Positions 1-64,000 of a stretch of 64,000 nt of DNA are shown piece after piece. This DNA is from Leptolyngbyaceae cyanobacterium. GTDB taxonomy: Bacteria; Cyanobacteriota; Cyanobacteriia; Cyanobacteriales; Aerosakkonemataceae. Location: the NCBI GenBank assembly GCA_036703985.1, contig DATNQN010000020.1, positions 62,001-126,000 on the forward strand, read 5' to 3'. Below the pieces are notes generated by a model that was given only the letters and a program-made list of their open reading frames with translations, did not search any database and was not told the DNA's origin. The position numbers and the translations under genes were made by a program. Each line of letters starts with the position of its first letter. Position 1 is the first letter of the stretch.

Positions 1-610
1 ATAAGTTAGCTCGTTCAGTTTTCGCATCCAATAATTTGCTTTCTTGATGTCTCTTTTCACCAGAGATATTTCTCAAAACTAAATTTTGCTAGCTATTCGC
101 TGCGCTTACAGCATCTATTTGCACCTGAAGAGCCAATAGTAAAGCGAACAAATACTGATTTGATAATACAAGTAATTTTAATTAGATAAATCCAATCAGG
201 TTGTTCTTGTTCAAATCTTTACAACTTTAATTTATATTAAATATTATAGACATTAAGATTTTTTAAATAAGTTTTTTAAACTTAGTAACCAGTAGGTTTG
301 CTTGGACAGCATTTTAGTTTACATTCCTTAAAAAGCGCTCCAACTAGCAATAGGAAAACTCGCTCAAAGCATAATTTAAACTTATAATTTTCTCTGGCTT
401 CAGTAGGATACTTAGCTTTACGCAATCTTTATAAATAATCAATATGTTTTTAGTACTAATGTACCCATTTTTTTGCTTATTCAATCAATCTCCTCTACCT
501 ACCACGATCGCAAATCCGATCGGGATTTACCCTAACAAACTTTAACGCAATGGAGAAAGAGGAAAAGGTTCTTGCCCCGTTCCTCTCACGACAGCAATAA
601 AAATTAAAAA
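1..610. other. AT-rich intergenic region, no gene seen
   Basis: I see no convincing reading frame on either strand in these 610 bases. The stretch is AT-rich with scattered short inverted repeats, such as AAATCC/GGATTT near 515-533. It lies on the 3' side of the GUN4-domain gene, so it could hold that gene's terminator, but no clear hairpin with a T-run stands out. Confidence 0.5.
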
Positions 611-1810
611 TCAAGATTGAGAAACGCGACAGGTTTTGAGTCTGTTAAACAAAGCAGGCAAATAATTGCTAAACCGATCTGATGCTAGATTTATCGCATC
701 GATCGTACAACTACCACATCCAAGGGAACGCTCGTTAAGGTAGTCACTCAAACGGCTAGAAGAAACTCCCACCCAAGGAAAATGACCCACAGGAGCATTA
801 GCTGTATAGTTTAATTCGGTATCTAATCGCCACTGAGTTCCTGATAACTCCATACCGACAGGATTGTTTTCTGGTAGAGGAGTATTTCTACGCCATCCCA
901 CTGTTTGACCGAATCGTTCTGCTCGCTGTTGCGAGTTATTCGTGCGCGTGCTAATTTGTTGCCAAATTCGTTGTTGTGCGCTGTAACCAAAGCGTCTTTG
1001 GCTAGCAGTTGACCAGAGGCGATCGATAGTACGCAAATCTTCGCAAGGTAGCTGATTAAGTACAGTTTTGCTATCAAATAGCAGATCGCCTTTATTATTA
1101 GCTAACCTAAAAATAATTGCCCTGGTTTCTACATCAGCAGCCTGCCAATTACGCTTATTCAAAAAGTTTTGCAGGTTATTGTAGTTAATGCGCCACTGAG
1201 CAACAGGCGCAGCCGGATTTAGGATGTCGAAGGTGAAGCTATTAACTACTTCTTGAAATGCTTGCCGAATGGGATCGCTTTTATTGAGGTAGCCTACTTG
1301 CACTCGGAATACCCGGCGACCATCCGGACTGCTGAATAATACGTTATCGGATTCGTAGAGCCCTGTGGAAGTATATGCGATCGCTCTTTGTCCGGCAACC
1401 GTGAGGGGCCGATCGTCATTGCGGCTGAGTTCGCCTTTCCATTTTGCTAAAGGCAACTGTTGGGGATTATCGTAAATGGAGATGCTGATGATTGGCGGCT
1501 TTTCGGGTAGCTCGTTAGGATTGAGGTAATCTGATTGATTCCAAATCTCTACTACTTCCAGTGGGGTAGGCTGACCGGATAACCTTTCAGCAGGTACGAT
1601 CGTATAACCGCTTGGCCATACTAACCGAAAACCAAAGCGATTACTCGTATAAAATACATCTCGCATCCTGGCAGAATTGACAGTTGGGTTAGCCAGAGTT
1701 GTTTGAGATAAGCTTCCTGGAGCCAATAATCCTAAAAGCTGGATACTACTGCCTATAGTCAAAACTGTAAATAATCCAATTGGCCAAATTTTGCGTATCC
1801 GGTTTTTCAT
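611..1810 (-). CDS. Secreted PsbP-like/GUN4-domain protein
   Basis: About 399 residues. The start was put at the ATG at 1810 (MKNRIRK), because it directly precedes a hydrophobic signal/anchor segment; an in-frame start 30 bases upstream is also possible. Residues about 50-200 look like a PsbP/Mog1-type fold (RFGFRLVWPSGY near the start, closing with VVNSFTFDIL). Residues about 215-350 match the GUN4 domain: an LNKRNWQAAD opening, the signature CEDLRTIDRLW, then RFGYSAQQ..W, VGWR and GHFPW. GUN4 domains bind protoporphyrin/Mg-protoporphyrin in chlorophyll synthesis, but in this exported architecture the ligand and role are unknown. It stands alone, divergent from the CHAT-TPR gene. Confidence 0.75.
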   Translation of the reverse strand: MKNRIRKIWPIGLFTVLTIGSSIQLLGLLAPGSLSQTTLANPTVNSARMRDVFYTSNRFGFRLVWPSGYTIVPAERLSGQPTPLEVVEIWNQSDYLNPNELPEKPPIISISIYDNPQQLPLAKWKGELSRNDDRPLTVAGQRAIAYTSTGLYESDNVLFSSPDGRRVFRVQVGYLNKSDPIRQAFQEVVNSFTFDILNPAAPVAQWRINYNNLQNFLNKRNWQAADVETRAIIFRLANNKGDLLFDSKTVLNQLPCEDLRTIDRLWSTASQRRFGYSAQQRIWQQISTRTNNSQQRAERFGQTVGWRRNTPLPENNPVGMELSGTQWRLDTELNYTANAPVGHFPWVGVSSSRLSDYLNERSLGCGSCTIDAINLASDRFSNYLPALFNRLKTCRVSQS

Positions 1811-2135
1811 ATTTCTAGCTTGCACTACCCTTAAAATCAATTATTATGAATTATTAATTACTGATTAAGTTTCCTCAAAACAACTTTTGTATAGCTGGGC
1901 AATGTCCACGGAAGTTTTCCTGCCTTAAATCCTAGCTTAATGGTTGGTAATGTCTATTCTACAAAAGCTTCGTGCCAGATCTCTGTTAATTTGAAAATAG
2001 TAATTTATAATTGTTTTATTGTACCTAAGTATAAGCCAACTCATCAATTTAAAAGGGTTATGGTTCAAAAGTCTACTGATTCATGATTGGCGTTACCTTA
2101 ACATCCATAAAATCTTGTTAATAAATTCAAAAAAG

Positions 2136-5100
2136 ATGTTTGCTCAACCAAAATATTATTATTTACTAGCGTTAACTGGTTACTTACTAATACTAAGTAA
2201 CCAGTTAACGCCGATTCAAAACTTTGGCTTAAATTCGCTCGGCACACCAGTATTAGCTCAAACAGAAAATCCTCAAAAAGCGGAAGCAGAAAGGCTTTGG
2301 AAGCAAGGCTTCGAGCAGGTTAATGCCAACCAATTTCAAGCCGCTTTAGAAACTTTTCAACAAGCCTTAACTATTTATCAACAAATAGGCGATCGCGAAG
2401 GTGAATGGAACGCTTTATTCGGTTTGGGATTGGCTTATTCAGGGATGGGAAATCAAACCAAAGCAATTGACTCTTATCAGCAAACCTTGACGCTGGCTCA
2501 GACAATTAAAAATCAAGCGTTGGAGTGGCAATCGCTCAATGGACTGGGAACTATTTATGCGGCTATCAATGATATTACTAAAGGAATTCAATATCACGAA
2601 CAAAGTTTGGTTTTGGCGCGAAAAATTCAAGATAAACAAAAAGAATGGTTTTCTCTGAATGCGTTAGGTGGAGTTTATCTTGGTTTGGCAGAAGCCGATA
2701 AAGCGATCGAATATTATCAGCAAGGTTTGACGTTAGTGCGAAATACGTCAGGTCTTTATGGAGAGGAAATGAGTTTGCGAAATGTCGATCGGGCTTGTTC
2801 TGCTCTAGACAATGATGGAAAAATTAAATATCAACAACAATGTTTGGCAGTAGCTCAAGCAATTGGAAAAATTCAAATTGAGCAACCAAGAGAAAATCAG
2901 CAAAATATTTTAGAAATATTGCAAGAAGGACAAGCATTTTTAGGCCAAAAAACTTCAGAATCTCTGCCAAAAGCAATCGCCAAATTTGAACAAGCTCTCT
3001 CAATTTTACGAAATTCAACCGATGCTGATTCTACGCGATTTGAAGCTCTTGCTTTACTAGGGATTGGTTCTGCTTATGATAGTTTAGGAGAAAAACAAAA
3101 AGCTTTAGATTATTTCAATCAAGTGCTATCACTGCTGAGTAAATTAGAAAACCGCCAAATAGAAGGTACTGTCAAATTTACCATTGGTAAAATTCATGCC
3201 GATCTAAGCCAATACCAACAAGCGCTAGAATTTTACAATCAGGCATTACCAGTTTATCGAGAAATTGGCGATCGCTTAGGGCAAGCCATCACCCTCAACA
3301 ACATCGGTAAGCTTTACCACGCACGCGGTGAGTATCAACAAGCACTGCAATCTTATAATCAGGCAGTACCGATTTTAGAAGATTTGGGCGATCCTGGCAG
3401 CTTAGCAACCAGTTTAGGCGATATCGGTTTAGTTTATTCAGATTTAGGAGAGTATCAACAAGCACTTGAATATTACGATCGCGCTTTGCCAGGAGTGCGA
3501 AAAGCAAAAGACTTAACTGATGAAGCTGCTTTGCTGAACAATATCGGTTCGGTTTACTTCTTTCTAGGCCAGCCACAGAAAACACTTGAGTATTATAACC
3601 AAGCGCTGAACGTAGAACAACAATTAGGCGATCGCGCTAAAGCAGCCGTCACCCTAGCTAACATCGCCACCGTTTACTCAAATTTAGGTGAAAATCAAAA
3701 AGCCCTAGATTCCTACAATCAAGCACTATCCACTTTGCAAAACGCAGGAAATAAAGAGAAAGAAGCTTCCGTACTCAACAACATCGGAGGCGTTTATTTC
3801 GATTTAAATCAAAATCAAAAAGCGATCGAATTCTATCAAAAATCTCTCTCCCTTTCCCGTCAAATCAAAAACCGCTCTCAAGAAGCCAGCGCCCTCGCCA
3901 GATTGGGACAAGTTTATTATGACTTGCAACAATATCCGCAAGCCACCGAACATTTACAACAAAGTTTGACAATCGTCCGTCAAATGGGAGAAAAGCGCAC
4001 GGAAGCAATTATTCTCAATCAATTAGGCAGAACAGAATTAGCCACAGGCAATCTAAAAGCAGCAGAAAAAACCTTCCTCGACGGTATTAAAATATGGGAG
4101 TCCATTCGCGCTGGCTTGGGTAACAACGACATCAACAAAATTTCGATTTTTGAAGAACAATCAATTACTTATCGCCTAGCGCAAAAAGCTTTAATTGCTC
4201 AAAACAAAACTGATTCTGCCTTGGAAATTGCCGAACGGGGACGCGCTAGAGCATTTGTAGAATTACTAGCAAATCGTTTAGCGACAAACTCAAACCAATT
4301 TAATATCGCTCCTCCCACACTTGAGCAAATAAAACAAATAGCAAAAGAGCAGAATGCTACCTTAGTTGAGTATAGCATTATCTATGATGATTTAAATGCC
4401 AAAGGACAACCCAAGACACGAGAATCGGCGTTGTTAATTTGGGTAATCAAACCAACTGGTGAAGTAGCATTTCGCCAAGTTAATTTGCAATCATTAACTC
4501 GCAACACAGAAGGATTAAAAAAGTTATCAGCACTAGTTGCTAGCAGCCGTGATACTCTGGGAGTGAGGGGTCGTGGGCTTGCAGTCACAGCGAGAGTAGA
4601 GGAAAATAGGCAAAATTCTCCATCAGGTATACAGCTACCAGAGTTGCAAAAACTGCATCAAATATTAATCGAACCAATTGCCGATTTATTACCCAAAAAT
4701 TCTGATGAACGAATAATTTTTATTCCCCAAGACGAACTGTTTTTAGTTCCTTTTGCTGCGCTCCAAAATGCTGCTGGTAAATATCTGATTGAAGAACATA
4801 CTATTCTCACTGCGCCAGCTATTCAAGTACTAGATTTAACTCGCCAACAAAGAGCGAAAATACGCAATTTGAATGCAGAAACGCGAACTGCCTTGGTAGT
4901 AGGAAATCCTACTATGCCCAAAATCGGTCAACCACCGGAACAACTACCCAGTTTACCAGGTTCAGAACGAGAGGCAACAGAAATTGCGACGCTTTTGAAT
5001 ACTCAACCATTGTTAGGCAAAGATGCTACTAAAGCAGCTATTTTGCAGCAGTTGCCACAAGCCAAATTAATTCATTTGGCAACTCATGGGTTATTAGATG

Positions 5101-5492
5101 ATTTTCAAGGTTTGGGCGTACCGGGTGCAGTTGCTCTCGCACCATCTGAGAATGATAACGGTTTACTAACTGCATCGGAAATTTTGAATTTAAAGTTAAA
5201 TGCTGAATTAGTTGTTCTGAGTGCTTGCGATACTGGTAGAGGTCGCTTAACTGGTGATGGAGTAATTGGATTATCGCGATCGATCATTGCATCCGGAGTC
5301 CCCAGCGTGATAGTCTCTCTATGGTCGGTTCCCGATGCCCCCACAGCTTCCTTAATGACGGGATTTTATCGAAATTTACAACAAAATTCGGATAAAGCCA
5401 GAGCTTTACGCAATGCAATGTTGGCTACCATGAAAGATCATCCGAATCCTAGAGATTGGGCGGCTTTTACGATTATTGGTGAAGCAGAGTAA
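2136..5492 (+). CDS. CHAT domain-containing TPR protein
   Basis: About 1118 residues from the ATG at 2136. I preferred this to a TTG at 2019 because it begins a typical signal peptide (MFAQPKYYYLLALTGYLL, then PVLAQ). Residues about 60-690 hold a long TPR array with repeating A..Y..AL and LGD/GNR linkers. The C-terminal third is a CHAT (caspase-like) domain with the His of ATHG at codon 984 and the Cys of SACDTG at codon 1031, so the catalytic dyad is intact; it ends with the usual SLWSVPD and NPRDWAAF motifs. CHAT-TPR proteins are common in cyanobacteria and are presumed cysteine peptidases acting through protein-protein contacts; the substrate is unknown. It converges on the next gene with a 15-base gap. 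Confidence 0.9.
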   Translation: MFAQPKYYYLLALTGYLLILSNQLTPIQNFGLNSLGTPVLAQTENPQKAEAERLWKQGFEQVNANQFQAALETFQQALTIYQQIGDREGEWNALFGLGLAYSGMGNQTKAIDSYQQTLTLAQTIKNQALEWQSLNGLGTIYAAINDITKGIQYHEQSLVLARKIQDKQKEWFSLNALGGVYLGLAEADKAIEYYQQGLTLVRNTSGLYGEEMSLRNVDRACSALDNDGKIKYQQQCLAVAQAIGKIQIEQPRENQQNILEILQEGQAFLGQKTSESLPKAIAKFEQALSILRNSTDADSTRFEALALLGIGSAYDSLGEKQKALDYFNQVLSLLSKLENRQIEGTVKFTIGKIHADLSQYQQALEFYNQALPVYREIGDRLGQAITLNNIGKLYHARGEYQQALQSYNQAVPILEDLGDPGSLATSLGDIGLVYSDLGEYQQALEYYDRALPGVRKAKDLTDEAALLNNIGSVYFFLGQPQKTLEYYNQALNVEQQLGDRAKAAVTLANIATVYSNLGENQKALDSYNQALSTLQNAGNKEKEASVLNNIGGVYFDLNQNQKAIEFYQKSLSLSRQIKNRSQEASALARLGQVYYDLQQYPQATEHLQQSLTIVRQMGEKRTEAIILNQLGRTELATGNLKAAEKTFLDGIKIWESIRAGLGNNDINKISIFEEQSITYRLAQKALIAQNKTDSALEIAERGRARAFVELLANRLATNSNQFNIAPPTLEQIKQIAKEQNATLVEYSIIYDDLNAKGQPKTRESALLIWVIKPTGEVAFRQVNLQSLTRNTEGLKKLSALVASSRDTLGVRGRGLAVTARVEENRQNSPSGIQLPELQKLHQILIEPIADLLPKNSDERIIFIPQDELFLVPFAALQNAAGKYLIEEHTILTAPAIQVLDLTRQQRAKIRNLNAETRTALVVGNPTMPKIGQPPEQLPSLPGSEREATEIATLLNTQPLLGKDATKAAILQQLPQAKLIHLATHGLLDDFQGLGVPGAVALAPSENDNGLLTASEILNLKLNAELVVLSACDTGRGRLTGDGVIGLSRSIIASGVPSVIVSLWSVPDAPTASLMTGFYRNLQQNSDKARALRNAMLATMKDHPNPRDWAAFTIIGEAE

Positions 5493-5507
5493 TCACGTTA
5501 ACAAAGG

Positions 5508-6647
5508 TTATCTTTGGGATTTCTTTTGAGTATTTCTTATTTGTTTCTCTACCTGTTGTAATTTCTGACGAGCATCTGTACGAGCGGGGTCAAGTTTGAT
5601 GGCTTCCTTAAAAGAAGAGAGCGCTTGGGGTAATTTTTTCTGCTCCATCAAGGCTATTCCTAATAGATAATGAAGCTCGCTATTTTTTGGATTCATTTCA
5701 ATCCCTTTTTGGTAAGTAACGCTCGCTTCATCTAGTTTGTTTTGAGTAACCAAAATCTGCCCCAATCCTTTGTAACTATTTGCGCTGGGGGGATATAATT
5801 CAATAGCTTTACGATAAGCTGCGATCGCTTCATCCCATTGTTTTTGCTCGGCTAGGATCTGCCCCAAACGCTCGTAAGGCAAAGCATAATTAGGCACAGC
5901 CAGAATCGATTTTTGATAGGCAGCAATTGCTTCTTGTGGTTTTTGCTGTGCTGCCAAAGCATCCCCTAAGCCTATGTATGTCAGGTTGGCTTTTGGATCT
6001 AACTCAATTGATTGGCGATACGCTGCTATTGCTTCATTTATTTTTCCCTTTCCTAACAGCACGTCACCTAATAGATAGTAAGCATCATCATTTTGCGGCT
6101 CTAATTCAAGGGCGTTGCGAATAATTACTTCTGCTTCATTCCATTGCTGTTGGTCAATTAGGGCAAACCCCAAATTTAGATAAATTTTTGTTTGCTTGGA
6201 TTGCTGTTTTATTACTTCACGACAATGTGCGATCGCCTTTGCTGTTTCTCCTTTTTCTACCAAAGAATTACACAAACCTACTTTGGCATCAATAAGTTTG
6301 GGGTCGAGTTGTAGCGCTTTTTGATAAGATAAAACCGCTTCGTTGAGAGCCTGTGGTTTGGATAATAGCCACGTCCATGCTAGTGATTGTTGTTGTAAAT
6401 TGTTCGCGATCCGAATGCCTTTGCCTGAACTTTCCCAAAATTTCATGCTGGCATTACCCAGGTTGAGGAAAGCTTGCGGATCGTTTGGCATCTCTTTAGC
6501 ATTTTGACGAGCAACAACCATCTTATTTTGAGCTATTTGCACTTGCCTTAAAGTTTGGTAATCTTGCCAAATCAACCAAGCAAAATAGCCTCCGATCGCT
6601 AAACCAAAACCAAGGATAGAGTAAATAATAATTTTTCTGACTTTCAT
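5508..6647 (-). CDS. Membrane-anchored TPR protein
   Basis: 379 residues. An N-terminal transmembrane helix (about residues 6-26, IIIYSILGFGLAIGGYFAWL) is followed by a short coiled stretch and roughly eight TPR units from about residue 50 to 365, with regular A..AY..AI.L.P spacing. No enzymatic motif is visible. Such proteins usually serve as scaffolds at the membrane. It is 23 bases downstream of the DUF3370 gene on the same strand and may be cotranscribed with it. Confidence 0.8.
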   Translation of the reverse strand: MKVRKIIIYSILGFGLAIGGYFAWLIWQDYQTLRQVQIAQNKMVVARQNAKEMPNDPQAFLNLGNASMKFWESSGKGIRIANNLQQQSLAWTWLLSKPQALNEAVLSYQKALQLDPKLIDAKVGLCNSLVEKGETAKAIAHCREVIKQQSKQTKIYLNLGFALIDQQQWNEAEVIIRNALELEPQNDDAYYLLGDVLLGKGKINEAIAAYRQSIELDPKANLTYIGLGDALAAQQKPQEAIAAYQKSILAVPNYALPYERLGQILAEQKQWDEAIAAYRKAIELYPPSANSYKGLGQILVTQNKLDEASVTYQKGIEMNPKNSELHYLLGIALMEQKKLPQALSSFKEAIKLDPARTDARQKLQQVEKQIRNTQKKSQR

Positions 6648-6670
6648 AAAGTTGAAAACATATTTACCTA

Positions 6671-8032
6671 CTATTTAATCGTTTTCACCGTCAAAACTTG
6701 TGGCGGAGAAGCATCTGGCGGATAAAGAAAATCAACTTGCACCAAACGTCGATCGCCTGGTGGCATCTTTAAAGTAACTAAAGGTTCTCCTTCTTGTCCG
6801 CGTCGATGATATAGATGAACGTAGCGAGTTTGGGTCAATTTGCGATCGTCCTCATAACGAATGCGGACAGTCCCCCGGAAAAATACTGGTTGTCCCGATG
6901 ATGGCAGAAAACGCAGTCCACCTTGCAACTTATCTTCTTTAACCGCCGTTTCTACTGCTACCACTACATTTTGAGTTTCCCTCGTGGGATTAATGAGAGG
7001 TAACGAGAGATTGTAGCGAATCCCATAATTACCATGCGCTTGATAAGCCGTATCCGGATACCGTACCAACATGGTAGCGCTTTGTACTTGTCCAGTTCCC
7101 ATCGTGCCACGGGGAATGGTACTTAAGGGATAGGAAAAAGCTTGACCTGGTGAGGGAATCGTCAAATTGTTGGCAGATGCGCGATCGACTAATCGGGCTT
7201 GCCACTCATTACCTCTAGCAACACCCGATACACGACCGTAAATGATCCCTCCACTAGTGCGATCGGGCGGCGTAGGAGTGCGATCGCGTGGTCCTGATAC
7301 ATCCCCCTCAGTCAACAATTTCTGCCATTCAGCCAAATTTGGTGGCCTTTCGCTACCATCCTCATTTATCCTGGCGAACATTCCCAAACTAGCCATATAA
7401 ACCGTGCCATCACTCTGCAACTGCATCAACGTAGAACGACCATTTAACGGTGGCGTCAGCGTCCGTACCGGAATCGGCAAATTAAGTAACATTTCACTTT
7501 GTCCCGGCGCAATAACTAGCTGAGTCGGAAAATTCCCTTGCCCTTTTCCTCGTAAAAGATCGCTCATCACCCGATCCCCTGGCCCAGCATAGACAGTCCC
7601 ATCTGAGTTATCCCGACCGGACGGAAAATCGATAAAAGGCGCATCCGGTTGACTTAGGTAACTCGCACCCTGCAAAATCTCCACTTTCACGGGTTTTAGA
7701 GTCGGATTATGAATAATTACACCCAAATAAAGCGTCTGTAAATTATCTGGAGATTCACCCCTCGCAACATGATGGGCAAATAAATCAAACCGTCCTCGGA
7801 AAGGAAAATTCAAATGGGCAGTGGGAAATCGTTTCCCTATCGGCGGAAAAGTAGATAATAAAATACCTTCTTTGAGTACTAATTCCGGACTATTGCTATT
7901 AAACACAGGGATGTTATTCAGCTGACCCGGTAAAGGTCGCACTTCTTGCTGTCGCAAAATCTCTTGTGGTGGCGCAGGTGTTGGTGCGGGAGTTGCTTGC
8001 AGTAAAGAAATAATTGGTAAAAATGGCAGCAT
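6671..8032 (-). CDS. DUF3370 family protein
   Basis: 453 residues. The N-terminus is weakly hydrophobic and then proline-rich (ATPAPTPAPPQEIL). The body contains blocks I associate with the cyanobacterial DUF3370 family: RPLPGQLN near the start, GRFDLFAHHVARG around residue 83, and a C-terminal QVDFLYPPDASPPQVLTV. The function of the family is unknown; the sequence has the look of an exported beta-rich protein. Start codon ATG at 8032; alternative starts within the short N-terminus are possible. Confidence 0.75.
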   Translation of the reverse strand: MLPFLPIISLLQATPAPTPAPPQEILRQQEVRPLPGQLNNIPVFNSNSPELVLKEGILLSTFPPIGKRFPTAHLNFPFRGRFDLFAHHVARGESPDNLQTLYLGVIIHNPTLKPVKVEILQGASYLSQPDAPFIDFPSGRDNSDGTVYAGPGDRVMSDLLRGKGQGNFPTQLVIAPGQSEMLLNLPIPVRTLTPPLNGRSTLMQLQSDGTVYMASLGMFARINEDGSERPPNLAEWQKLLTEGDVSGPRDRTPTPPDRTSGGIIYGRVSGVARGNEWQARLVDRASANNLTIPSPGQAFSYPLSTIPRGTMGTGQVQSATMLVRYPDTAYQAHGNYGIRYNLSLPLINPTRETQNVVVAVETAVKEDKLQGGLRFLPSSGQPVFFRGTVRIRYEDDRKLTQTRYVHLYHRRGQEGEPLVTLKMPPGDRRLVQVDFLYPPDASPPQVLTVKTIK

Positions 8033-8239
8033 AGAAAACTTTCAATGGCTAAGTGTCAAATTAACTTATGGCAGAACTCATCCAACTTGGCGATTGTTCC
8101 GGGAAGCTTGTCAATGGTAACTTTTTATAACCAGTGTCAGTCAAACTTCACTGTTGATGGTTATAGACAGAGGTTTGTGAATGATTTAAACAACAATAGG
8201 CAGCGATTAGGTATTAGGAAATTAAATTTTTTGTTTCCC

Positions 8240-8278
8240 TCTTCCCTCTTCCCTAGCCCCTAGCCCCTAGCCCCTCCT
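8240..8278. repeat. Heptanucleotide tandem repeat (CCCTAGC)
   Basis: A short tandem run of CCCTAGC, preceded by CCCTCTT units, lies just upstream of the FAD oxidoreductase. The reverse complement (GGGGCTA) appears just after the same gene, near 10336-10352. Heptamer repeats of this kind are typical of intergenic DNA in filamentous cyanobacteria. Confidence 0.7.
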
Positions 8279-8312
8279 TCTCAAAACAACTGTTTTTACC
8301 ACTGGAAAGTAT

Positions 8313-10334
8313 ATGAAGCGATCGCTCTTTTTCCTACCACTAAGCTTAATTTTATGGGAATCAGCTATTCCCCTGGCCGTTGCTGCACCACCGAGAAACC
8401 CCGATCGCACGGAAGAATGCGAAATTTTAGTAGTAGGTGGCGGATTATCGGGTTCTGCTGCTGCTTATGAAGGTTTACTAGCAGGGAAAACCGTTTGCTT
8501 AACGGAAATCACCGACTGGGTAGGCGGACAAATTTCCTCCCAAGGAACTTCCGCCTTAGATGAACGAGTTACCCAACGCAGACAATTATTCTTTCCACGC
8601 GGTTATCTCGAACTTCGCCAAAAAATCGAAAAACGCTACGGTAGACTTAACCCCGGTGCTTGTTGGGTCAGCGAATCTTGTTTCCTACCCCGCGATGCCC
8701 ACAAAATCATGTTTGATATCTTAAAAGATGCAGAGGATCGGGGTAATGGCAAACTGAAATGGTTCCCCTCTACAGTCATTAAGGAACTGGATATCAGCGC
8801 CGATGGGAAACAAATACAAAGTGCTGTAGCAATTCAACACCGTCCGGCGAAAGGAACACCACCCCTCAACACCGAACCTTTATCACAAAAAATCGAAGAC
8901 GCTTACCGTTACGAAAATTCTGCTCGATTTGACAAAACCATTATCCGCTTCGTACCCAGAAAACCCCGCAGATCTGCCCAACAACCAAGACCAGCCGATT
9001 GGTACGTAATTGAAGCTACTGAAACTGGCGAATTAATTGGACTAGCTGACGTTCCCTATCGTTTGGGTATCGATCCTCGTACTCCCTTAGAACCTTCCTC
9101 TTCTGCGGAAAAGGGCGATGCTTACTGCACGCAAGGTTTCACCTACACCTTTGCAATGCAAGCCACAAAAGATCCCCAAACTCATACAATGCCGTCATTT
9201 TATCCCCAATACGCACCTTATTACAGTTATGAATTACCCAGATTAGCCAGTTTTCCCCTCGTTTTCACTTATCGCCGCATTAAAAGCACTCACCCAGATC
9301 GAACCCTACCCGCAGATCCCAAGCAATACCCGATCGACGTAGGGGATATTTCCATGCAAAACTGGACTTGGGGTAACGATTACCGTCCGGGAACCGCTCA
9401 AGATAACCTTATATATACTCGCGAACAATTGCAAGAATCGGGTCAGTTACAACCAGGTGGCTGGATGGGTGGACTGCGGACGGAAACTCTGCGGCGGGGT
9501 GAAGAAAATGCACTAGGCTATTTTTATTGGTTAGTAGCAGGAACCACTGATTCTCAACTAGGTGAGAATGTCAAAAAGCCGTATCCCAATAACATCTTCC
9601 TCTCCGGTTTTGATTCTCCAATGGGAACGGCGCATGGTTTATCCAAATATCCATATATGCGGGAAGGACGCCGCATTATCGGACGCCCCAGCTTTGGTTA
9701 TTCAGATGGCTTTACAGTTTGGGAAATCGATATTTCTCGCAACAATTTCCGGGAAGATTTTTACCGCAATAACCTATCTGCTGACGAATATCGCCGTTTA
9801 TGGGCAGAACTATCCGGTTTGTATGCCATTCCTGTAATTATTGGCGAAATTTCCCCAGATGAAGCTAAACCGCAAGCGCGTTCTAGCATTTATCCCGACA
9901 CGGTTGGCATCGGTCATTACGCGATCGATTTCCATCCTTGCATGGCTTTAAGCCCACCAGAAGCCCCCGGTAATAAAGAACGAGAAGGTACTAGACGCGG
10001 ACAAGGCGCAGCTTATCCTTTCCAAATCCCCCTCCGCGCCATGATTCCGCAAAAAATCGACAATATGCTAGTTGCTGGTAAAAGTATTGCCACCAGTCAC
10101 ACCGCCGCCGCCGCTTATCGCGTCCACTCCTTTGAATGGTCAGCAGGCGCAGCCGCAGGAACTACCGCCATTTTTGCAATGGAAAATGGCATTCTACCTT
10201 ACCAATTAGTTGATGAACTTCCTCGCCAAGAACCTCAATTAGAAGCTTTGCAACGCCGCTTAGAGAAAAACAAAAACCCCGTAGCTTTCCCCAATACGTC
10301 AATTTTTAACCAAAATTGGCAAGATTGGCAGTAA
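8313..10334 (+). CDS. Exported FAD-dependent oxidoreductase
   Basis: 673 residues. A signal peptide (MKRSLFFLPLSLILWESAIPLAVAAPP) is followed by a Rossmann dinucleotide motif VVGGGLSGSAAA around residues 40-51. Further FAD-binding blocks are TDWVGGQISSQGTSALDE and the C-terminal MLVAGKSIATSHTAAAAYR. The layout matches the large FAD-dependent oxidoreductase family PF12831, some members of which also bind xanthan lyase-like or CBM domains. The substrate is unknown. The gene is flanked on both sides by CCCTAGC-type heptamer repeats and appears monocistronic. Confidence 0.85.
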   Translation: MKRSLFFLPLSLILWESAIPLAVAAPPRNPDRTEECEILVVGGGLSGSAAAYEGLLAGKTVCLTEITDWVGGQISSQGTSALDERVTQRRQLFFPRGYLELRQKIEKRYGRLNPGACWVSESCFLPRDAHKIMFDILKDAEDRGNGKLKWFPSTVIKELDISADGKQIQSAVAIQHRPAKGTPPLNTEPLSQKIEDAYRYENSARFDKTIIRFVPRKPRRSAQQPRPADWYVIEATETGELIGLADVPYRLGIDPRTPLEPSSSAEKGDAYCTQGFTYTFAMQATKDPQTHTMPSFYPQYAPYYSYELPRLASFPLVFTYRRIKSTHPDRTLPADPKQYPIDVGDISMQNWTWGNDYRPGTAQDNLIYTREQLQESGQLQPGGWMGGLRTETLRRGEENALGYFYWLVAGTTDSQLGENVKKPYPNNIFLSGFDSPMGTAHGLSKYPYMREGRRIIGRPSFGYSDGFTVWEIDISRNNFREDFYRNNLSADEYRRLWAELSGLYAIPVIIGEISPDEAKPQARSSIYPDTVGIGHYAIDFHPCMALSPPEAPGNKEREGTRRGQGAAYPFQIPLRAMIPQKIDNMLVAGKSIATSHTAAAAYRVHSFEWSAGAAAGTTAIFAMENGILPYQLVDELPRQEPQLEALQRRLEKNKNPVAFPNTSIFNQNWQDWQ

Positions 10335-10368
10335 TATTAGGGGCTAGGGGCTAGGGAAAAGGATGAAA

Positions 10369-10400
10369 TCTGAAGTCTGAAGTCTGAAGTCTGAAGTATA
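10369..10400. repeat. Heptanucleotide tandem repeat (TCTGAAG)x4
   Basis: Four consecutive copies of TCTGAAG lie 35 bases downstream of the FAD oxidoreductase, followed by a pyrimidine-rich stretch (CTCCTCTGCCCC, CCCATCTC units) up to about 10478. This is probably a short tandem repeat element and not coding. Confidence 0.8.
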
Positions 10401-10524
10401 AAATAAACCATTTTCTCCTCTGCCCCCCCTGCTCCTCTGCCCCCCATCTCCCCATCCCCATCTCCCCATCCCCATCAATCCGATTACGCTAAAATAGCTT
10501 TTTGTAATATTAATTAACTGTCCT

Positions 10525-10851
10525 ATGACTACTTTAGTTTCAGCAGCTGTTCACGCAATGGCAAATGCACCGATTGTAGCTCCTGAACGCAAGAGTCAAG
10601 TTACCCGCAAAACTTATCCCAATTACAAAGTAATCGTGTTGGATGATGACTTCAACACTTTTCAGCACGTCCACGATTGCTTAGTCAAATATATTCCTGC
10701 TATGACAAGCGATCGCGCTTGGGAACTCACCAATCAGGTACACTATGAAGGACAAGCCATTGTTTGGGTTGGGCCACAAGAGCAGGCGGAACTTTATCAC
10801 CAGCAATTGAGTCGAGCCGGATTAACTATGGCTCCCTTAGAAGCAGCATAA
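10525..10851 (+). CDS. clpS: ATP-dependent Clp protease adaptor ClpS
   Basis: 108 residues. The core holds the ClpS signature: YKVIVLDDDFNTFQHV, in which the acidic/NTF segment forms the N-degron pocket, then VHYEGQAIVWVGPQEQAELYHQQL and the final AGLTMAPLE. ClpS delivers N-end-rule substrates to ClpC/ClpAP. An N-terminal extension of about 30 residues is usual for the adaptor. Only 3 bases separate it from the DUF2103 gene, so the two probably form an operon. Cyanobacteria often have two ClpS paralogues; I cannot say which this is. Confidence 0.92.
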   Translation: MTTLVSAAVHAMANAPIVAPERKSQVTRKTYPNYKVIVLDDDFNTFQHVHDCLVKYIPAMTSDRAWELTNQVHYEGQAIVWVGPQEQAELYHQQLSRAGLTMAPLEAA

Positions 10852-10854
10852 ATC

Positions 10855-11148
10855 ATGAGCAACTCCGGCAGTGGCAGGTTAGTCCTCAACCACTCTACTC
10901 ACATCCCTGGTTTAATTAATTTTCTGGAAAAATTAACTAAATATCCCGGTATTCAAACGATTACCCCCGCAGTAATCGGACGGGCAAAAGGTCACTCCCC
11001 TAAATTTCAATTAAAAGTATCCGTACCGATTCGGGGTGGTTTTAAATTAATTGCCAGACATGGCAAAACCTTTCAAGAGGTTTTTATTATTACGACCTGT
11101 CCGCAAAATGAATTAGAAGATACGATCGCGCAACTGATTAAAAATTAA
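10855..11148 (+). CDS. DUF2103 family protein
   Basis: 97 residues. The sequence starts with SGRLVLNHSTHIPGL and continues with ITPAVIGRAKGHSPKFQLKV and GGFKLIARHGKTFQEVFI, which I recognise as the small DUF2103 family (predicted metal-binding; conserved His residues at about 14, 17, 47 and 69). No catalytic function is known. The tight coupling to clpS suggests cotranscription. Confidence 0.8.
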   Translation: MSNSGSGRLVLNHSTHIPGLINFLEKLTKYPGIQTITPAVIGRAKGHSPKFQLKVSVPIRGGFKLIARHGKTFQEVFIITTCPQNELEDTIAQLIKN

Positions 11149-11221
11149 TCATGGGGAATGGCGAACAGAGAATTGGGAATTGGCTTAAATCAATCCCCAT
11201 TCTTTTTGATTTGCGATCGTC

Positions 11222-11545
11222 TCATTTTTCTACTTGCCCTACAGAAAATCGATGTAACGGCAAAGATAAAATGCAACAAAAAGTCAAGAAATATGCGATC
11301 GCCGCAGTTATTTGCAAATTCGTCAGGAAAATTTCGCATTTAGGCAAAAACAGCTTTTGCGTACCGACGGCAAAACAGTAAACCGTCCAACAAGTAAAAC
11401 TTAATAACATCAACATTTGCTCTGTTTCTGTCAGTTGATTTGCTTGAGTCTGCTTGCCAGTATTGAGCAATAAAATTCCCGCAATAGAACCGATAAAAGA
11501 GATGACAACTAAATAATCATGCCAAAGTAAATTCCCTATTGCCAT
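11222..11545 (-). CDS. Small hypothetical membrane protein
   Basis: 107 residues with three predicted hydrophobic helices: about residues 11-28 (LVVISFIGSIAGILLL), 45-62 (MLMLLSFTCWTVYCFAV) and 77-96 (LQITAAIAYFLTFCCIL). Helix spacing is loosely like a three-helix SemiSWEET/PQ-loop protein, but no PQ motif is present, so no function is offered. The opposite strand also has short open frames, and coding status is not certain. Confidence 0.5.
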   Translation of the reverse strand: MAIGNLLWHDYLVVISFIGSIAGILLLNTGKQTQANQLTETEQMLMLLSFTCWTVYCFAVGTQKLFLPKCEIFLTNLQITAAIAYFLTFCCILSLPLHRFSVGQVEK

Positions 11546-11639
11546 ATGTCTGCTTATCCAAAAATTTTCAATCGCAAATCAGTCTAAAGGATTACCCTTT
11601 TCGGATAAAGCAATAGTTACAAATTGCAATAAAAAAAAT

Positions 11640-12191
11640 TTAACCAAGATAAGGGTACTGTTGGAGTTTAGTTTTCAGTAGTTCTGACCAGTATTTAATC
11701 GCATTGTGTTTAGTTGTTTCTAGATCGCGCTGTTTGTGAACTCTGCCTATTTCCATCAGAAAATATGTAAGTTTAATCGCAGTCAAAAAACGAATAAATC
11801 CTATAGCTTTTAAATTTTGTAAAAACAAGTGTAGCATAATTTGCACTTTCTGTTTATGTCGAAAGTAGCGCCACCATTGCATTTGATGTATAGCTATACT
11901 ATTTTGATAATTGAGCGTATTTTCTACTTGAACCAATTTATCTTTAACTTTATAATAAAACTGCATTTCTCGATCGAAATCGCCCGCCTTATAAGCTAAA
12001 TTAGCATCATCAGCTAATTGATATGCTTCGCCGATCAATTTACCTGCGGTTGCCGACTGTTGCTGACTATAGCCAAGTTTTAGATAAATATTAGCGGCTG
12101 CGGTTGCTAATTCTATAAACTCTTCTGCATCGTGTAACCAATATATTTGTGCTTGTAGTTCCCCCAATATAATAGCTAAATTTTCATTCAT
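11640..12191 (-). CDS. Hypothetical helical protein
   Basis: 183 residues and not a family I recognise. The ATG at 12191 has a good ribosome-binding site (GAGAGG six bases upstream). The N-terminal 100 residues look TPR-like (repeated A..YL..G and DD.NLAYKAGDFDREMQFYYKVKD). The C-terminal part is basic and amphipathic (WWRYFRHKQKVQIMLHLFLQNLKAIGF). It lies downstream of moaE on the same strand, separated by about 205 bases holding two imperfect direct repeats. Confidence 0.6.
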   Translation of the reverse strand: MNENLAIILGELQAQIYWLHDAEEFIELATAAANIYLKLGYSQQQSATAGKLIGEAYQLADDANLAYKAGDFDREMQFYYKVKDKLVQVENTLNYQNSIAIHQMQWWRYFRHKQKVQIMLHLFLQNLKAIGFIRFLTAIKLTYFLMEIGRVHKQRDLETTKHNAIKYWSELLKTKLQQYPYLG

Positions 12192-12232
12192 GGTTTCCTC
12201 TCAGAACGAATAACTAGATTTACTCACATCTG

Positions 12233-12370
12233 ACACCAGGTTCATCACCTTAATTTTTGGAAAATGTCCTTACCTGAAAGCCTATATTTTTTCTTCGCTC
12301 AGATTTTGTACCTGGCATATCGCCTTAGTTTCTGGCAAATAGCTAAACTGGAAAACCTATATTTTTCGTG
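12233..12370. repeat. Two imperfect direct repeats of about 62 bases
   Basis: Copy 1 (12233-12295) and copy 2 (12308-12370) align without gaps at an offset of 75 bases. Shared blocks are ACC-GG--ATC-CCTTA, TTT-TGG-AAAT and GAAA-CCTATATTTTT. They occupy the gap between moaE and the hypothetical gene downstream of it. No reading frame runs through them. Confidence 0.55.
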
Positions 12371-12396
12371 AAGAAACCCGGTTTATTAGGTTTTGG

Positions 12397-12903
12397 TCAG
12401 CAAATTTCCGATCGTTCACAAGCACCGATACTTACCCAACTGCTAGATATTTTACCATCTAGCTCGCTATACCACTCCTTTTTCCAAATTGGCGCGTTAT
12501 GTTTTAAGGTATCGATCGCATATCGGCACGCCTCAAATGCTTCTGCTCGGTGAGGACAACCTACCGCTACCAAAACGCTGATTTTGCCAATTTCCAAACG
12601 TCCTACTCGATGGTGAATTACCACGCTATTTACATCTTGCCACTGCTGGCGAATACTAGCAGCAATTTGCTGAAATACCTGTAAAGCCATCGGTTCGTAA
12701 GCTTGATATTCTAACGCAACGACGGGTTTGCCATCAGTGCGATCGCGCACCATTCCGCTCATGATTACTACAGCACCGTTACCCGCATCATCTGCTAGAG
12801 AATAAACTTCCTCCAATGATAAAGGAGCAAAGGTAATGGCAAAATTATCTTTTGGGTGGGCTTGATGAGTAAAATTTAAGGGAAGTGCGATCGCGCTGTT
12901 CAT
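12397..12903 (-). CDS. moaE: Molybdopterin synthase catalytic subunit MoaE
   Basis: About 168 residues from the ATG at 12903, preferred over one 30 bases upstream because AGAGGA lies about 11 bases before it. MoaE motifs are clear: GAVVIMSGMVRDRTDGKPVVALEYQAYEPMA, then VVIHHRVGRLEIGKISVLVAVGCPHRAEAFEACRYAID and the catalytic-loop Lys in APIWKKE. MoaE transfers sulfur from MoaD thiocarboxylate to precursor Z to make molybdopterin. No other moa gene is in the window. Confidence 0.93.
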   Translation of the reverse strand: MNSAIALPLNFTHQAHPKDNFAITFAPLSLEEVYSLADDAGNGAVVIMSGMVRDRTDGKPVVALEYQAYEPMALQVFQQIAASIRQQWQDVNSVVIHHRVGRLEIGKISVLVAVGCPHRAEAFEACRYAIDTLKHNAPIWKKEWYSELDGKISSSWVSIGACERSEIC

Positions 12904-12988
12904 CACTTTCAAATCCTCTAGTTTAACAAACAAAATATATCAACTTGAGCTATTAGGTGTAATTGGCACTAAACAGAGATACTCGATC

Positions 12989-13840
12989 TTAACTCAAAGC
13001 TGTTCTTAATCTTTGTTCCAAATTAGACAAGTCTACTCCTAGAGTTTGTAATACTCTCACTGCCAAACCTTCTTTTTCCCTGATAATACCTAATAACAAA
13101 TGTTCGGTTGCGATATAATTATGACCTAATTGTTGCGCTTCTTCTAACGCCAATTCTAAAACGTGCTTTCCTTTGGGAGTAAAGGGAATTTGAGCGGGAG
13201 TCAAACCTCTACCTCGACCGATAATTTTTTCGACTTCTTTTTGAGTATTTTCAAAATTTACCCCCGCCGAATTGAGAAACTGCCATGCTATACCGCTACC
13301 TTCTCCCAGCAATCCCAGCAAAATTTGCTCCGTACCAATATAATGATGACCCAAGCGCCGTGATTCTCTTTCCGCCAGCCTAATTGCTGTCATTGCTTTT
13401 TGTGTCCATCTTTGAAAGAAATTGGCGGGAACTCCTCGATCGCTATCAGATGAAGCAGGAAAGAGTTTTTCCATTACCCATTCAAAAAAGTTTTGAAACA
13501 TATATTTTTCCTCTGTCATCTTGCTTTTAATTGATTGTGTAACTGGATTGGCGATCGCACAACCGTTATAGAGGAAAAAAAGCAATTCCTCTACTGTTTT
13601 GGGATTAGCTGAATACCAAAAGAATTGTTTCTCTTTGCGAGAATCAACTAATCCTTCAATCCGCAGTTTTTCTAAATGGTGTGAAAGTGTCGAGTTTGCT
13701 ATAGACAATTTGGCCTGAATTTCGCTGACGGTCATTCCTTCTGGGTAAGCAGCAAACAGCAGTCGCATGATTTCCAGACGCGGTTGGGATCCCAATGCAG
13801 CAAAGATGTCTGCATATCGAGCCGTATCTTTATTGCTCAT
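12989..13840 (-). CDS. ArsR-type HTH fused to Clp N-terminal domain
   Basis: 283 residues with two unrelated domains. Residues about 5-85 form an ArsR-family winged helix ([20 protein letters not shown], then [31 protein letters not shown]). Residues about 146-283 are a double Clp_N repeat like that of ClpC ([25 protein letters not shown] and its second copy [22 protein letters not shown]). No ATPase domain follows. The protein could therefore be a transcription regulator that senses ClpC adaptors or substrates, or a regulator tethered to the Clp machinery; this is inference. The only cysteine in or near the HTH is C94, so no ArsR metal site is evident. It is 66 bases upstream of pyrB's end. 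Confidence 0.85.
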
Positions 13841-13906
13841 ATTTCTAGAATAATCGAAATAACAAAAATGTCAACTTCCCCTCTTCCCTTTCCCTTTCCC
13901 TAGCCC

Positions 13907-14896
13907 CTAAACCTTGCCTCCCCCAATCAAGTAAAGCAGTGCCATCCGCACGGCAACACCACTGGTAACCTGCTGAGAAATCAAGCTAAACTGGGGGTCA
14001 TCCATCAAGTCAGAGCTAATTTCCACGCCGCGATTGACTGGCCCTGGATGGAGTACTTTCACATTTGGTTTACATAAAGTAATGCGATCGCGCGTAATCC
14101 CATATCGTTGATGATATTCTCGCAAACTAGGCAGTAAATGCTGGGTCATCCGTTCCTTTTGCAGGCGGAGAGTCATCACGTAGTCAGCATCTCGCAAAGC
14201 AGGTTCCACATCCCAATGCAGAAATAGTTTTCCCGGTCTATCTTTACCATAGTCAGCAAATAGCTGCGGCAGTAAAGTGGGTGGCCCAGCCAAATGCAAT
14301 TCCGCCCCGCTAGCCGTTAAACTCCAGATATTAGAGCGTGCTACTCGCGAATGCAAGATATCGCCAATCAGAGCAATTTTTTTTCCTTTTAAAAGTTCCA
14401 GTCTGGGATGGTCTGGGTCGTCCAGAGAACAAATAGTAAACAAATCCAACAATGCTTGGGAAGGATGTTCGTGTTGACCGTCACCCGCATTGAGGACGCT
14501 GACCTGGGATTGTAGCCGATCCATTTCGGTTGCGATCGCTTGCGGTACACCCGCTTCCTTATGGCGAATCACCATGATATTTGTTCCCATCGCCAGATAC
14601 GTAATCGCCGTATCTAAGATAGTCTCTCCTTTAGTCAGAGAAGAGCTTCCTGGCGCAAAGCTGAGGGTATCGGCTGAAAGCCTTTTTGCAGCAAGCTCAA
14701 AACTATTGCGAGTCCGGGTAGATGGTTCAAAAAACAATGTAGCTACCACCTGTCCTTGTAAGGTCGGTACTTTTTTCACCCGTCGGGACAATACTTCCCG
14801 AAAACTAGCGGCAGTTTGCAGCACTGTATCGTACTCGGATGGAAGAAAATCAGCTAACGAAATAACGTGGCGGCGCGTCCAAGTCGTAGTAGACAT
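13907..14896 (-). CDS. pyrB: Aspartate carbamoyltransferase catalytic subunit
   Basis: About 329 residues from the ATG at 14896 ([10 protein letters not shown]); a TTG 18 bases upstream is less likely. The carbamoyl-phosphate motif [13 protein letters not shown] is near residue 60, followed by the aspartate-side motifs [15 protein letters not shown] and [12 protein letters not shown]. The enzyme condenses carbamoyl phosphate and aspartate in pyrimidine synthesis. No pyrI is adjacent, as expected for cyanobacteria. A pyrimidine-rich repeat separates it from the ArsR/Clp-N gene. Confidence 0.95.
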
Positions 14897-15389
14897 CCCG
14901 GTAATAGTGACCAATCAGTTTTATTTTTATATCCAACTTTTAATATTACCCATTTAAAGGGCATATTAAAGAAAGAAGCGATCGCTCTTAAAGGAGAACA
15001 AAAGGAAAAAAGTGCCTTCAGTATCGGCTTTTAAGTCATTCACTCTAGAACCCGCTCCCTACTTAACTGATAAAATATTTATCTTTTCACAACCAAATAT
15101 TTTTATTTAATCTAGAATTATTTAATAAAACTCTATATATGAAAATATTTGAGTACATATGCTTAACAATTGAAAATTTACCATGACTTTAATCAAAATG
15201 AGAAAAATTAATCAGATAATATATGTCGATCGCCATCAAAATACTCTTTAAAATGAGGATAACGCTAGCTAGCTATTAAGCAAAAAAAATCAAACATATC
15301 CGAGCAAAAGATCGAAATTTTTGAGAGGAAAAACAAAACTGTACAAAATTAACAGGAAAATCCCATCTCTAAACCACAGGACATCAAAG
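14897..15389. other. AT-rich intergenic region before the hybrid kinase
   Basis: About 490 bases between the divergent pyrB and the hybrid histidine kinase, AT-rich with one HIP1-like site near 14979. It presumably holds both promoters, but I cannot mark a defined -35/-10 pair with confidence. No other gene was found. Confidence 0.4.
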
Positions 15390-18300
15390 ATGAAAGCTGC
15401 ATCGCCTAGCAACGAATTAGCAAGGCAAGAATTACTCCGCCAGTGTCAGGGTGTTGACACAGATCCAGAACAAGTATTTGACGATCTCATCCGTTTAGCA
15501 GCGCAAGTTTGCGATACTCCCATAGCAGCGATCGATCTCAGAGATGAAAACCGACAGTGGTTTCAAGCTCAAATTGGTTTAGACAAAGGAAAAATGCCCT
15601 CAGATTGCGGTGAACGTCCTATTTGCATCCCCAAAAAGGAAATAGTAATTATTACCGATACCTTAGCCGCTCGCGCGACCAGGAATAGTTCGTTGGTGAC
15701 TTCTTATCCTTATATGCGATTTTATGCAGGCGTACCCCTAATTACGCCAGAAGGTGAAGCGATCGGAACTCTTTGTGTAATTGACCAAATACCGCGAGAA
15801 ATTAGCCAAGAGCAAGTAGAATCACTCATAGTGTTGAGCCGTCACGTAGTTACTCATTTACAATTAAGACGTAAATTAGCCACCTTAGCTTGTACTGCGC
15901 TGGAATACCAACAGTTAGAAGCGCAGCTAACTGTTAGAGAAAAACTACTCACCGATTTTTTAGAAAATGGAACGGTTGGTTTACATTGGGTAGGGCCAGA
16001 TGGCATTATTAGATGGGCGAATCAAGCAGAATTAGATTTACTCGGCTACTCTCGCCAAGAGTATATCGGTCAACATATTGCGAAATTTCATGTCGATCGC
16101 ACAGTAATAGATGAAATTTTACAGAAGTTAGCAGCAAACGAGACAATTCGTAATTATGAGGCGAGGCTGCGGTGTAAAGATGGCTCGATCAAGCACGTAC
16201 TGATCGACTCCAATGTATTTTGGGAAAACGGAGAATTTATTCACAGTCGATGCTTTACGCGAGATATCACCGATCGCAAAACCATCGAAGAAGAACGCGA
16301 TCGCTTCTTTACCCTTTCCCTCGATATGTTGTGTATCGCCAATGTAGAAGGTTATTTTAAGCGTTTGAATCCAGCTTTTGAAGAAATACTCGGATATCCT
16401 CATCAGGAACTAATAGCACAGCCGTTTTTCAACTTTGTTCATCCGGAAGATATAATGTCCACTATCAAAGAACTAGAAAAACTGGCTGAAGGTACGCCGA
16501 CGATCAAATTTGAAAATCGCTACCGTTGTAAAGATGGCGCTTACAAATGGTTGGCTTGGAGAGCTTTTCCTTTGGTAGAGGAAGGTTTGATTTACGCGAT
16601 CGCTCGCGATATCACCCTTGACAAGCAAGCCGAACAAGAGCGCATTGAACTTTTGCAAAGAGAACAATCAGCACGCAACCGCATAACCAACATTTTAGAA
16701 AGTATTACAGATGCTTTTTTTGCCTTAGATAATCAATGGTGCTTTACCTACCTAAACCGCCAAGCCGAGCAGCTTTTACAGAAAACCCAAGCAGAACTTT
16801 TAGGAAAAAATATCTGGGATAAATTCCCTGAAGCCGTTAATTCTACCTTTTACCGAGAGTATCACAAGGCATTTTTAGAACAAACCAGCGTTGAATTTGA
16901 AGAATTTTTTCCGCCGCTGAATACATGGTTTTACGTCCACGCTTATCCTGGCAAAAATAGCTTATCAGTTTACTTTCAAGACATTACGGAACGCAAACAA
17001 ATCGAACAAAAAATTCGCGAACAAGCTGCGTTGTTAGACATCGCTACAGATGCTATTTTCGTGCAAAATATGCAGCATAAAATTTTATTTTGGAACAAAG
17101 GTGCAGAACGTCTTTACGGTTGGTCTGCTTCAGAAGTTTTAGGCACCGACATTTCCGATATCTTATTATATCAAGACATCAACTTTCAATATATAAAAAT
17201 CCAAAAGGCTTTGGCAGAAAGCGGTGCTTGGCAAGGAGAATTAAACCAGCTTACTAAGTCTGGTAAAAAAATTATCGTGCAAAGCCGCTGGACGCTCGTA
17301 AAAAATGAAGAAAATCAACCGAAATCAGTTTTAATAGTTAACAGCGATATCACCGAAAAAAAACTACTAGAAGCCCAGTTTCTCCGCGCCCAAAGGATGG
17401 AAAGCATAGGCACTCTTGCCAGTGGCATCGCCCACGATTTGAATAACGTGCTAGCGCCCATGTTGATGGCCATTCAACTGCTACAAATCCAACTGAATGA
17501 CGATCGCTGTCAAAGGCTTTTACCAGTTTTAGAAAGCAACATTAAACGGGGGGCTGACTTAGTAAAACAAGTACTTTCATTTGCCAGAGGAATTGATGGC
17601 GAACGTACCCTTTTACAATTAAATCACCTCATTTCAGAAATTAACCATATTGTCAGACAAACATTCCCCAAATCAATCAAATTAATTACTGATATTCCTC
17701 AATATATTTGGGCTATTTCCGGAGATGCTACCCAGCTACATCAAGTTTTAATGAATCTTTGTATTAATGCTCGCGATGCCATGCCTGATGGTGGTATTTT
17801 GACTATTACGGCTGAGAACGTATTTATAGATGAAAATTTGGCCAAGATAAATATTGATGCTGTAGTTGGTTACTATATAGCGATTAGCGTTTCCGATACG
17901 GGAATAGGAATGAGTCCGGAAATAGTAGATCGAATTTTTGAACCATTTTTTACGACTAAAGAAGTAGGTAAAGGTACGGGTCTTGGTTTATCTACAGTAA
18001 TTGGGATTGTCAAAAGCCACGGTGGTTTTGTTAATGTTTATAGCGAATTAGGAAAAGGAACGAGATTTCAAGTATATTTGCCAGCCAAAGAAGAAATAGA
18101 AACCGAACAAGTAGAGAAGCTCAAACTAATAGAAGGACAAGGAGAACTAATTTTTATAATAGATGATGAAATAGCTATTCGGGAAATTACCAAAACAAGT
18201 CTAGAGGCATCTGGTTACAATGCTATACTGGCGAGTGATGGTTTGGAAGCAGTGGAAATTTATCAGCAGTATTATCAAGAAATAGCATTAGTATTGCTGG

Positions 18301-18509
18301 ATATGATGATGCCAAACATGGATGGTTTAACCACTATTAATAAATTAAAAGAAATTAATCCTGCTGTTAAAATTATTGCAATGAGCGGGCTAACTTCCAG
18401 CGAAATGGGATTGATGATTAGCGAGAAAAAAGTGAAAGGATTATTAGCTAAGCCTTATACAACTAGAGAATTATTAAAAACCATTAGCGAAGTGGTAAAC
18501 TTACCATAA
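15390..18509 (+). CDS. Hybrid sensor histidine kinase (GAF-PAS-HK-REC)
   Basis: About 1039 residues from the ATG at 15390, which has AGGA eight bases upstream; a TTG at 15321 is less likely. Order: GAF domain (about 25-180), four PAS/PAC modules (about 195-690, each ending near a DITDRK/DITERK/DITEKK-type linker), HisKA with phospho-acceptor His 682 in GIAHDLNNVLAP, and HATPase with N box (NLCINARDAMPDGG), G1 (SDTGIGMSPE) and G2 (GKGTGLGLS). A C-terminal receiver has phospho-acceptor Asp 971 in LLDMMMPNMDG and Lys in AKPYT. All catalytic residues look intact. No membrane segment is present, so it is a cytosolic sensor. No cognate output gene is adjacent, and the signal is unknown. Confidence 0.92.
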   Translation: MKAASPSNELARQELLRQCQGVDTDPEQVFDDLIRLAAQVCDTPIAAIDLRDENRQWFQAQIGLDKGKMPSDCGERPICIPKKEIVIITDTLAARATRNSSLVTSYPYMRFYAGVPLITPEGEAIGTLCVIDQIPREISQEQVESLIVLSRHVVTHLQLRRKLATLACTALEYQQLEAQLTVREKLLTDFLENGTVGLHWVGPDGIIRWANQAELDLLGYSRQEYIGQHIAKFHVDRTVIDEILQKLAANETIRNYEARLRCKDGSIKHVLIDSNVFWENGEFIHSRCFTRDITDRKTIEEERDRFFTLSLDMLCIANVEGYFKRLNPAFEEILGYPHQELIAQPFFNFVHPEDIMSTIKELEKLAEGTPTIKFENRYRCKDGAYKWLAWRAFPLVEEGLIYAIARDITLDKQAEQERIELLQREQSARNRITNILESITDAFFALDNQWCFTYLNRQAEQLLQKTQAELLGKNIWDKFPEAVNSTFYREYHKAFLEQTSVEFEEFFPPLNTWFYVHAYPGKNSLSVYFQDITERKQIEQKIREQAALLDIATDAIFVQNMQHKILFWNKGAERLYGWSASEVLGTDISDILLYQDINFQYIKIQKALAESGAWQGELNQLTKSGKKIIVQSRWTLVKNEENQPKSVLIVNSDITEKKLLEAQFLRAQRMESIGTLASGIAHDLNNVLAPMLMAIQLLQIQLNDDRCQRLLPVLESNIKRGADLVKQVLSFARGIDGERTLLQLNHLISEINHIVRQTFPKSIKLITDIPQYIWAISGDATQLHQVLMNLCINARDAMPDGGILTITAENVFIDENLAKINIDAVVGYYIAISVSDTGIGMSPEIVDRIFEPFFTTKEVGKGTGLGLSTVIGIVKSHGGFVNVYSELGKGTRFQVYLPAKEEIETEQVEKLKLIEGQGELIFIIDDEIAIREITKTSLEASGYNAILASDGLEAVEIYQQYYQEIALVLLDMMMPNMDGLTTINKLKEINPAVKIIAMSGLTSSEMGLMISEKKVKGLLAKPYTTRELLKTISEVVNLP

Positions 18510-18574
18510 ATAATAGGAAAAAGGATGAAGTTATTAAAAAATAATGCTTCACCCCGTGTTTGGCGATCGCTGAT

Positions 18575-19915
18575 TTATAGGAACTGTAAAGTAACAGAAA
18601 TCAAGGATAAGAAAGTAAAGAAACCGATCGCATCCAGCATAGTGGTAAGTAATGGCCCGCTAATCAAAGCCGGGTCGAGATTAAGCCGTTTTAATCCCAT
18701 TGGTAAAACAGTTCCCAAAATAGCAGCTACGAATACGTTAACCACCATTACCAGGGAAGCAACTATGGCAACCCATCGATCGTTAGCAGGAGACCAAATT
18801 AAAGATAAAATACCCAAGCAAACGCCGAGTGCAAAAGCCGTACCTAAACCAGCGAGGATTTCTTTACGAAGAATTTTGAGGGTATCAATAGGCGTGACTT
18901 CGCCTACACCCAGTCCTCGCACTGTGACTGATAAGGCTTGAATAGCTACATTACCGCTGGTGTTAGACAAAATTGGCATAATGACAGCCAGTACTGGAAC
19001 GGTAGAAATTACTGTTTGAAAAGGTGCGATCGCGCTTGCTGCACCCACATAAAGCCCAATATTACCGACCAGCCAGGGTAAGCGCTTGCGAATGGTCACC
19101 ACAGGAGGAGACAAAGCAGCTTCATCACCGCTGATCCCTGCTAATTTTTGAATATCTTCCGTCGCTTCTTCTTCTAAGATATCCACTACGTCATCAACGG
19201 TGATAATTCCTACTAGACGGTCTTCTCGATCGACCACTGGAACCGCAATCAAGTCATAGCGCTTCATTAATTGCGCCACTTCTTCTTGATTGGTATCGGT
19301 ACGAACTTTCACCACCCGATTACTAGCAATATCTCGAATTAACACATCCGGAAAAGTAAATAACAACTGGCGTAACGACACCACTTGTACTAGTTTGCGG
19401 TTATCGTCAGTGACATAAGCATAGTAAATCGTTTCTTTATCAGCATCACTCAAACGGATTTTGCTGAGAGCTTCCCCAACCGTTAATCCTTCTCGCAGGC
19501 GCACGTATTCCGTCGTCATTACCCGACCAGCCGTGCCTTCTGCGTAACCTAAAATGGTTGCCGTGGCGTGTCTTTCTGGCGAGCTAAGTTGGGGCACCAA
19601 TCTTTTCACCACCCCAGCTGGCAATTCATCAAACAATTCGGCCCGATCGTCGGGACGCATCGCCTCGACAATTTGGCAGACTTGAGCATTATGTAACGAA
19701 CCGATCAGTTCTTCCTGCACTTCTGGTGGTAAATATTCAAATACATCAATTGCCTGATCTTTATTCAACAAGCGAAATGCGATCGCTCGTTTTGCGGGAG
19801 TTAATTCCGCAATATAATCTCCTGCATCCACTGCCGGTATGCTGTTAAGTTCTAACTTCAGCTGATTTAAGTCAGCAATATCCGATAGTGCAACACGTCT
19901 TTCTTGAGTGAGCAT
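18575..19915 (-). CDS. mgtE: Magnesium transporter MgtE
   Basis: 446 residues, the usual MgtE length. The N-terminal helical domain (about 1-125) includes YLPPEVQEELIGSL and DDRAELFDELPAG. A CBS pair follows (about 135-260, VNV-type segments such as RYDLIAVPVVDREDRLVGIITVDDVVDILEEEATEDI). The five-helix channel (about 280-446) includes VYVGAASAIAPF-like segments and the conserved PILSNTSGNVAIQALSV. The ATG at 19915 is preceded by AGGAGG with a 5-base spacer. The leader upstream is packed with hairpins, two of which are mutually exclusive, suggesting leader-based control. Confidence 0.95.
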   Translation of the reverse strand: MLTQERRVALSDIADLNQLKLELNSIPAVDAGDYIAELTPAKRAIAFRLLNKDQAIDVFEYLPPEVQEELIGSLHNAQVCQIVEAMRPDDRAELFDELPAGVVKRLVPQLSSPERHATATILGYAEGTAGRVMTTEYVRLREGLTVGEALSKIRLSDADKETIYYAYVTDDNRKLVQVVSLRQLLFTFPDVLIRDIASNRVVKVRTDTNQEEVAQLMKRYDLIAVPVVDREDRLVGIITVDDVVDILEEEATEDIQKLAGISGDEAALSPPVVTIRKRLPWLVGNIGLYVGAASAIAPFQTVISTVPVLAVIMPILSNTSGNVAIQALSVTVRGLGVGEVTPIDTLKILRKEILAGLGTAFALGVCLGILSLIWSPANDRWVAIVASLVMVVNVFVAAILGTVLPMGLKRLNLDPALISGPLLTTMLDAIGFFTFLSLISVTLQFL

Positions 19916-19920
19916 CTTAG

Positions 19921-20074
19921 CCTCCTAGTCTCCTCTAACCTGGGAGACTAGCTCACCAAGTTAGAGGAGGATAATACTGTGACTGGATGGACTTTTGTCC
20001 ATAAAAGGAATTCTTTGAATTCAACACTGATATCTATCAGAGAGCAGACACCAGTAAGTCTATGCTACTCTCTG
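19921..20074 (-). promoter_or_regulatory. Structured mgtE leader, candidate cis-regulatory RNA
   Basis: Reading toward mgtE, the leader contains a run of perfect stems: CAGAGAG/CTCTCTG (20068-20074 with 20038-20044), CTGATA/TATCAG (20027-20040), GAATTC/GAATTC (20008-20022) and ATGGAC/GTCCAT (19987-20002). Two overlapping stems lie next to the start: CTCCTCTAAC/GTTAGAGGAG (19930-19939 with 19960-19969) and CTAGTCTCC/GGAGACTAG (19925-19933 with 19943-19951). The last two share bases 19930-19933 and cannot form together, and the second covers part of the AGGAGG at 19921-19926. A magnesium-responsive riboswitch would fit the gene; I do not see the familiar M-box sequence, so this stays a candidate. 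Confidence 0.5.
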
Positions 20075-20182
20075 CCGCTCCATTCCACAATCCTGGAAAG
20101 GTTGAGTTTGTCATCTATCCTGGTGAGGATGAAAAAAATCTCGCCAGCTTTAATTACCAGCTTGCTAGTCTATTATTCCCAT

Positions 20183-20788
20183 TCAGAATTTGGAAACATC
20201 TGGACAATTCCTCAAATACCATCGCCAAGGTAAATTAGCACCCTGAGATAAACCAATCCGAGTAGTTTGTACCAGGTTAAGTATTTGTTGGTCAAGGTCT
20301 TTTTGAAATTTTGGTTGACGATGTTCGAGCCACAAAGCTTGACCTGGTTGTAATAATTGACCGTTTAAACTGAGGTTGATTTGCAGTGCTTGACACAATT
20401 TACCAGGCCCAGCTGCGATTCGATCGAGTTTTAATCCTTGATGTTGCGCGATCGCATCTGGCTCGTATTTTAATTGCAAAGCTCTAATCAAAATAGCACT
20501 AGCAATACCCTCTCGGTCAGTTACTAAATTTAAACAATGGTATCGACCGTAAATTAAATAAATATAACTCACTCCTGCTGGCCCAAACATCACTTGATTG
20601 CGCGGTGTTTGACGCCGATAAGCATGGCAAGCCGGGTCGTTAGGCCCATAAGCTTCTGTTTCGACAATCAGCCCTTTAATTATTTGTCCATTACTAAACT
20701 GGCGTACCAGAGTACAACCGATCGAATCTGGTGCTACCTCAATTGATGGACGGGCTAACCAACAAGGATCGACCGTTAGTAGCTGCAT
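20183..20788 (-). CDS. 3-methyladenine DNA glycosylase (AAG/MPG type)
   Basis: 201 residues. Motifs of the AAG family are visible: GLIVETEAYGPNDPACHAYRR (catalytic Glu in the ETEAY block), RNQVMFGPAGVSYIYLIYGRYHCLNLVT, then AAGPGKLCQAL. The enzyme excises alkylated and deaminated purines in base excision repair. It is upstream of mgtE on the same strand with a 267-base gap that holds the mgtE leader. Confidence 0.92.
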   Translation of the reverse strand: MQLLTVDPCWLARPSIEVAPDSIGCTLVRQFSNGQIIKGLIVETEAYGPNDPACHAYRRQTPRNQVMFGPAGVSYIYLIYGRYHCLNLVTDREGIASAILIRALQLKYEPDAIAQHQGLKLDRIAAGPGKLCQALQINLSLNGQLLQPGQALWLEHRQPKFQKDLDQQILNLVQTTRIGLSQGANLPWRWYLRNCPDVSKF

Positions 20789-20866
20789 TTTTTATTTGTT
20801 ATTGACTATACTATATTGATAAAATTGCTCCCACCGCCCTAATTTCATATCCGAGTATTTATACCA

Positions 20867-20989
20867 ATGGACATCAAACTAGTTTTAATGGGATTAACCG
20901 TTGTCTTTATCTTAGCCAGCCTATTTTTCGGCACGAAAAATGGATTTTACGATTCAGACAACTATCACGGTAACGGTTCTGCTCACTAA
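20867..20989 (+). CDS. 40-residue single-helix membrane protein
   Basis: Forty codons starting MDIKLVLMGLTVVF, giving one transmembrane helix (about residues 4-22) and a polar C-terminal tail FYDSDNYHGNGSAH. The shape is that of small thylakoid subunits of PSII, PSI or NDH-1. I recall similar tails in other cyanobacteria but cannot assign a name; an NDH-1 small subunit such as NdhP is one possibility only. There is no obvious Shine-Dalgarno. The gene lies between the divergent glycosylase and the MBL hydrolase. Confidence 0.6.
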   Translation: MDIKLVLMGLTVVFILASLFFGTKNGFYDSDNYHGNGSAH

Positions 20990-21118
20990 TTAATAACTGC
21001 CGTAGCCTTGTTTCGACTGGGATTCCCGTTCGGCATCATTTTGCCAAACGGGAGTATTAGCTTTGGAAAAATATCTGGCAAACGGCCCAAGTATCTATAG
21101 CGATCGGGAGAGAGCATC

Positions 21119-22822
21119 GTGATCGAACTGGAATGCTTACCCTATAGTGTCAATCATGCAGACGAAGGGGTTTGTCTGTTAGTGCGGATGGGCCCGTATC
21201 GCATCATGCTGGATTGCGGAATGGCAGACATTTCACCACTACAGGCAGGATTAAAGCAAAAGCTTCCAGCTGATTTAGTATTATGCAGTCACGCTCATTC
21301 AGATCATGCCAGGGGATTGCTAGCGCTCCATAAAGCTTTCCCTCAGTTACCCGTTTATGCCAGTGAAGTAACTACTCAGCTACTACCTCTCAATTGGCCA
21401 GAACTAGCTCCGAAAAAGATTTCTCAATTTTGTCATGCTTTACCTTGGCGATCGCCAGTAGAGTTTCAGGACGGACTGTGTGCCGAACTATTTCCCGCCG
21501 GACATTTACCCGGAGCCGCCGCCATCCGCCTTACCTACACTACTCCTCGCCGCACCTACACTTTAGTGTATACGGGAGATTTTTTCTTATCTAATTCCCG
21601 ATTAGTAGAAGGGTTACCCCTAGATGCTTTGCGGGGAGTCGAGCCAGACGTGCTGATTTTGGAAGGTACTTACGGCACCGCTCGTCATCCCCACCGCCGA
21701 CAGCAAGAAAATCAGCTTTCTGAAAGAATCGGTCGTGCTTTAGCTAACGGACAATCCGTACTGTTACCAGTGCCGACTTTGGGACTGGGACAGGAAATTT
21801 TAATGCTGCTACGCAGTCATCACCTTTTTACGGGTCGTGACTTGGATATTTGGGTAGATGGTACGGTTGCCGCAGGTTGCGACGCTTACCTTAATTTATT
21901 GTCTCACTTGCCGACATCGGTACAGAATTTTTCGCGCCATCAGCCTTTATTTTGGGACGAGCGAATTCGTCCCCGCGTGCGCCGATTAATGCCAGAACAA
22001 GCTCCAGAAATCGGCAAATCTCCTTGTATCGTGCTGACGGATGAATCGGCTGATTTTGGCAAGTATTGCCACCCAAACAGCGGTTCTTGGTTAATTTTGC
22101 TACCTCAAAGACCGGGACGCGCGATCGATACCGATTTTCAATTTCTCGATCGCTATGCTGCTGCCGTTAGCGATCGAACTACCGCACAAGGAAAACAAAC
22201 CAATACCCCTGACGCATCGATTAATGTAGAAACTTATTTATTAGCGCAACATTGTGATGGGCCAGGAACTACCCAGTTAATTCATAATTTACGTCCCCAG
22301 CACGTCATATTTATCCACGGTTCTCCTACCTATTTGGCAGATTTAACTAGCCTCGATGAGCTACATAACCGTTATCACCTCCATTCTCCCAGTGCCGGAA
22401 CGTTGGTGGAATTGCCTATAGGGGAAAATTTTTTACAGCCCGCCGCACCAGAAACTAATTATGAAGGGGAATTGACCGAGTTAGGTACGGTGGTGACCAT
22501 TGCCCTTCCAGATACGATCACCGCCGATCCGCGCTGGCAAAACTTTGCCGATACTGGTTTAGTAGAAGCACGCTGGCAAGGTGAGGAATTGGTATTGCGG
22601 GGATTAACTCAGCGAGAACTGCTTACTCAGGGAAGCGATCGCCTCCCTGCCGATCTAGCTTGCTGTGGCAGATGCGTCCACCAAAGGGGACAGCGCTGCT
22701 GGAATCAAGCATCCCCCCTCTTCGGCTTTAAGGTAACTCCAGATGGCTACTGCCCGGTTTTTGAACCAAGTACTGGGCCATCACATCATTTGAGAAATGA
22801 AAAAGATAATAGCGATAACTGA
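21119..22822 (+). CDS. MBL-fold metallo-hydrolase, beta-CASP/RNase-like
   Basis: 567 residues from a GTG start. The metal-binding motif HAHSDH is at residues 58-63, with the further ligands in FPAGHLPGA and VYTGDF. A middle segment (residues about 180-400) resembles the beta-CASP insertion, with QHVIFIHGSP near 395. After about residue 450 there is an extra C-terminal part containing a cysteine cluster (CCGRCVHQRGQRC..., then YCPVFE) that could bind zinc or a cluster. The likely activity is hydrolysis of RNA phosphodiesters; this is family-level inference. Confidence 0.8.
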   Translation: MIELECLPYSVNHADEGVCLLVRMGPYRIMLDCGMADISPLQAGLKQKLPADLVLCSHAHSDHARGLLALHKAFPQLPVYASEVTTQLLPLNWPELAPKKISQFCHALPWRSPVEFQDGLCAELFPAGHLPGAAAIRLTYTTPRRTYTLVYTGDFFLSNSRLVEGLPLDALRGVEPDVLILEGTYGTARHPHRRQQENQLSERIGRALANGQSVLLPVPTLGLGQEILMLLRSHHLFTGRDLDIWVDGTVAAGCDAYLNLLSHLPTSVQNFSRHQPLFWDERIRPRVRRLMPEQAPEIGKSPCIVLTDESADFGKYCHPNSGSWLILLPQRPGRAIDTDFQFLDRYAAAVSDRTTAQGKQTNTPDASINVETYLLAQHCDGPGTTQLIHNLRPQHVIFIHGSPTYLADLTSLDELHNRYHLHSPSAGTLVELPIGENFLQPAAPETNYEGELTELGTVVTIALPDTITADPRWQNFADTGLVEARWQGEELVLRGLTQRELLTQGSDRLPADLACCGRCVHQRGQRCWNQASPLFGFKVTPDGYCPVFEPSTGPSHHLRNEKDNSDN

Positions 22823-22890
22823 ATTCAGGAGCCAGAATTCAGGAGTCAGAAGTCAGAAGTCAGTATTCAGAAGTTAGAATACAAAACAGC
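22823..22890. repeat. Heptanucleotide-type repeats after the MBL gene
   Basis: Imperfect 7-base units of the form (A)TTCAGGAG / AGTCAGA follow the MBL gene stop codon, and similar AATTCAGGAGTCAG units recur near 33870-33905. They are probably noncoding short tandem repeats. Confidence 0.6.
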
Positions 22891-23025
22891 TATTGCCAAT
22901 TCACTTGCTTTCATATCACTAATATTTCCGCTGCCCCGCTGCCCCCTGCTCCCCTGCCTCGACAAAAGTTAACCCAGCGTCTATATCTGATGCTGGGCTA
23001 AAGTTCTACTTGCTATGCTGTTTGA

Positions 23026-23337
23026 TTAATCTGCGTTGGTGTCTGGATAATGATTGCGGATTTGTTCTGCTTCTGGACAATCATCAGAAACCAGGGGTTC
23101 TACATTACCGCGCGGTACGGAGGCCAATTTCTGACTAACAGCACCAATGCTTTCTAGGCGCACCATCTCTTCCCAGGAAGAAACTTCATCTTCTTCTTCT
23201 GTTTCATAGCGCAATGTCACCAAATCGCCTTCAATGTCGATAATGCGAGCGCGTTCGATCCAACGTTGCTGGTCCCGCAAGAAAACACAGACTTCCCGAC
23301 CATCGCAACAGAGTTGATATATCTTGCGGTGTAGCAT
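23026..23337 (-). CDS. DUF6679 family protein
   Basis: 103 residues. The ATG at 23337 has AGGAG nine bases upstream. The sequence (MLHRKIYQLCCDGREVCVFLRDQQRW, then ARIIDIEGDLVTLRYETEEEDEVSSWEEMVRLESIG) looks like a small beta-barrel, Sm/SH3-like, followed by an acidic tail. I associate it with the cyanobacterial family DUF6679, whose function is unknown; the match is from memory. Confidence 0.65.
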   Translation of the reverse strand: MLHRKIYQLCCDGREVCVFLRDQQRWIERARIIDIEGDLVTLRYETEEEDEVSSWEEMVRLESIGAVSQKLASVPRGNVEPLVSDDCPEAEQIRNHYPDTNAD

Positions 23338-23769
23338 GTATTGATTCTCCTGAACAGGGAACTCTTCAAATTTTTAGTTTGGTTAATCTCTCACTTGAGA
23401 TGGGATGACTTCAGGAAACTTCCTTAAGCCATTATCGATCGTCTCATTTAAAAGTGTTTACTCTTCATTAAGAGCGATCGCTCTTTTAAATAGGATGACA
23501 TAGATTGTTTCTTTCCTTTATAACAAGTTTATCATTTCTATCTGATGCTTTAGTTGAAGGCATTTTAGCCGTAATTAAGCAGCAGATCGTAAAGTGAAAA
23601 TTCCTCAGCCAATTATGAGCGGTCAGCGCATTTATCATTGAAAGTTAGGAGCGTTCAAAAAGACGGGAATAATGTGAAGGCGAACGCAACTATTAATCTG
23701 TATTGAAATGGCTTTGTGCCGTTGATAGCAGTTTACATTGACCTTCACCGTCCTAAAAGTCCGGTGATT

Positions 23770-23878
23770 CTTGGGCTGAATCTTGCCTCTACTAGCGATG
23801 CTAATTTTGGTCTTACGGTTTCATGTCTAGCCCGAAACATATCTCTTGATATGCCCCGCTTATGGGCTACTCCCCAAG
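23770..23878. ncRNA. Nested inverted repeats, candidate structured RNA
   Basis: Three nested perfect stems: CTTGGG (23770-23775) with CCCAAG (23873-23878), TAGCCC (23828-23833) with GGGCTA (23864-23869), and CATATC (23838-23843) with GATATG (23848-23853) around a TCTT loop. A local CACCG/CGGTG hairpin precedes it and CTGTG/CACAG follows. A long, interrupted rod is the kind of shape 6S RNA has, but I see no diagnostic sequence and the strand is undecided. Confidence 0.3.
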
Positions 23879-24241
23879 CGTAAATTTCTGTGTGTCCCAC
23901 AGTATTTAATTTCTTTTCATCCTTGCTGTGTGGATTTATTTTTATACCATTGACAGACAGGAATTTCGAGATTACGGAGCAGGTCGTTAAACTTGTTTAC
24001 TCATCGTTCTCAAGGCCATTGACTTTTTGTTATTTTACCAGAAATTTGTCGTATAACGACCGGGGTTTAAACCCAATTTTTCGATAAAATGATGTTCATT
24101 TCAATGCTAGTTTTTAGATCCTGGCTTTTGGATTTTCAATTTTTTACTTTACTTATGATGAAGCTTTTCTCTTTTAAGTAACTTTTTTCAGCTACATAGT
24201 TGAGTTTGGCCTCACGGTAATTAAGGAGCAAATTAGCTACC

Positions 24242-24313
24242 CTGGATTGGGAAAACTCGTAATTACTCAGATCGCTTTGCCTGAGATCGGGCTAGCTATT
24301 GCCTGCAATCCAG
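24242..24313. other. Inverted repeat enclosing a small stem
   Basis: CTGGATTG (24242-24249) pairs perfectly with CAATCCAG (24306-24313). Inside, CTCAG (24266-24270) can pair with CTGAG (24281-24285), and TAGCTA occurs on both flanks. The arrangement could be an RNA fold or a mobile-element remnant; no reading frame is present. Confidence 0.35.
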
Positions 24314-24564
24314 TATAGAACTTGTCTGCGGGTATCCTAACACAAACAAGGCCATTTCATCTGAATCTCCTAAGTTTTGGTAATGGCAAACCTAAAAATT
24401 TTTTCTTTTTAAGCCTGCCGTGTCTCTAGTGAAATGGATATCTATTAACACTTATTCTATAATCTCAAAGCCTGTTCTGGAAGCCAACTGACTGGGATTT
24501 TTGTCTAAATTTACACGCTCTTGTCGAGGAATTAAAAATATTCTCAGCGATTTTCCTAATAAGT

Positions 24565-24607
24565 GATAACGGCTAAAACCTTTGTAGAAAGGGCTTTAGC
24601 CGTTATC
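24565..24607. repeat. 13-bp hairpin downstream of a small gene
   Basis: GATAACGGCTAAA and its complement TTTAGCCGTTATC form a perfect 13-bp stem with a 17-base loop. It sits about 60 bases past the stop of the minus-strand gene at 24666, so it could act as its terminator, but there is no T-run after it on either strand. Confidence 0.5.
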
Positions 24608-24665
24608 ATTGCCGATGGATCGATCTCAGACCATCGTTTTGGTATTTATTTATACAGACTTTTTC

Positions 24666-24914
24666 CTAGCAAGGTATGGGTATGGGATGGGTATCTCTTA
24701 AACCAATTTCACCGTACTCCATCAGACTTCGAGTAAAAGACCCCCTTGCCTCTCTTTGTATTTGACCTGAGTTGAGAGCATTGTACAGCGTGACTAAGGC
24801 GTCTAAATCGGCAGACTGGTAGCCCTTATTAGCCAATACTTGGCCAATTAGACCTTCAGAAGCAACACTTAAACACCCTGTTTGAAAAGCAGATTTAACC
24901 AGTGAGCGAATCAT
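24666..24914 (-). CDS. Small hypothetical protein
   Basis: 82 residues starting MIRSLVKSAFQTGCLSVASEGLIGQVL, then DLDALVTLYNALNSGQIQREA. It has AGGA a few bases before the ATG. The sequence is helical and resembles short uncharacterised proteins I remember from other cyanobacteria, so I consider it real; the function is unknown. Confidence 0.6.
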   Translation of the reverse strand: MIRSLVKSAFQTGCLSVASEGLIGQVLANKGYQSADLDALVTLYNALNSGQIQREARGSFTRSLMEYGEIGLRDTHPIPIPC

Positions 24915-25354
24915 AACGTCCTACAGCATCCTTGATGCGTTACTCGTTATTCTCAGTGTCAAACATCTCTATAATTAAGTAAATGATAAAAGGCCGTAGC
25001 ATGGTGTGATAAATTGCCTCTTGATGCTGTGATTTGTGTCACTGAGGCGTAAATTGATTGATTTTGCTAACGGATTTTCTTTGGCTGAGCGGCTTTATGC
25101 GATCGAACCACCACAGAGATGCTTGACTTATGTAATAGCTTATAGGCATTACTGTAAAGAATGTGTAAAGACACCAGAGGTCGAACGACAAATTTTCTGT
25201 AAAGATTGCCGGAACGTCCGCGATCGCTCGTCATCAACAGCAGTCTCCCGACCGAAGATTGGTATTCCTTCCATCTAAAATCTAAAATCGATCGACCGAT
25301 CGCTTGTAAAGTAGTGGGATTAGCACATTCTTTTTTCAAACAGGAATAGCACTC
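24915..25354. other. Intergenic region before the mutarotase gene
   Basis: About 440 bases. A possible GTG-initiated frame of 80 codons on the plus strand (25036-25278) contains CKEC and CKDC, but a longer frame runs opposite it and neither has clear support. I see no RNA gene or hairpin here. Confidence 0.35.
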
Positions 25355-26356
25355 GTGTTGGCGATCGCAGTAAAAGAGCAGCAGTACAAAACCTACGTCC
25401 TCTCTGACCAAACAGCCCAATCCGAAATAGAGGTAGTTCCAGAACGAGGCGGCATAATTACTAAATGGTGTTATCAAGGTCAAGAAATCCTCTACCTAGA
25501 TGCAGAGAGATTCGCCAATCCAAACTTAAGCGTTAGAGGAGGAATTCCGATCCTGTTCCCCATTTGCGGGAACTTACCAGACAACACCTACACCCATCAC
25601 AAGCGGGTGTGGACAAAACCAGTAGATGATATAGGGAATAAGGGAGATAAAGAAAATAAGGGAGATAAAAAAAATAAAGGAGACAAGGAAGAGCCTTTTT
25701 CCCCACCCACTACTTATGATGAAACGTATAACATTCAAAAATATACCCTTAAACAACACGGTTTTGCTCGCGACCTTCCTTGGGAAGTCACCGAGCAAGT
25801 AACGGAAGGCTTTGTCAGCATTACCCTGGTTCTGGAAAGTAACAAAAAAACGAGAGAAGTTTATCCTTTTGATTTTAAAATAGCCTTTACCTACCAGTTA
25901 AAGGGCAATCGGTTGGAAATTCGCCAGCGCTACACTAACTGCTCGGAAGAACAAATGCCCTTTTCTACTGGACTGCATCCTTATTTTTATACCGCCGATA
26001 AGACTCAGCTACAGTTGCGGATTCCTGCCAAGGAATATCAAGATCAGCGTACTAATACAGTTCATCCATTCACGGGTAGTTTTGATTTCGATACCGATGA
26101 AATAGATGTGGCATTTCGGGATATCAATAGTCCTTTCGCCACTGCGATCGACAACGGTCGCCAATTGCGTATCAGCCTGAGTTATGATGAAGCATACTCT
26201 ACTTTAGTTTTCTGGACAGTAAAAGGTAAAGATTTTTACTGCCTAGAACCTTGGACTGCGCCTCGTAACGCGCTCAATACCAACCAAAATTTGATTCGAT
26301 TAGAACCAGACCAAACCTTCGAGACAATCGTTGGTTTAAGCGTCTCTTTTTCCTAA
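25355..26356 (+). CDS. Aldose 1-epimerase (mutarotase) family protein
   Basis: 333 residues, GTG or TTG start. The family blocks are present: EVVPERGGIITKW, GGIPILFPICGNLPDN, LKQHGFARDLPWEV (with a catalytic-type His), and LHPYFY with GSFDFDTDEIDVAF. It probably interconverts anomers of a hexose or hexose-6-phosphate. Between the N-terminal blocks and the QHGFARD block lies a low-complexity stretch with three NKGDK-type repeats (nt 25635-25690) followed by EEPFSPP. This appears to be an in-frame insertion of repeat DNA into a surface loop. Confidence 0.82.
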   Translation: MLAIAVKEQQYKTYVLSDQTAQSEIEVVPERGGIITKWCYQGQEILYLDAERFANPNLSVRGGIPILFPICGNLPDNTYTHHKRVWTKPVDDIGNKGDKENKGDKKNKGDKEEPFSPPTTYDETYNIQKYTLKQHGFARDLPWEVTEQVTEGFVSITLVLESNKKTREVYPFDFKIAFTYQLKGNRLEIRQRYTNCSEEQMPFSTGLHPYFYTADKTQLQLRIPAKEYQDQRTNTVHPFTGSFDFDTDEIDVAFRDINSPFATAIDNGRQLRISLSYDEAYSTLVFWTVKGKDFYCLEPWTAPRNALNTNQNLIRLEPDQTFETIVGLSVSFS

Positions 26357-26369
26357 AATTGACATACTT

Positions 26370-26395
26370 CCCCGTCAAGCGATGCTGTGACGGGG
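26370..26395. repeat. Hairpin resembling an IS200/IS605 end
   Basis: CCCCGTCA (26370-26377) pairs with TGACGGGG (26388-26395), followed by GATTCTTAC. This hairpin and trailing motif look like the subterminal structures flanking tnpB-type genes in cyanobacterial IS200/IS605 elements. No transposase is nearby, so it may be a scar, or simply the terminator of the mutarotase gene. Confidence 0.3.
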
Positions 26396-26477
26396 GATTC
26401 TTACAGCAGTCACCCATTGGAATTCCACATCGGAGAAGGGTTTGGGAAGTGTCTTTTTAAACTGCATCAAACTCGCG

Positions 26478-28079
26478 TTAATTTTGCGATCGCCTTACCC
26501 CTGAAGATGACTTCCTTACCAATAAAATCAGTTTGTCGTTTTCCAATTTCACAATCCATTCCGACCTGTTAAAAAAAGGCGGTATATCCTTCTTTTTAAT
26601 CAGAATATAATCAATCATATCAAACCAATCTCCCTTAATTCCTTTAGTGCGCCATATCTCAACCTGACCGAGACGCTCTTCATATTGGGGGGTCAACGCA
26701 GTATGGCCTAAATAAGGTCTGACTGATGTATAAGTTGCAGATAAATAGCTCAACTTCGGTTCTGGCGATAACAAAACTCCATCTAGACCAAGTTGATTAA
26801 TTTCGGTCAGCATTTGCTTCTCTTCCCGCGTTAAAAAAAATGCTTCTGCTGGATAAAGTAAACGGTCTTTAATGAAAGTTAAATTGTCACTTATAACCAA
26901 TCCAGCCAGCATTATCAATAAGTATCTAAATAAATAAGGATGTAACTTCTCTTGCAGAGCGATCGTAATTTTTTGAATGAGCGGTAGAGCAATCAAGCAA
27001 AGCGGTGTCCAAATGTAGCCGCGAGTGAAATGTAAAGGCTGGATCGGATTAATAAATAAGTCGTGTTTAGCCAACAAAAGAGATATCAAAAAATAAATAA
27101 ACAAAAAACCCACATTTCGGTCTAACTTGTGACGATCGATCCAAATCCGACCAGCAGCTAGTAAAGCAACCGGAGAATAAGCCATAATCATTGAATTCAC
27201 GGGCAAAGTCCAGGCAATCGACCATTCTTCATGAATTGCTCGATGCTGCGGCACGGAATTCAAAAAAACTTTGTAGTAGACCAAGAATAAACCCGTGAAA
27301 GCAAACATTACCAAGAAATTTTTTACCGTTGAGCTTGTCCGCTCTAAACAAGCTAATATGCCAAACCATAAAGTGAGGATAAGTAAAAGTTGAACGCCCG
27401 AAAATGGATGTGCTGTTCCTAGTAAACCACCGCAAAAAATCGCCCAAAACCATCGTTCGTTTAGTACTGCTAACCACGTAGCAGCCACAATTCCATGATA
27501 AATTGCTTCTAACGGATAAATTAAGTTCCTACCCCAGTTCAAAAACCACAAGCCGTCGCCAGGGTCATAACGAAAAAAACGAAAAAATATTGGATTTCCG
27601 TGGATAATATTATCAATCAATGCTGCCAAACATAAAAAGCCTCCTCCCCACATAACTAAAAAAAACAACAGTATTCTAAATCGGGGGTCTGGCAACAATT
27701 TTTTGACAACGAGTAGAGTAAAATAAGCACATAATAAACTGCCGATAATGCCAACAATAAAATAAAATATGCCTGGTTCTATGTTTAACTTTTTGATTCC
27801 GAATCCAAGTAACCAAATCGGCCATTGAAAGTAAATTATCGGTGGTGTCGGTGAAGAGTCGTAAGGATTGGGATAAGCAAAGCCATTCCCCCGTTCAAAA
27901 ATTTCTCTACCATTGGCAGAGTAGTAAGGCATATCGTACTGGATGAATCCGGTAGGAATTACATCTGAGTCGATTCCTATTCTCAGCCAATGACCTAAAT
28001 AGATAATTTGAAAAGGCGCGATCGCGATGAGGATGTAGGCCACATCCATTATGCTAATTAGTCTTTTATTTCTCTGCAT
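26478..28079 (-). CDS. Polytopic membrane protein, glycosyltransferase-like
   Basis: About 533 residues from the ATG at 28079 (MQRNKRLISIMDVAY); a start 93 bases upstream would add a proline-rich tail encoded in repeat DNA and is less likely. Eleven or so hydrophobic segments are spread over residues 10-400, followed by a soluble C-terminal domain (EEKQMLTEINQLGLDGVLLSPEPKLSYLSATYT...). The extracytoplasmic loop after helix 1 has DSDVIPTGFIQYDMPYYSANGREIFERG, with a DM/YY arrangement like GT-C glycosyltransferases. The overall shape suggests a lipid-linked sugar transferase, but the family is not identified. Confidence 0.65.
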   Translation of the reverse strand: MQRNKRLISIMDVAYILIAIAPFQIIYLGHWLRIGIDSDVIPTGFIQYDMPYYSANGREIFERGNGFAYPNPYDSSPTPPIIYFQWPIWLLGFGIKKLNIEPGIFYFIVGIIGSLLCAYFTLLVVKKLLPDPRFRILLFFLVMWGGGFLCLAALIDNIIHGNPIFFRFFRYDPGDGLWFLNWGRNLIYPLEAIYHGIVAATWLAVLNERWFWAIFCGGLLGTAHPFSGVQLLLILTLWFGILACLERTSSTVKNFLVMFAFTGLFLVYYKVFLNSVPQHRAIHEEWSIAWTLPVNSMIMAYSPVALLAAGRIWIDRHKLDRNVGFLFIYFLISLLLAKHDLFINPIQPLHFTRGYIWTPLCLIALPLIQKITIALQEKLHPYLFRYLLIMLAGLVISDNLTFIKDRLLYPAEAFFLTREEKQMLTEINQLGLDGVLLSPEPKLSYLSATYTSVRPYLGHTALTPQYEERLGQVEIWRTKGIKGDWFDMIDYILIKKKDIPPFFNRSEWIVKLENDKLILLVRKSSSGVRRSQN

Positions 28080-28284
28080 TTGATTAACAAAGAATCCAGA
28101 AGGTATGTTGGGGATAGGGAGATGGGGGAGAAAAATAGAATTGATTTTCATAATTCTGGCTTCATCGTTCACCCTTCACCCTTTCGCCAGCCCCTATTCC
28201 AAAATTTTTTTGCTCAACCCTATTGACTATTTATTTTTTCCTGTGCTACATTGGTCAACGTTGCGAAAAAAAAGCAATTTCTTC

Positions 28285-28356
28285 GGGTCGCTAACTCAAC
28301 GGTAGAGTACTCGGCTTTTAACCGATTAGTTCCGGGTTCGAATCCCGGGCGACCCA
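28285..28356 (+). tRNA. tRNA-Lys (anticodon UUU)
   Basis: A complete cloverleaf: acceptor arms GGGTCGC/GCGACCC, D-arm GCTAACTCAACGGTAGAGT-type, anticodon loop CTTTTAA giving UUU, and T-loop GGTTCGAATCC. The discriminator base is A and CCA is not encoded. It lies 158 bases upstream of fbaA. Confidence 0.96.
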
Positions 28357-28513
28357 TTTTTGATAAATCATGCTTATATAATATTTAATTACGGTTAATC
28401 ACTGAATCTCTAGATATATTTTCCTCTAGGTTGTAAAGTATCTTAAGATTATTGTAAGAATTCCGCTGGTCTAAAACTAACTAGCTGACGACTAACCATT
28501 AGGAGGATGAGAT

Positions 28514-29593
28514 ATGGCGCTTGTACCTATGCGGCTGCTGTTGGATCACGCGGCTGAGAACGGATACGGTATTCCAGCTTACAACGTTAACAACATGGAG
28601 CAGATCCAAGCCATCATGCAGGCTGCTCAGGAAACCAATAGCCCCGTGATTTTGCAAGCTTCTCGCGGTGCCCGCAAATATGCTGGTGAAAATTTCCTGC
28701 GCCACTTGATTTTGGCGGCAGTGGAAACTTACCCCCACATCCCCATTGTCATGCACCAAGATCATGGCAACGAACCAGCCACCTGCTATTCTGCCATTAA
28801 GAACGGCTTCACCAGCGTGATGATGGACGGCTCCTTGGAAGCTGATGCCAAGACTCCAGCTAGCTATGAGTACAACGTCAACGTGACTCGCGAAGTAGTG
28901 AAAGTTGCTCACGCGATCGGTGCCAGCGTAGAAGGCGAACTGGGTTGCTTGGGCTCTTTGGAAACTGGCATGGGTGAAGCAGAAGACGGTCACGGTTTTG
29001 AAGGAAAGTTGGATCACTCCCAACTGCTGACCGATCCTGACCAAGCAGTTGATTTCGTTGAGCAAACTCAAGTAGATGCTCTGGCAGTTGCGATCGGCAC
29101 CAGCCACGGCGCTTACAAGTTCACCCGCAAGCCGACTGGCGAAATCCTGGCAATCAGCCGGATCGAAGAAATTCACCGCCGCCTACCTAACACGCACCTG
29201 GTAATGCACGGTTCCTCCTCCGTGCCAGAAGATTTGATCGCTCTGATCAACCAATACGGTGGCGCTATCCCCGAAACCTACGGCGTACCTCTGGAAGAAA
29301 TCCAAAAAGGTATCAAGAGCGGCGTTCGCAAGGTAAATATCGATACCGACAACCGTCTGGCGATCACTGCTGCGGTTCGCGAAGCTTTGGCGAAAGATGC
29401 CAAGGAATTCGACCCCCGTCACTTCTTGAAGCCTTCGATCAAGTATATGCAGAAAGTTTGTGCTGAGCGCTATCAAGCTTTCGGTACAGCTGGCAATGCT
29501 ACCAAGATCAAGCAAGTGTCTCTAGATGATTATGCTGCTAAGTATGCTAAGGGCGAATTGAACGTCGTCACTAAAAACGCTGTTAACGTCTAA
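28514..29593 (+). CDS. fbaA: Fructose-bisphosphate aldolase, class II
   Basis: 359 residues. The start has AGGAGGATGAGAT just upstream. Class II motifs include [13 protein letters not shown], the zinc-binding HQDHGN (residues about 82-87), [12 protein letters not shown], and the second metal site with HGSSSVP, then KVNIDTDNR. The enzyme serves the Calvin cycle and glycolysis in cyanobacteria, cleaving or condensing FBP and SBP. GC-rich, well-biased codons fit high expression. A terminator follows directly. Confidence 0.96.
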
Positions 29594-29621
29594 TTAATTC
29601 TGCCTCTGCTTTGAATGCTAG

Positions 29622-29650
29622 TGGGTAGCTTTTTAGCTACCCATTTTTTT
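29622..29650 (+). terminator. Rho-independent terminator of fbaA
   Basis: TGGGTAGCT and AGCTACCCA form a 9-bp stem with a TTTT loop, ending in a run of seven Ts. It lies 29 bases past the fbaA stop codon. Confidence 0.9.
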
Positions 29651-29835
29651 ATAGATTTCTCAATAATTTTTCAATTTCTGAATATTGTGATAAGGGGATA
29701 GTTTTCTGTTTTTTCTTGATTAAATCTGTAGCGGTTTCTCCTCTGCGATTTTTCTTGCTTACATCTATTCAGCTATTTACCAAAAACTTAATAGTTTGGC
29801 ATACCAATTGACTCTTTATTTCTGCCATAGCTGAG

Positions 29836-29869
29836 GAAAAAAAGCCCACCATACCGCTTGGTTGGTGGG
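29836..29869 (-). terminator. Terminator of the Nit1-like gene
   Basis: Reading on the minus strand, CCCACCA and TGGTGGG form a stem that is followed by CTTTTTTT. It lies just past the stop of the amidase gene. A T-run also follows the stem on the plus strand, so it could work in both directions. Confidence 0.8.
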
Positions 29870-29883
29870 AGAAATTTTTTAGA

Positions 29884-30693
29884 TCAGAAAACGCGATGTT
29901 GCAGACAAGGCATTTGGCGGCGGACTTGTTTGAGACGATCGGGATTGATTTCTGCGATCGCAACTCCCGGTCTATCCCCCGCATCAGCTAAAATTACTCC
30001 CCAAGGGTCAACAACGATCGCGTGTCCGTGCGTTTGACGCATGGCATAGTGGTTTCCAGTCTGGGCGGGTGCGATCACATAACAAGTATTTTCGATCGCT
30101 CTAGCTTGAATTAGCACTTGCCAATGATCTTTACCAGTATAAGCAGTGAAAGCAGCTGGCACGAATAGTACATCTGCTCCCATTTGGGATAAGTGTCGGT
30201 ACAGTTCCGGGAAGCGGACATCGTAACACACCGAAAGCCCCAAATTACCCAATTCTTTCATGGGAGCCACAGGCGGAATGCGCGTTCCAGCCATGACGGT
30301 GCTAGACTCCCGATAGGTGTTACCGTCGGGTACGTTAACGTCGAATAGGTGAACTTTTTGATAGCGAGCCAGTTCTTGACCGCTGGGGTCAACTAACAAG
30401 GCAGTATTGTAAACTTTATCAGCGCTCACGGGAACTGGGAAACCACCGCCCAAGATAGTAACTTGAAAGCGCTGCGCCATTGTTTTGAGAAATTTTTCGC
30501 TGTGTTGGGCGATGCTTTCTGCTTGGGCAATTTTATCTTTTTCTTCTCCCATGAAGGCAAAGTTTTCTGGTAAACAAACTAATTCCGCGCCTCGCCCTTT
30601 GGCAAGTTCAATTAGTTCTTCTGCCTGAGTTAAGTTTTTTTGTAAGTCAGGCAGACTGGTCATTTGGATAGCAGCAGCTAGATAAGACTTCAT
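29884..30693 (-). CDS. Nitrilase-family amidase, Nit1-like
   Basis: 269 residues. The catalytic triad of the nitrilase superfamily is visible: Glu43 (CLPENF), Lys113 (YQKVHLFDV) and Cys156 (GLSVCYDVRFPELYR). The VHLFDVNVPDGNTYRES segment resembles Nit1, which hydrolyses deaminated glutathione. An omega-amidase role is possible as well. Its start (MKSYLAAAIQMTS) lacks a signal peptide, so it acts in the cytosol. The gene is convergent with fbaA. Confidence 0.85.
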   Translation of the reverse strand: MKSYLAAAIQMTSLPDLQKNLTQAEELIELAKGRGAELVCLPENFAFMGEEKDKIAQAESIAQHSEKFLKTMAQRFQVTILGGGFPVPVSADKVYNTALLVDPSGQELARYQKVHLFDVNVPDGNTYRESSTVMAGTRIPPVAPMKELGNLGLSVCYDVRFPELYRHLSQMGADVLFVPAAFTAYTGKDHWQVLIQARAIENTCYVIAPAQTGNHYAMRQTHGHAIVVDPWGVILADAGDRPGVAIAEINPDRLKQVRRQMPCLQHRVF

Positions 30694-31093
30694 TTGTGAG
30701 GTAGCAAACTAGAGCAGGACAGGTTATTCAGAATATATCTTTCTTTGGTTAACCCCGGAAATTAAACTAAACCGACGAGCAAGCCAACCGATGGCAAAGC
30801 AAATCTTTATTAGTTAATAACGCTATTTTTATAGTAACTGATTTAGACAGCTTAAATAAATTTAAACATCAGCATCGTGTTTGCTATTTCGATCGCGCCC
30901 TAGTTCACCCAAATAGATGACTTGATTGACAAATAGCAACAACCGACTATAATTCGATTTTTGATGTTTTTGAATTACCCTATTCTCTGGAGATGTATTC
31001 GCAATTTTTGGCTGCTTTTAATAAAATATTTAAAGCACGTACAAGTAAATTGGTATATTATTTATTGCTGAAATTTACAATATTTATAGAAAT
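30694..31093. other. Intergenic region, divergent promoters
   Basis: About 400 AT-rich bases between the divergent amidase and metalloprotease genes. No gene, clear promoter or structured element was found. Confidence 0.4.
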
Positions 31094-33862
31094 ATGAAGC
31101 CGATTCAATTTTTACCATTTCATGTAATCTTGACATACGCCGTACTTTTGCTAATAGAACCGACCCAGGCAAAAGTCGTTCAAATATTACAATCGCCAAA
31201 TGCAAGCAATTCACGGCTTACTAATGCCAGTTCGGTTGCCCAAGCTGAATTAGAAGAATATCCTGAAGAGGAAACAGAGTTACGGGATTTTAGCGAATTA
31301 ACTAAAAACACGCAAAAATCTTCCGGTTTATTTACCACTTACCGTCAAACAAAAACGGGAAAAATTTATTTAGAAGTTCAGCCAAATCAACTGAACAAAA
31401 ATTACTTAGCTATTATTACAATGGAGTCGGGCATAGGGGAACAAAATATTTATAGCGGAATGCCTTTAAACGATTTTATTTTCTATTTTCGACGAGTAAA
31501 TAATAATTTGTTGTTTACGATGCGAAACGTCAGATTTCGTACTCGTTCGGGAGACCCCCAAACAGGTTCAGTGAATCGTGCTTTTTCTGATTCCGTGCTG
31601 CTCTCTATACCAATTAGAAGTATTCACCCACAAAAAAATACTATGCTGATTGATTTGGGCGACTTATTATTAAAGGATTTGCCCGATCTGAAAATGATGC
31701 TAGCAGAATCTTTAGGTTCCCAATATAGTCTCGATAAAAAGAAAACTTATTTCGATAATTTAAAAGCATTCCCTTTAAATTTAGAAATAGATACGGTATA
31801 TGGCTTTTCCTTTACAGAGCAAAATAATAGTAGTTTATCTCTTTCTACCGTACCTGATTACAGAGCGTTAAATATTCGCGTTCACTACAGTTTGTCGGAA
31901 TTACCTCAAAATAACGGTTACGTTCCTCGTTTAGCTGACGATCGCGTTGGCTATCTCACAACGGTTTACCGAGATTTTTCTAACCTTAATGGTAACTCTC
32001 AATTAGTTCGTTACATCAATCGTTGGCATTTGGAAAAACAAGAGCCGAACGCTCCATTATCTCCACCTAAAAAACCAATAATTTTCTGGATTGAAAATAC
32101 TACTCCACTGGAATATAGAGAGGCGATTAAAGAAGGTGCTTTAATGTGGAATAAGGCTTTTGAAAAAATTGGATTTAAAAATGCTATTGAAGTTAAGCAA
32201 ATGCCGGATAATGCTGATTGGAAACCGGGAGATCGACGCTACAATACGATTCGTTGGCTGAATTCTGTAGATAAGGATATTGCTTACGGTTTATCCAGAA
32301 CAAATCCTCTAACTGGCGAAGTTTTAGATTCTGATATTCTTATAGATGCTAATATGGTACAAGATGAAAATGAGTATTATCAAATATTTTTACATCCTAG
32401 AAATTCAAATAAGATTAAAAGCAATGATTTTTGTTTGCCATTCAATCGGCTTCAATTGAGGAGTTATCGCAGCTTACAACGAATGCCAAACCGCTCTTTT
32501 TTAGCAACCTCAATTAGGAGTAGCGATTTTTGTTATGGTAGGGCGATTGCTAACCAATTTACTATAGGGGCAATGGCATTATCTTTATTGCCAGATCGAA
32601 TGTCAAACCATGAAGAAAAGAAAGAATATATCGCACAATTTTTGCGATGGCTAGTTGCTCATGAGGTGGGACACACTTTGGGATTAAGGCATAATTTCCG
32701 CGCTAGCTTTTTCCTTAAACCAGAAGAATTGAATAATACCGAAATTACTCGTACTAGGGGAATGGTTAGTTCGGTAATGGATTACGCACCGATCAATTTA
32801 GCGCCCTTGGGTACTAAACAAGGTGATTATTCTCCAGCGATCGTGGGGCCATACGATGAGTGGGCAATTGAATACGGTTATACACCAAGCGGTTTCACAA
32901 ATCCTCAAAATGAAAAGCAATTATTACAAAAAATAATTCAAAAACAATCTACAAATCCTGAATTATCGTATGCGCCAGATGAAGATAGCTCGGATCTCGA
33001 TCCAACTAGTAATAGAGGAGATTTGAGTAGCGAGCCTTTGCGCTATGCTCAGTGGCAGTTAGATAATGCTCGTTTGATGTGGGAGAGCCTGAACAAAAGT
33101 GATTCAGTTAAGGAACTCAATCAGGGGGAATTGAAAAAAATGTTCGATCGGGTATTTTCTTATTATTATCAACAATTAAAAATTATCAGTAAGTATATTG
33201 GTGGACAGTCTTTTTATCGCGATCGCATTAACAGTAGTAACCGCAGTTTACCGCTTGAAGTAGTAGCGGTGGAAAAACAGAAGGAAGCATTGGCAACTTT
33301 ACAGAAATATTTGTTTGCTGACGATGCTTTTAATTTTCCTCCGGAAATATGGAATAAGTTAACGCCTTCTCAACCGAGTGAATGGGATGAAGAAGGTATA
33401 AACGAACGCCTTGACTACCCAATTCACGATGAAATTTTGTCCTACCAAAGCGATATGCTTAGAAGTTTGCTGTCGGGCGATCGCTTAACTCGGTTACGGG
33501 ATATAGAATTGAAAACACCCCCAGGAAAAGCACTGACCATACCAGAATTGTTCAGCTTTTTACAAAATGGGATTTGGAGTGAAGTACTCGAACGAGGGAA
33601 TAAGTCAGTCAAAATATCGAGTTTGCGTCGTGCATTGCAGCGAGACTACCTGGCAATATTAATAGATATGGTATTGCGGACGGAAGAGGTACCGGAAGAT
33701 GCGCGATCCCTTGCTTGGCAAAAACTCCGCCAACTGCGGGAAAGCCTCAACAGTACCCTGAGAAAACAGGGTAAAAGTTTGGATGACTACACCAAGGCGC
33801 ATTTGGAAGAAACGCGAGATAGAATCACTAAGGTTTTGGATGCCCCGTTGCTTTCTGATTAA
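31094..33862 (+). CDS. Zinc-dependent metalloprotease (HEXXH...H)
   Basis: 922 residues with an N-terminal hydrophobic segment (about 5-22, LPFHVILTYAVLLLI) that probably directs export. The extended zinc motif HEVGHTLGLRHNF is at residues 523-535 (H523, H527, H533), followed by a Met-turn-like SSVMDYAP. The upstream region (residues 90-300) looks like the DUF5117/DUF5118-type N-terminal domains that accompany this protease family. It is likely a periplasmic or secreted protease; the substrate is unknown. Confidence 0.85.
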   Translation: MKPIQFLPFHVILTYAVLLLIEPTQAKVVQILQSPNASNSRLTNASSVAQAELEEYPEEETELRDFSELTKNTQKSSGLFTTYRQTKTGKIYLEVQPNQLNKNYLAIITMESGIGEQNIYSGMPLNDFIFYFRRVNNNLLFTMRNVRFRTRSGDPQTGSVNRAFSDSVLLSIPIRSIHPQKNTMLIDLGDLLLKDLPDLKMMLAESLGSQYSLDKKKTYFDNLKAFPLNLEIDTVYGFSFTEQNNSSLSLSTVPDYRALNIRVHYSLSELPQNNGYVPRLADDRVGYLTTVYRDFSNLNGNSQLVRYINRWHLEKQEPNAPLSPPKKPIIFWIENTTPLEYREAIKEGALMWNKAFEKIGFKNAIEVKQMPDNADWKPGDRRYNTIRWLNSVDKDIAYGLSRTNPLTGEVLDSDILIDANMVQDENEYYQIFLHPRNSNKIKSNDFCLPFNRLQLRSYRSLQRMPNRSFLATSIRSSDFCYGRAIANQFTIGAMALSLLPDRMSNHEEKKEYIAQFLRWLVAHEVGHTLGLRHNFRASFFLKPEELNNTEITRTRGMVSSVMDYAPINLAPLGTKQGDYSPAIVGPYDEWAIEYGYTPSGFTNPQNEKQLLQKIIQKQSTNPELSYAPDEDSSDLDPTSNRGDLSSEPLRYAQWQLDNARLMWESLNKSDSVKELNQGELKKMFDRVFSYYYQQLKIISKYIGGQSFYRDRINSSNRSLPLEVVAVEKQKEALATLQKYLFADDAFNFPPEIWNKLTPSQPSEWDEEGINERLDYPIHDEILSYQSDMLRSLLSGDRLTRLRDIELKTPPGKALTIPELFSFLQNGIWSEVLERGNKSVKISSLRRALQRDYLAILIDMVLRTEEVPEDARSLAWQKLRQLRESLNSTLRKQGKSLDDYTKAHLEETRDRITKVLDAPLLSD

Positions 33863-33954
33863 TAGAAAAGAATTCAGGAGTCAGAATTCTCCAATTCAGG
33901 AGTTAGATCGTTAATCGATCTTCACATCCCCTTTCACCCTTCCCCAGCAATGTA

Positions 33955-33985
33955 TAAAAAACGACCAGCTTCCCAAAAGCTGGTC
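33955..33985 (-). terminator. Rho-independent terminator, minus strand
   Basis: GACCAGCTT/AAGCTGGTC stem of 9 bp with a 5-base loop followed by G and a run of Ts on the minus strand. It ends the candidate small RNA, or possibly read-through from the rqcH-like gene 320 bases upstream. Confidence 0.8.
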
Positions 33986-34070
33986 TGAATCAATATTTAA
34001 AGTTGTGTTGTCGCTTTATTTGAGGAAACCCAAACTGTGTGTTCCCAGGCTCACAGTGGGTAAATCTTCA
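33955..34070 (-). ncRNA. Candidate small RNA with promoter and terminator
   Basis: On the minus strand, TTGTAA (34098-34103) and TGT-TACAAT (-10 at 34077-34082) sit 15 bases apart, the latter with an extended -10. About 7 bases further a transcript could start near 34070. Downstream come a hairpin (ACTGTG pairing with CACAGT), a roughly 45-base unpaired stretch (TTTCCTCAAATAAAGCG), then a 9-bp terminator stem GACCAGCTT/AAGCTGGTC (33963-33985) and six Ts. No reading frame fits. Without expression data this remains a candidate; the terminator could instead belong to the upstream rqcH-like gene. Confidence 0.45.
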
Positions 34071-34308
34071 TAAACTATTGTAACATGAACGACACATTTA
34101 CAAAAGTTTACTTTTAGCAAGTATACCTACTTTAGTAGAGGCAATCTCTATCACAAGAGAGAAGACTTTCTACTTTTTGGCAAACCTCATACTTCTATAG
34201 TCTTCGCTGCTCCGCCGCAAATCCACCGTAGTAATACCTAAGTCGTGTTTTAGTTTTGTGCCGCTTACGTGAAAGTACTGGAGATGCTCGCGATCGAGCC
34301 AAATCGAT

Positions 34309-36135
34309 CTAAAGTTGAAGCACGGCCTGTTGCGGACGTCCCCAAATCACCCGTTCTTGCTTGTAAATAGCCACTCCTGGCTTGGCACCTTTGGGTTTGT
34401 AAACGTGCTTGGGTTCCGTGTATATGACGGGAACGCGATCGCTTTGTCGAGAGCGGCTATAATAAGCAGCCAAGTCAGCCACAAATTGTAAATCTGCTTC
34501 CTCAGCAACAGCACCCGGTTCCAAGCGCAGCAGTACGTGAGAGCCAGGAATTTCTTGAGTGTGGAACCAAAGGTCGTAATCTCCCGCGATGCGAAAAGTT
34601 AGTTCGTCGTTTTGTCGATTGTTACGACCAATCAGTAACTCAAAACCGTTAGGAGTACGGAAACGGTAAGGATGGGATTCCTCTTGCGTTTTGCTGGAAC
34701 GACCGTATTCCGGATCGTTCAAATAACGCTGTTGAATTAATTCTTCTTGGATTTCTTCTAAAGTTTGTAAGTCTTCTGCATTATGGTATTTTTCTAATTG
34801 AGATAGAGCGGCCTCTACCTGCTCTAAATAATCTATTTCTCCTTTCACTTCCATTAATAATGGTTCAACCGCAAGACGAGCCCGTTTGAGTTTTTGATGC
34901 TGTTTGTAAAGAGCTTGGGCATTTTGGACAGCATTTTTTTCTGGGTCTAAGGAAATACTAACTGGGTTTTCCGTCTCGAAATCAGCAAGAGTAATCGACT
35001 TCATCCCTGGTTGCCAAGACTGGAGATGCGCCATCAACAAATCTGCTTGTTCTCGATATTTATCTGCGCGATCGGATTGCTGCAAACGCTCCGTAAAAGT
35101 ATTAGCTTTGACGCGCAATTTTCCTAAAATACTATTGACTTTTTGACTGAGTTGATGTCGTAATTGGGTAAATTCTTGTTGATTTAGATGTTGGCTGTAG
35201 TAGCGATCGAGCAAACTATGAATGTCTTTCGCTGGCTCAACCATTCCCCAACCAAGAACCGTATATCCTTCATATCTATCTAAAGCTGACCTCTCCCCCA
35301 ACCCCTCTCCTACGAGGAGAGGGGAGTCTTTTTGCTCCCCCTTCCCTGGCAGGGAAGGGGGTTGGGGGGTTAGGTTCCAACCAGGTTTAAATTGAGCTTT
35401 TTCTAAAATTTCCAGCCATTCTTGCCATTTAAGAAATAACCGATGCCATTCTGATTCGGTTAAAGTTTCCGTAGATCGATCGATCGCAATTCCTGCCTCT
35501 TGCACCATTAACTGTACGAGCGCAGAACTCAAACCGCGATAACTTTTTAATAATTGACGCCCGATTTTTCCCGGAACTAGACTAACTCTTTCTTGCCAGC
35601 GTTGTGGCGATTCACTCAAACTAGGAATCGGATCGGTAAGAACAGGGGGAATTTCATAAGGTTGCCCGGTTAAGATAGGGCGAACGCTAGATTGTTGTTG
35701 GCTAACTTGATGAGCAGCCGTGACAATTAAATTGTTGGCATCAGCTAAGATAACATTGCTGTATTTGCCCATGATTTCTACGTACAAATGCCACAGGGGA
35801 GGTTCTCCCGGACGTTTGCCAAATTGGAAATCTAACACTCTCTCCCAAGGTGCAATTTCTTCAATTGCGATCAGCGCTAAACCCCCCAATTGGTGACGCA
35901 GTTGTTGACTGAAAGTAAATGTATCGGGGTTTTTCGGTGGAGGGTCAGCGATACAAATTCTTGCTGCTTGAGTATGCCAGGAAATGGTGAGCCAACCTCG
36001 CTGCTTGAGGGTGCGTAAAGCAAGGGCGATCGTATAGCGATCGCGCTGGTAAACTTGTTCCAAGCGGGATGGTAGCCAGTTCGCTCTTAAGTCGCAGCTA
36101 ACAGCTGTCAGTGTAGTAAAGTCAACGGGTTGCAA
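34309..36135 (-). CDS. RqcH/NFACT family protein (Rqc2 homologue)
   Basis: 608 residues. The NFACT-N domain occupies about 1-240 (LPSRLEQVYQRDRYTIALALRTL; GKYSNVILAD), a coiled-coil middle about 300-450, and the NFACT-R domain the C-terminus (YRFRTPNGFELLIGRNNRQND, LWFHTQEIPGSHVLLR, then VYKPKGAKPG). RqcH recruits tRNA-Ala to stalled 50S subunits to add alanine tails. Around residues 252-283 the protein reads LTPQPPSLPGKGEQKDSPL and continues; this is an in-frame palindromic repeat element inside the gene. Confidence 0.88.
   Translation of the reverse strand: MQPVDFTTLTAVSCDLRANWLPSRLEQVYQRDRYTIALALRTLKQRGWLTISWHTQAARICIADPPPKNPDTFTFSQQLRHQLGGLALIAIEEIAPWERVLDFQFGKRPGEPPLWHLYVEIMGKYSNVILADANNLIVTAAHQVSQQQSSVRPILTGQPYEIPPVLTDPIPSLSESPQRWQERVSLVPGKIGRQLLKSYRGLSSALVQLMVQEAGIAIDRSTETLTESEWHRLFLKWQEWLEILEKAQFKPGWNLTPQPPSLPGKGEQKDSPLLVGEGLGERSALDRYEGYTVLGWGMVEPAKDIHSLLDRYYSQHLNQQEFTQLRHQLSQKVNSILGKLRVKANTFTERLQQSDRADKYREQADLLMAHLQSWQPGMKSITLADFETENPVSISLDPEKNAVQNAQALYKQHQKLKRARLAVEPLLMEVKGEIDYLEQVEAALSQLEKYHNAEDLQTLEEIQEELIQQRYLNDPEYGRSSKTQEESHPYRFRTPNGFELLIGRNNRQNDELTFRIAGDYDLWFHTQEIPGSHVLLRLEPGAVAEEADLQFVADLAAYYSRSRQSDRVPVIYTEPKHVYKPKGAKPGVAIYKQERVIWGRPQQAVLQL
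35286..35381. repeat. Palindromic repeat element inside the rqcH-like gene
   Basis: Two hairpins side by side: CCCCTCTCC/GGAGAGGGG (with a TACGA loop) and CCCCCTTCCCTG/CAGGGAAGGGGG (one-base loop). The whole is about 96 bases, a multiple of three, and keeps the frame. The encoded TPQPPSLPGKG and SPLLVGEGLGE peptides are what this common cyanobacterial intergenic repeat gives when translated. Confidence 0.85.
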
Positions 36136-36323
36136 AACGAAGGATTTTTTGGGCGAAACACCGATCCTCAGTTTACCTAATAACTCAAGTTGCTAGTTAT
36201 CGGATTTAAACTGATAGTGGCTAGTAGGATGAAAAGAAGTAGCGATCGCGAAATATCTACATTTCCCTTTCCTTCAACCCTAGCCCCTATCTCGATCCCG
36301 ATCGCTAGCAATTTGAGTTACTA

Positions 36324-36370
36324 GGTATTCGGTAGTAGAATAATTTTCTTTTTCTCTACTACCGAATACC
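36324..36370. terminator. Long hairpin after the PEP-CTERM gene
   Basis: GGTATTCGGTAGTAGA and its exact complement form a 16-bp stem with a 15-base AT-rich loop. It lies 38 bases past the PEP-CTERM gene stop (minus strand). There is no T-run after it, so the role as terminator is plausible but not certain. Confidence 0.55.
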
Positions 36371-36407
36371 AGCCTCGACCACAATCACGAGCAACTTAAA
36401 TTAATTA

Positions 36408-37178
36408 TCAGTTTGCTTTTTGTTCTTTTTTCTTACCGAGAGCTAGCACGCCACCAGTCAGGAGAATCGCTGCTACCGTAGCTGGTTCGGGTACTTCAGT
36501 CTGTGGTGTCGTACCAACTTTGATTTGATAAGCGATGTTAGAACCGTTCGGTGCAATACCTTCCCAACTCATCAATGATTTACCTGTCAGGGTGAAGGGA
36601 GATGATATTCCAGCAATTTGCAAATAGTCGATGTCGCTACTATTGCTACCTACCACTGAAGAAGATAAACTACCTATTCCTACTCCATTAAAAACTAAGT
36701 TACTCAATTCCATACGACTCTTAGTGCTGTTGCTTTTAGTACCAGCACGAGTACGAAGGAAAATGTCTGTTACGGGACCACTAAAAACGTTAGTGCTGAG
36801 TAGCTTACCACCTACAGTATAATTAACTACACTTCCGGTGTATTCTAGGATAAAATCTACTAAATTGCCATTTCCCCAAGTATGCTGGAGCGGTGAATTA
36901 ACGGGTAGACCACCAATCAATTTATTCGGATTGGTAGGATCGGGTACGATAGGGTTGTTGATACTTAATTCATAATCTCCGTTGTTGCTATTATTACCTA
37001 TACGGCTTTGAGCAACGAATAATTCAGCATATTCACCCGTCTTAATCAAATTATTGAATTCATCATCGGTAAAGCCAGTTCGATCTACTAGGGTAAAGGC
37101 ATTGGCAGCGCTAGATACCGAGAAAATTCCCAACCCTAATGTTGCTAGTGCGAATAATGTTTGGCGTAGACGTTTCAT
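36408..37178 (-). CDS. PEP-CTERM anchored exported protein
   Basis: About 256 residues from the ATG at 37178, which directly starts the signal peptide (MKRLRQTLFALATLGLGIFSVSSAANA); an upstream in-frame start is less likely. The body is beta-rich and low in charge. The C-terminus has the PEP-CTERM signal VPEPATVAAILLTGGVLALGKKK, recognised by exosortase for sorting to the cell surface. No exosortase is in the window. The function of the body is unknown. Confidence 0.85.
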   Translation of the reverse strand: MKRLRQTLFALATLGLGIFSVSSAANAFTLVDRTGFTDDEFNNLIKTGEYAELFVAQSRIGNNSNNGDYELSINNPIVPDPTNPNKLIGGLPVNSPLQHTWGNGNLVDFILEYTGSVVNYTVGGKLLSTNVFSGPVTDIFLRTRAGTKSNSTKSRMELSNLVFNGVGIGSLSSSVVGSNSSDIDYLQIAGISSPFTLTGKSLMSWEGIAPNGSNIAYQIKVGTTPQTEVPEPATVAAILLTGGVLALGKKKEQKAN

Positions 37179-37847
37179 ATCTCTTTTTCCTAATCTTTGT
37201 CTTCTCAAATAAAATTTAGACCTGTCAGACCGAACTGAAACTACTTGCCCCCTGTGTTTCCACAGTAAGACAAAAATTTATATGCCGTCTATAATCAAGT
37301 AGTAAGTTTTACTGAATCTTGATATTTTAGCTACAGTGTTTAAAGTTTTATCGAATATTCCTACCTGACTCATCTATAAAGAACTAATGGTCTAGCCCAA
37401 AGGGGATTTGAAAAAGCAAGCTCGGCAGATCGATCGGGTTTGTCGCCACAAATCATCGCGATAAATACAGATAGATGTGAATAAAATTTTACCTATCAGA
37501 GGCTTTAACTATTGGATTTAAGTTTTGCGATCGGCTTATTTTGTACCAATTCACTTTAAATTTGCCACCAAACTCTCCTACCTGCCTCTGCTATAAACTT
37601 CGAGCGAAACGGTATTTTTCCTTTCTGCTCGGTGCAAGTCACCTCTTGACAAACTGCTCGATCGCTCCATTGCCCTCAATTTTATATCTTTTGATTGATG
37701 TCAAATTGTGAAAAAGGTGGAAAAACCTAAATGTAAGCTAAAAATAAGCAGTTTCCTTTATTTTAGGCTTGTAACTCCCAATTTTTAGATTTAACATTGA
37801 AAATATAGGATTAAAAGCTCCTCTTATTATTAGGCCGTCATTTTGTC
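37179..37847. other. Intergenic region between PEP-CTERM and remA genes
   Basis: About 670 bases between two divergent genes. No reading frame or RNA gene is convincing. The stretch probably carries both promoters; a candidate TTGACA at 37647-37652 lacks a well placed -10. Confidence 0.35.
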
Positions 37848-38114
37848 ATGGACATTCAGCTAATCAACATTGGTTTTGGCAACATTGTCTCCGCAACTCG
37901 TGTAGTTGCCATTGTCAGTCCAGAGTCCGCACCGATCAAACGTATCATCACGGATGCGAGAGATAGAGGACAACTGGTTGATGCGACTTACGGGCGTCGT
38001 ACTAGAGCGGTTATCATTACTGATTCGAGTCATGTAATACTCTCAGCAATTCAGCCCGAAACCGTCGCTAATCGCTTTGTGATTAGTAAAGACGGGGGTA
38101 GTAACGAACACTAA
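37848..38114 (+). CDS. remA: RemA/DUF370 family regulator
   Basis: 88 residues: [60 protein letters not shown] is closely like RemA. RemA binds DNA as an oligomer and controls matrix and osmoprotection genes in Bacillus; in cyanobacteria it sits beside gmk, as here. It is 168 bases upstream of gmk. Confidence 0.88.
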
Positions 38115-38149
38115 CCCGAGCTATTTTGAATTTAGATTTTGGATTTTTT

Positions 38150-38260
38150 TAGTCATTAGTCATTGGTCATCGGTCATTAGTTTGGAGTTAGCCTAAGAAT
38201 TAGGGCTAATAAATAACCGATCGAAAATGACAAATGACAAATGACTGGTGACGCTCTAAA
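38150..38260. repeat. TAATGAC-type short repeats between remA and gmk
   Basis: Degenerate heptamers GTCATTA / GTCATTG / GTCATCG (38153-38180) are followed by inverted-complement units AATGACA/AATGACT around 38225-38245. The two arms could pair into a loose hairpin between remA and gmk. Confidence 0.6.
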
Positions 38261-38281
38261 ATCTAAAATCTAATTTCTAAA

Positions 38282-38848
38282 ATGAATAAAATGCAACAAG
38301 GCAGACTGATTGTTTTTACAGGGCCAAGTGGGGTAGGTAAAGGAACATTACTAAGATCGCTCCTCAAACATCATCCGGAATTGGAGCTTTCGACATCCGT
38401 AACTACCCGCGCCCCCAGACCAGGGGAAATCAACGGGCAGCATTATTATTTCGTTACCCTCGAAGAATTCGATCGCATGATCGAGGATGGGGAATTATTG
38501 GAGTGGGCGGAATTTGCCGGAAACTACTACGGCACGCCCAGGCGATCCGTAGAAAGATCGATCGCTCAAGGTAAATGCGCGATTTTAGAAATTGAATTAG
38601 AAGGAGCCAGACAAATTCGACAGACATTTCCCAATGCCTTACGCCTGTTTATTTTGCCTCCTTCCTTATGCGAATTAGAGCATCGCATTCGGGGTCGCGG
38701 TACGGAGTCCGAAGAGTCGATTACTCGTCGTCTCCGTCGCGCTAAAGAGGAAATTGAAGCGGCTAATGAATTTGATATTCAAATTGTCAATGACGATTTG
38801 GAAACTGCTCTTAAAAAAATTGAAGCGGCAGTGTTCGTCCATTGTTAA
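38282..38848 (+). CDS. gmk: Guanylate kinase
   Basis: 188 residues. The P-loop GPSGVGKGTLL lies at residues about 13-23, followed by the GMP-binding segments STSVTTRAPRPGEINGQHYYF and LLEWAEFAGNYYGTP, and the RRLRRAKEEIE lid. The enzyme phosphorylates GMP to GDP. The order remA-gmk followed by psaJ/psaF is normal for cyanobacteria. Confidence 0.95.
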   Translation: MNKMQQGRLIVFTGPSGVGKGTLLRSLLKHHPELELSTSVTTRAPRPGEINGQHYYFVTLEEFDRMIEDGELLEWAEFAGNYYGTPRRSVERSIAQGKCAILEIELEGARQIRQTFPNALRLFILPPSLCELEHRIRGRGTESEESITRRLRRAKEEIEAANEFDIQIVNDDLETALKKIEAAVFVHC

Positions 38849-39042
38849 CTTCAAATCAAGTCGGCAAAATCAGCAGATTAATTACTATACTCTAGTAGTC
38901 AATAAAGTGCGATCGCATTAACCGAGCGGGAAATTGCGATCGCCTATTTTTTACAAAAAAAGTTTTTCATTCTGACGATCGGCTAACCATACCAAATCTG
39001 GGTTATTTATCCTACTTTTTTTCTGATTTTTTCAAATAATGT

Positions 39043-39075
39043 AGAAACTCGTTTTCTTAGGGAAAACGAGTTTCT
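39043..39075. terminator. 14-bp hairpin, probable terminator of gmk
   Basis: AGAAACTCGTTTTC (39043-39056) pairs exactly with GAAAACGAGTTTCT (39062-39075) around a TTAGG loop, and TTCTC follows. It lies about 195 bases past the gmk stop. Confidence 0.5.
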
Positions 39076-39304
39076 TTCTCCGCAAAATTAGCCAATTGCT
39101 GATGATTTATTGGAACAGATCGTTAGAGATAAATTTGGTTAAATCCAAAGTTAGCAGCGCGTAAGCAAAAACAGCACCTCCAATACCACATTTATTGAAA
39201 CAAATTAATTTTATTTACTATTAAATTAGCGATCTCTACAATGATGAATAATGCGAGCGAGCGCTTACTTAAATTATTTTATGAAAAGAATCGGATTTAC
39301 TGAA

Positions 39305-39337
39305 TAGGGTGCGCTAGCTTAAGCTTAACGCACCCTA
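39305..39337. repeat. TAGGGTGCG hairpin, cyanobacterial repeat
   Basis: TAGGGTGCG/CGCACCCTA with a CTAGCTTAAGCTTAA loop. Repeats of this shape, GTAGGGTGCG...CGCACCCTAC, are widespread between cyanobacterial genes. It lies 49 bases past the second psaJ (minus strand). Confidence 0.6.
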
Positions 39338-39386
39338 CTCGCTCTTTGATTTCACAAAAGTTTTTAAGAATCCGAAAAAAACGCTT

Positions 39387-39515
39387 TTAAGGCATTGGGT
39401 GGAAAAGCAAATCGGGAAAATAGTAGTTAATTACAATCAGCAAAGCAGCCTGAAGTGATAGCCAAATAGCCGCCAGTACAGGGGCAGTAGAAAGATACCT
39501 GACAAAATACTGCAT
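39387..39515 (-). CDS. Divergent second PsaJ
   Basis: 42 codons, a recognisable PsaJ: starts [18 protein letters not shown] and ends [10 protein letters not shown]. It is identical to the adjacent psaJ at about 30 of 42 positions. The canonical ILIEFNRF block, whose Glu is a chlorophyll ligand in known PSI structures, is replaced by LLIVINYY, so the Glu is lost. It has its own AGGAG eight bases before the ATG, so it is likely translated. The product could be an alternative PSI subunit or a decaying copy; the intact termini and Shine-Dalgarno argue for function. Confidence 0.85.
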
Positions 39516-40066
39516 TGCAAATACTCCTATCGATCGAACTGAACAAGCGTAGTGAAACTCTACATTATCCTCTTTAGAAACTGCTGTTCACGGCGATGAA
39601 AGACTAACGTCAAACAACCGATCGAGGAAAATATCAATTGCTAAAAGAGGAGTAGAAATTAGCAAAGCGATCGGACAATCAACAACAAAATTAAGAATAG
39701 GGGAATCGGGGAGACAAAGGGACGAGATAAATCGGTGATGGGATAAGAAAGAAGCATTTTTAAAATTTCTCGCTTCATCCTTCACCCTTTATCCTTCATC
39801 CTTTCCCTTTCCCCTTTACTTGGAGAAGCTTCTGATTTAACTTTACGAAAGTTAATTATTAAAAAATCTGCCAAAAGATACAAAAATAAAACTCGCGATT
39901 ACTTACCAGACGCTAGCCAAACGCCTATAAACAATCGCGAGTCTCAATTTATTAGATCGGAAAGAGTTTTACTAATTTTGCTCGTAACTAAAGTGGAAAG
40001 CAAAAACTAGCATACTCTTTCAACAGAAATCTCCTCGTCCACTTACTCCGCCCAAAGTTAGGATAA
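39516..40066. other. Intergenic region between the two psaJ genes
   Basis: About 550 bases. A terminator-like hairpin lies at 39891-39942. A 65-codon minus frame at 39588-39785 consists of repeat-derived sequence (CTTCATCC/CTTCACCC units) and I do not regard it as a gene. Confidence 0.5.
39880..39942 (-). terminator. Terminator of psaFJ
   Basis: On the minus strand ACTCGCGATT (39933-39942) pairs with AATCGCGAGT (39891-39900) around a 32-base loop that contains a smaller stem. It is followed by TTTTATTTTTG. It lies about 125 bases past the psaJ stop codon. Confidence 0.6.
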
Positions 40067-40195
40067 TTACGGCATTGGGTGGAAAAGCAGGTCGGGGAAA
40101 AAGCGGTTAAATTCAATCAAAATTCCCGCAGTAACGGTCATCCAAACAGCAGCCAGAACTGGTGCGGTGGAAAGATATTTCACAAAGTATTGCAT
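40067..40195 (-). CDS. psaJ: Photosystem I reaction centre subunit IX (PsaJ)
   Basis: 42 residues with one membrane helix: [20 protein letters not shown], then the conserved [20 protein letters not shown]. Length and sequence are typical of PsaJ, which stabilises PsaF in PSI. It lies 35 bases after psaF and is too short for most gene finders. Confidence 0.95.
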
Positions 40196-40230
40196 GATGG
40201 AACATTCTCCAAAAGTAAGGTGGCAATAAC

Positions 40231-40725
40231 CTAGCGTGGGGAAACAGGGATTTCCTCTTCCTTAGCAAACATTTCACCAGTGGTGAATTCCTTCAAAGCC
40301 AACAGAGGCCATAACGGGCCGGTCAGCATCTTGGAAATTGCCAGAGGAACATCGATGATGATTTCTTTTTCTTCTGGGTTTTTGTCATTCTTGACAGCTT
40401 GCAGGTAAGAACGACCAACCCAGCCAATCCAACCAGCGATGTAGAGGAACAGGACGCTAGGAATCAAAAAGTCACCAGCACGGTTTAAACGGCCATCTAC
40501 GACCAAATGGGGTAAACCTTCGGGGCCGCAGAGTGCACCGGCATAACGGTCAAACCGTTTTGCACCGGATTGGGGGTCATCGGTGGTGTTACGCGCCATT
40601 TCTGCCCGTTGTTGGAAAGCGGCAGAGTCTTTGCAAGGCACCAGTCCAGCAACGTCAGCAGAAGCTGCGGGGACAAAAGTAAACCAGATGCCGAACGCAA
40701 TAATCAGAGCTAACAATCGTCGCAT
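40231..40725 (-). CDS. psaF: Photosystem I reaction centre subunit III (PsaF)
   Basis: About 164 residues from the ATG at 40725, which directly begins the lumenal targeting signal [23 protein letters not shown] and is preceded by AAGGA. The mature protein begins [11 protein letters not shown], has a second Cys in [18 protein letters not shown], a membrane helix ([20 protein letters not shown]) and the cytosolic tail. PsaF contacts plastocyanin/cytochrome c6. Operon with psaJ; divergent from tsaD, as usual in cyanobacteria. Confidence 0.97.
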
Positions 40726-40860
40726 GGATTGTTTCCTTTTGTTACAAAACAATAAGTTTCTTCTACAAAAACTTGAAGTTATTTATACTTACAAGCTGAC
40801 TAAACTAGAAATTAGCCAGTTTTGTAGAGAAACCACATTGATTTTTTAAAGTACCAGTGA

Positions 40861-41904
40861 ATGGCTACAGTTTTAGCAATTGAAACAAGTTGTGACGAAA
40901 CTGCGGTGGCTATTGTTAAGAACCGTAAAGTTTTGAGTAGCATTATCGCTTCTCAAATCCCTGTCCACCAGCAGTACGGCGGTGTCGTACCAGAAGTTGC
41001 CTCCCGCCAACACCTAGAAACTATCAATCATGGTATAGCCGAAGCTTGTCAAGAGGCTAGTCTAGATTGGTCGGAAATTGACGGTATTGCGGCTACCTGC
41101 GCCCCTGGTTTAGTGGGAGCATTATTAGTGGGTTTAACTGCCGCTAAAACCCTCTCGATCGTTCGTCAAAAGCCTTTTATTGGGGTTCACCACCTGGAAG
41201 GGCATATCTACGCTTCTTACTTGATTTCCCCGGATTTACAGCCGCCTTTTCTTTGCCTGTTGGTTTCTGGGGGTCATACGAGTTTGATTTACGTCAAAGA
41301 TTGCGGCGTATATGAAACTTTGGGAGAAACTCGCGACGATGCAGCTGGGGAAGCGTTTGATAAGGTAGCGCGTTTGTTACACCTGGGTTATCCAGGTGGG
41401 CCAGCGATCGATCGCTTGGCGAAAGAAGGTAATCCGAAAGCTTTTCCTTTGCCAGATGGAAAAGTTTCCGTACCCACTGGTGGCTTTCATCCCTATGATT
41501 CGAGTTTTAGCGGCTTGAAAACAGCCGTGCTGCGGTTGGTACAAAAATTAGAGCGAGACGGAAAAGATCCCTTACCAGTCAGTGACATTGCTGCTAGTTT
41601 TCAGGATACTGTGGCCCGATCGCTCACCCGCAGAGCAATTTCCTGCGCTCTGGACTATGGTTTAAATACGATCGCGATCGGTGGTGGTGTAGCAGCTAAT
41701 AGCGGACTGCGCCAACACTTGCAAGCAGCCGCAGAAACTCACAATTTGCGGGTAATCTTCCCCAGTCTGAAATTCTGTACCGATAACGCGGCGATGATTG
41801 CTTGCGCGGCGGCGGAGCATCTCGATCGGGGTCATACATCGCCTTTAACTTTGGGAGTGCGATCGAGACTTGCTATCACCGATGTGATGCAGCTTTACGC
41901 ATAG
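40861..41904 (+). CDS. tsaD: tRNA N6-adenosine threonylcarbamoyltransferase
   Basis: 347 residues. The start [19 protein letters not shown] is followed by the metal-binding motif HHLEGH at about residues 110-115, [10 protein letters not shown] and the C-terminal [11 protein letters not shown]. TsaD transfers threonylcarbamoyl to A37 of ANN-decoding tRNAs, working with TsaB/E and the TsaC product; tsaC is also in this window at 54.6 kb. Stop codon TAG lies inside the first bases of a palindromic repeat. Confidence 0.96.
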
Positions 41905-41935
41905 AAACCCGGTTTCTTCAAGAAACCGGGTTTCT
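41903..41935. repeat. 33-base palindrome, copy 1
   Basis: AGAAACCCGGTTTCTT and its complement with a one-base loop. The same 33 bases occur at 63264-63296. It begins within the tsaD stop codon and could act as a terminator. A CCCCC/GGGGG stem follows at about 41971-41990. Confidence 0.85.
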
Positions 41936-42010
41936 GGGGTCTACTTCATCTAACTCTGTAATCTTCAAAGTCCCCCTTTTTAAGGGGGATTTAGGGGTAT
42001 CTCCAATCTC

Positions 42011-42457
42011 TTACAAACCAAAAAGCCCTGTAATCAATGGCAGTAACTTATTCCAAGATTCAACAAAAGTTGCAGCAGTAGGTAGTCCTGTAACTATTCC
42101 TTTCAGCATAGTAATTGCTGTATCTGCTAAATCTTTCTTATCCTCATCCTTGGGATTTTGACCAGCTTCAGCTAACGCTTTCACCTGCTTTAATGCCTTA
42201 GCTTTATCCTTATCTGATAAGTTGGTATCAGATTCAATAGCTGCTGTTAATTGCTTTAACAAATCTGCTAACTTTGGTGCTTCTGGGATATCCGATTTTT
42301 CAAGTTCACCGATGCTAACAGCGACAGTTCCACTAATGTCACCGCCTGCAACTCCGGTCATTTCTTTACCAGCAACTCCGCTAATGTCACCGCCTGCTAT
42401 ACCTGCAACATCGCCACCAACGTTGCTAATGTTGAAATTGCTGCTTTTATCTGACAT
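42011..42457 (-). CDS. Possible internal-start product of the split gene
   Basis: In frame with the larger protein. The ATG at 42455-42457 is preceded by AAGGAG with a 5-base spacer (ATACT). The product would be 148 residues: a Ser/Asn-rich start, glycine-rich GGDISG-type repeats, an acidic helical part (SDIPEAPKLADLLKQLT) and a hydrophobic tail. The encoded tetrapeptide GDTM at the site recurs, as I recall, in relatives; this is the basis for suspecting a deliberate second start. No expression evidence. Confidence 0.3.
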   Translation of the reverse strand: MSDKSSNFNISNVGGDVAGIAGGDISGVAGKEMTGVAGGDISGTVAVSIGELEKSDIPEAPKLADLLKQLTAAIESDTNLSDKDKAKALKQVKALAEAGQNPKDEDKKDLADTAITMLKGIVTGLPTAATFVESWNKLLPLITGLFGL

Positions 42458-43195
42458 AGTATCTCCTTGATTGTGATAGTTTTCTGCATAAAAGCTAGGT
42501 CGCTGTAAAGCTGTTATTACCATACTTTCTAAACGGATAATTCGATTATCTCTTTCGGCTAATCTCGCTTTTAACTCCTGATTTAAAGCTTTAATTTCGT
42601 TATAATTATCAAAATATTCACTACTTAGTTCAGAACGATTTGCACTAGCAGAAGTTGCCGCACGGAGTAAGACATTACCAGATCCACGTTTTTCAATTGC
42701 GACAATTTCTAATTCTGCATCTGGGTGGTTTTCGGCTAACTGCTTAAATGCAATTGCGATGGCACGCGGATCGACATTTTGGTTGTGGTAAAGGTCAAGA
42801 GTATCAACAATGGGTTTAATAAAATCACCGAATTCTCCATCGGCAAAAACTTCTTGATGATTATCGGGTTTGCGAAATGGATCGGGATTATATTTTGTAG
42901 GCAGGCGCATATAAACATATTCGCACCTTACACCGTCGAACTTAGTTCCCCTCGTAATTCCCCAATCTTCAATATATGCACCAGTGAGAGTAGCACCAGT
43001 AAAATCGGTTTTATCTAACTGTGTTTGTACTAATTTTGCTCTGGATAAATCGACCTCCTGTAAATTGGCATTGCTGAGATCGGCACTGATAAAATTAGCA
43101 TCGGCTAAATTAGCTTTTTGTAAGTTAATTCCTTGCAAGTTGAGACGGCTAAAATCTTTATCTTGTCCTTGTCCTGTTATCACAACCTCTCGCAC
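42011..43195 (-). CDS. Pentapeptide-repeat protein, C-terminal part
   Basis: 394 codons from GTG 43195, the first plausible start after the TAG; no ATG lies in the 84 codons between. Content: pentapeptide block (NLQGINLQKANLADANF, DFTGATLTGAYIEDWGIT), the RCEYVYMRLPTK segment, a helical middle, then a glycine-rich repeat (GGDVAGIAGGDISGVAGKE) and a helical C-terminus ending LLPLITGLFGL. An internal ATG at 42457 has a strong Shine-Dalgarno, so a 148-residue C-terminal product may also be made. Confidence 0.6.
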   Translation of the reverse strand: MREVVITGQGQDKDFSRLNLQGINLQKANLADANFISADLSNANLQEVDLSRAKLVQTQLDKTDFTGATLTGAYIEDWGITRGTKFDGVRCEYVYMRLPTKYNPDPFRKPDNHQEVFADGEFGDFIKPIVDTLDLYHNQNVDPRAIAIAFKQLAENHPDAELEIVAIEKRGSGNVLLRAATSASANRSELSSEYFDNYNEIKALNQELKARLAERDNRIIRLESMVITALQRPSFYAENYHNQGDTMSDKSSNFNISNVGGDVAGIAGGDISGVAGKEMTGVAGGDISGTVAVSIGELEKSDIPEAPKLADLLKQLTAAIESDTNLSDKDKAKALKQVKALAEAGQNPKDEDKKDLADTAITMLKGIVTGLPTAATFVESWNKLLPLITGLFGL

Positions 43196-43447
43196 TTGTG
43201 GGATGTATAAATAAGTTTTTCCAGGTCGAGCAAAATCTAGTTTTTTACTTTCTTTAAAACAAGTGCTGGTAAGAGTAGCATCTCTGAAGTCAGTATTTTT
43301 AAGTGTGGCTTTTGTGAAATCAGTATCGGTTAAATTGGCATAGCGAAAATAGGTGCCTCCCGTAGCAGCAAAAGCAATAGCAATTGTGCGAATCCAAGCA
43401 TCTCTAGGATTTCCTTCGATGGCACGCCAGCCGAGATAAATATATAA

Positions 43448-44161
43448 CTATGTTGATAGAAAGGCGACCGCGATGGAGACAAAATTGGAAGTTCCGGCAA
43501 GAGCTACGGCGACTGCTAAGAATCCCGTTAAGATGACGGCTAAGAATCCCGCTAAAGTAATGGCTAAGGCTCCAGCTAAGGCAACTGCTCCAGCTAAGGC
43601 TCCAGCGACGTTGACCGCGACAGCTACAGTTATGGTTACGGCTACAGTGACGGTAACACTGAAGGCTACGGTGAATGCCCCGGCGACCGCCAGGGTGAAT
43701 GTTCCTACGGCAGCAAGAGCGAGGGCAACAACGAAGGCGACAGCAACAGCAACGACGTTAAATCCTCGGTAAATAGATAGAAAACTAAAAGCTAAAAATA
43801 ATAGTAGACTTACCCAGCCTATAATAGCGTCTTCGTATCCTATAATAGCGTCTTTGGGTTTGGGCTGGGTTATGAATGCTACCAAAACGCCCAATACTAA
43901 TGCAAAGAAAACTGCTATCACCAACAGTACCATGCACACAAACAACAGTGTAATTACCCATCGCCTCGGCAATCCAGCTTTCGCCCCCACAAACTTAGCA
44001 CCAGTCAGGTTAGCCTTAGTAAAATTAGTCCCCCTGATATCAGCTTCCGAAAAATCCGCACCCGATAAATCTTTACCTTTAAAAGACAAACATCGGAGAT
44101 TTTCACCCCGAAAATCTCGCCTCCCCTCTGCATAGCGCCGCAATACTTCACTCGCTTTCAT
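43448..44161 (-). CDS. Pentapeptide-repeat membrane protein, N-terminal part
   Basis: 237 residues: a short pentapeptide domain (about residues 20-60), two membrane helices (about 68-95 and 112-130), then about 100 residues of alternating V/A/G/T (e.g. VAVTITVAVAVNVAGALAG) of low complexity. It ends at TAG 43448; the frame continues unbroken beyond it. The hydrophobic segment alone is probably an aggregation-prone or multi-helix stretch. The start MKASEVLRRYAEGRRDF is the normal family N-terminus. Confidence 0.6.
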   Translation of the reverse strand: MKASEVLRRYAEGRRDFRGENLRCLSFKGKDLSGADFSEADIRGTNFTKANLTGAKFVGAKAGLPRRWVITLLFVCMVLLVIAVFFALVLGVLVAFITQPKPKDAIIGYEDAIIGWVSLLLFLAFSFLSIYRGFNVVAVAVAFVVALALAAVGTFTLAVAGAFTVAFSVTVTVAVTITVAVAVNVAGALAGAVALAGALAITLAGFLAVILTGFLAVAVALAGTSNFVSIAVAFLST

Positions 44162-44405
44162 ACCGAGAACGCATAATACTAATTTCTTTCGCTACCATAT
44201 TCCGCTGTTCTAACATAGCCAGATGTCTGCCGTCTACAATTTCGACCTCAATAGACAGCATAATTAAACTTTTAAATTACTATAACTATGTCAATTTAAT
44301 GGCAGATATAAGCAAAGTTGACTTATAGGCAAAATAAAGATAGAATAAAGATAATTATACATACAAAAAAGTTAATCCAATTTATTAATCCCCAAAATTT
44401 ATAAT

Positions 44406-44759
44406 ATGTTAGTAACGATCGAAATACCTCACGAATTAGCTGCCCAGCTGAGCAACCTTGAAGAAGATATACCCGAAATTATAGAATTAGGTTTGCGTGA
44501 ACTTAATGCTAAAGGTCAATCGGGTTTTTCTGGTACAGCAGAAGTGTTAGAATTTCTGGCTAAACTACCTACGCCGCAAGAAATATTAGCAATACGTCCA
44601 TCAGAAGCTTTGCAAGCTCAAATTGATAAATTATTAGAAAAAAATCGCACTACAGGATTGACTGCCGCAGAAGAAAAAACATGGCAGCAGTACCAATATT
44701 TAGAACATTTGGTACGTCTTGCTAAAGCTGAAGCTTATTTGAGATTGAAAACATCGTGA
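44406..44759 (+). CDS. Partner protein of HNH endonuclease, copy 1
   Basis: 117 residues. The N-terminus (MLVTIEIPHELAAQL) resembles a short beta-strand and helix; the C-terminal half is helical with a LLEKNRTTGLTAAEEKTWQQYQYLEHLVRLAKAEAYLRL segment. The same LLEKN..G..T.EE motif is found in the protein preceding the second HNH gene (59401-59823). It overlaps the HNH gene by 4 bases (GTGA), implying coupled translation. It may be a DNA-binding or regulatory partner, possibly antitoxin-like; no function is established. Confidence 0.75.
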   Translation: MLVTIEIPHELAAQLSNLEEDIPEIIELGLRELNAKGQSGFSGTAEVLEFLAKLPTPQEILAIRPSEALQAQIDKLLEKNRTTGLTAAEEKTWQQYQYLEHLVRLAKAEAYLRLKTS

Positions 44760-45178
44760 GTCGTACTTATATATCATCTACGCTGCGACAACTGGTTTAC
44801 GATCGCGCTAACGGTTGTTGCGAATACTGCTTGATTCCAGAAGCAACATCCTTTGCCAAACATGAAATCGACCATATTATTGCTGAAAAACACGATGGGT
44901 TAACGGAAGCTGAAAATCTCGCACTTTCTTGTACAGTATGCAACAAACATAAAGGCAGTGACTTAACTTCGATCGATCCCGAAACAAGTCAAATTACTCC
45001 ACTATACAATCCTCGTCGCGATCGTTGGTCGGAGCATTTTCAATTGAGTGATGGTCAATTCATTCCCCTGACAGCAATTGGTCGCGTTACTATTCGCTTA
45101 TTACAATTAAATCACCCAAACAGAGTTAAAGAACGTCAATTACTAATTGCTACCAATTTGTTAACTTTGCCAGACTGA
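44756..45178 (+). CDS. HNH endonuclease, copy 1
   Basis: 140 residues from GTG. Zinc-finger Cys pairs CEYC (22-25) and CTVC (59-62) bracket the nuclease motif HEIDHI (36-41), with Asn54 in NLALSC and NKHKG (63-67). After the domain comes IDPETSQITPLYNPR..RW.EHF, shared with the copy at 58976-59398. Likely a nonspecific or site-specific DNA nuclease; the partner gene directly precedes it. Confidence 0.9.
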   Translation: MSRTYISSTLRQLVYDRANGCCEYCLIPEATSFAKHEIDHIIAEKHDGLTEAENLALSCTVCNKHKGSDLTSIDPETSQITPLYNPRRDRWSEHFQLSDGQFIPLTAIGRVTIRLLQLNHPNRVKERQLLIATNLLTLPD

Positions 45179-45218
45179 AAGGACAACATAAGCGCGATCG
45201 AGATTTGTATGCGATCGC

Positions 45219-45335
45219 CTATACTCTCATCACAATTTCGCCATCGACTAATTCATAGCGACCATCATCGGGATATTGGGCTAAGAATTGCTCAAAAGTG
45301 AGTTTTTGCTTTGACTGAGTTGAAATGGCAGTCAT
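45219..45335 (-). pseudogene. Uma2 (DUF820) endonuclease remnant
   Basis: 38 codons: MTAISTQSKQKLTFEQFL, then YPDDGRYELVDGEIVMRV and a stop. This is the N-terminus of the Uma2 family; the usual remaining ~140 residues with the nuclease core are absent. The frame is closed by TAG right where the core should begin, so it is a fragment, not a functional enzyme. Confidence 0.8.
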
Positions 45336-45393
45336 GCTATTTACCTGTGTATGCGATCGAAAAACTTATATCTATATTAATATTAATTAAACA

Positions 45394-45439
45394 GTCGGGT
45401 GGGTCAGAGAAGCTGATAAATTTCTCTGACCCACCCGAC
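45394..45439. repeat. Perfect 18-bp hairpin
   Basis: GTCGGGTGGGTCAGAGAA and its complement TTCTCTGACCCACCCGAC with a 10-base loop. It lies between the Uma2 remnant and a hypothetical gene, both on the minus strand; role as terminator, repeat element or scar is open. Confidence 0.8.
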
Positions 45440-45550
45440 AATTTGATTTATAGCAAAAGCTGAGGAGATTAGGACGAGATAAATTTCTCAAACCCTTGTT
45501 TTGTTAAGATTTTCTCTTCTGCCTTTTGCTATACTAAGATTACCCATTTC

Positions 45551-45910
45551 CTAACAAGCAATTTTGTTACTCAGAACAAGTTCGTGACTTCTTTGAGCAA
45601 GTTTATCCAAATCTAACTGATTGTTTTCATCTAGAAGATTTTCTTTCTGCAAAAACTCCAAAATCGTTAAAGATAGCAGCATTTCCATCTGCTTGGCTCG
45701 ACTGCTGAGGAATTGATGAGTTTCCAGATTTTCGGGGAAGTGCTCTATGCAGTCGTTCGTATAATGGGAAAATGCTCTAACTTCTTGTAGGAGTCGGATC
45801 AAGTAGCTGGGGCATTCGCAAGCAATTATGTGGATCGATTCGGAAATCGCTACTAGTTGCTCGTCAGAAAGTTCTAAGGAGATTTGTATTGTTCGATCGA
45901 AATTCACCAT
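45551..45910 (-). CDS. Hypothetical helical protein
   Basis: 119 residues, not recognised. Mostly helical and acidic (MVNFDRTIQISLELSDEQLVAISESIH, then ENLETHQFLSSRAKQMEMLLSLTILEFLQKENLLDENNQLDLDKLAQR). It has no membrane segment and no metal-binding motif. Coding is plausible from length and composition. Confidence 0.5.
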   Translation of the reverse strand: MVNFDRTIQISLELSDEQLVAISESIHIIACECPSYLIRLLQEVRAFSHYTNDCIEHFPENLETHQFLSSRAKQMEMLLSLTILEFLQKENLLDENNQLDLDKLAQRSHELVLSNKIAC

Positions 45911-46247
45911 GATCCCAGGTAGGTAAAGTTTTCATCTCTTAATCGCCGTACAAGCATTGATTGATAAATCTTTTGATAGATCGAAGTCAGGACTAACGAT
46001 CGCAGTTGGAACTTTTAGTGAAATAGCAGACGATCGGTTTTGGCTGCTTTACTACATATCTTATCAAAAATTTATAAATTTTATATTTTCTTAAGATTTT
46101 CTTTTATTATACCGATCCCCGATCGGAGTGCCACCAATCTCTCCACCTGTCCGAGACCCCTGCTGCGAATGCGAACAGAGACCGCACTCGAGTGAAGTAA
46201 AAGCGATAATACAGACGGATTGACGGTAATTTTATTGACAAATTTAA
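45911..46247. other. Intergenic region, nothing recognised
   Basis: About 337 bases between two minus-strand genes with no reading frame, hairpin or RNA gene that I can defend. Confidence 0.4.
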
Positions 46248-47156
46248 TTAACCACACTTATTTTTAAGCGCGTGTCGATCGAGAATGCGGTGAATTTCAG
46301 CAGCTACTACATCTGGCTGTTCCACCATTGCCAGATGACCGCAGTTAGGAATTTCGATCGCATTTTCCCCGCAGTTCTGAAACAGGGGATGAAAGCTAGC
46401 CAAATGACGCACGTACTTAGGCTCCATCACCTTGTCATTCGCTCCGGCAATAAAATATACTGGCTGCTTGAGTTGAGAAACCACCTGTGGCAGGCGATTG
46501 ACTTCCTCTTCAGTCGTCGAGTCAAGCAAAGCCCCCAGTGCTGCTTCCGGGTGAGCCATCACGAAATCAATCACCCGCTGGCGTCCCCAATGGCGTGCAA
46601 TGGGACGAGCCACGCTATCGCGAGTAAAGACTAAATCGATCCAAGGCAGATGAGATAAGAAGCGAGGGCGAAACTTCACCAATTGTTGACCGACGGCTCG
46701 AAAACGCTCGAAAGCCTCCTTAAGATAAATACCGCCACCAGAATTTATACAAATCACGCCCTTGACATTTTCCGGGATTTGCGAAGCAGTCCAGATCGCG
46801 ATCGTACCGCCCAAAGAATGACCGACGAGCCATGCACTAGAAATACCTAATTCTTGCAGCAAAACACTCAGATCCCGGGCATAAACAGCCGGAGTATAGC
46901 CGAGATCGGAAACAGTGGAATTCAAAGCCAACTTTTGTTGGCCGTTAGAAAGAGGCTTAGGGCCGATCTGAGAATAGCCAAACCCCCGCAAATCATAACA
47001 AAGGCACTGATAAGTCGGCGATAACTTTTCAACCAGAGGTTTCCAGTATCGGCGACTTAATAGCCAACCATGAATGAAAACTAACACGTGGCCAGAGGCA
47101 GTGGGAGCAGTTAACTCGTATGCGTGGGGTACACCCAGGATATCGATACTTGGCAT
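46248..47156 (-). CDS. Alpha/beta hydrolase
   Basis: 302 residues. The oxyanion motif FIHGW is at residues 28-31, the nucleophile elbow GHSLGG at 112-117 (Ser114), and the catalytic His in NCGHLAMVEQP near 283. The remaining acid is probably Asp in GANDKVMEP. Substrate unknown. It lies downstream of the ACT-domain gene on the same strand with a 71-base gap. Confidence 0.88.
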   Translation of the reverse strand: MPSIDILGVPHAYELTAPTASGHVLVFIHGWLLSRRYWKPLVEKLSPTYQCLCYDLRGFGYSQIGPKPLSNGQQKLALNSTVSDLGYTPAVYARDLSVLLQELGISSAWLVGHSLGGTIAIWTASQIPENVKGVICINSGGGIYLKEAFERFRAVGQQLVKFRPRFLSHLPWIDLVFTRDSVARPIARHWGRQRVIDFVMAHPEAALGALLDSTTEEEVNRLPQVVSQLKQPVYFIAGANDKVMEPKYVRHLASFHPLFQNCGENAIEIPNCGHLAMVEQPDVVAAEIHRILDRHALKNKCG

Positions 47157-47227
47157 ATTTCGATCGTATCAAAAACAGCGTGGGAGGGTTTCATCCCCAA
47201 TCTCCACTCCGTCCGCTGCCCCTCCCT

Positions 47228-47953
47228 TTAGCCCCGTCCCATCAGCCGATAGCGCACGCTTTCGGCAATTTTTTGGCCCAAATATTCCGGAATAATGTTT
47301 TCATTTGGGCCTAACAGATATAAGATCAGCCTGGTTCGTCCCCGCCAAACCAGTAAATTAGCGCTAATTACCAGCAAATCCTCTTGCCAAATGGCATACA
47401 TCACTTTGTAAAACAGACCTGGCTGGTTATCGGCTTCAATTAACAGCGCGGGGAGATGAAATACCTGATCGATGTGGAAGTCAGTTTCTACCTGTTCCAA
47501 GCCAGCATCGAGATTAAACTCGACTGCCAGCATTTCTTCCACTTCAAAACGACCTGCGAGTGCTTCCCGAATGGCGCGACAGACATTTTCGGCGGTTTTT
47601 TCCGTCAAAGCCTTGCTGCCACGAGACACCACCAACTTGATAAACACCAACATAGGTGGGCGAATCTGACCGTACAAGCTCAGACTGTGGATAGTCAGCC
47701 CGTAAGCTGCCAGCACGCCAAAAATATCGCTGAGCAGGAAAGATTGATTGCGGTAGGCAAAATACAAAGCTGTTTTATTGCCTTCCGGTTTCATTTCAAT
47801 CACGGCTCGCCTAGTTTTGTAGAGCCGATAGGCTAACCGTAAGTTTTGCAGTTGGCTCTCACTGCTAACGAATTGCTCGTAAAACTGGGGAAACGATCGG
47901 TTAAAGCGTTTCAGGAGTTCCAGCGTGGAAGATTTTAAACCCTGGGCCATCAT
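47228..47953 (-). CDS. ACT-domain protein (GlnD C-terminal-like)
   Basis: 241 residues. Two ACT-like modules are suggested: about 60-130 (FAYRNQSFLLSDIFGVLAAYGLTIHSLSLYG) and 165-235 (PALLIEADNQPGLFYKVMYAIWQEDLLVISANLL). The pair resembles the C-terminal ACT repeats of GlnD, which sense glutamine, but there is no nucleotidyltransferase domain here. A regulatory role in nitrogen or amino-acid metabolism is possible. Its ATG overlaps the stop of the small gene upstream (ATGA). Confidence 0.75.
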   Translation of the reverse strand: MMAQGLKSSTLELLKRFNRSFPQFYEQFVSSESQLQNLRLAYRLYKTRRAVIEMKPEGNKTALYFAYRNQSFLLSDIFGVLAAYGLTIHSLSLYGQIRPPMLVFIKLVVSRGSKALTEKTAENVCRAIREALAGRFEVEEMLAVEFNLDAGLEQVETDFHIDQVFHLPALLIEADNQPGLFYKVMYAIWQEDLLVISANLLVWRGRTRLILYLLGPNENIIPEYLGQKIAESVRYRLMGRG

Positions 47954-48183
47954 TCGGGGTCAAACTCGCCTACCAGGTTAAAGGCTAATGACATACTCCC
48001 ACACTGACCGCTACGAGGTACAGATGTGGGTTTCCCAATTAAACTACTAAACTTTTCGATCGAGCTTTCGCTCAATTGACAAAAGGTTAAAAGTTCTTGG
48101 GCGTTAATTCGGGAGCGTTCTTCCCTTCTCACTATTTTCAATCCTTTAGCCAAAAAATTACGACGTGAGGCTTGTTTCGACAT
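47950..48183 (-). CDS. Small hypothetical protein coupled to the ACT gene
   Basis: 77 residues; basic N-terminus (MSKQASRRNFLAKGLKIVRREERSRINAQELLTF), then a Ser/Gly-rich part. No family recognised. Its stop codon overlaps the ACT gene ATG by 4 bases, which is the best argument that it is a real gene and cotranslated. Confidence 0.5.
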   Translation of the reverse strand: MSKQASRRNFLAKGLKIVRREERSRINAQELLTFCQLSESSIEKFSSLIGKPTSVPRSGQCGSMSLAFNLVGEFDPE

Positions 48184-48364
48184 TAAGGTAGAATGGTTAA
48201 ATTTGACATTGAAGGATTATTCATCACATCTGCGGTAACTACTCATTCCCCTACAGTTCGACTGGCCTTATAAAAGTCAGACCAACACGTAGGTGAATAC
48301 GAGAGATATACTAACTAAGTACGGCCATCCAACATCCTTCTACTTCTACAATAATCACGCCTGC

Positions 48365-48892
48365 ATGGGTTTTTGGAAAAGCTGGTTTAGCGACTCTGAT
48401 GCTGCCTCGACAACTAAAGCAACTCATATGGAAGAAGATGTGCTTCCTGGAACGGCAGATCCGGCCTACCGGAATGCTCGCATCTTTTTCAGTACCGACC
48501 GAGACATCGACCTGTACGAACTCGAAGAACTCTGTGACGCGGTAGGCTGGTCTCGCCGCCCGCTACGTAAGGTCAAAAAAGCCATTCAGCATAGTTTTCT
48601 CGTCACTTCCATGTGGGAGGTACGAGGAAGCCGACGGCGGCTCATTGGCTTTGCCCGCGCCACCTCAGACCATGCGTTTAACGCGACTATTTGGGATGTG
48701 GTAGTTCATCCGGACTTCCAAGGCAAGGGACTCGGTAAAGCTCTGATGAAGTTCACCATTAAGAAACTCCGTAGTGAGGATATTAGCAACATTACCTTAT
48801 TCGCAGATCCCCACGTCCTAGATTTCTATCGCGGTATGGGGTTTGTTTCCGATCCGGAAGGGATTAAGGGGATGTTTTGGTATCCAAACTAA
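48365..48892 (+). CDS. GNAT family N-acetyltransferase
   Basis: About 175 residues from the ATG at 48365 ([10 protein letters not shown]); a GTG 72 bases upstream is possible. The acetyl-CoA motif is in [19 protein letters not shown] (Q-G-K-G-L-G), preceded by [19 protein letters not shown]-terminal DFYRGMGF is the usual motif B. The sequence is close to the plastid/cyanobacterial GNAT group. A second, shorter GNAT of the same kind is at 56091-56567. Confidence 0.88.
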
Positions 48893-49013
48893 AGCTCGGA
48901 TGAGAAAAAAAATTCTCCTCTGTTGCCTGAATAGAAAAAAAGTGGTTATAATAAAATCTGTCGTTCTATGTTTTAATTCTGCTTAATTGTGGTACGATAG
49001 AACGATATGACTA

Positions 49014-49087
49014 CGGGATGTAGCGCAGCTTGGTAGCGCGCCTGCTTTGGGAGCAGGATGTCGCAGGTTCAAATCCTGTCATCCCGA
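49014..49087 (+). tRNA. tRNA-Pro (anticodon UGG)
   Basis: Acceptor arms CGGGATG/CATCCCG with discriminator A, D-arm TAGCGCAGCTTGGTAGCG, anticodon loop TTTGGGA giving UGG, T-loop GGTTCAAATCC. CCA is not encoded. Confidence 0.96.
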
Positions 49088-49094
49088 TTAGATA

Positions 49095-49248
49095 AACAGA
49101 GTTTTGAGTTTTGAATTTTGAGTTTAAACTCAAAACTCAAAACTATACTGCCCCTCTCCCCATCAGCTACCCCTCTCTATACTCGGCGGTTTCAACCGCC
49201 GAGTATACAAACAAAGTCCGCCTACGCGGACTAAAGAATAAAAGGGGT
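49095..49248. repeat. TTTTGAG repeats and paired hairpins
   Basis: GAGTTTTGA-type heptamers (49097-49143) form a near palindrome around GTTTAAAC. Then come two hairpins, GGCGGTT/AACCGCC and GTCCGC/GCGGAC (about 49183-49235), like the cyanobacterial AAGTCCGCCTACGCGGACT repeat. They fall between tRNA-Pro and the binding-protein gene. A 70-codon plus-strand frame through them is not a gene. Confidence 0.7.
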
Positions 49249-49284
49249 ATTGAAGTGGGATTTGATATCGGCGCTTATGGGCAA

Positions 49285-50697
49285 TTAAGAGCCACCTACG
49301 GTGATTCGATCGGTAACTTTTAAAATTCCACTGCTGTCGATAGTCCACACATCGTAACTGCTCGTCACATCTCCTTCGGGATTAAAATCTATACTGCCAC
49401 TAGCGCCCTGATAGTTAATTTCTTTACCTTCTCGCAGAAGGGACAGACCTTGACAAACATCGGTAACAGCTTCGCCTGGTGGATTGGCGACATTGCGAAT
49501 TTGTTCTTTAATGGCAGCGCCGCTGGTAGATTTAGCAGCTTCGGCAGCGAGAACGAGAACGGCGGTAGCGTCCCAGGTGTTTGGATCGAAAACTCCCGGT
49601 TGACGCTGGTATCGTGCTTGATAGCGATCGCGAAATCCTGCTAAAGCTGGCCCTTGGGCATTGGGAGCCGTACCGATAATACCACTAGCAATGTAGTTTC
49701 CATCAGCAGTTTTTCCGACTAAATCAGCCACTTTCGAGTCTTTCAAGCCCTCAGTAACGATAACTTGGGTTTTATTAGCCAATAAACCTTGTTGGTAAGC
49801 CGATTTGAGGATTAAGCTACCAGTTTCCGGGTAAGCTACCAACAAAACGGCATCTGGATTACCTTGAAATGCGGATGATACTTCTGAAGCAAATGTAGAA
49901 GCATTGGGAGGATAAAAAGCAGGACTATTTCCATTCACTACTTTGCCACCAGCTGCTTCAAAAGCAGGGATAAAAGATTGTACCAAACCTTTACCGTAGT
50001 CATTGTTAATCGCTAGCACCGCCACCGACTGAAAACCTTTTTTCTTAGCCAATTGTGCCAGCGCTTCTCCTTGGAAACTATCAGTTGGGGCAGTGCGGAA
50101 CCAAAATCCCTGAAAATCTCCTTTTTTTGCGCGATCGGTAAAAATAGGGCTGGTACTGGAAGGAGAAATCTGCACCACTTGGTTGCGAACGGCAATATCA
50201 ACCGCAGCACTGGAAACGGCGCTACCTGCTGCGCCTACTACACCACCAACCCGATTCACTTCTGTTAACTTACTCATAGCAGCTGCACCAGCGCTGGGCT
50301 GAGTTTGGTCATCTTCAGAAATGATTTCTACTGGTTTACCTAACACGCCGCCGCACTCATTGACTGTTTTCACCAGCAGGCTAGCACTGTCCTGCATTGA
50401 TGAGCCAAATTGTGACAAATCACCGGTAATAGGTAACAGGGTGCCGATTTTCAGCCCTCCGCTACTGCTGCTACTCTGGCAGGCAGAGGGCAGTAGCAGC
50501 AGGGAAACGGTTACGGTAAGTTTTGCCAATCTCTTCAGGACGCCAGGAGTGGGGGTCAGCTGGTATGGGGCAGGTATTTTCGATCGAATATTTTCCTGAT
50601 TCCCCCATCTCCCTAATCGGGAAAACTGTTGTAACTTGGTGATGATAGATTGTCGATATTTCAAGAGAAAGTCGAAATGGGAACGATCGCAATTCAT
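49285..50697 (-). CDS. ABC transporter substrate-binding protein, amino-acid type
   Basis: 470 residues. After a basic and poorly ordered N-terminal part, a lipoprotein-type signal (LTVTVSLLLLPSACQSS) places the mature start near residue 73; translation may in fact begin further inside. The rest fits the Leu/Ile/Val-binding-protein family (KIGTLLPITGDLSQFGSSM; QISPSSTSPIFTDRA; NDYGKGLVQSFIPAFEAAGGKVV). No permease or ATPase gene is adjacent, so it may serve a transporter encoded elsewhere. Confidence 0.88.
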   Translation of the reverse strand: MNCDRSHFDFLLKYRQSIITKLQQFSRLGRWGNQENIRSKIPAPYQLTPTPGVLKRLAKLTVTVSLLLLPSACQSSSSSGGLKIGTLLPITGDLSQFGSSMQDSASLLVKTVNECGGVLGKPVEIISEDDQTQPSAGAAAMSKLTEVNRVGGVVGAAGSAVSSAAVDIAVRNQVVQISPSSTSPIFTDRAKKGDFQGFWFRTAPTDSFQGEALAQLAKKKGFQSVAVLAINNDYGKGLVQSFIPAFEAAGGKVVNGNSPAFYPPNASTFASEVSSAFQGNPDAVLLVAYPETGSLILKSAYQQGLLANKTQVIVTEGLKDSKVADLVGKTADGNYIASGIIGTAPNAQGPALAGFRDRYQARYQRQPGVFDPNTWDATAVLVLAAEAAKSTSGAAIKEQIRNVANPPGEAVTDVCQGLSLLREGKEINYQGASGSIDFNPEGDVTSSYDVWTIDSSGILKVTDRITVGGS

Positions 50698-51104
50698 CGT
50701 ATAAACCTAATTACTTAGCAGAATGATAAAAATGTAACTTTCGTTCTCTCAGTGAAATGAAGATACCTTGGAACTACTATTTCGGCAAGAAAGTCAATTA
50801 TTCGTGAAAATCTTAAAAACTAGATTGCTCAATTTTCCTGTTTACCCGATCGCCAGAGCAAATCCAACCAATAAAAGATTTTACCTAACTAAATTATGAA
50901 ACAATTTCCCCATCTCAGTGGTTAATCAATTCAGGATAACTCCATTCCGGTTAACAAGCTAAAATGAAGCCAACTAGATAACCGGGATACTAAAAATTGA
51001 ATGCTAATCAACTAGCAGCAGTTTAGGCTCAAAAACTATACAATACGATATTTAGTCAAGAGCAGCGTCAATTTTTCGAGCGGAAAATTATTGCAGGAGA
51101 GGTT
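50698..51104. other. Intergenic region, nothing recognised
   Basis: About 407 AT-rich bases between divergent genes; no gene or structured element identified. The promoter of tic22 is likely near its 3' end (AGGAG precedes the ATG). Confidence 0.4.
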
Positions 51105-51980
51105 ATGAAATCTATTGTTCGTTGGGGTGCCACTTGGGGTTTAATCGGTTCTACCCTACTTGGCACTTTTTTTGGGGGAAATTTAAAAGCGTTAGCCCTC
51201 ACTCAAGAGGAAATCGTGCAGAAGCTCAGACCAATACCCGTATTTATTCTCGCTAATCCTCAATCTGGAGAAATATTGGTCGGTCGTGCGAATCCCTCAG
51301 GGCAAAATGCTGCCAATAATCAGAATAATGTTTCTGTAGCTCGGATTTTTATCAACGAGCAGGATGCTCAAGCTTTTTTAAATAAACTGAAACAAGAAAG
51401 ACCGGAATTGGGTAGAACTATGCAGGTGATACCAAGGTCTTTGGGGGAATTGTACCAGCGAGCGCAGGAAAATAAAAACCCATCAGAACGGTTGGTATTT
51501 GATATGGTACCAACACGGCAACAGGTAGATTCGGCTTTAACTTTGTTGCGACAAAGCGGTCAACAGGAAAATCAATTTAATGGGGTTCCTTTGTTTATTC
51601 CTAGAGGTGGCCCAGAAAAAGGTTACATCACTATGCAATTGCCAGAAATGGGTAACCAGCAGATCGTTCCGGTTTTCTTCAATAAGGAAGATGCCCAAAA
51701 TATGCTGAACCAGTTTAAGCAACAGAATCCCCAACAAGCTTCTACTGCTGATATTCAGGTGGTTAATTTGGAAGGAGTACTGGAAGCTTTAAGTAGTAAA
51801 AATGACCCTTTACTCAATCAATTAATGTTTGTTCCTCCACCAGAGGGCAGGGCATTTTTGCGATCGCTCCAACAACAACCTAATGGTCAAAATCAAAATC
51901 GACCTGCTAATAGCAATACGAACGCACCCGCCCGTAACAATCAGCCCCGTCCGGCAAATGCCCCTGCTAATAGGCGATAA
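51105..51980 (+). CDS. Tic22 family protein
   Basis: 291 residues. A signal peptide (about 1-32, ending LKALA) is followed by two Tic22-like halves: LRPIPVFILANPQSGEILV with VARIFINEQDAQAFL, and VPLFIPRGGPEKGYI with IVPVFFNKEDAQNML. In cyanobacteria Tic22 is a periplasmic/thylakoid chaperone for outer-membrane biogenesis. The C-terminal 40 residues are Asn/Gln/Pro-rich and disordered. Confidence 0.92.
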   Translation: MKSIVRWGATWGLIGSTLLGTFFGGNLKALALTQEEIVQKLRPIPVFILANPQSGEILVGRANPSGQNAANNQNNVSVARIFINEQDAQAFLNKLKQERPELGRTMQVIPRSLGELYQRAQENKNPSERLVFDMVPTRQQVDSALTLLRQSGQQENQFNGVPLFIPRGGPEKGYITMQLPEMGNQQIVPVFFNKEDAQNMLNQFKQQNPQQASTADIQVVNLEGVLEALSSKNDPLLNQLMFVPPPEGRAFLRSLQQQPNGQNQNRPANSNTNAPARNNQPRPANAPANRR

Positions 51981-52201
51981 TTGGTAGTGGGTAGTGGGTA
52001 GTGGGTAGTAGGTAGTAGGATAATTTTGGTTGTTCTATCTGCCGATTACCCGTTACTAGTTTTACGGTTATAAATAAAAACTTACATTAATTAGTTATAA
52101 ATAGGGACTATGGGCTACGGGAAGAATGGTCAGAATCAAGGCTTTCAACAATTAAGAATGCCTTAATCGACGAGAGCGGTTGCTATATTAGTCATTAACA
52201 A

Positions 52202-52251
52202 GCTAATGACTAATGACTAATGACCAATGACTAATGACTAATGACTAATGA
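52202..52251. repeat. TAATGAC tandem repeat at the prmC start
   Basis: Seven units of TAATGAC (with one CAATGAC variant), the last of which supplies the ATG used by prmC (ATGACAAACGATCG). The heptamer repeat therefore extends into the start codon. Confidence 0.8.
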
Positions 52252-53201
52252 CAAACGATCGAGTTATTTCTGGTGTAGAGCTTTGGCAATGGCGTCAGAA
52301 TGCTTTAGCAGAAGCTAAGGTAACAGATGTTCCGCTGATGGAAGTAGACTGGATATTGCAAGAAGTAGCTGGTTTAGACCGCTTGGCAATTCGTTTAGAA
52401 AGTTTCAAAAACAGGCCAGAAATAAAGTTAAATTTTCCTTTATCTGAGTTGAATCGATTGTGGAAAAGGCGTTTGTACGATCGCTTGCCAGTGCAGTATA
52501 TAACAGGGGTAACTCATTGGCGAAATTTTTCTTTAGTGGTTTCGCCAGCAGTACTGATTCCTCGTCCGGAAACCGAGCTTTTAATTGATTTAGCGGTAGA
52601 AGCGATGAAGCGGGGGAGCGAGGGAGCGGGAGAACGAGGGAGTGCAATTAAAAATTCGTCCTTTTATGTTAGCCAATTTCCTATTATCCAATGGGCTGAT
52701 TTAGGGACTGGTAGTGGGGCGATCGCAATTGGATTGGCAGATGCTTTTCCCGATGCGATCGTTCATGCCGTAGACAAAAGTCAAGATGCGCTTTCTATCG
52801 CTCAACAAAATGCTCAAAAGTTGAGTTTTGGCGATCGAATTAAATTTTATCAAGGTTCTTGGTTTGAGCCGTTAGAAGCTTTGAAAGGTCAATTGACCGG
52901 GATGATATCCAATCCGCCTTATATTCCTAGCAGTATGGTGTTAAATTTGCAAGCAGAAGTGACCCAACACGAACCTCATTTGGCTTTGGATGGGGGAAGC
53001 GATGGTTTAGATTGTATTCGTTATTTAGTAGAAAAAGCACCTGATTATCTTTGTTCTGGTGGGGTATGGTTAATTGAAATGATGGCAGGACAAGCGCAGT
53101 TGGTAGTTGATTTGCTGCGAAAAAATGGCAGTTATGACCGAGTAGAAATTTTGCCCGATTTAGCGGGAATCGAACGTTTTGCTTTAGCTTTTCGCAGTTA
53201 A
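52248..53201 (+). CDS. prmC: Release factor glutamine methyltransferase PrmC
   Basis: 317 residues. N-terminal helical domain (VDWILQEVAGLDRLAIRLES), SAM site (ADLGTGSGAIAIGLADAFPDA) and the catalytic ISNPPYIPSSM; C-terminal RFALAFRS. It methylates the GGQ glutamine of RF1/RF2. A low-complexity segment around residues 119-141 (KRGSEGAGERGS) is probably repeat DNA inserted in frame. Its stop overlaps that of the convergent SQR-like gene (TTAA). Confidence 0.93.
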   Translation: MTNDRVISGVELWQWRQNALAEAKVTDVPLMEVDWILQEVAGLDRLAIRLESFKNRPEIKLNFPLSELNRLWKRRLYDRLPVQYITGVTHWRNFSLVVSPAVLIPRPETELLIDLAVEAMKRGSEGAGERGSAIKNSSFYVSQFPIIQWADLGTGSGAIAIGLADAFPDAIVHAVDKSQDALSIAQQNAQKLSFGDRIKFYQGSWFEPLEALKGQLTGMISNPPYIPSSMVLNLQAEVTQHEPHLALDGGSDGLDCIRYLVEKAPDYLCSGGVWLIEMMAGQAQLVVDLLRKNGSYDRVEILPDLAGIERFALAFRS

Positions 53202-54466
53202 GGCAGTGGTTCGACTAAAGATAAACCCATAATTTTTAATCCCCATTTCTCAAACCAAGGTACTGCTAAACCGTAACGCATTTTAGCGAGGAAAAATTTC
53301 TCAAATGCGATTTTACTCCAAGAAACCCAACGACCTTGAGAAGCGATCGCGCGTCGTCGCCGTCCGATAATTGGATCGGGTAATACCGGATCGGCAATAA
53401 AGGCAATTCCGGTGTCACCAAAATCTGCCAGACAAATTGCTTCTAGGGTGGGAATGACGGATGGACGATCGATCGCGCCTAGTTGAACTGCTATGTTATG
53501 AGCTAAAGCCATTCCCATTGCTTCGGTCATTTGTCCGGTTTTGGGAACTCCCACGGGAATTGGTGTTTGTTCTGGTGGTTTCATCTGCACTACTACACCA
53601 GCGGCGTAAATAGAAGGGAATTCCGGATGTTGACAGGTATTGAGTACTGGGAGAAATCCTTGCGGATCGGCTAATCCCGACACCGAACGGACAAATTTTG
53701 GCCCTTGGAACGGGGGTAGTAGCATGGCATATTGGAAGGGCAAAAACGTACCGTTTTCTAGATAAATTTCGGTAGGGGAAACTTTGGCGATCGCGCTGTT
53801 CTCAATTAGCTGAATGTCTCGTTTTTGGAGTGCTTGTCTGACTAATTGGGCAGAATTAGCCATTCCGCCAATTCCTAAATGTCCGGCGTAAGGTTCTGGC
53901 GTAACTACTGTAATGGGAACTTTTTGGCGCAAACCTAGTTTTCGTAAGACAAAATCTGCTAATAAGGCAAATTCGTAAATTGGCCCGAAGCAACTGGCTT
54001 TCGGTACTGCGCCTACTACTAATGGCCCGGGCTGGCTGATAAATTTTTGCCAAGCTTCGTTTGCCAAGATCGCGTGATGGGGATTGCAGACAGAATGGGT
54101 GTAACCGCGATCGGGCCCTAATCCGGGTACTGCATCGAGGGCTAATTCGGCACCTGTAGCGATTACAACGTAGTCATAAGGGATGATTCGATCGCCTACA
54201 GTTATCTCTTGGTTGGTAGGATCGATCGCTTGTACGCACCCGTTGACCCATTCAATCCCGCGCTTGGTGACTAGCTGGGGAATATCTAATTGAATCTTCG
54301 CTAATGGAGTTAAGCCTAAAGCTACCCAAGGCAATGAAGGAATAAAGGTAAATTTAGATTTGTCGGAAATCAGAGTAATCTTATGTTGGCGAGGTAGCAG
54401 ATGCCGCAGTTCGTAAGCCGTCGGTAATCCGCCAATGCCTCCACCAATTACTACAATATGAGCCAT
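53198..54466 (-). CDS. SQR-like FAD/NAD(P) oxidoreductase
   Basis: 422 residues. The N-terminal GGGIGG (8-13) is the FAD fold. SQR-type features: Cys in THSVCNPHHA (~128) and ASCFGPIYEF (~160), the C-terminal VPKTGQMTEAMG and AICLADFGDTGIAF. Sulfide:quinone reductases use three cysteines; the third is not clearly placed here, so the activity is uncertain and a type II NADH dehydrogenase-like role is possible. Peripheral membrane protein. Confidence 0.85.
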   Translation of the reverse strand: MAHIVVIGGGIGGLPTAYELRHLLPRQHKITLISDKSKFTFIPSLPWVALGLTPLAKIQLDIPQLVTKRGIEWVNGCVQAIDPTNQEITVGDRIIPYDYVVIATGAELALDAVPGLGPDRGYTHSVCNPHHAILANEAWQKFISQPGPLVVGAVPKASCFGPIYEFALLADFVLRKLGLRQKVPITVVTPEPYAGHLGIGGMANSAQLVRQALQKRDIQLIENSAIAKVSPTEIYLENGTFLPFQYAMLLPPFQGPKFVRSVSGLADPQGFLPVLNTCQHPEFPSIYAAGVVVQMKPPEQTPIPVGVPKTGQMTEAMGMALAHNIAVQLGAIDRPSVIPTLEAICLADFGDTGIAFIADPVLPDPIIGRRRRAIASQGRWVSWSKIAFEKFFLAKMRYGLAVPWFEKWGLKIMGLSLVEPLP

Positions 54467-54645
54467 TTAATTGCACCAAGCGATTCGAGTCGCTGCTAAA
54501 TATCCGAAAAGCGATGAAAAACTTGCATTAGTTTTATCAGCAAGTATAGGAAAATCTCGGCATTATTTTTCTAGAATAAAAGTTATCGACCAAATTAAAA
54601 TAATTTTTGACTAAAAAAGCTTGTAAACTAAATTTTTAGGGAAAA

Positions 54646-55230
54646 ATGACGCAAGTTTCTCTGGCAGTGTTGGTAGCTAGCGCACGTTCTGGCAATTTAG
54701 TAAGCTTTCCCACAGATACGGTACCTGCGCTGGCAGTCCGTCCTGACAAATCGGATTTAATCTTTCAAGCAAAACAACGACAGCAAGACAAGCCGCTGAT
54801 TTTAATGGGGGGTTTGGCGGATGACCTTTGGCCTTTTTGTCAGGGAACTCCTGAGGAGTTAGAGATTTGGCGGGGAGTGGCTGACAAACATTGGCCTGGT
54901 GCTTTAACTTTAGTACTACCTGCATCGGAAAAGGTCGATCGCGCGGTAAATCCCCATGACCCTACTACGATTGGGTTGCGAGTACCGAATTGCACGATCG
55001 CGCGATTAATTTTAACCCAAACTGGCCCCCTAGCAACTACCAGCGCTAATTTATCAGGTCAACCACCATTGGAAACAATGGCGGAAATTGAAGCTCAATT
55101 TCCTGATGTTTTAACTCTTTTGCCTGGTGAATTAAACTCGATTAATACCGCTACTGGTATGCCATCTACGGTTGCCAAATGGACGGAAGGTGGTTGGCAA
55201 ATCTTACGACAAGGAGCAATCAAATTATAA
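54646..55230 (+). CDS. tsaC: Threonylcarbamoyl-AMP synthase (YrdC/Sua5)
   Basis: 194 residues. The YrdC motifs are visible: SFPTDTVPALAVRPDK, AKQRQQDKPLIL, HWPGALTLVLPA and TTSANLSGQPP. It makes threonylcarbamoyl-AMP from threonine, bicarbonate and ATP for the t6A modification finished by TsaD, which is also in the window. Confidence 0.93.
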   Translation: MTQVSLAVLVASARSGNLVSFPTDTVPALAVRPDKSDLIFQAKQRQQDKPLILMGGLADDLWPFCQGTPEELEIWRGVADKHWPGALTLVLPASEKVDRAVNPHDPTTIGLRVPNCTIARLILTQTGPLATTSANLSGQPPLETMAEIEAQFPDVLTLLPGELNSINTATGMPSTVAKWTEGGWQILRQGAIKL

Positions 55231-55321
55231 AGTTACTATATTCTAGCAATTAATTAATTGTTAGTAATTATTTAAAAATGACAAATAACACATGACTGAT
55301 AACGAATAACAAATTGTTTAT

Positions 55322-56131
55322 ATGGAATCTCAAGCAGAAATATCGGCTCTGAAGGAAGAATTAAAGAAAACTCGACTGGCTTATTATATGGCATCCGAAA
55401 TGAGCCAGTTTAAGGCGGGTTTTTTGGCACGAATTTCCCATGAATTGCGATCGCCTCTCAATAGTTTAATTGGGTTGCATCAGTTGATTTTGTCTGATTT
55501 ATGTGAAGACGAAGCAGAAGAGCGAGAATTTATCGCCCAAGCCCATAGCTCTGCGATGAAAATGGTAGGGCTTTTAGATGAAATTCTCAACGTTGCTAAA
55601 ACAGAATTTGGCAGTAATCGGTTAGAGCTTCAACCTTTGCAGCTAGGGGAAATTTTAGGTCAAGTTTACGATTTAACCCATTTAATTGCAGCGAATCGCA
55701 ATCTTCGTCTTAATATCGAAATTCCCGACCCGGAAATTTACATTTTGGGTGATTATCGTTGGCTGCGACAAGTGTTTCTAAATTTGGTGGATACGCCACT
55801 AAAACTAATGCAGGAAGGTTCTATTAACGTTTCTATCCATCCCGATCCGGAGTCGGGATACGTTCGGATTTGGATCGAAGATCAACGCCCTGAGAATACT
55901 TTAAGAGAACCAATAGATTTATTGCAAACCGAACAGAAAACTACTGATATCACTGAAGATAATTTTACTCTTTCACCCGGACTTTCTTTACTGATCGGTC
56001 AGACTCTGTTAGACCTTATGAAGGGACGCCTGGAAGTTTTGGCTGTCCCTTCACCGGGGTCGGAGTCAAATCTTACCCGCATTCAATGCTCTATACCCTT
56101 GGCGACTCCCCAGACGCCATCGCAGGAGTAG
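55322..56131 (+). CDS. Degenerate sensor histidine kinase
   Basis: 269 residues. The HisKA H box ARISHELRSPLNSL is intact with His40. The ATPase part is degenerate: where the N box NLxxNAxK is expected the sequence is FLNLVDTPLKLM, and no DxGxG motif is found in the following IEDQRPENTLRE region. Such proteins are likely unable to autophosphorylate and may serve as phospho-acceptors or regulatory partners. It has no sensor domain of its own. It overlaps the convergent GNAT by 41 bases. Confidence 0.85.
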   Translation: MESQAEISALKEELKKTRLAYYMASEMSQFKAGFLARISHELRSPLNSLIGLHQLILSDLCEDEAEEREFIAQAHSSAMKMVGLLDEILNVAKTEFGSNRLELQPLQLGEILGQVYDLTHLIAANRNLRLNIEIPDPEIYILGDYRWLRQVFLNLVDTPLKLMQEGSINVSIHPDPESGYVRIWIEDQRPENTLREPIDLLQTEQKTTDITEDNFTLSPGLSLLIGQTLLDLMKGRLEVLAVPSPGSESNLTRIQCSIPLATPQTPSQE

Positions 56132-56567
56132 GAAGGGAACTCACTAGGGGCTGTTTGTTGTAAAGTACCATTGTGGTGCTGGGGTTGGGGAACTCAAATC
56201 CCAAACGTAAGTAAAAGCCTTGTTGATAGGTAGTCATTAGATAAACGCGCTCTACCCGACAAACGCGGGGATGATTTAAGAGAGTGTCGATCATTTTGCG
56301 TCCCAGTCCAAGACCGCGATAGTCGGGGTGAATTACGACATCCCAAATAGTGGCTCGATAAACGCAATCTGAAGTAGCTCTGCAAAAACCTATTAAGCGA
56401 TTTTCGTCCCAAACGCTGATTACAGGGTCGCTGTTAGCTACGGCTACTGCTAAGTCTTCTATTTTGCGATTTTGCGCCCAAAAAGCAGCTAATTTAAATA
56501 GTTCCTGTAGTTGGTTGAGGTCTACTTGCGATCGCAAATCGCACAAGCGAATATTACTAGCATCCAT
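56091..56567 (-). CDS. GNAT family N-acetyltransferase, short
   Basis: 158 residues. Acetyl-CoA site VVIHPDYRGLGLGRKMIDT with GFCRATSDCVYRATIWDV upstream and QGFYLRLGFEFP downstream. It shares the RATSD..TIWDVV block with the GNAT at 48365. It converges tail-to-tail with the histidine kinase gene, overlapping it by 41 bases. Confidence 0.88.
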   Translation of the reverse strand: MDASNIRLCDLRSQVDLNQLQELFKLAAFWAQNRKIEDLAVAVANSDPVISVWDENRLIGFCRATSDCVYRATIWDVVIHPDYRGLGLGRKMIDTLLNHPRVCRVERVYLMTTYQQGFYLRLGFEFPNPSTTMVLYNKQPLVSSLPTPAMASGESPRV

Positions 56568-56786
56568 TTTTATCGATAACCTAGAGTCTCTTACCGGGTC
56601 ATTTTACTAATCAGCCAGAACTGGATTGGTGTCAAATATCACTGAAATTCAGGGAGGGCTGGTTACGTTTGTCTAACCTGTTGTTAATGGTAACGAGACA
56701 CTAGGTTAAGCATCAATACTTACAGGAAGAATTAGAGGATGGGGAGCAGGGGAGCAGGGAAGCAGGGGAAATAAATACAATTAATT

Positions 56787-56852
56787 TTCATACTTCATAC
56801 TTCATACTTCATCCTTCATCCTTCATACTTCATCCTTCATCCTTTCCTCTAG
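56787..56852. repeat. CTTCATA/CTTCATC tandem repeat
   Basis: About eight heptamers alternating CTTCATA and CTTCATC, ending near the 3' end of hemB. Similar CTTCATC units occur near 39770. Confidence 0.8.
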
Positions 56853-56855
56853 CCC

Positions 56856-57836
56856 CTAGCCCAACCACCGGGCGGCGTCTTTGGCGTGATAGGTGAGAAT
56901 CAAGTCAGCGCCAGCCCGCTTGAAACCGAGTAATGTTTCCATTACTACTCGCTCTTCATCTACCCAACCGTTGAGGGCAGCGGCTTTGATCATGGAGTAT
57001 TCGCCGGAAACGTTGTAGGCGGCAACGGGCAAGTTACTGGCTTCTTTGACGCGCCAAATGATGTCCATGTAAGCCAATGCTGGTTTTACCATCAGCATAT
57101 CGGCTCCTTCGGCGATGTCGAGTTCGATTTCTTTGATGGCTTCGCGGGAGTTACCGGGGTCCATTTGGTAGGTTCTGCGATCGCCAAATTGGGGTGTTGA
57201 TTCCGCCGCATCCCGGAATGGCCCGTAGTAGGCGGAAGCATACTTAGCTGCGTAGGACAAAATCGGTATATCTTGATACCCAGCTTCATCCAACCCTTGC
57301 CGGATTGCTTGCACGAAACCATCCATCATTCCCGATGGAGCGATGATATCTGCACCAGCTTTGGCTTGAGAAACTGCTGTTTTCTTCAATAATTCCAATG
57401 TGGGGTCATTGAGTACCCGCCCTGTCAAATCGCCAGTTTGCAGATAACCGCAATGACCGTGAGAGGTATACTCGCAAAGGCAGGTATCAACAATTACTAC
57501 CAAATCTGGCACGGCTTCTTTGACTGCGGTGGCTGCTTGTTGGACGATGCCGCAATCGTGCCAAGCGCCAGTAGCATCGGTATCTTTATCTGCGGGAATG
57601 CCAAACAGAATAATGGAAGGGATGCCCAGGTCATAAACTTCTTTGGCTTCTTCTACAATTTTGTCTACCGATAGTTGGTAGACACCAGGCATGGATTTTA
57701 CTTCTTTGGCGATCGCTTGACCGGGTACTGCAAATAATGGGTATATTAAATCACTTGTAGTTAATACATTTTCCCGCACCATGCGGCGAAGCTGACCAGA
57801 GGTGCGGAGACGGCGAGGGCGATGTGTGGGAAACAT
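56856..57836 (-). CDS. hemB: Delta-aminolevulinic acid dehydratase
   Basis: 326 residues from the ATG at 57836 ([20 protein letters not shown]), the usual family start; an extension upstream to 57974 would be AT-rich repeat DNA. Motifs: [14 protein letters not shown] (zinc/Mg region), IAPSGMMDG and the Schiff-base Lys in MVKPALAY. It condenses two ALA molecules to porphobilinogen for heme and chlorophyll. Confidence 0.96.
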
Positions 57837-57956
57837 TAGTAGTTTTAAGTTTTGAGTTTTGAGTTTTGAGTTAATAAAAAGTATTTTAGGTGGTTTGGTT
57901 AATTTTTTCTTATGTTTTAGATAACGAATTTTTGATTTTAAAAATAGATAGATAAA

Positions 57957-58002
57957 TGAAGTCCTCACTACCAACAGTTAACTGTTGGTAGTGAGGACTT
58001 CA
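57957..58002. repeat. 46-base perfect palindrome
   Basis: Twenty-three base pairs about the centre GTT|AAC (57979/57980), with flank TGAAGTCCTCACTACC. A second stem, AAGGACT/AGTCCTT, follows at about 58018-58034. The unit resembles the AGGACTTTAGTCCT repeat of filamentous cyanobacteria. It lies in the spacer between rpmA and hemB. Confidence 0.9.
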
Positions 58003-58048
58003 GTGCTCAAAAATAGAAAGGACTAAAGTCCTTACTACAAACTTGAGC

Positions 58049-58333
58049 TTAAGCTGTAGCTGTAGCAACTTCAGCAGTTGCCACTGGGTAAATGCTGACT
58101 TTCTTGCGGCTTTTACCTTTTCTTTCAAAGGTAACAACGCCATCGATGAGGGCAAATAAGGTATCGTCACTACCAATACCTACGTTGTTACCGGGGTGGA
58201 ATTTGGTTCCTCTTTGACGGACTAGAATATTGCCAGCGCGAACGACTTGTCCGCCAAAACGCTTGACGCCAAGACGCTGGGCATTTGAGTCGCGTCCGTT
58301 GCGCGTACTACCAGTACCTTTCTTGTGAGCCAT
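58049..58333 (-). CDS. rpmA: 50S ribosomal protein L27
   Basis: 94 residues, [29 protein letters not shown] with the usual N-terminal AHKK and core [32 protein letters not shown]. It follows rplU by 33 bases, the normal operon order. Confidence 0.97.
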
Positions 58334-58366
58334 GATTTGCCTCGATTTTCTCTACACTTCTTAATA

Positions 58367-58753
58367 TTATTCGGCTGCGGCTTCCGCTGCGGCGGCGGGA
58401 GTTTGAGCGGATTCGTCTTTTTTGGCGATCGCGTTACCATTCAAGCTGATGGAGTTAATCATCAGACGGGTGGTTTCTTGGCGATGTCCGCGTTTTTTGC
58501 GGGTTTTCTTCTTGGGCTTCATTTTGTAAACGATCACTTTACGCCCACGGAAGTGCCGCAGCACCGTACCTTCTACGGTAGCGCCTTGTACTAAGGGCTG
58601 ACCGATGGAGAGTTCGCCGTTGTTGCTAACTAACAAAACTTTGTCGATCGTAACTTGGGATTCTGCTTCGACGTGCAGTAGTTCGATATCGTAGAAGCGG
58701 CCCGGTTCAACGCGCAGTTGTTTGCCGCCAGTTTCAATAATTGCGTAAGCCAT
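58367..58753 (-). CDS. rplU: 50S ribosomal protein L21
   Basis: 128 residues: [22 protein letters not shown] and [27 protein letters not shown] are L21 hallmarks. The C-terminus carries an Ala/Glu-rich tail ([18 protein letters not shown]), longer than in E. coli but common in cyanobacteria. Confidence 0.97.
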
Positions 58754-58975
58754 TTGATTTTTTAAGGGGTTGCCGTACAGGTAGCTGGTTGGTCATTTGT
58801 CATTGGTCATTTGTGAAGGACTAATGATTGTTGACTAATGACATTCCATCAGCTTTTGGAATGTGTTGACCTGATCCGAGCAGGTTAAGACACACAATCT
58901 ACTATTATCTGTCATTTGGGGGAAGGTTGTCAAGTGCGATCGCAATTTCTCAAAGATGAGAGAACTTACATCTTG

Positions 58976-59398
58976 TTAAACTTCAGGGGGATGCCAATCT
59001 TTAGAAATCCACATAATTCGGGCTGCCACAGCATAATCATTATTTAACCGCAAGGCAACTACAGTAGCACGACCAGTTGGAGTTAAACCAATAATATGAG
59101 AGCCATTATTTGCCCAAGCAAAATGCTCTCCCCACATCTGTAGGCGTGGATTAAAAAGAGGCACTAACTGACTCGTTTCTGGATCGATATCATCATTTTT
59201 TCCACCTTTAAACTCATTACAACGGTAGCAAGACGCAGCTAGATTTTCCCGTTCATCACTACCACCTAATGACTTAGGAATAATATGATCTATTATTAAC
59301 GGCATACCAATTAGACGGCTCGATGTGCGGCAGTATTCACAGCGATGTCCCGCTTCAGCCCAAACTTGCGCTCGGATTCTTTTCGGAATAGATGACAC
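58976..59398 (-). CDS. HNH endonuclease, copy 2
   Basis: 140 residues from GTG. CEYC (20-23), IIDHIIP (35-41), NLAASC (52-57) and CNEFKG (60-65) form a normal HNH fold. The tail IDPETSQLVPLFNPR..MWGEHF matches the copy at 44756. Only 2 bases separate it from the partner gene. Likely DNA nuclease. Confidence 0.9.
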   Translation of the reverse strand: MSSIPKRIRAQVWAEAGHRCEYCRTSSRLIGMPLIIDHIIPKSLGGSDERENLAASCYRCNEFKGGKNDDIDPETSQLVPLFNPRLQMWGEHFAWANNGSHIIGLTPTGRATVVALRLNNDYAVAARIMWISKDWHPPEV

Positions 59399-59400
59399 GA

Positions 59401-59823
59401 TTATTCTAGCGGTAATTCATTTAATGTTGGTATCCGATGACCGCGCCAACTTAAGACAGACCAAGCATAAGCTTTTCGCAACATTAACTGGTCAGCAGTT
59501 ATTCGCAAATCACTTAGTTCTTGGCTTTCTTCTACAGTTATTGAACCAGCTTGATTTTTTTCTAGCAATTCCAGATGGCGTTCTTGTTGAGGTGCTGATA
59601 GATTGCTATGAGCGATTTTGAGTAATTCTTCAACTGGTAAAGTTTGCATCAGTAGTAATTCCCCTTGCATTTCGGGCGGTGCGTTAGCTATAGAAGGAGG
59701 TAAATTTGTGGTAATTCTCTGTGCTGCAACTATTTCTAAAGATTGGTTTGTTAATTCGGCAATCCGAGCTAGTTCTTGAAATATCGATTCAGGCAGTTCG
59801 ACCATAACTCTGCGCGTAGACAT
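59401..59823 (-). CDS. Partner protein of HNH endonuclease, copy 2
   Basis: 140 residues. N-terminus RRVMVELPESIFQELARIAELTNQSLEIVAAQRI is like a ribbon-helix-helix protein; the C-terminal half has LLEKNQAGSITVEESQELSDLRITADQLMLRKAYAWSVLSWRGH. The LLEKN..G..T.EE region is common to the copy at 44406. The pairing is conserved even though the N-termini differ, suggesting a functional link with the nuclease. Confidence 0.8.
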   Translation of the reverse strand: MSTRRVMVELPESIFQELARIAELTNQSLEIVAAQRITTNLPPSIANAPPEMQGELLLMQTLPVEELLKIAHSNLSAPQQERHLELLEKNQAGSITVEESQELSDLRITADQLMLRKAYAWSVLSWRGHRIPTLNELPLE

Positions 59824-60123
59824 CTTTCACCTCGATGAACAGCCTAGTAACTACCGATCGCATAGTAGCATTTTGGAGTGCGAATTAGGCAATATACAAT
59901 CTAACACAAGTAATTTAGGTCAATTTGTTAATTTCGCGTGCTGGAAAACCTCTAATTCTACTCGAAATAAAAGGTCAGTATCCCTGCGCCCCATTTTTGG
60001 CTTAAATTATACTAGAAAAAGGTTGATTTATTTTGCTAAAATTAACATATAAAACTTAGAGAGCCTTGCCAAATCTACCTATTGGTTAAAATATTCAATA
60101 TAAAGCACTGCTAAAGAGTGATT
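59824..60123. other. Divergent intergenic region of the island
   Basis: About 300 bases between the HNH/partner pair and the ATPase gene, AT-rich. It presumably holds both promoters. No structured element is evident. Confidence 0.4.
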
Positions 60124-61260
60124 ATGCGTTTACTACGAGTTCAAGTTCCTGACTTTCGCGTTTTACAGAATGTTGACATTACCTTTGAAAAAGATTTTTT
60201 TCCTAATATTTTCCCCCTTGGTAGCCAAAATGGTGGCGGAAAAAGTACATTATTACAACTGATTTTTGGATTGCTGCATTGTTCTGGTAATCCAGAGCGG
60301 TTAGATTTTTTGAGAACTTTGCTTTATGGAGTTAAAATTTATGAGATAAGGCAGAATTTCGCATTAATTGATATTTGGGATGGAGAAAAAGTTATAAGGC
60401 TAAGTTTTTCCATTCAAAAGAAAGTCACACTGAAAATACCGCCAGAAACAAATGACAGAATATCTGCAACAATTTGGGATGAAGATGCTAATAATAGGGC
60501 AGAAATAGAAATATGCAAATATTCATCTAACGGCGATGATAAGGAAGATAACATTTTATTTTGCCATCTAGATAACATAAATATAATCAAAGGAGAATCT
60601 TTTCTCAAAAACCTTTCACAAAAAATATTTCTTGCCGCTCCTGCTACCCAAGTTTTCCTTTTTCTTTCTCCGAATTCAAGAAAATTATTATTCAGAGAGC
60701 AAACTAAAAAAAGTGATTACAATTCAGATTTACAAGATGCTAAATCTAAGTTACCAGGGTTATTTACTTATGATTTTATAGCTGTAGATCTTATGGCTAA
60801 AGCCTTGCGAGCAGCTATAGCTGAAGATTTGAGACAAATTACAGAAACAGGTAAATATGGAAATAGTTATAAAGAATTAATTGAAGATTTACATCTAATT
60901 TTAGGAAACAAAAAAATAAATTTGGGGACAGATTTTGATAGCGTCAATTTTAAATTAGATAAAAATGGTGAAACTTTAGAACTATATCCTGAAGATTTAA
61001 GTCATGGCGAATTAAAAAGACTTAGCATTTATATGTGGCTGAAATACTATAATATAGAAGATGCGATCGTCCTCATGGATGAAATAGAAATTGCATTTCA
61101 TCCAGATTGGCAATATCAAATAATTTCAGACCTGAAAGAATGGACACCAAGTAATCAATATATTCTGGCAACTCATTCTTATGAACTATGTCAAGCACTT
61201 ACGCCTGCTCATGTTAAGGAACTAGAACCAAAACTTCTCAAACAAAAACCGTCAAATTAA
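60124..61260 (+). CDS. ABC-type AAA ATPase (OLD/SMC-like)
   Basis: About 378 residues from the ATG at 60124 (MRLLRVQVPDFRVL); a GTG six bases upstream is possible. The P-loop GSQNGGGKST is at about 33-42, the ABC signature LSHGELKR near 292-299, Walker B IVLMDE near 315-320, and the H-loop LATHS near 349-353. All are intact. Between P-loop and signature is a long helical insertion. Such ATPases drive nucleases in defence systems. It is followed by 2 bases and the TOPRIM-like gene. Confidence 0.85.
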   Translation: MRLLRVQVPDFRVLQNVDITFEKDFFPNIFPLGSQNGGGKSTLLQLIFGLLHCSGNPERLDFLRTLLYGVKIYEIRQNFALIDIWDGEKVIRLSFSIQKKVTLKIPPETNDRISATIWDEDANNRAEIEICKYSSNGDDKEDNILFCHLDNINIIKGESFLKNLSQKIFLAAPATQVFLFLSPNSRKLLFREQTKKSDYNSDLQDAKSKLPGLFTYDFIAVDLMAKALRAAIAEDLRQITETGKYGNSYKELIEDLHLILGNKKINLGTDFDSVNFKLDKNGETLELYPEDLSHGELKRLSIYMWLKYYNIEDAIVLMDEIEIAFHPDWQYQIISDLKEWTPSNQYILATHSYELCQALTPAHVKELEPKLLKQKPSN

Positions 61261-61262
61261 TC

Positions 61263-62210
61263 ATGAGTTTCGATCCAGAGCAGTTAAAGCGACACTGTGA
61301 AATTATTATTCAATCTCGGAGAATTAAAAATAAAATAGTTGTGTTATGTGAAGGAGAAGGAGGTATTAAGGATAATCAGTATAGGTTATCGCCGCAATCT
61401 TATGCCAGAATGGAGCAAATGCCCGATGCAAACTTCTACAAAGCGTGTGTTCCAAGATGGTGGAGTCAGTATAAACCGGAATTTTTTAATTGTGGCGATC
61501 GCAAAGATGTAATAGATACCTATTTTACACTTTTAGAGATTCATCAACAAGATAGTAATAACTCATATTTAACACCTGAGAAACTTTTTGCGATCGTAGA
61601 TTTGGATATTCAATTACAAAAAATTAATAATTATATTTTTCCCGATACGGAAGCTATTTTTAGCAGCCTTTACGACAAATGCAAAGTCAATGAAATAAAT
61701 GCAGATAATCATCGTATATGGGTGACAGGTTTAATTCATAAAGAAGCTTATTTTTTAATACCAGATTTACAAGAGGTATTTGATAGTAATTTGGTATCTT
61801 TACTTTATAATGGTAACACTTTGGTGCTTGAAAATATTTACTTAGCGATAGCATCTACAATAAGCAATGACACCGATTTAAAAAATAATTTACCAAGAAT
61901 AGCTAATCGAATTAATTATTTATCTGGATTAGATTGTACTGATGCAGATAAATTGCGTGATTCGTGGAAAACAGAGTTTGACAATACGCAAGATGATATA
62001 CAGAAAAATGAGTTAATCCTTGCTTTACTGACAATCAAAAAAGCTAAGGATTATTGGAATCAAATTCATCCTCCTAGTGACTACAGTTCTACAGCAGAGA
62101 AATTTAGAGAACAACTATTATTAAAAATAGCAGAATTTTATTCACATAAAAGTAGCGAGCCTAAATATCATATTTCTTTTTTATTGGCAGCCTTACATAA
62201 GTTTGTCTAA
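61263..62210 (+). CDS. TOPRIM-like protein, function unknown
   Basis: 315 residues. The early VVLCEGEGG (Glu30) and later FAIVDLDIQ (Asp113, Asp115) recall the acidic residues of TOPRIM nucleases such as the OLD or DUF4435 proteins. Further blocks are WVTGLIHKEAYFLIPD (about 153-168). I remember similar sequences from other cyanobacteria, always unnamed. The spacing between Glu and Asp is longer than usual, so the fold is inferred. It is in operon with the ATPase (2-base gap). Confidence 0.75.
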   Translation: MSFDPEQLKRHCEIIIQSRRIKNKIVVLCEGEGGIKDNQYRLSPQSYARMEQMPDANFYKACVPRWWSQYKPEFFNCGDRKDVIDTYFTLLEIHQQDSNNSYLTPEKLFAIVDLDIQLQKINNYIFPDTEAIFSSLYDKCKVNEINADNHRIWVTGLIHKEAYFLIPDLQEVFDSNLVSLLYNGNTLVLENIYLAIASTISNDTDLKNNLPRIANRINYLSGLDCTDADKLRDSWKTEFDNTQDDIQKNELILALLTIKKAKDYWNQIHPPSDYSSTAEKFREQLLLKIAEFYSHKSSEPKYHISFLLAALHKFV

Positions 62211-62251
62211 GTTTTGCACGAATGTGGTTTTGTTCTCTTCAAATCCTAAAA

Positions 62252-63229
62252 ATGGATAATAATAACTTTTCTACTCCACTTTACCGCACCAAATACGGTC
62301 AAACCTATTTAGGAGATTCTACCGAACTTCTCAAATATCTCGATACTAACTCGATAGATTTACTCATCACATCGCCACCTTTTGCATTGCAACGCCAAAA
62401 AAGCTACGGCAATGAAGACCAAGATAATTATGTTGATTGGCTATTAGGATTTGCACCGGAAATTAAACGAGTTTTAAAAGAAACTGGCAGCTTTGTCATT
62501 GATTTGGGTGGCGCTTATCAAAAAGGGATACCCGTTCGTTCTTTATATAATTATCGGGTTTTAATTAAATTGTGCGATGAATTTGATTTTAAATTAGCTG
62601 AGGAATTTTTTTGGTTTAATCCTGCCAAACTCCCATCACCTATTGAATGGGTAAATAAAAGGAAATGGCGAACGAAAGATGCGGTTAATACTATTTGGTG
62701 GCTATCAAAAATCAACACTCCAAAAGCAGATGTATCGAAAGTGAAAGCGCCTTATTCGGAACGAATGAAAAAGTTACTCCAAAATGCTGATTCTTACTAT
62801 ACGCCAAAGGAGCGGCCTTCTGGTCATGATATTAGTAATAAGTTTGCGGTAGATAATGGAGGAGCAATTCCCTCAAATTTTATATATAATTTTCTAGAGA
62901 TACCAAATACGGAAAGTAACTCTCAATATTTGCGTCTTTGTAAACAGGTTGGTATTAAAGGTCATCCGGCACGTTTTCCAGTGGACTTGCCATCGTTTTT
63001 TATTAAGTTTTTGACCGATCCGGGAGATGTTGTATTGGATATTTTTGCGGGTTCTAATACGACTGGATATGCTGCTGAGAAACTGGAGAGAAAATGGATC
63101 GCTTTTGAGAAAAGTCGGGAGTATGCTGCTGCGTCTATATTTAGATTTTTACCGGAAGAATGTTTTGGGGACGCAAGTAATATTTACGATCGCCTTTTAA
63201 AAGAACAGTCCTTCGATCTTAGATTGTAG
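62252..63229 (+). CDS. N4-cytosine-type DNA methyltransferase
   Basis: About 325 residues from the ATG at 62252; an ATG at 62222 is also in frame. Motif IV TSPPF (about 40-44) comes first and motif I FAGSNTTG (about 265-272) near the C-terminus, the permuted beta-class order. LPSPIEWVNKRKWR, DAVNTIWWLSK, RPSGHDIS and HPARFPVDLP strongly recall M.PvuII and relatives, which modify the N4 of cytosine in CAGCTG. Specificity is only suggested. No restriction endonuclease of that kind is adjacent. Confidence 0.88.
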   Translation: MDNNNFSTPLYRTKYGQTYLGDSTELLKYLDTNSIDLLITSPPFALQRQKSYGNEDQDNYVDWLLGFAPEIKRVLKETGSFVIDLGGAYQKGIPVRSLYNYRVLIKLCDEFDFKLAEEFFWFNPAKLPSPIEWVNKRKWRTKDAVNTIWWLSKINTPKADVSKVKAPYSERMKKLLQNADSYYTPKERPSGHDISNKFAVDNGGAIPSNFIYNFLEIPNTESNSQYLRLCKQVGIKGHPARFPVDLPSFFIKFLTDPGDVVLDIFAGSNTTGYAAEKLERKWIAFEKSREYAAASIFRFLPEECFGDASNIYDRLLKEQSFDLRL

Positions 63230-63263
63230 ATTACACGGGTTTGCTTTAAATGAAATATGCGCC

Positions 63264-63296
63264 AGAAACCCGGTTTCTTCAAGAAACCGGGTTTCT
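63264..63296. repeat. 33-base palindrome, copy 2
   Basis: Identical to the element at 41903-41935 (AGAAACCCGGTTTCTT plus complement). It lies between the convergent methyltransferase and porin genes and probably acts as a bidirectional terminator. Confidence 0.85.
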
Positions 63297-63313
63297 AAGT
63301 ACCTCAGTTTTGA

Positions 63314-64000
63314 TTAGAAGCTAAATGTGGTACGAACGACGCCGATAATTACGTCATCGTTGTTGTCATTGTGATCGGGTGCGGTTAACCAAATTACACC
63401 GGGGGTAATGGCAATGTTGTCTGTTACTTGGATTTGGTAAAATCCTTCGATGTGCCAGGAAACATCGTCATCGTCACCTGATAGGTCTGTTTCTAGGGCA
63501 CCTAAACTGTTGGAAAGACCCGTACTGGCATCTGCGATCGGCTCGATACCTACGATGATACCTCCCAAGTTACCTTTTTTACCCAAATCGGGGAAACCGA
63601 GAGTAATTGCGCCGTTGAAGATGTCGATTTCGCCTCGGTTAATTTGTCCGTCTAGGGTGGAAAGGGTGCGGGTGTTGGTGTAGCCAGCCCAGCCGCCAAG
63701 GACGAAGTTACGGGCTAGTTGTAAGGATACTTCAACGCCGTAGGAGTTGCTGGAAATGGGGAGATTGTTGTCTCCGGCGAAAGGTTGGGCTGCTGCTAAA
63801 TACGATCGCAAATTCGCTACTCGGCTACCAGTTCCCAAGTCTGTATTGTAAGCATGAGCGTAAGTTAAACCAAGGCGGAAGCGTTCGTTGGCTGACTTAA
63901 ATACTACTTGTGCCAATGCACCGTATGGCCCATTAAACAATCCGCTGCCATTGTTGGGGTCGTTGACTGACGTACCTTGATAGCCTAAACTGACTTCAAC
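63314..64000 (-). CDS. Iron uptake/carbohydrate porin, C-terminal part
   Basis: Continues beyond the window; 229 codons before the TAA-type end are visible. Alternating beta strands ending in aromatic residues (FRLGLTYAHAYNT, GVEVSLQLARNFVLGGWAGYTNT, WHIEGFYQIQVTDNIAITPGVIWLTAP) and the terminal VVRTTFSF are those of the cyanobacterial SLH/OprB-like porins. The N-terminal SLH domain would lie to the right. Confidence 0.85.
   Translation of the reverse strand, partial: VEVSLGYQGTSVNDPNNGSGLFNGPYGALAQVVFKSANERFRLGLTYAHAYNTDLGTGSRVANLRSYLAAAQPFAGDNNLPISSNSYGVEVSLQLARNFVLGGWAGYTNTRTLSTLDGQINRGEIDIFNGAITLGFPDLGKKGNLGGIIVGIEPIADASTGLSNSLGALETDLSGDDDDVSWHIEGFYQIQVTDNIAITPGVIWLTAPDHNDNNDDVIIGVVRTTFSF

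Follow-up and report, generated by a model that had tools for sequence, protein, structure and literature searches.

A probable divergent PARIS-like ATPase–TOPRIM gene pair beside a PvuII-type methyltransferase gene in a Leptolyngbyaceae cyanobacterium

Two adjacent genes in the 64-kb stretch of cyanobacterial DNA analysed here (the window) probably form a divergent PARIS-like (AriA/AriB-type) defence cassette, with the methyltransferase gene behind them a chance neighbour. This reading draws on the strict pairing of the two genes, the intact ABC motifs of the first product, and the predicted AriB-like fold and invariant TOPRIM residues of the second, together with the low G+C and patchy occurrence of the pair. 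The first gene (60124..61260, + strand) is an intact open reading frame (ORF) encoding an ATPase of 378 aa, and the second (61263..62210, + strand), likewise intact and separated from it by 2 bases, encodes a 315-aa AriB-like TOPRIM protein (P0002), a predicted nuclease. The M.PvuII-like methyltransferase gene (62252..63229, + strand) encodes 325 aa, or 335 aa from an alternative start at 62222, leaving a gap of 41 or 11 bases respectively, with the start at 62252 favoured for its better fit to M.PvuII. A preliminary description gave the coordinates, strand, and gaps of these three intact ORFs correctly, however it treated them as one operon, and across loci only the ATPase and 315-aa genes form a conserved unit. 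The locus is therefore two units rather than one, the ATPase/315-aa cassette and a separate methyltransferase. Chance ORFs are ruled out, the pair being conserved with dN/dS values of ~0.2–0.4 against the copy in Argonema (0.20–0.22 for the TOPRIM gene, and 0.22–0.37 for the ATPase gene).

PARIS is a bacterial ‘suicide’ defence against viruses. Its detection rule, as given in the available text of PMC9122126, asks for AAA_15 (32 bits) or AAA_21 (27 bits) together with DUF4435 at no less than 27 bits. The ATPase matches AAA_21 with 47.1 bits (cut-off 27) and AAA_15 with 41.7 bits (cut-off 32), whereas the DUF4435 profile has no match to the 315-aa protein at E ≤ 1, and matches only 2 of 44 aligned family members weakly (best E 0.016). 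The PADLOC AriB profile also fails to match the 315-aa protein, with all four control DUF4435 proteins scoring 94–157 bits, nothing below E 0.05 was found in Pfam, NCBIfam, PADLOC, or PHROGs, and phmmer/hmmsearch against PDB sequences gave chance-level matches. The standard profiles probably miss the protein because of a ~20-residue insert (about residues 33–52) after the first TOPRIM motif, and there is extra spacing before the third. This invisibility to the DUF4435 and AriB profiles, with the insert and spacing, sets the pair apart from PARIS, as does an ATPase profile equally near to PtuA.

Profile-profile alignment nevertheless supports kinship of the 315-aa protein with DUF4435/AriB. Alignment of its family to 21 DUF4435 proteins with hhalign scores 46.8 (E 9e-6), compared with 27.9 for the best of 100 shuffles, 31.0 for RloB, and 23.1 for OLD. 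With residues 33–52 removed the DUF4435 score rises to 50.5 and LCEG and IVDLD fall opposite the EG and IDxD motifs of DUF4435, respectively, and once residues 119–143 are also removed, T155 and E161 align with the DUF4435-invariant T109 and E115. Against nine AriB-like sequences alone the score is 37.0, and 37.2 with the insert removed, which is no gain; global hhalign gave no usable alignment for the C-terminal half of the family. Residues E30-G31, D113, D115, T155, and K160-E161 are invariant in the 44 aligned TOPRIM proteins, and all five columns invariant in the 21 DUF4435 proteins have invariant counterparts among them. This alignment (Neff 3.2) comprises P0002, 39 of 56 database loci, and four of 18 loci with 1.5-kb flanks; partial, broken, and near-duplicate copies and a few others were dropped, leaving it without L024, L025, L028, L035, L039, L046, L049, L063, L065–L067, L069, and L071–L075.

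The AF2 model of the 315-aa protein (pLDDT 90.4) is structurally closest to AriB (8ux9_A; Z 10.6, rmsd 4.9 over 211 residues, 13% identity), with the match spanning model residues 4–312. A second AriB structure follows (8v46_D, Z 10.5), then the OLD TOPRIM domain (6nk8, Z 7.5) and retron Eco8 (Z 4.6), with all remaining matches at Z 3.9 or less. Foldseek alone returned nothing at E ≤ 0.001 from PDB and BFVD, so the likeness to AriB comes from a second look at the predicted model with VIA-align. The model thus pairs an AriB-like fold with the TOPRIM acidic residues E30, D113, D115, and E161, as PARIS membership calls for. The TOPRIM core that the preliminary description recognised by eye is backed by both structure prediction and profile comparison, and the structural and DUF4435 comparisons that it proposed favour AriB (Z 10.6) and DUF4435 (46.8). 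The pair resembles PARIS in this predicted fold over the whole 315-aa protein, in its counterparts of the five DUF4435-invariant residues, and in the order of an ABC ATPase gene followed by a TOPRIM gene, which is the same in 26 cyanobacterial DUF4435 loci.

The ABC motifs of the ATPase (Walker A, residues 33–42; signature, ~293–296; Walker B, D319-E320; H-loop, H351) are invariant among 26 aligned sequences picked for a complete single frame. Its AF2 model (pLDDT 80) matches the heads of PtuA and AriA at Z about 14–15, and PtuA (Septu/retron) profiles score as well as those of AriA. The Septu/retron PtuA head is similar (Z about 15), however the partner of PtuA is the HNH protein PtuB, in agreement with the PDB titles of the matches, and the partner here is a TOPRIM protein. 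A profile of the ATPase family scores 15.1–51.3 bits against all 26 ATPases upstream of DUF4435 genes, whereas the 14 ATPases preceding RloB genes all score between −1.7 and 10.9 bits. The DUF4435 set represents the loci, 26 of 30, with an upstream partner of at least 250 aa, the exceptions being L119, L121, L135, and L137; the L121 locus encodes a 535-aa fusion. RloB is itself TOPRIM-like, and RloA/RloB, which is linked to AbiL, resembles our pair in gene adjacency and order (14/14 loci). RloB is however shorter (196–235 aa), with the weaker profile match of 31.0 and linked ATPases at no more than 10.9 bits, and an RloB (PF13707) partner is absent, there being no PF13707 match in the organism's own genome, while 24 of 80 genomes match.

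OLD and Gabija GajA likewise combine an ABC ATPase with a TOPRIM core, and an unlikely alternative is that the pair belongs to a separate ATPase-TOPRIM family of the same fold, in which the TOPRIM protein cuts or nicks DNA in the manner of OLD or Gabija and the trigger is unlike that of PARIS. The tie of the ATPase between PtuA and AriA, the position of OLD TOPRIM as the next structural match (Z 7.5), and the possibility that the TOPRIM insert and the variable ATPase stretch described below alter substrate and sensor are consistent with this, however AriB lies ~3 Z units ahead of OLD, the profiles prefer DUF4435 over OLD (46.8 against 23.1), and the genes are split as in PARIS. In OLD and GajA, according to the available text of PMC10568477, ATPase and TOPRIM are parts of one protein, whereas separate ORFs are present here. 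The resemblance to PARIS-type modules suggested in the preliminary description is supported.

The PARIS ATPase is a hexameric scaffold that keeps the TOPRIM protein AriB inactive; AriB of the E. coli system is set free by a DNA-mimicking anti-restriction protein and cleaves tRNA (PMC11455837, and the available text of PMC12409363). By analogy, the ATPase would assemble into a scaffold holding the TOPRIM protein inactive until it is let go in response to a phage product comparable to the E. coli DNA mimic. Once free, the TOPRIM protein may dimerise and use two metal ions to cut RNA (probably tRNA), and RNA cleavage would stop translation and abort infection. By the same analogy, we infer that the nuclease would attack tRNA and not unmethylated DNA. 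ATPase residues 96–150 are a candidate sensor of the trigger. This hypervariable stretch ranges from 47 to 184 aa across the family and differs even among copies sharing one chromosomal site, while the ATPase described here is a short form lacking the long insert of many relatives. It is conceivable, though we think it less likely than the PARIS-like cassette, that the family is a distinct, uncatalogued, cyanobacteria-centred class of ATPase-TOPRIM abortive-infection systems, with a split-motif nuclease having a new RNA target and a modular ATPase sensor, in which case variation of the sensor even at the same site would let each lineage recognise its own set of phage products. A literature search (titles and abstract openings, beyond four cited papers) yielded no paper recognised as describing this family.

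ATPase sequence lies just upstream of the TOPRIM gene, on the same strand, in 53 of 56 database loci (as a remnant only in L039), with two of the remaining three loci cut by contig ends and one fragmented, and the distance between the genes falls between −14 and +28 bases at 68 of 71 loci measured. Within this sample L002–L019 have 1.5-kb flanks, contig ends truncate some of the other loci, L071 and L072 represent one contig, and some of L002–L019 and L178–L188 apparently duplicate other genomes. The family, with identities down to about 31%, is mostly found in Cyanobacteriota, with further records, several of them metagenome assemblies, from Thiotrichaceae, Planctomycetota, Chloroflexi, and Bacteroidota. 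Across the phylum the pair occurs in 19 of 386 genomes, and within its own family in four of 10, and it combines this patchy distribution with a low G+C content; Nostocales are split in the family tree. No match to the pair was found in the phage and plasmid collections searched, and none of 52 pattern matches in a viral-contig collection was confirmed as the pair.

By inspection, the nearest neighbours of the pair are mostly metabolic genes, recurrently dapL-like (16 loci) or leuS-like (10 loci), and its neighbourhoods are unlike defence islands. In a scan of 79 of 157 pre-selected neighbour ORFs (families viewed being the first 25 of 134 and of 114), a few of the 79 matched defence models among the matches listed, including a methyltransferase of another class, probably one in L055 that lies ~3 kb upstream of the pair. 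The preliminary description held that a pair never found near methyltransferases or other defence genes would refute its proposal; the neighbourhoods largely bear this out, given the mostly metabolic neighbours, but not wholly, given the few defence matches. These neighbours, the lack of confirmed pairs in phage, plasmid, and viral-contig collections, and the precedent of the archaeal OLD-family ATPase Cran1, for which the available text of PMC12796447 reports a housekeeping or cell-regulatory role and not defence, would suit a housekeeping or cell-regulatory module with no defence role. We consider this very unlikely given the sparse presence of the pair, the split Nostocales, the G+C of 0.32, and the hypervariable ATPase stretch.

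The methyltransferase is of the PvuII type, as first described, matching 1boo with 432 bits and the pPvu1 enzyme with about 60% identity. It thus resembles one part of PvuII restriction-modification, however searches of the window and of the organism's own genome turned up no PvuII endonuclease, in accordance with the earlier description of a methyltransferase lacking its companion. As PF09225 matched no control genome, the R protein of a relative was used as the genome-wide query, giving no matches in the own genome and positive results in both control genomes (G103, from which the query protein came, and G127). The endonuclease adjoins the methyltransferase in six of 12 sampled cyanobacterial relatives (10-kb loci, the eight best and four weaker of 42 other matching genomes), and in six of the eight closest of those sampled.

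The preliminary description proposed the methyltransferase as a self-marker, so that the pair would attack unmarked DNA in a three-gene system. The shared strand, the gaps of 2 and 11–41 bases, and a G+C content (0.32, 0.32, and 0.37 for the ATPase, 315-aa, and methyltransferase genes) below that of the upstream Sua5-to-rplU genes (0.43–0.51) are in keeping with such a system, as is the above-chance co-occurrence of the pair with PvuII-type methyltransferases of any kind anywhere in the genome (8 of 19 pair-bearing genomes against 2.1 expected, P 0.0004, with kinship ignored; for full-length strong matches, 2 against 1.2 expected). However, tblastn found no M.PvuII homolog in the flanks of 74 other pair loci (18 with 1.5-kb flanks, some contig-cut), none occurs near the pair in 14 further near-relative loci partly overlapping these, in two related genomes the pair sits at this very chromosomal site with no such methyltransferase beside it, and most of the closest methyltransferase relatives sampled accompany R.PvuII. 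The three-gene system is therefore extremely improbable, and the methyltransferase is judged an accidental neighbour outside the pair system, a leftover of a PvuII restriction-modification unit that may have landed behind the cassette.

The tempting idea of a methylation-guided TOPRIM system is thereby removed as unsupported. PARIS counts were made with the DUF4435 profile (available text of PMC9122126), and as the DUF4435 rule misses this subfamily of pairs, PARIS-type immunity in cyanobacteria has probably been undercounted. The family would also provide independent material on which features of AriB set the tRNA target, and which features of AriA set the trigger.

The ATPase gene (60124–61260) and the gene of the 315-aa protein (61263–62210) form a conserved unit. 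Together with the M.PvuII-like methyltransferase gene (62222 or 62252–63229) they lie on the forward strand, and a check of open reading frames agrees in coordinates with the preliminary description, which had placed all three genes in one operon. Its first two genes hold together, while the third falls away, with the rplU site of the genome G401 and of Argonema antarcticum (L020; the matching locus L190, from G413, seems to belong to the same genome) carrying the pair without the methyltransferase or the upstream HNH gene, and G425 carrying the pair without the methyltransferase. With each species represented by a single genome, a scan for relatives of the 315-aa protein gave 56 loci. At 53 of them an ATPase sequence immediately precedes the relative in the same orientation (only a remnant in L039); of the other three, L067 and L073 are cut within the gene by the start of the contig, and L074 is broken up and lacks the ATPase. 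The gap between the two genes is −14 to +28 bases in 68 of 71 loci measured (the 53 and 18 further loci), the outliers being −122 (L039), 106 and 107. On a Prochloron contig (L056, 82–4761) two pairs stand in tandem, the second TOPRIM gene partial.

The methyltransferase (432 bits to 1boo, ~60% identity to the pPvu1 enzyme) was said to have no companion endonuclease, and indeed no R.PvuII homolog was found in the window genome by a search that did match two positive controls, the genome from which the query came and one other. Twelve cyanobacterial loci of its relatives were fetched with 10 kb, with an R.PvuII homolog (46–51% identity, one partial) adjoining the methyltransferase tail to tail in six of the eight closest and in none of the four weaker. 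The genome contains 811 copies of CAGCTG (raw count); the window has 14, where 17.2 would be expected. CTGCAG and GTCGAC (10.7 and 5.9 expected) are absent from the window, as is GAGCTC (2.5 expected), hinting at restriction-site avoidance.

A PvuII-type methyltransferase is present somewhere in 8 of the 19 genomes with the pair, against 2.1 expected if shared ancestry is ignored, and this excess counts against independence of methyltransferase and pair. Strong full-length matches among the eight are those of the window genome and G153 (2 against 1.2 expected), with four genomes having the match in open frames of 885–931 aa and two in frames of 369–375 aa, and by their positions methyltransferase and pair lie close together, among these eight, only in the window genome. 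We judge the window methyltransferase to be a chance neighbour. A second PvuII-type methyltransferase of the window genome (L106 1–2169, reverse strand; G000:C21:46732–47709) takes up the N-terminal part of an open frame of ~886 aa that runs on into a long C-terminal extension and could be a methyltransferase–nuclease fusion; open frames of 871–931 aa with such a match also occur in other genomes. A short palindrome (63245–63300) between the window methyltransferase and the downstream porin-like gene is terminator- or MITE-like by eye.

The comparison of neighbourhoods proposed in the preliminary description upholds the upstream ATPase and not a defence setting, with the nearest neighbours, as we read them, mostly metabolic (recurring ones are dapL-like at 16 loci and leuS-like at 10). 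For 79 neighbours, 134 PADLOC models had at least one match at E ≤ 1e-6, each to at most three neighbours among the matches listed, which include type II and orphan methyltransferase, AbiU, AbiLi and AriA models (one neighbour each) and PDC-S03 (three). In these settings the pair resembles a self-contained cassette, not a component of a defence island. In the window, an IscB/PtuB-like HNH endonuclease gene (140 aa, by profiles) follows, after two bases, a 140-aa gene that matches no family (58976–59823, reverse strand); neither was seen at the corresponding site of Argonema and G401, and an HNH stretch at 44771–45157 is 40% identical.

The distribution of the pair is patchy, with 19 of 386 genomes of the phylum, 12 of 60 relatives and 4 of 10 genomes in the family of the window genome (7.68 Mb, cyanobacterial judging from its relatives) holding it. 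The closest copy of the 315-aa protein in the 56-locus scan is that of A. antarcticum (81% identity), and G401, of the same family, has one at 83%. Most loci are cyanobacterial; the few others are records of Thiotrichaceae, Planctomycetota, Chloroflexaceae and Bacteroidota, several being metagenome assemblies. Horizontal transfer is suggested by a tree of the copies, built by a quick method with 16 of 41 inner forks weak, because Nostocales copies split into separate groups and the window copy falls among them. The GC content of the pair is 0.32, against 0.43–0.51 in the upstream Sua5-to-rplU genes. Many genomes of the phylum encode DUF4435 proteins (33 of 292 above the cut-off; loci L110–L139), and at least ten genomes with them also hold the divergent pair, by hand comparison of genome lists.

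The 315-aa protein has no match in Pfam, PADLOC or NCBIfam at E ≤ 1, and two chance-level rows in PHROGs (best 0.068). Its description as TOPRIM-like is nevertheless supported by structure prediction and profile alignment. AlphaFold predicts the structure with high confidence (pLDDT 90.4, pTM 0.88) apart from the region of residues 31–50, and whilst Foldseek alone returned nothing significant, the top two VIA-align matches are PARIS AriB (Z 10.6 and 10.5 over 211 and 213 residues), followed by the OLD TOPRIM (7.5), the retron Eco8 effector (4.6) and other folds (≤3.9). Alignment of the family profile with 21 cyanobacterial DUF4435 proteins scores 46.8 (E 9e-6; 46.1 in a separate alignment), compared with ≤27.9 for 100 column shuffles, 13–14 for reversed profiles, 31.0 for RloB and 23.1 for OLD. 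Deletion of residues 33–52 raises the score from 46.8 to 50.5 (60 shuffles, ≤21.7), with LCEG falling on the DUF4435 EG motif, FNCGD on the CxGK region and IVDLD on IDxD. When 20 residues were removed elsewhere as a control, at each of four places, the scores were 19.1, 46.9, 47.2 and 47.2, the removal of 61–80 abolishing the alignment and that of 121–140 extending it toward the third motif; with only nine AriB-like members as the target, the score is practically the same before and after deletion of 33–52 (37.0 and 37.2). Once residues 119–143 are also removed, T155 falls on T109 and E161 on E115, so that the columns invariant in the 21 DUF4435 proteins (E36, G37, D91, T109, E115) pair with E30, G31, D113, T155 and E161. 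Residues invariant in 44 aligned family members include L28-C29-E30-G31, D55, D113, D115, T155-G156 and H159-K160-E161. We conclude that this is a divergent relative of DUF4435/AriB, differing by an insert right behind the putative catalytic EG. By alignment order, E30 probably corresponds to AriB E26, whose E26A mutant, according to PMC12409363, causes no ribosome stalling, unlike wild type.

ABC motifs are invariant in 26 aligned ATPase sequences. By fold the window ATPase is equally near PtuA (Z 15.2) and AriA (Z 14.7), with PADLOC scores of 65 and 55 bits respectively. Its family profile scores 15.1–51.3 bits with each of 26 ATPases that precede DUF4435 genes; with each of 14 that precede RloB genes it scores −1.7 to 10.9 bits. 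Residues 96–150 are hypervariable, with lengths of 47–184 aa and 21% mean pairwise identity in 49 sequences, where the remaining segments reach 62, 48 and 76%. In its long forms the stretch resembles a coiled-coil hairpin, missing in the window and Argonema ATPases and present in G401, whose pair occupies the same chromosomal site. AriA has a positively charged sensing surface (PMC11455837); a copy of it in the variable stretch is unsupported, the net charge being slightly negative (−4.3 per 100 aa).

In PARIS, a hexamer of AriA carries as many as three AriB, and binding of Ocr releases AriB, which dimerises and cuts tRNA-Lys (PMC11455837). The published detection rule (PMC9122126) accepts the window ATPase but not the TOPRIM gene, and the pair is therefore not a PARIS member as defined there. 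It nonetheless has the parts for PARIS-like logic and probably follows it; the ATPase would form the scaffold, as AriA does, and a trigger would act in a similar manner; that the 315-aa protein may target tRNA is held with less confidence. As far as its anatomy shows, the pair works like PARIS.
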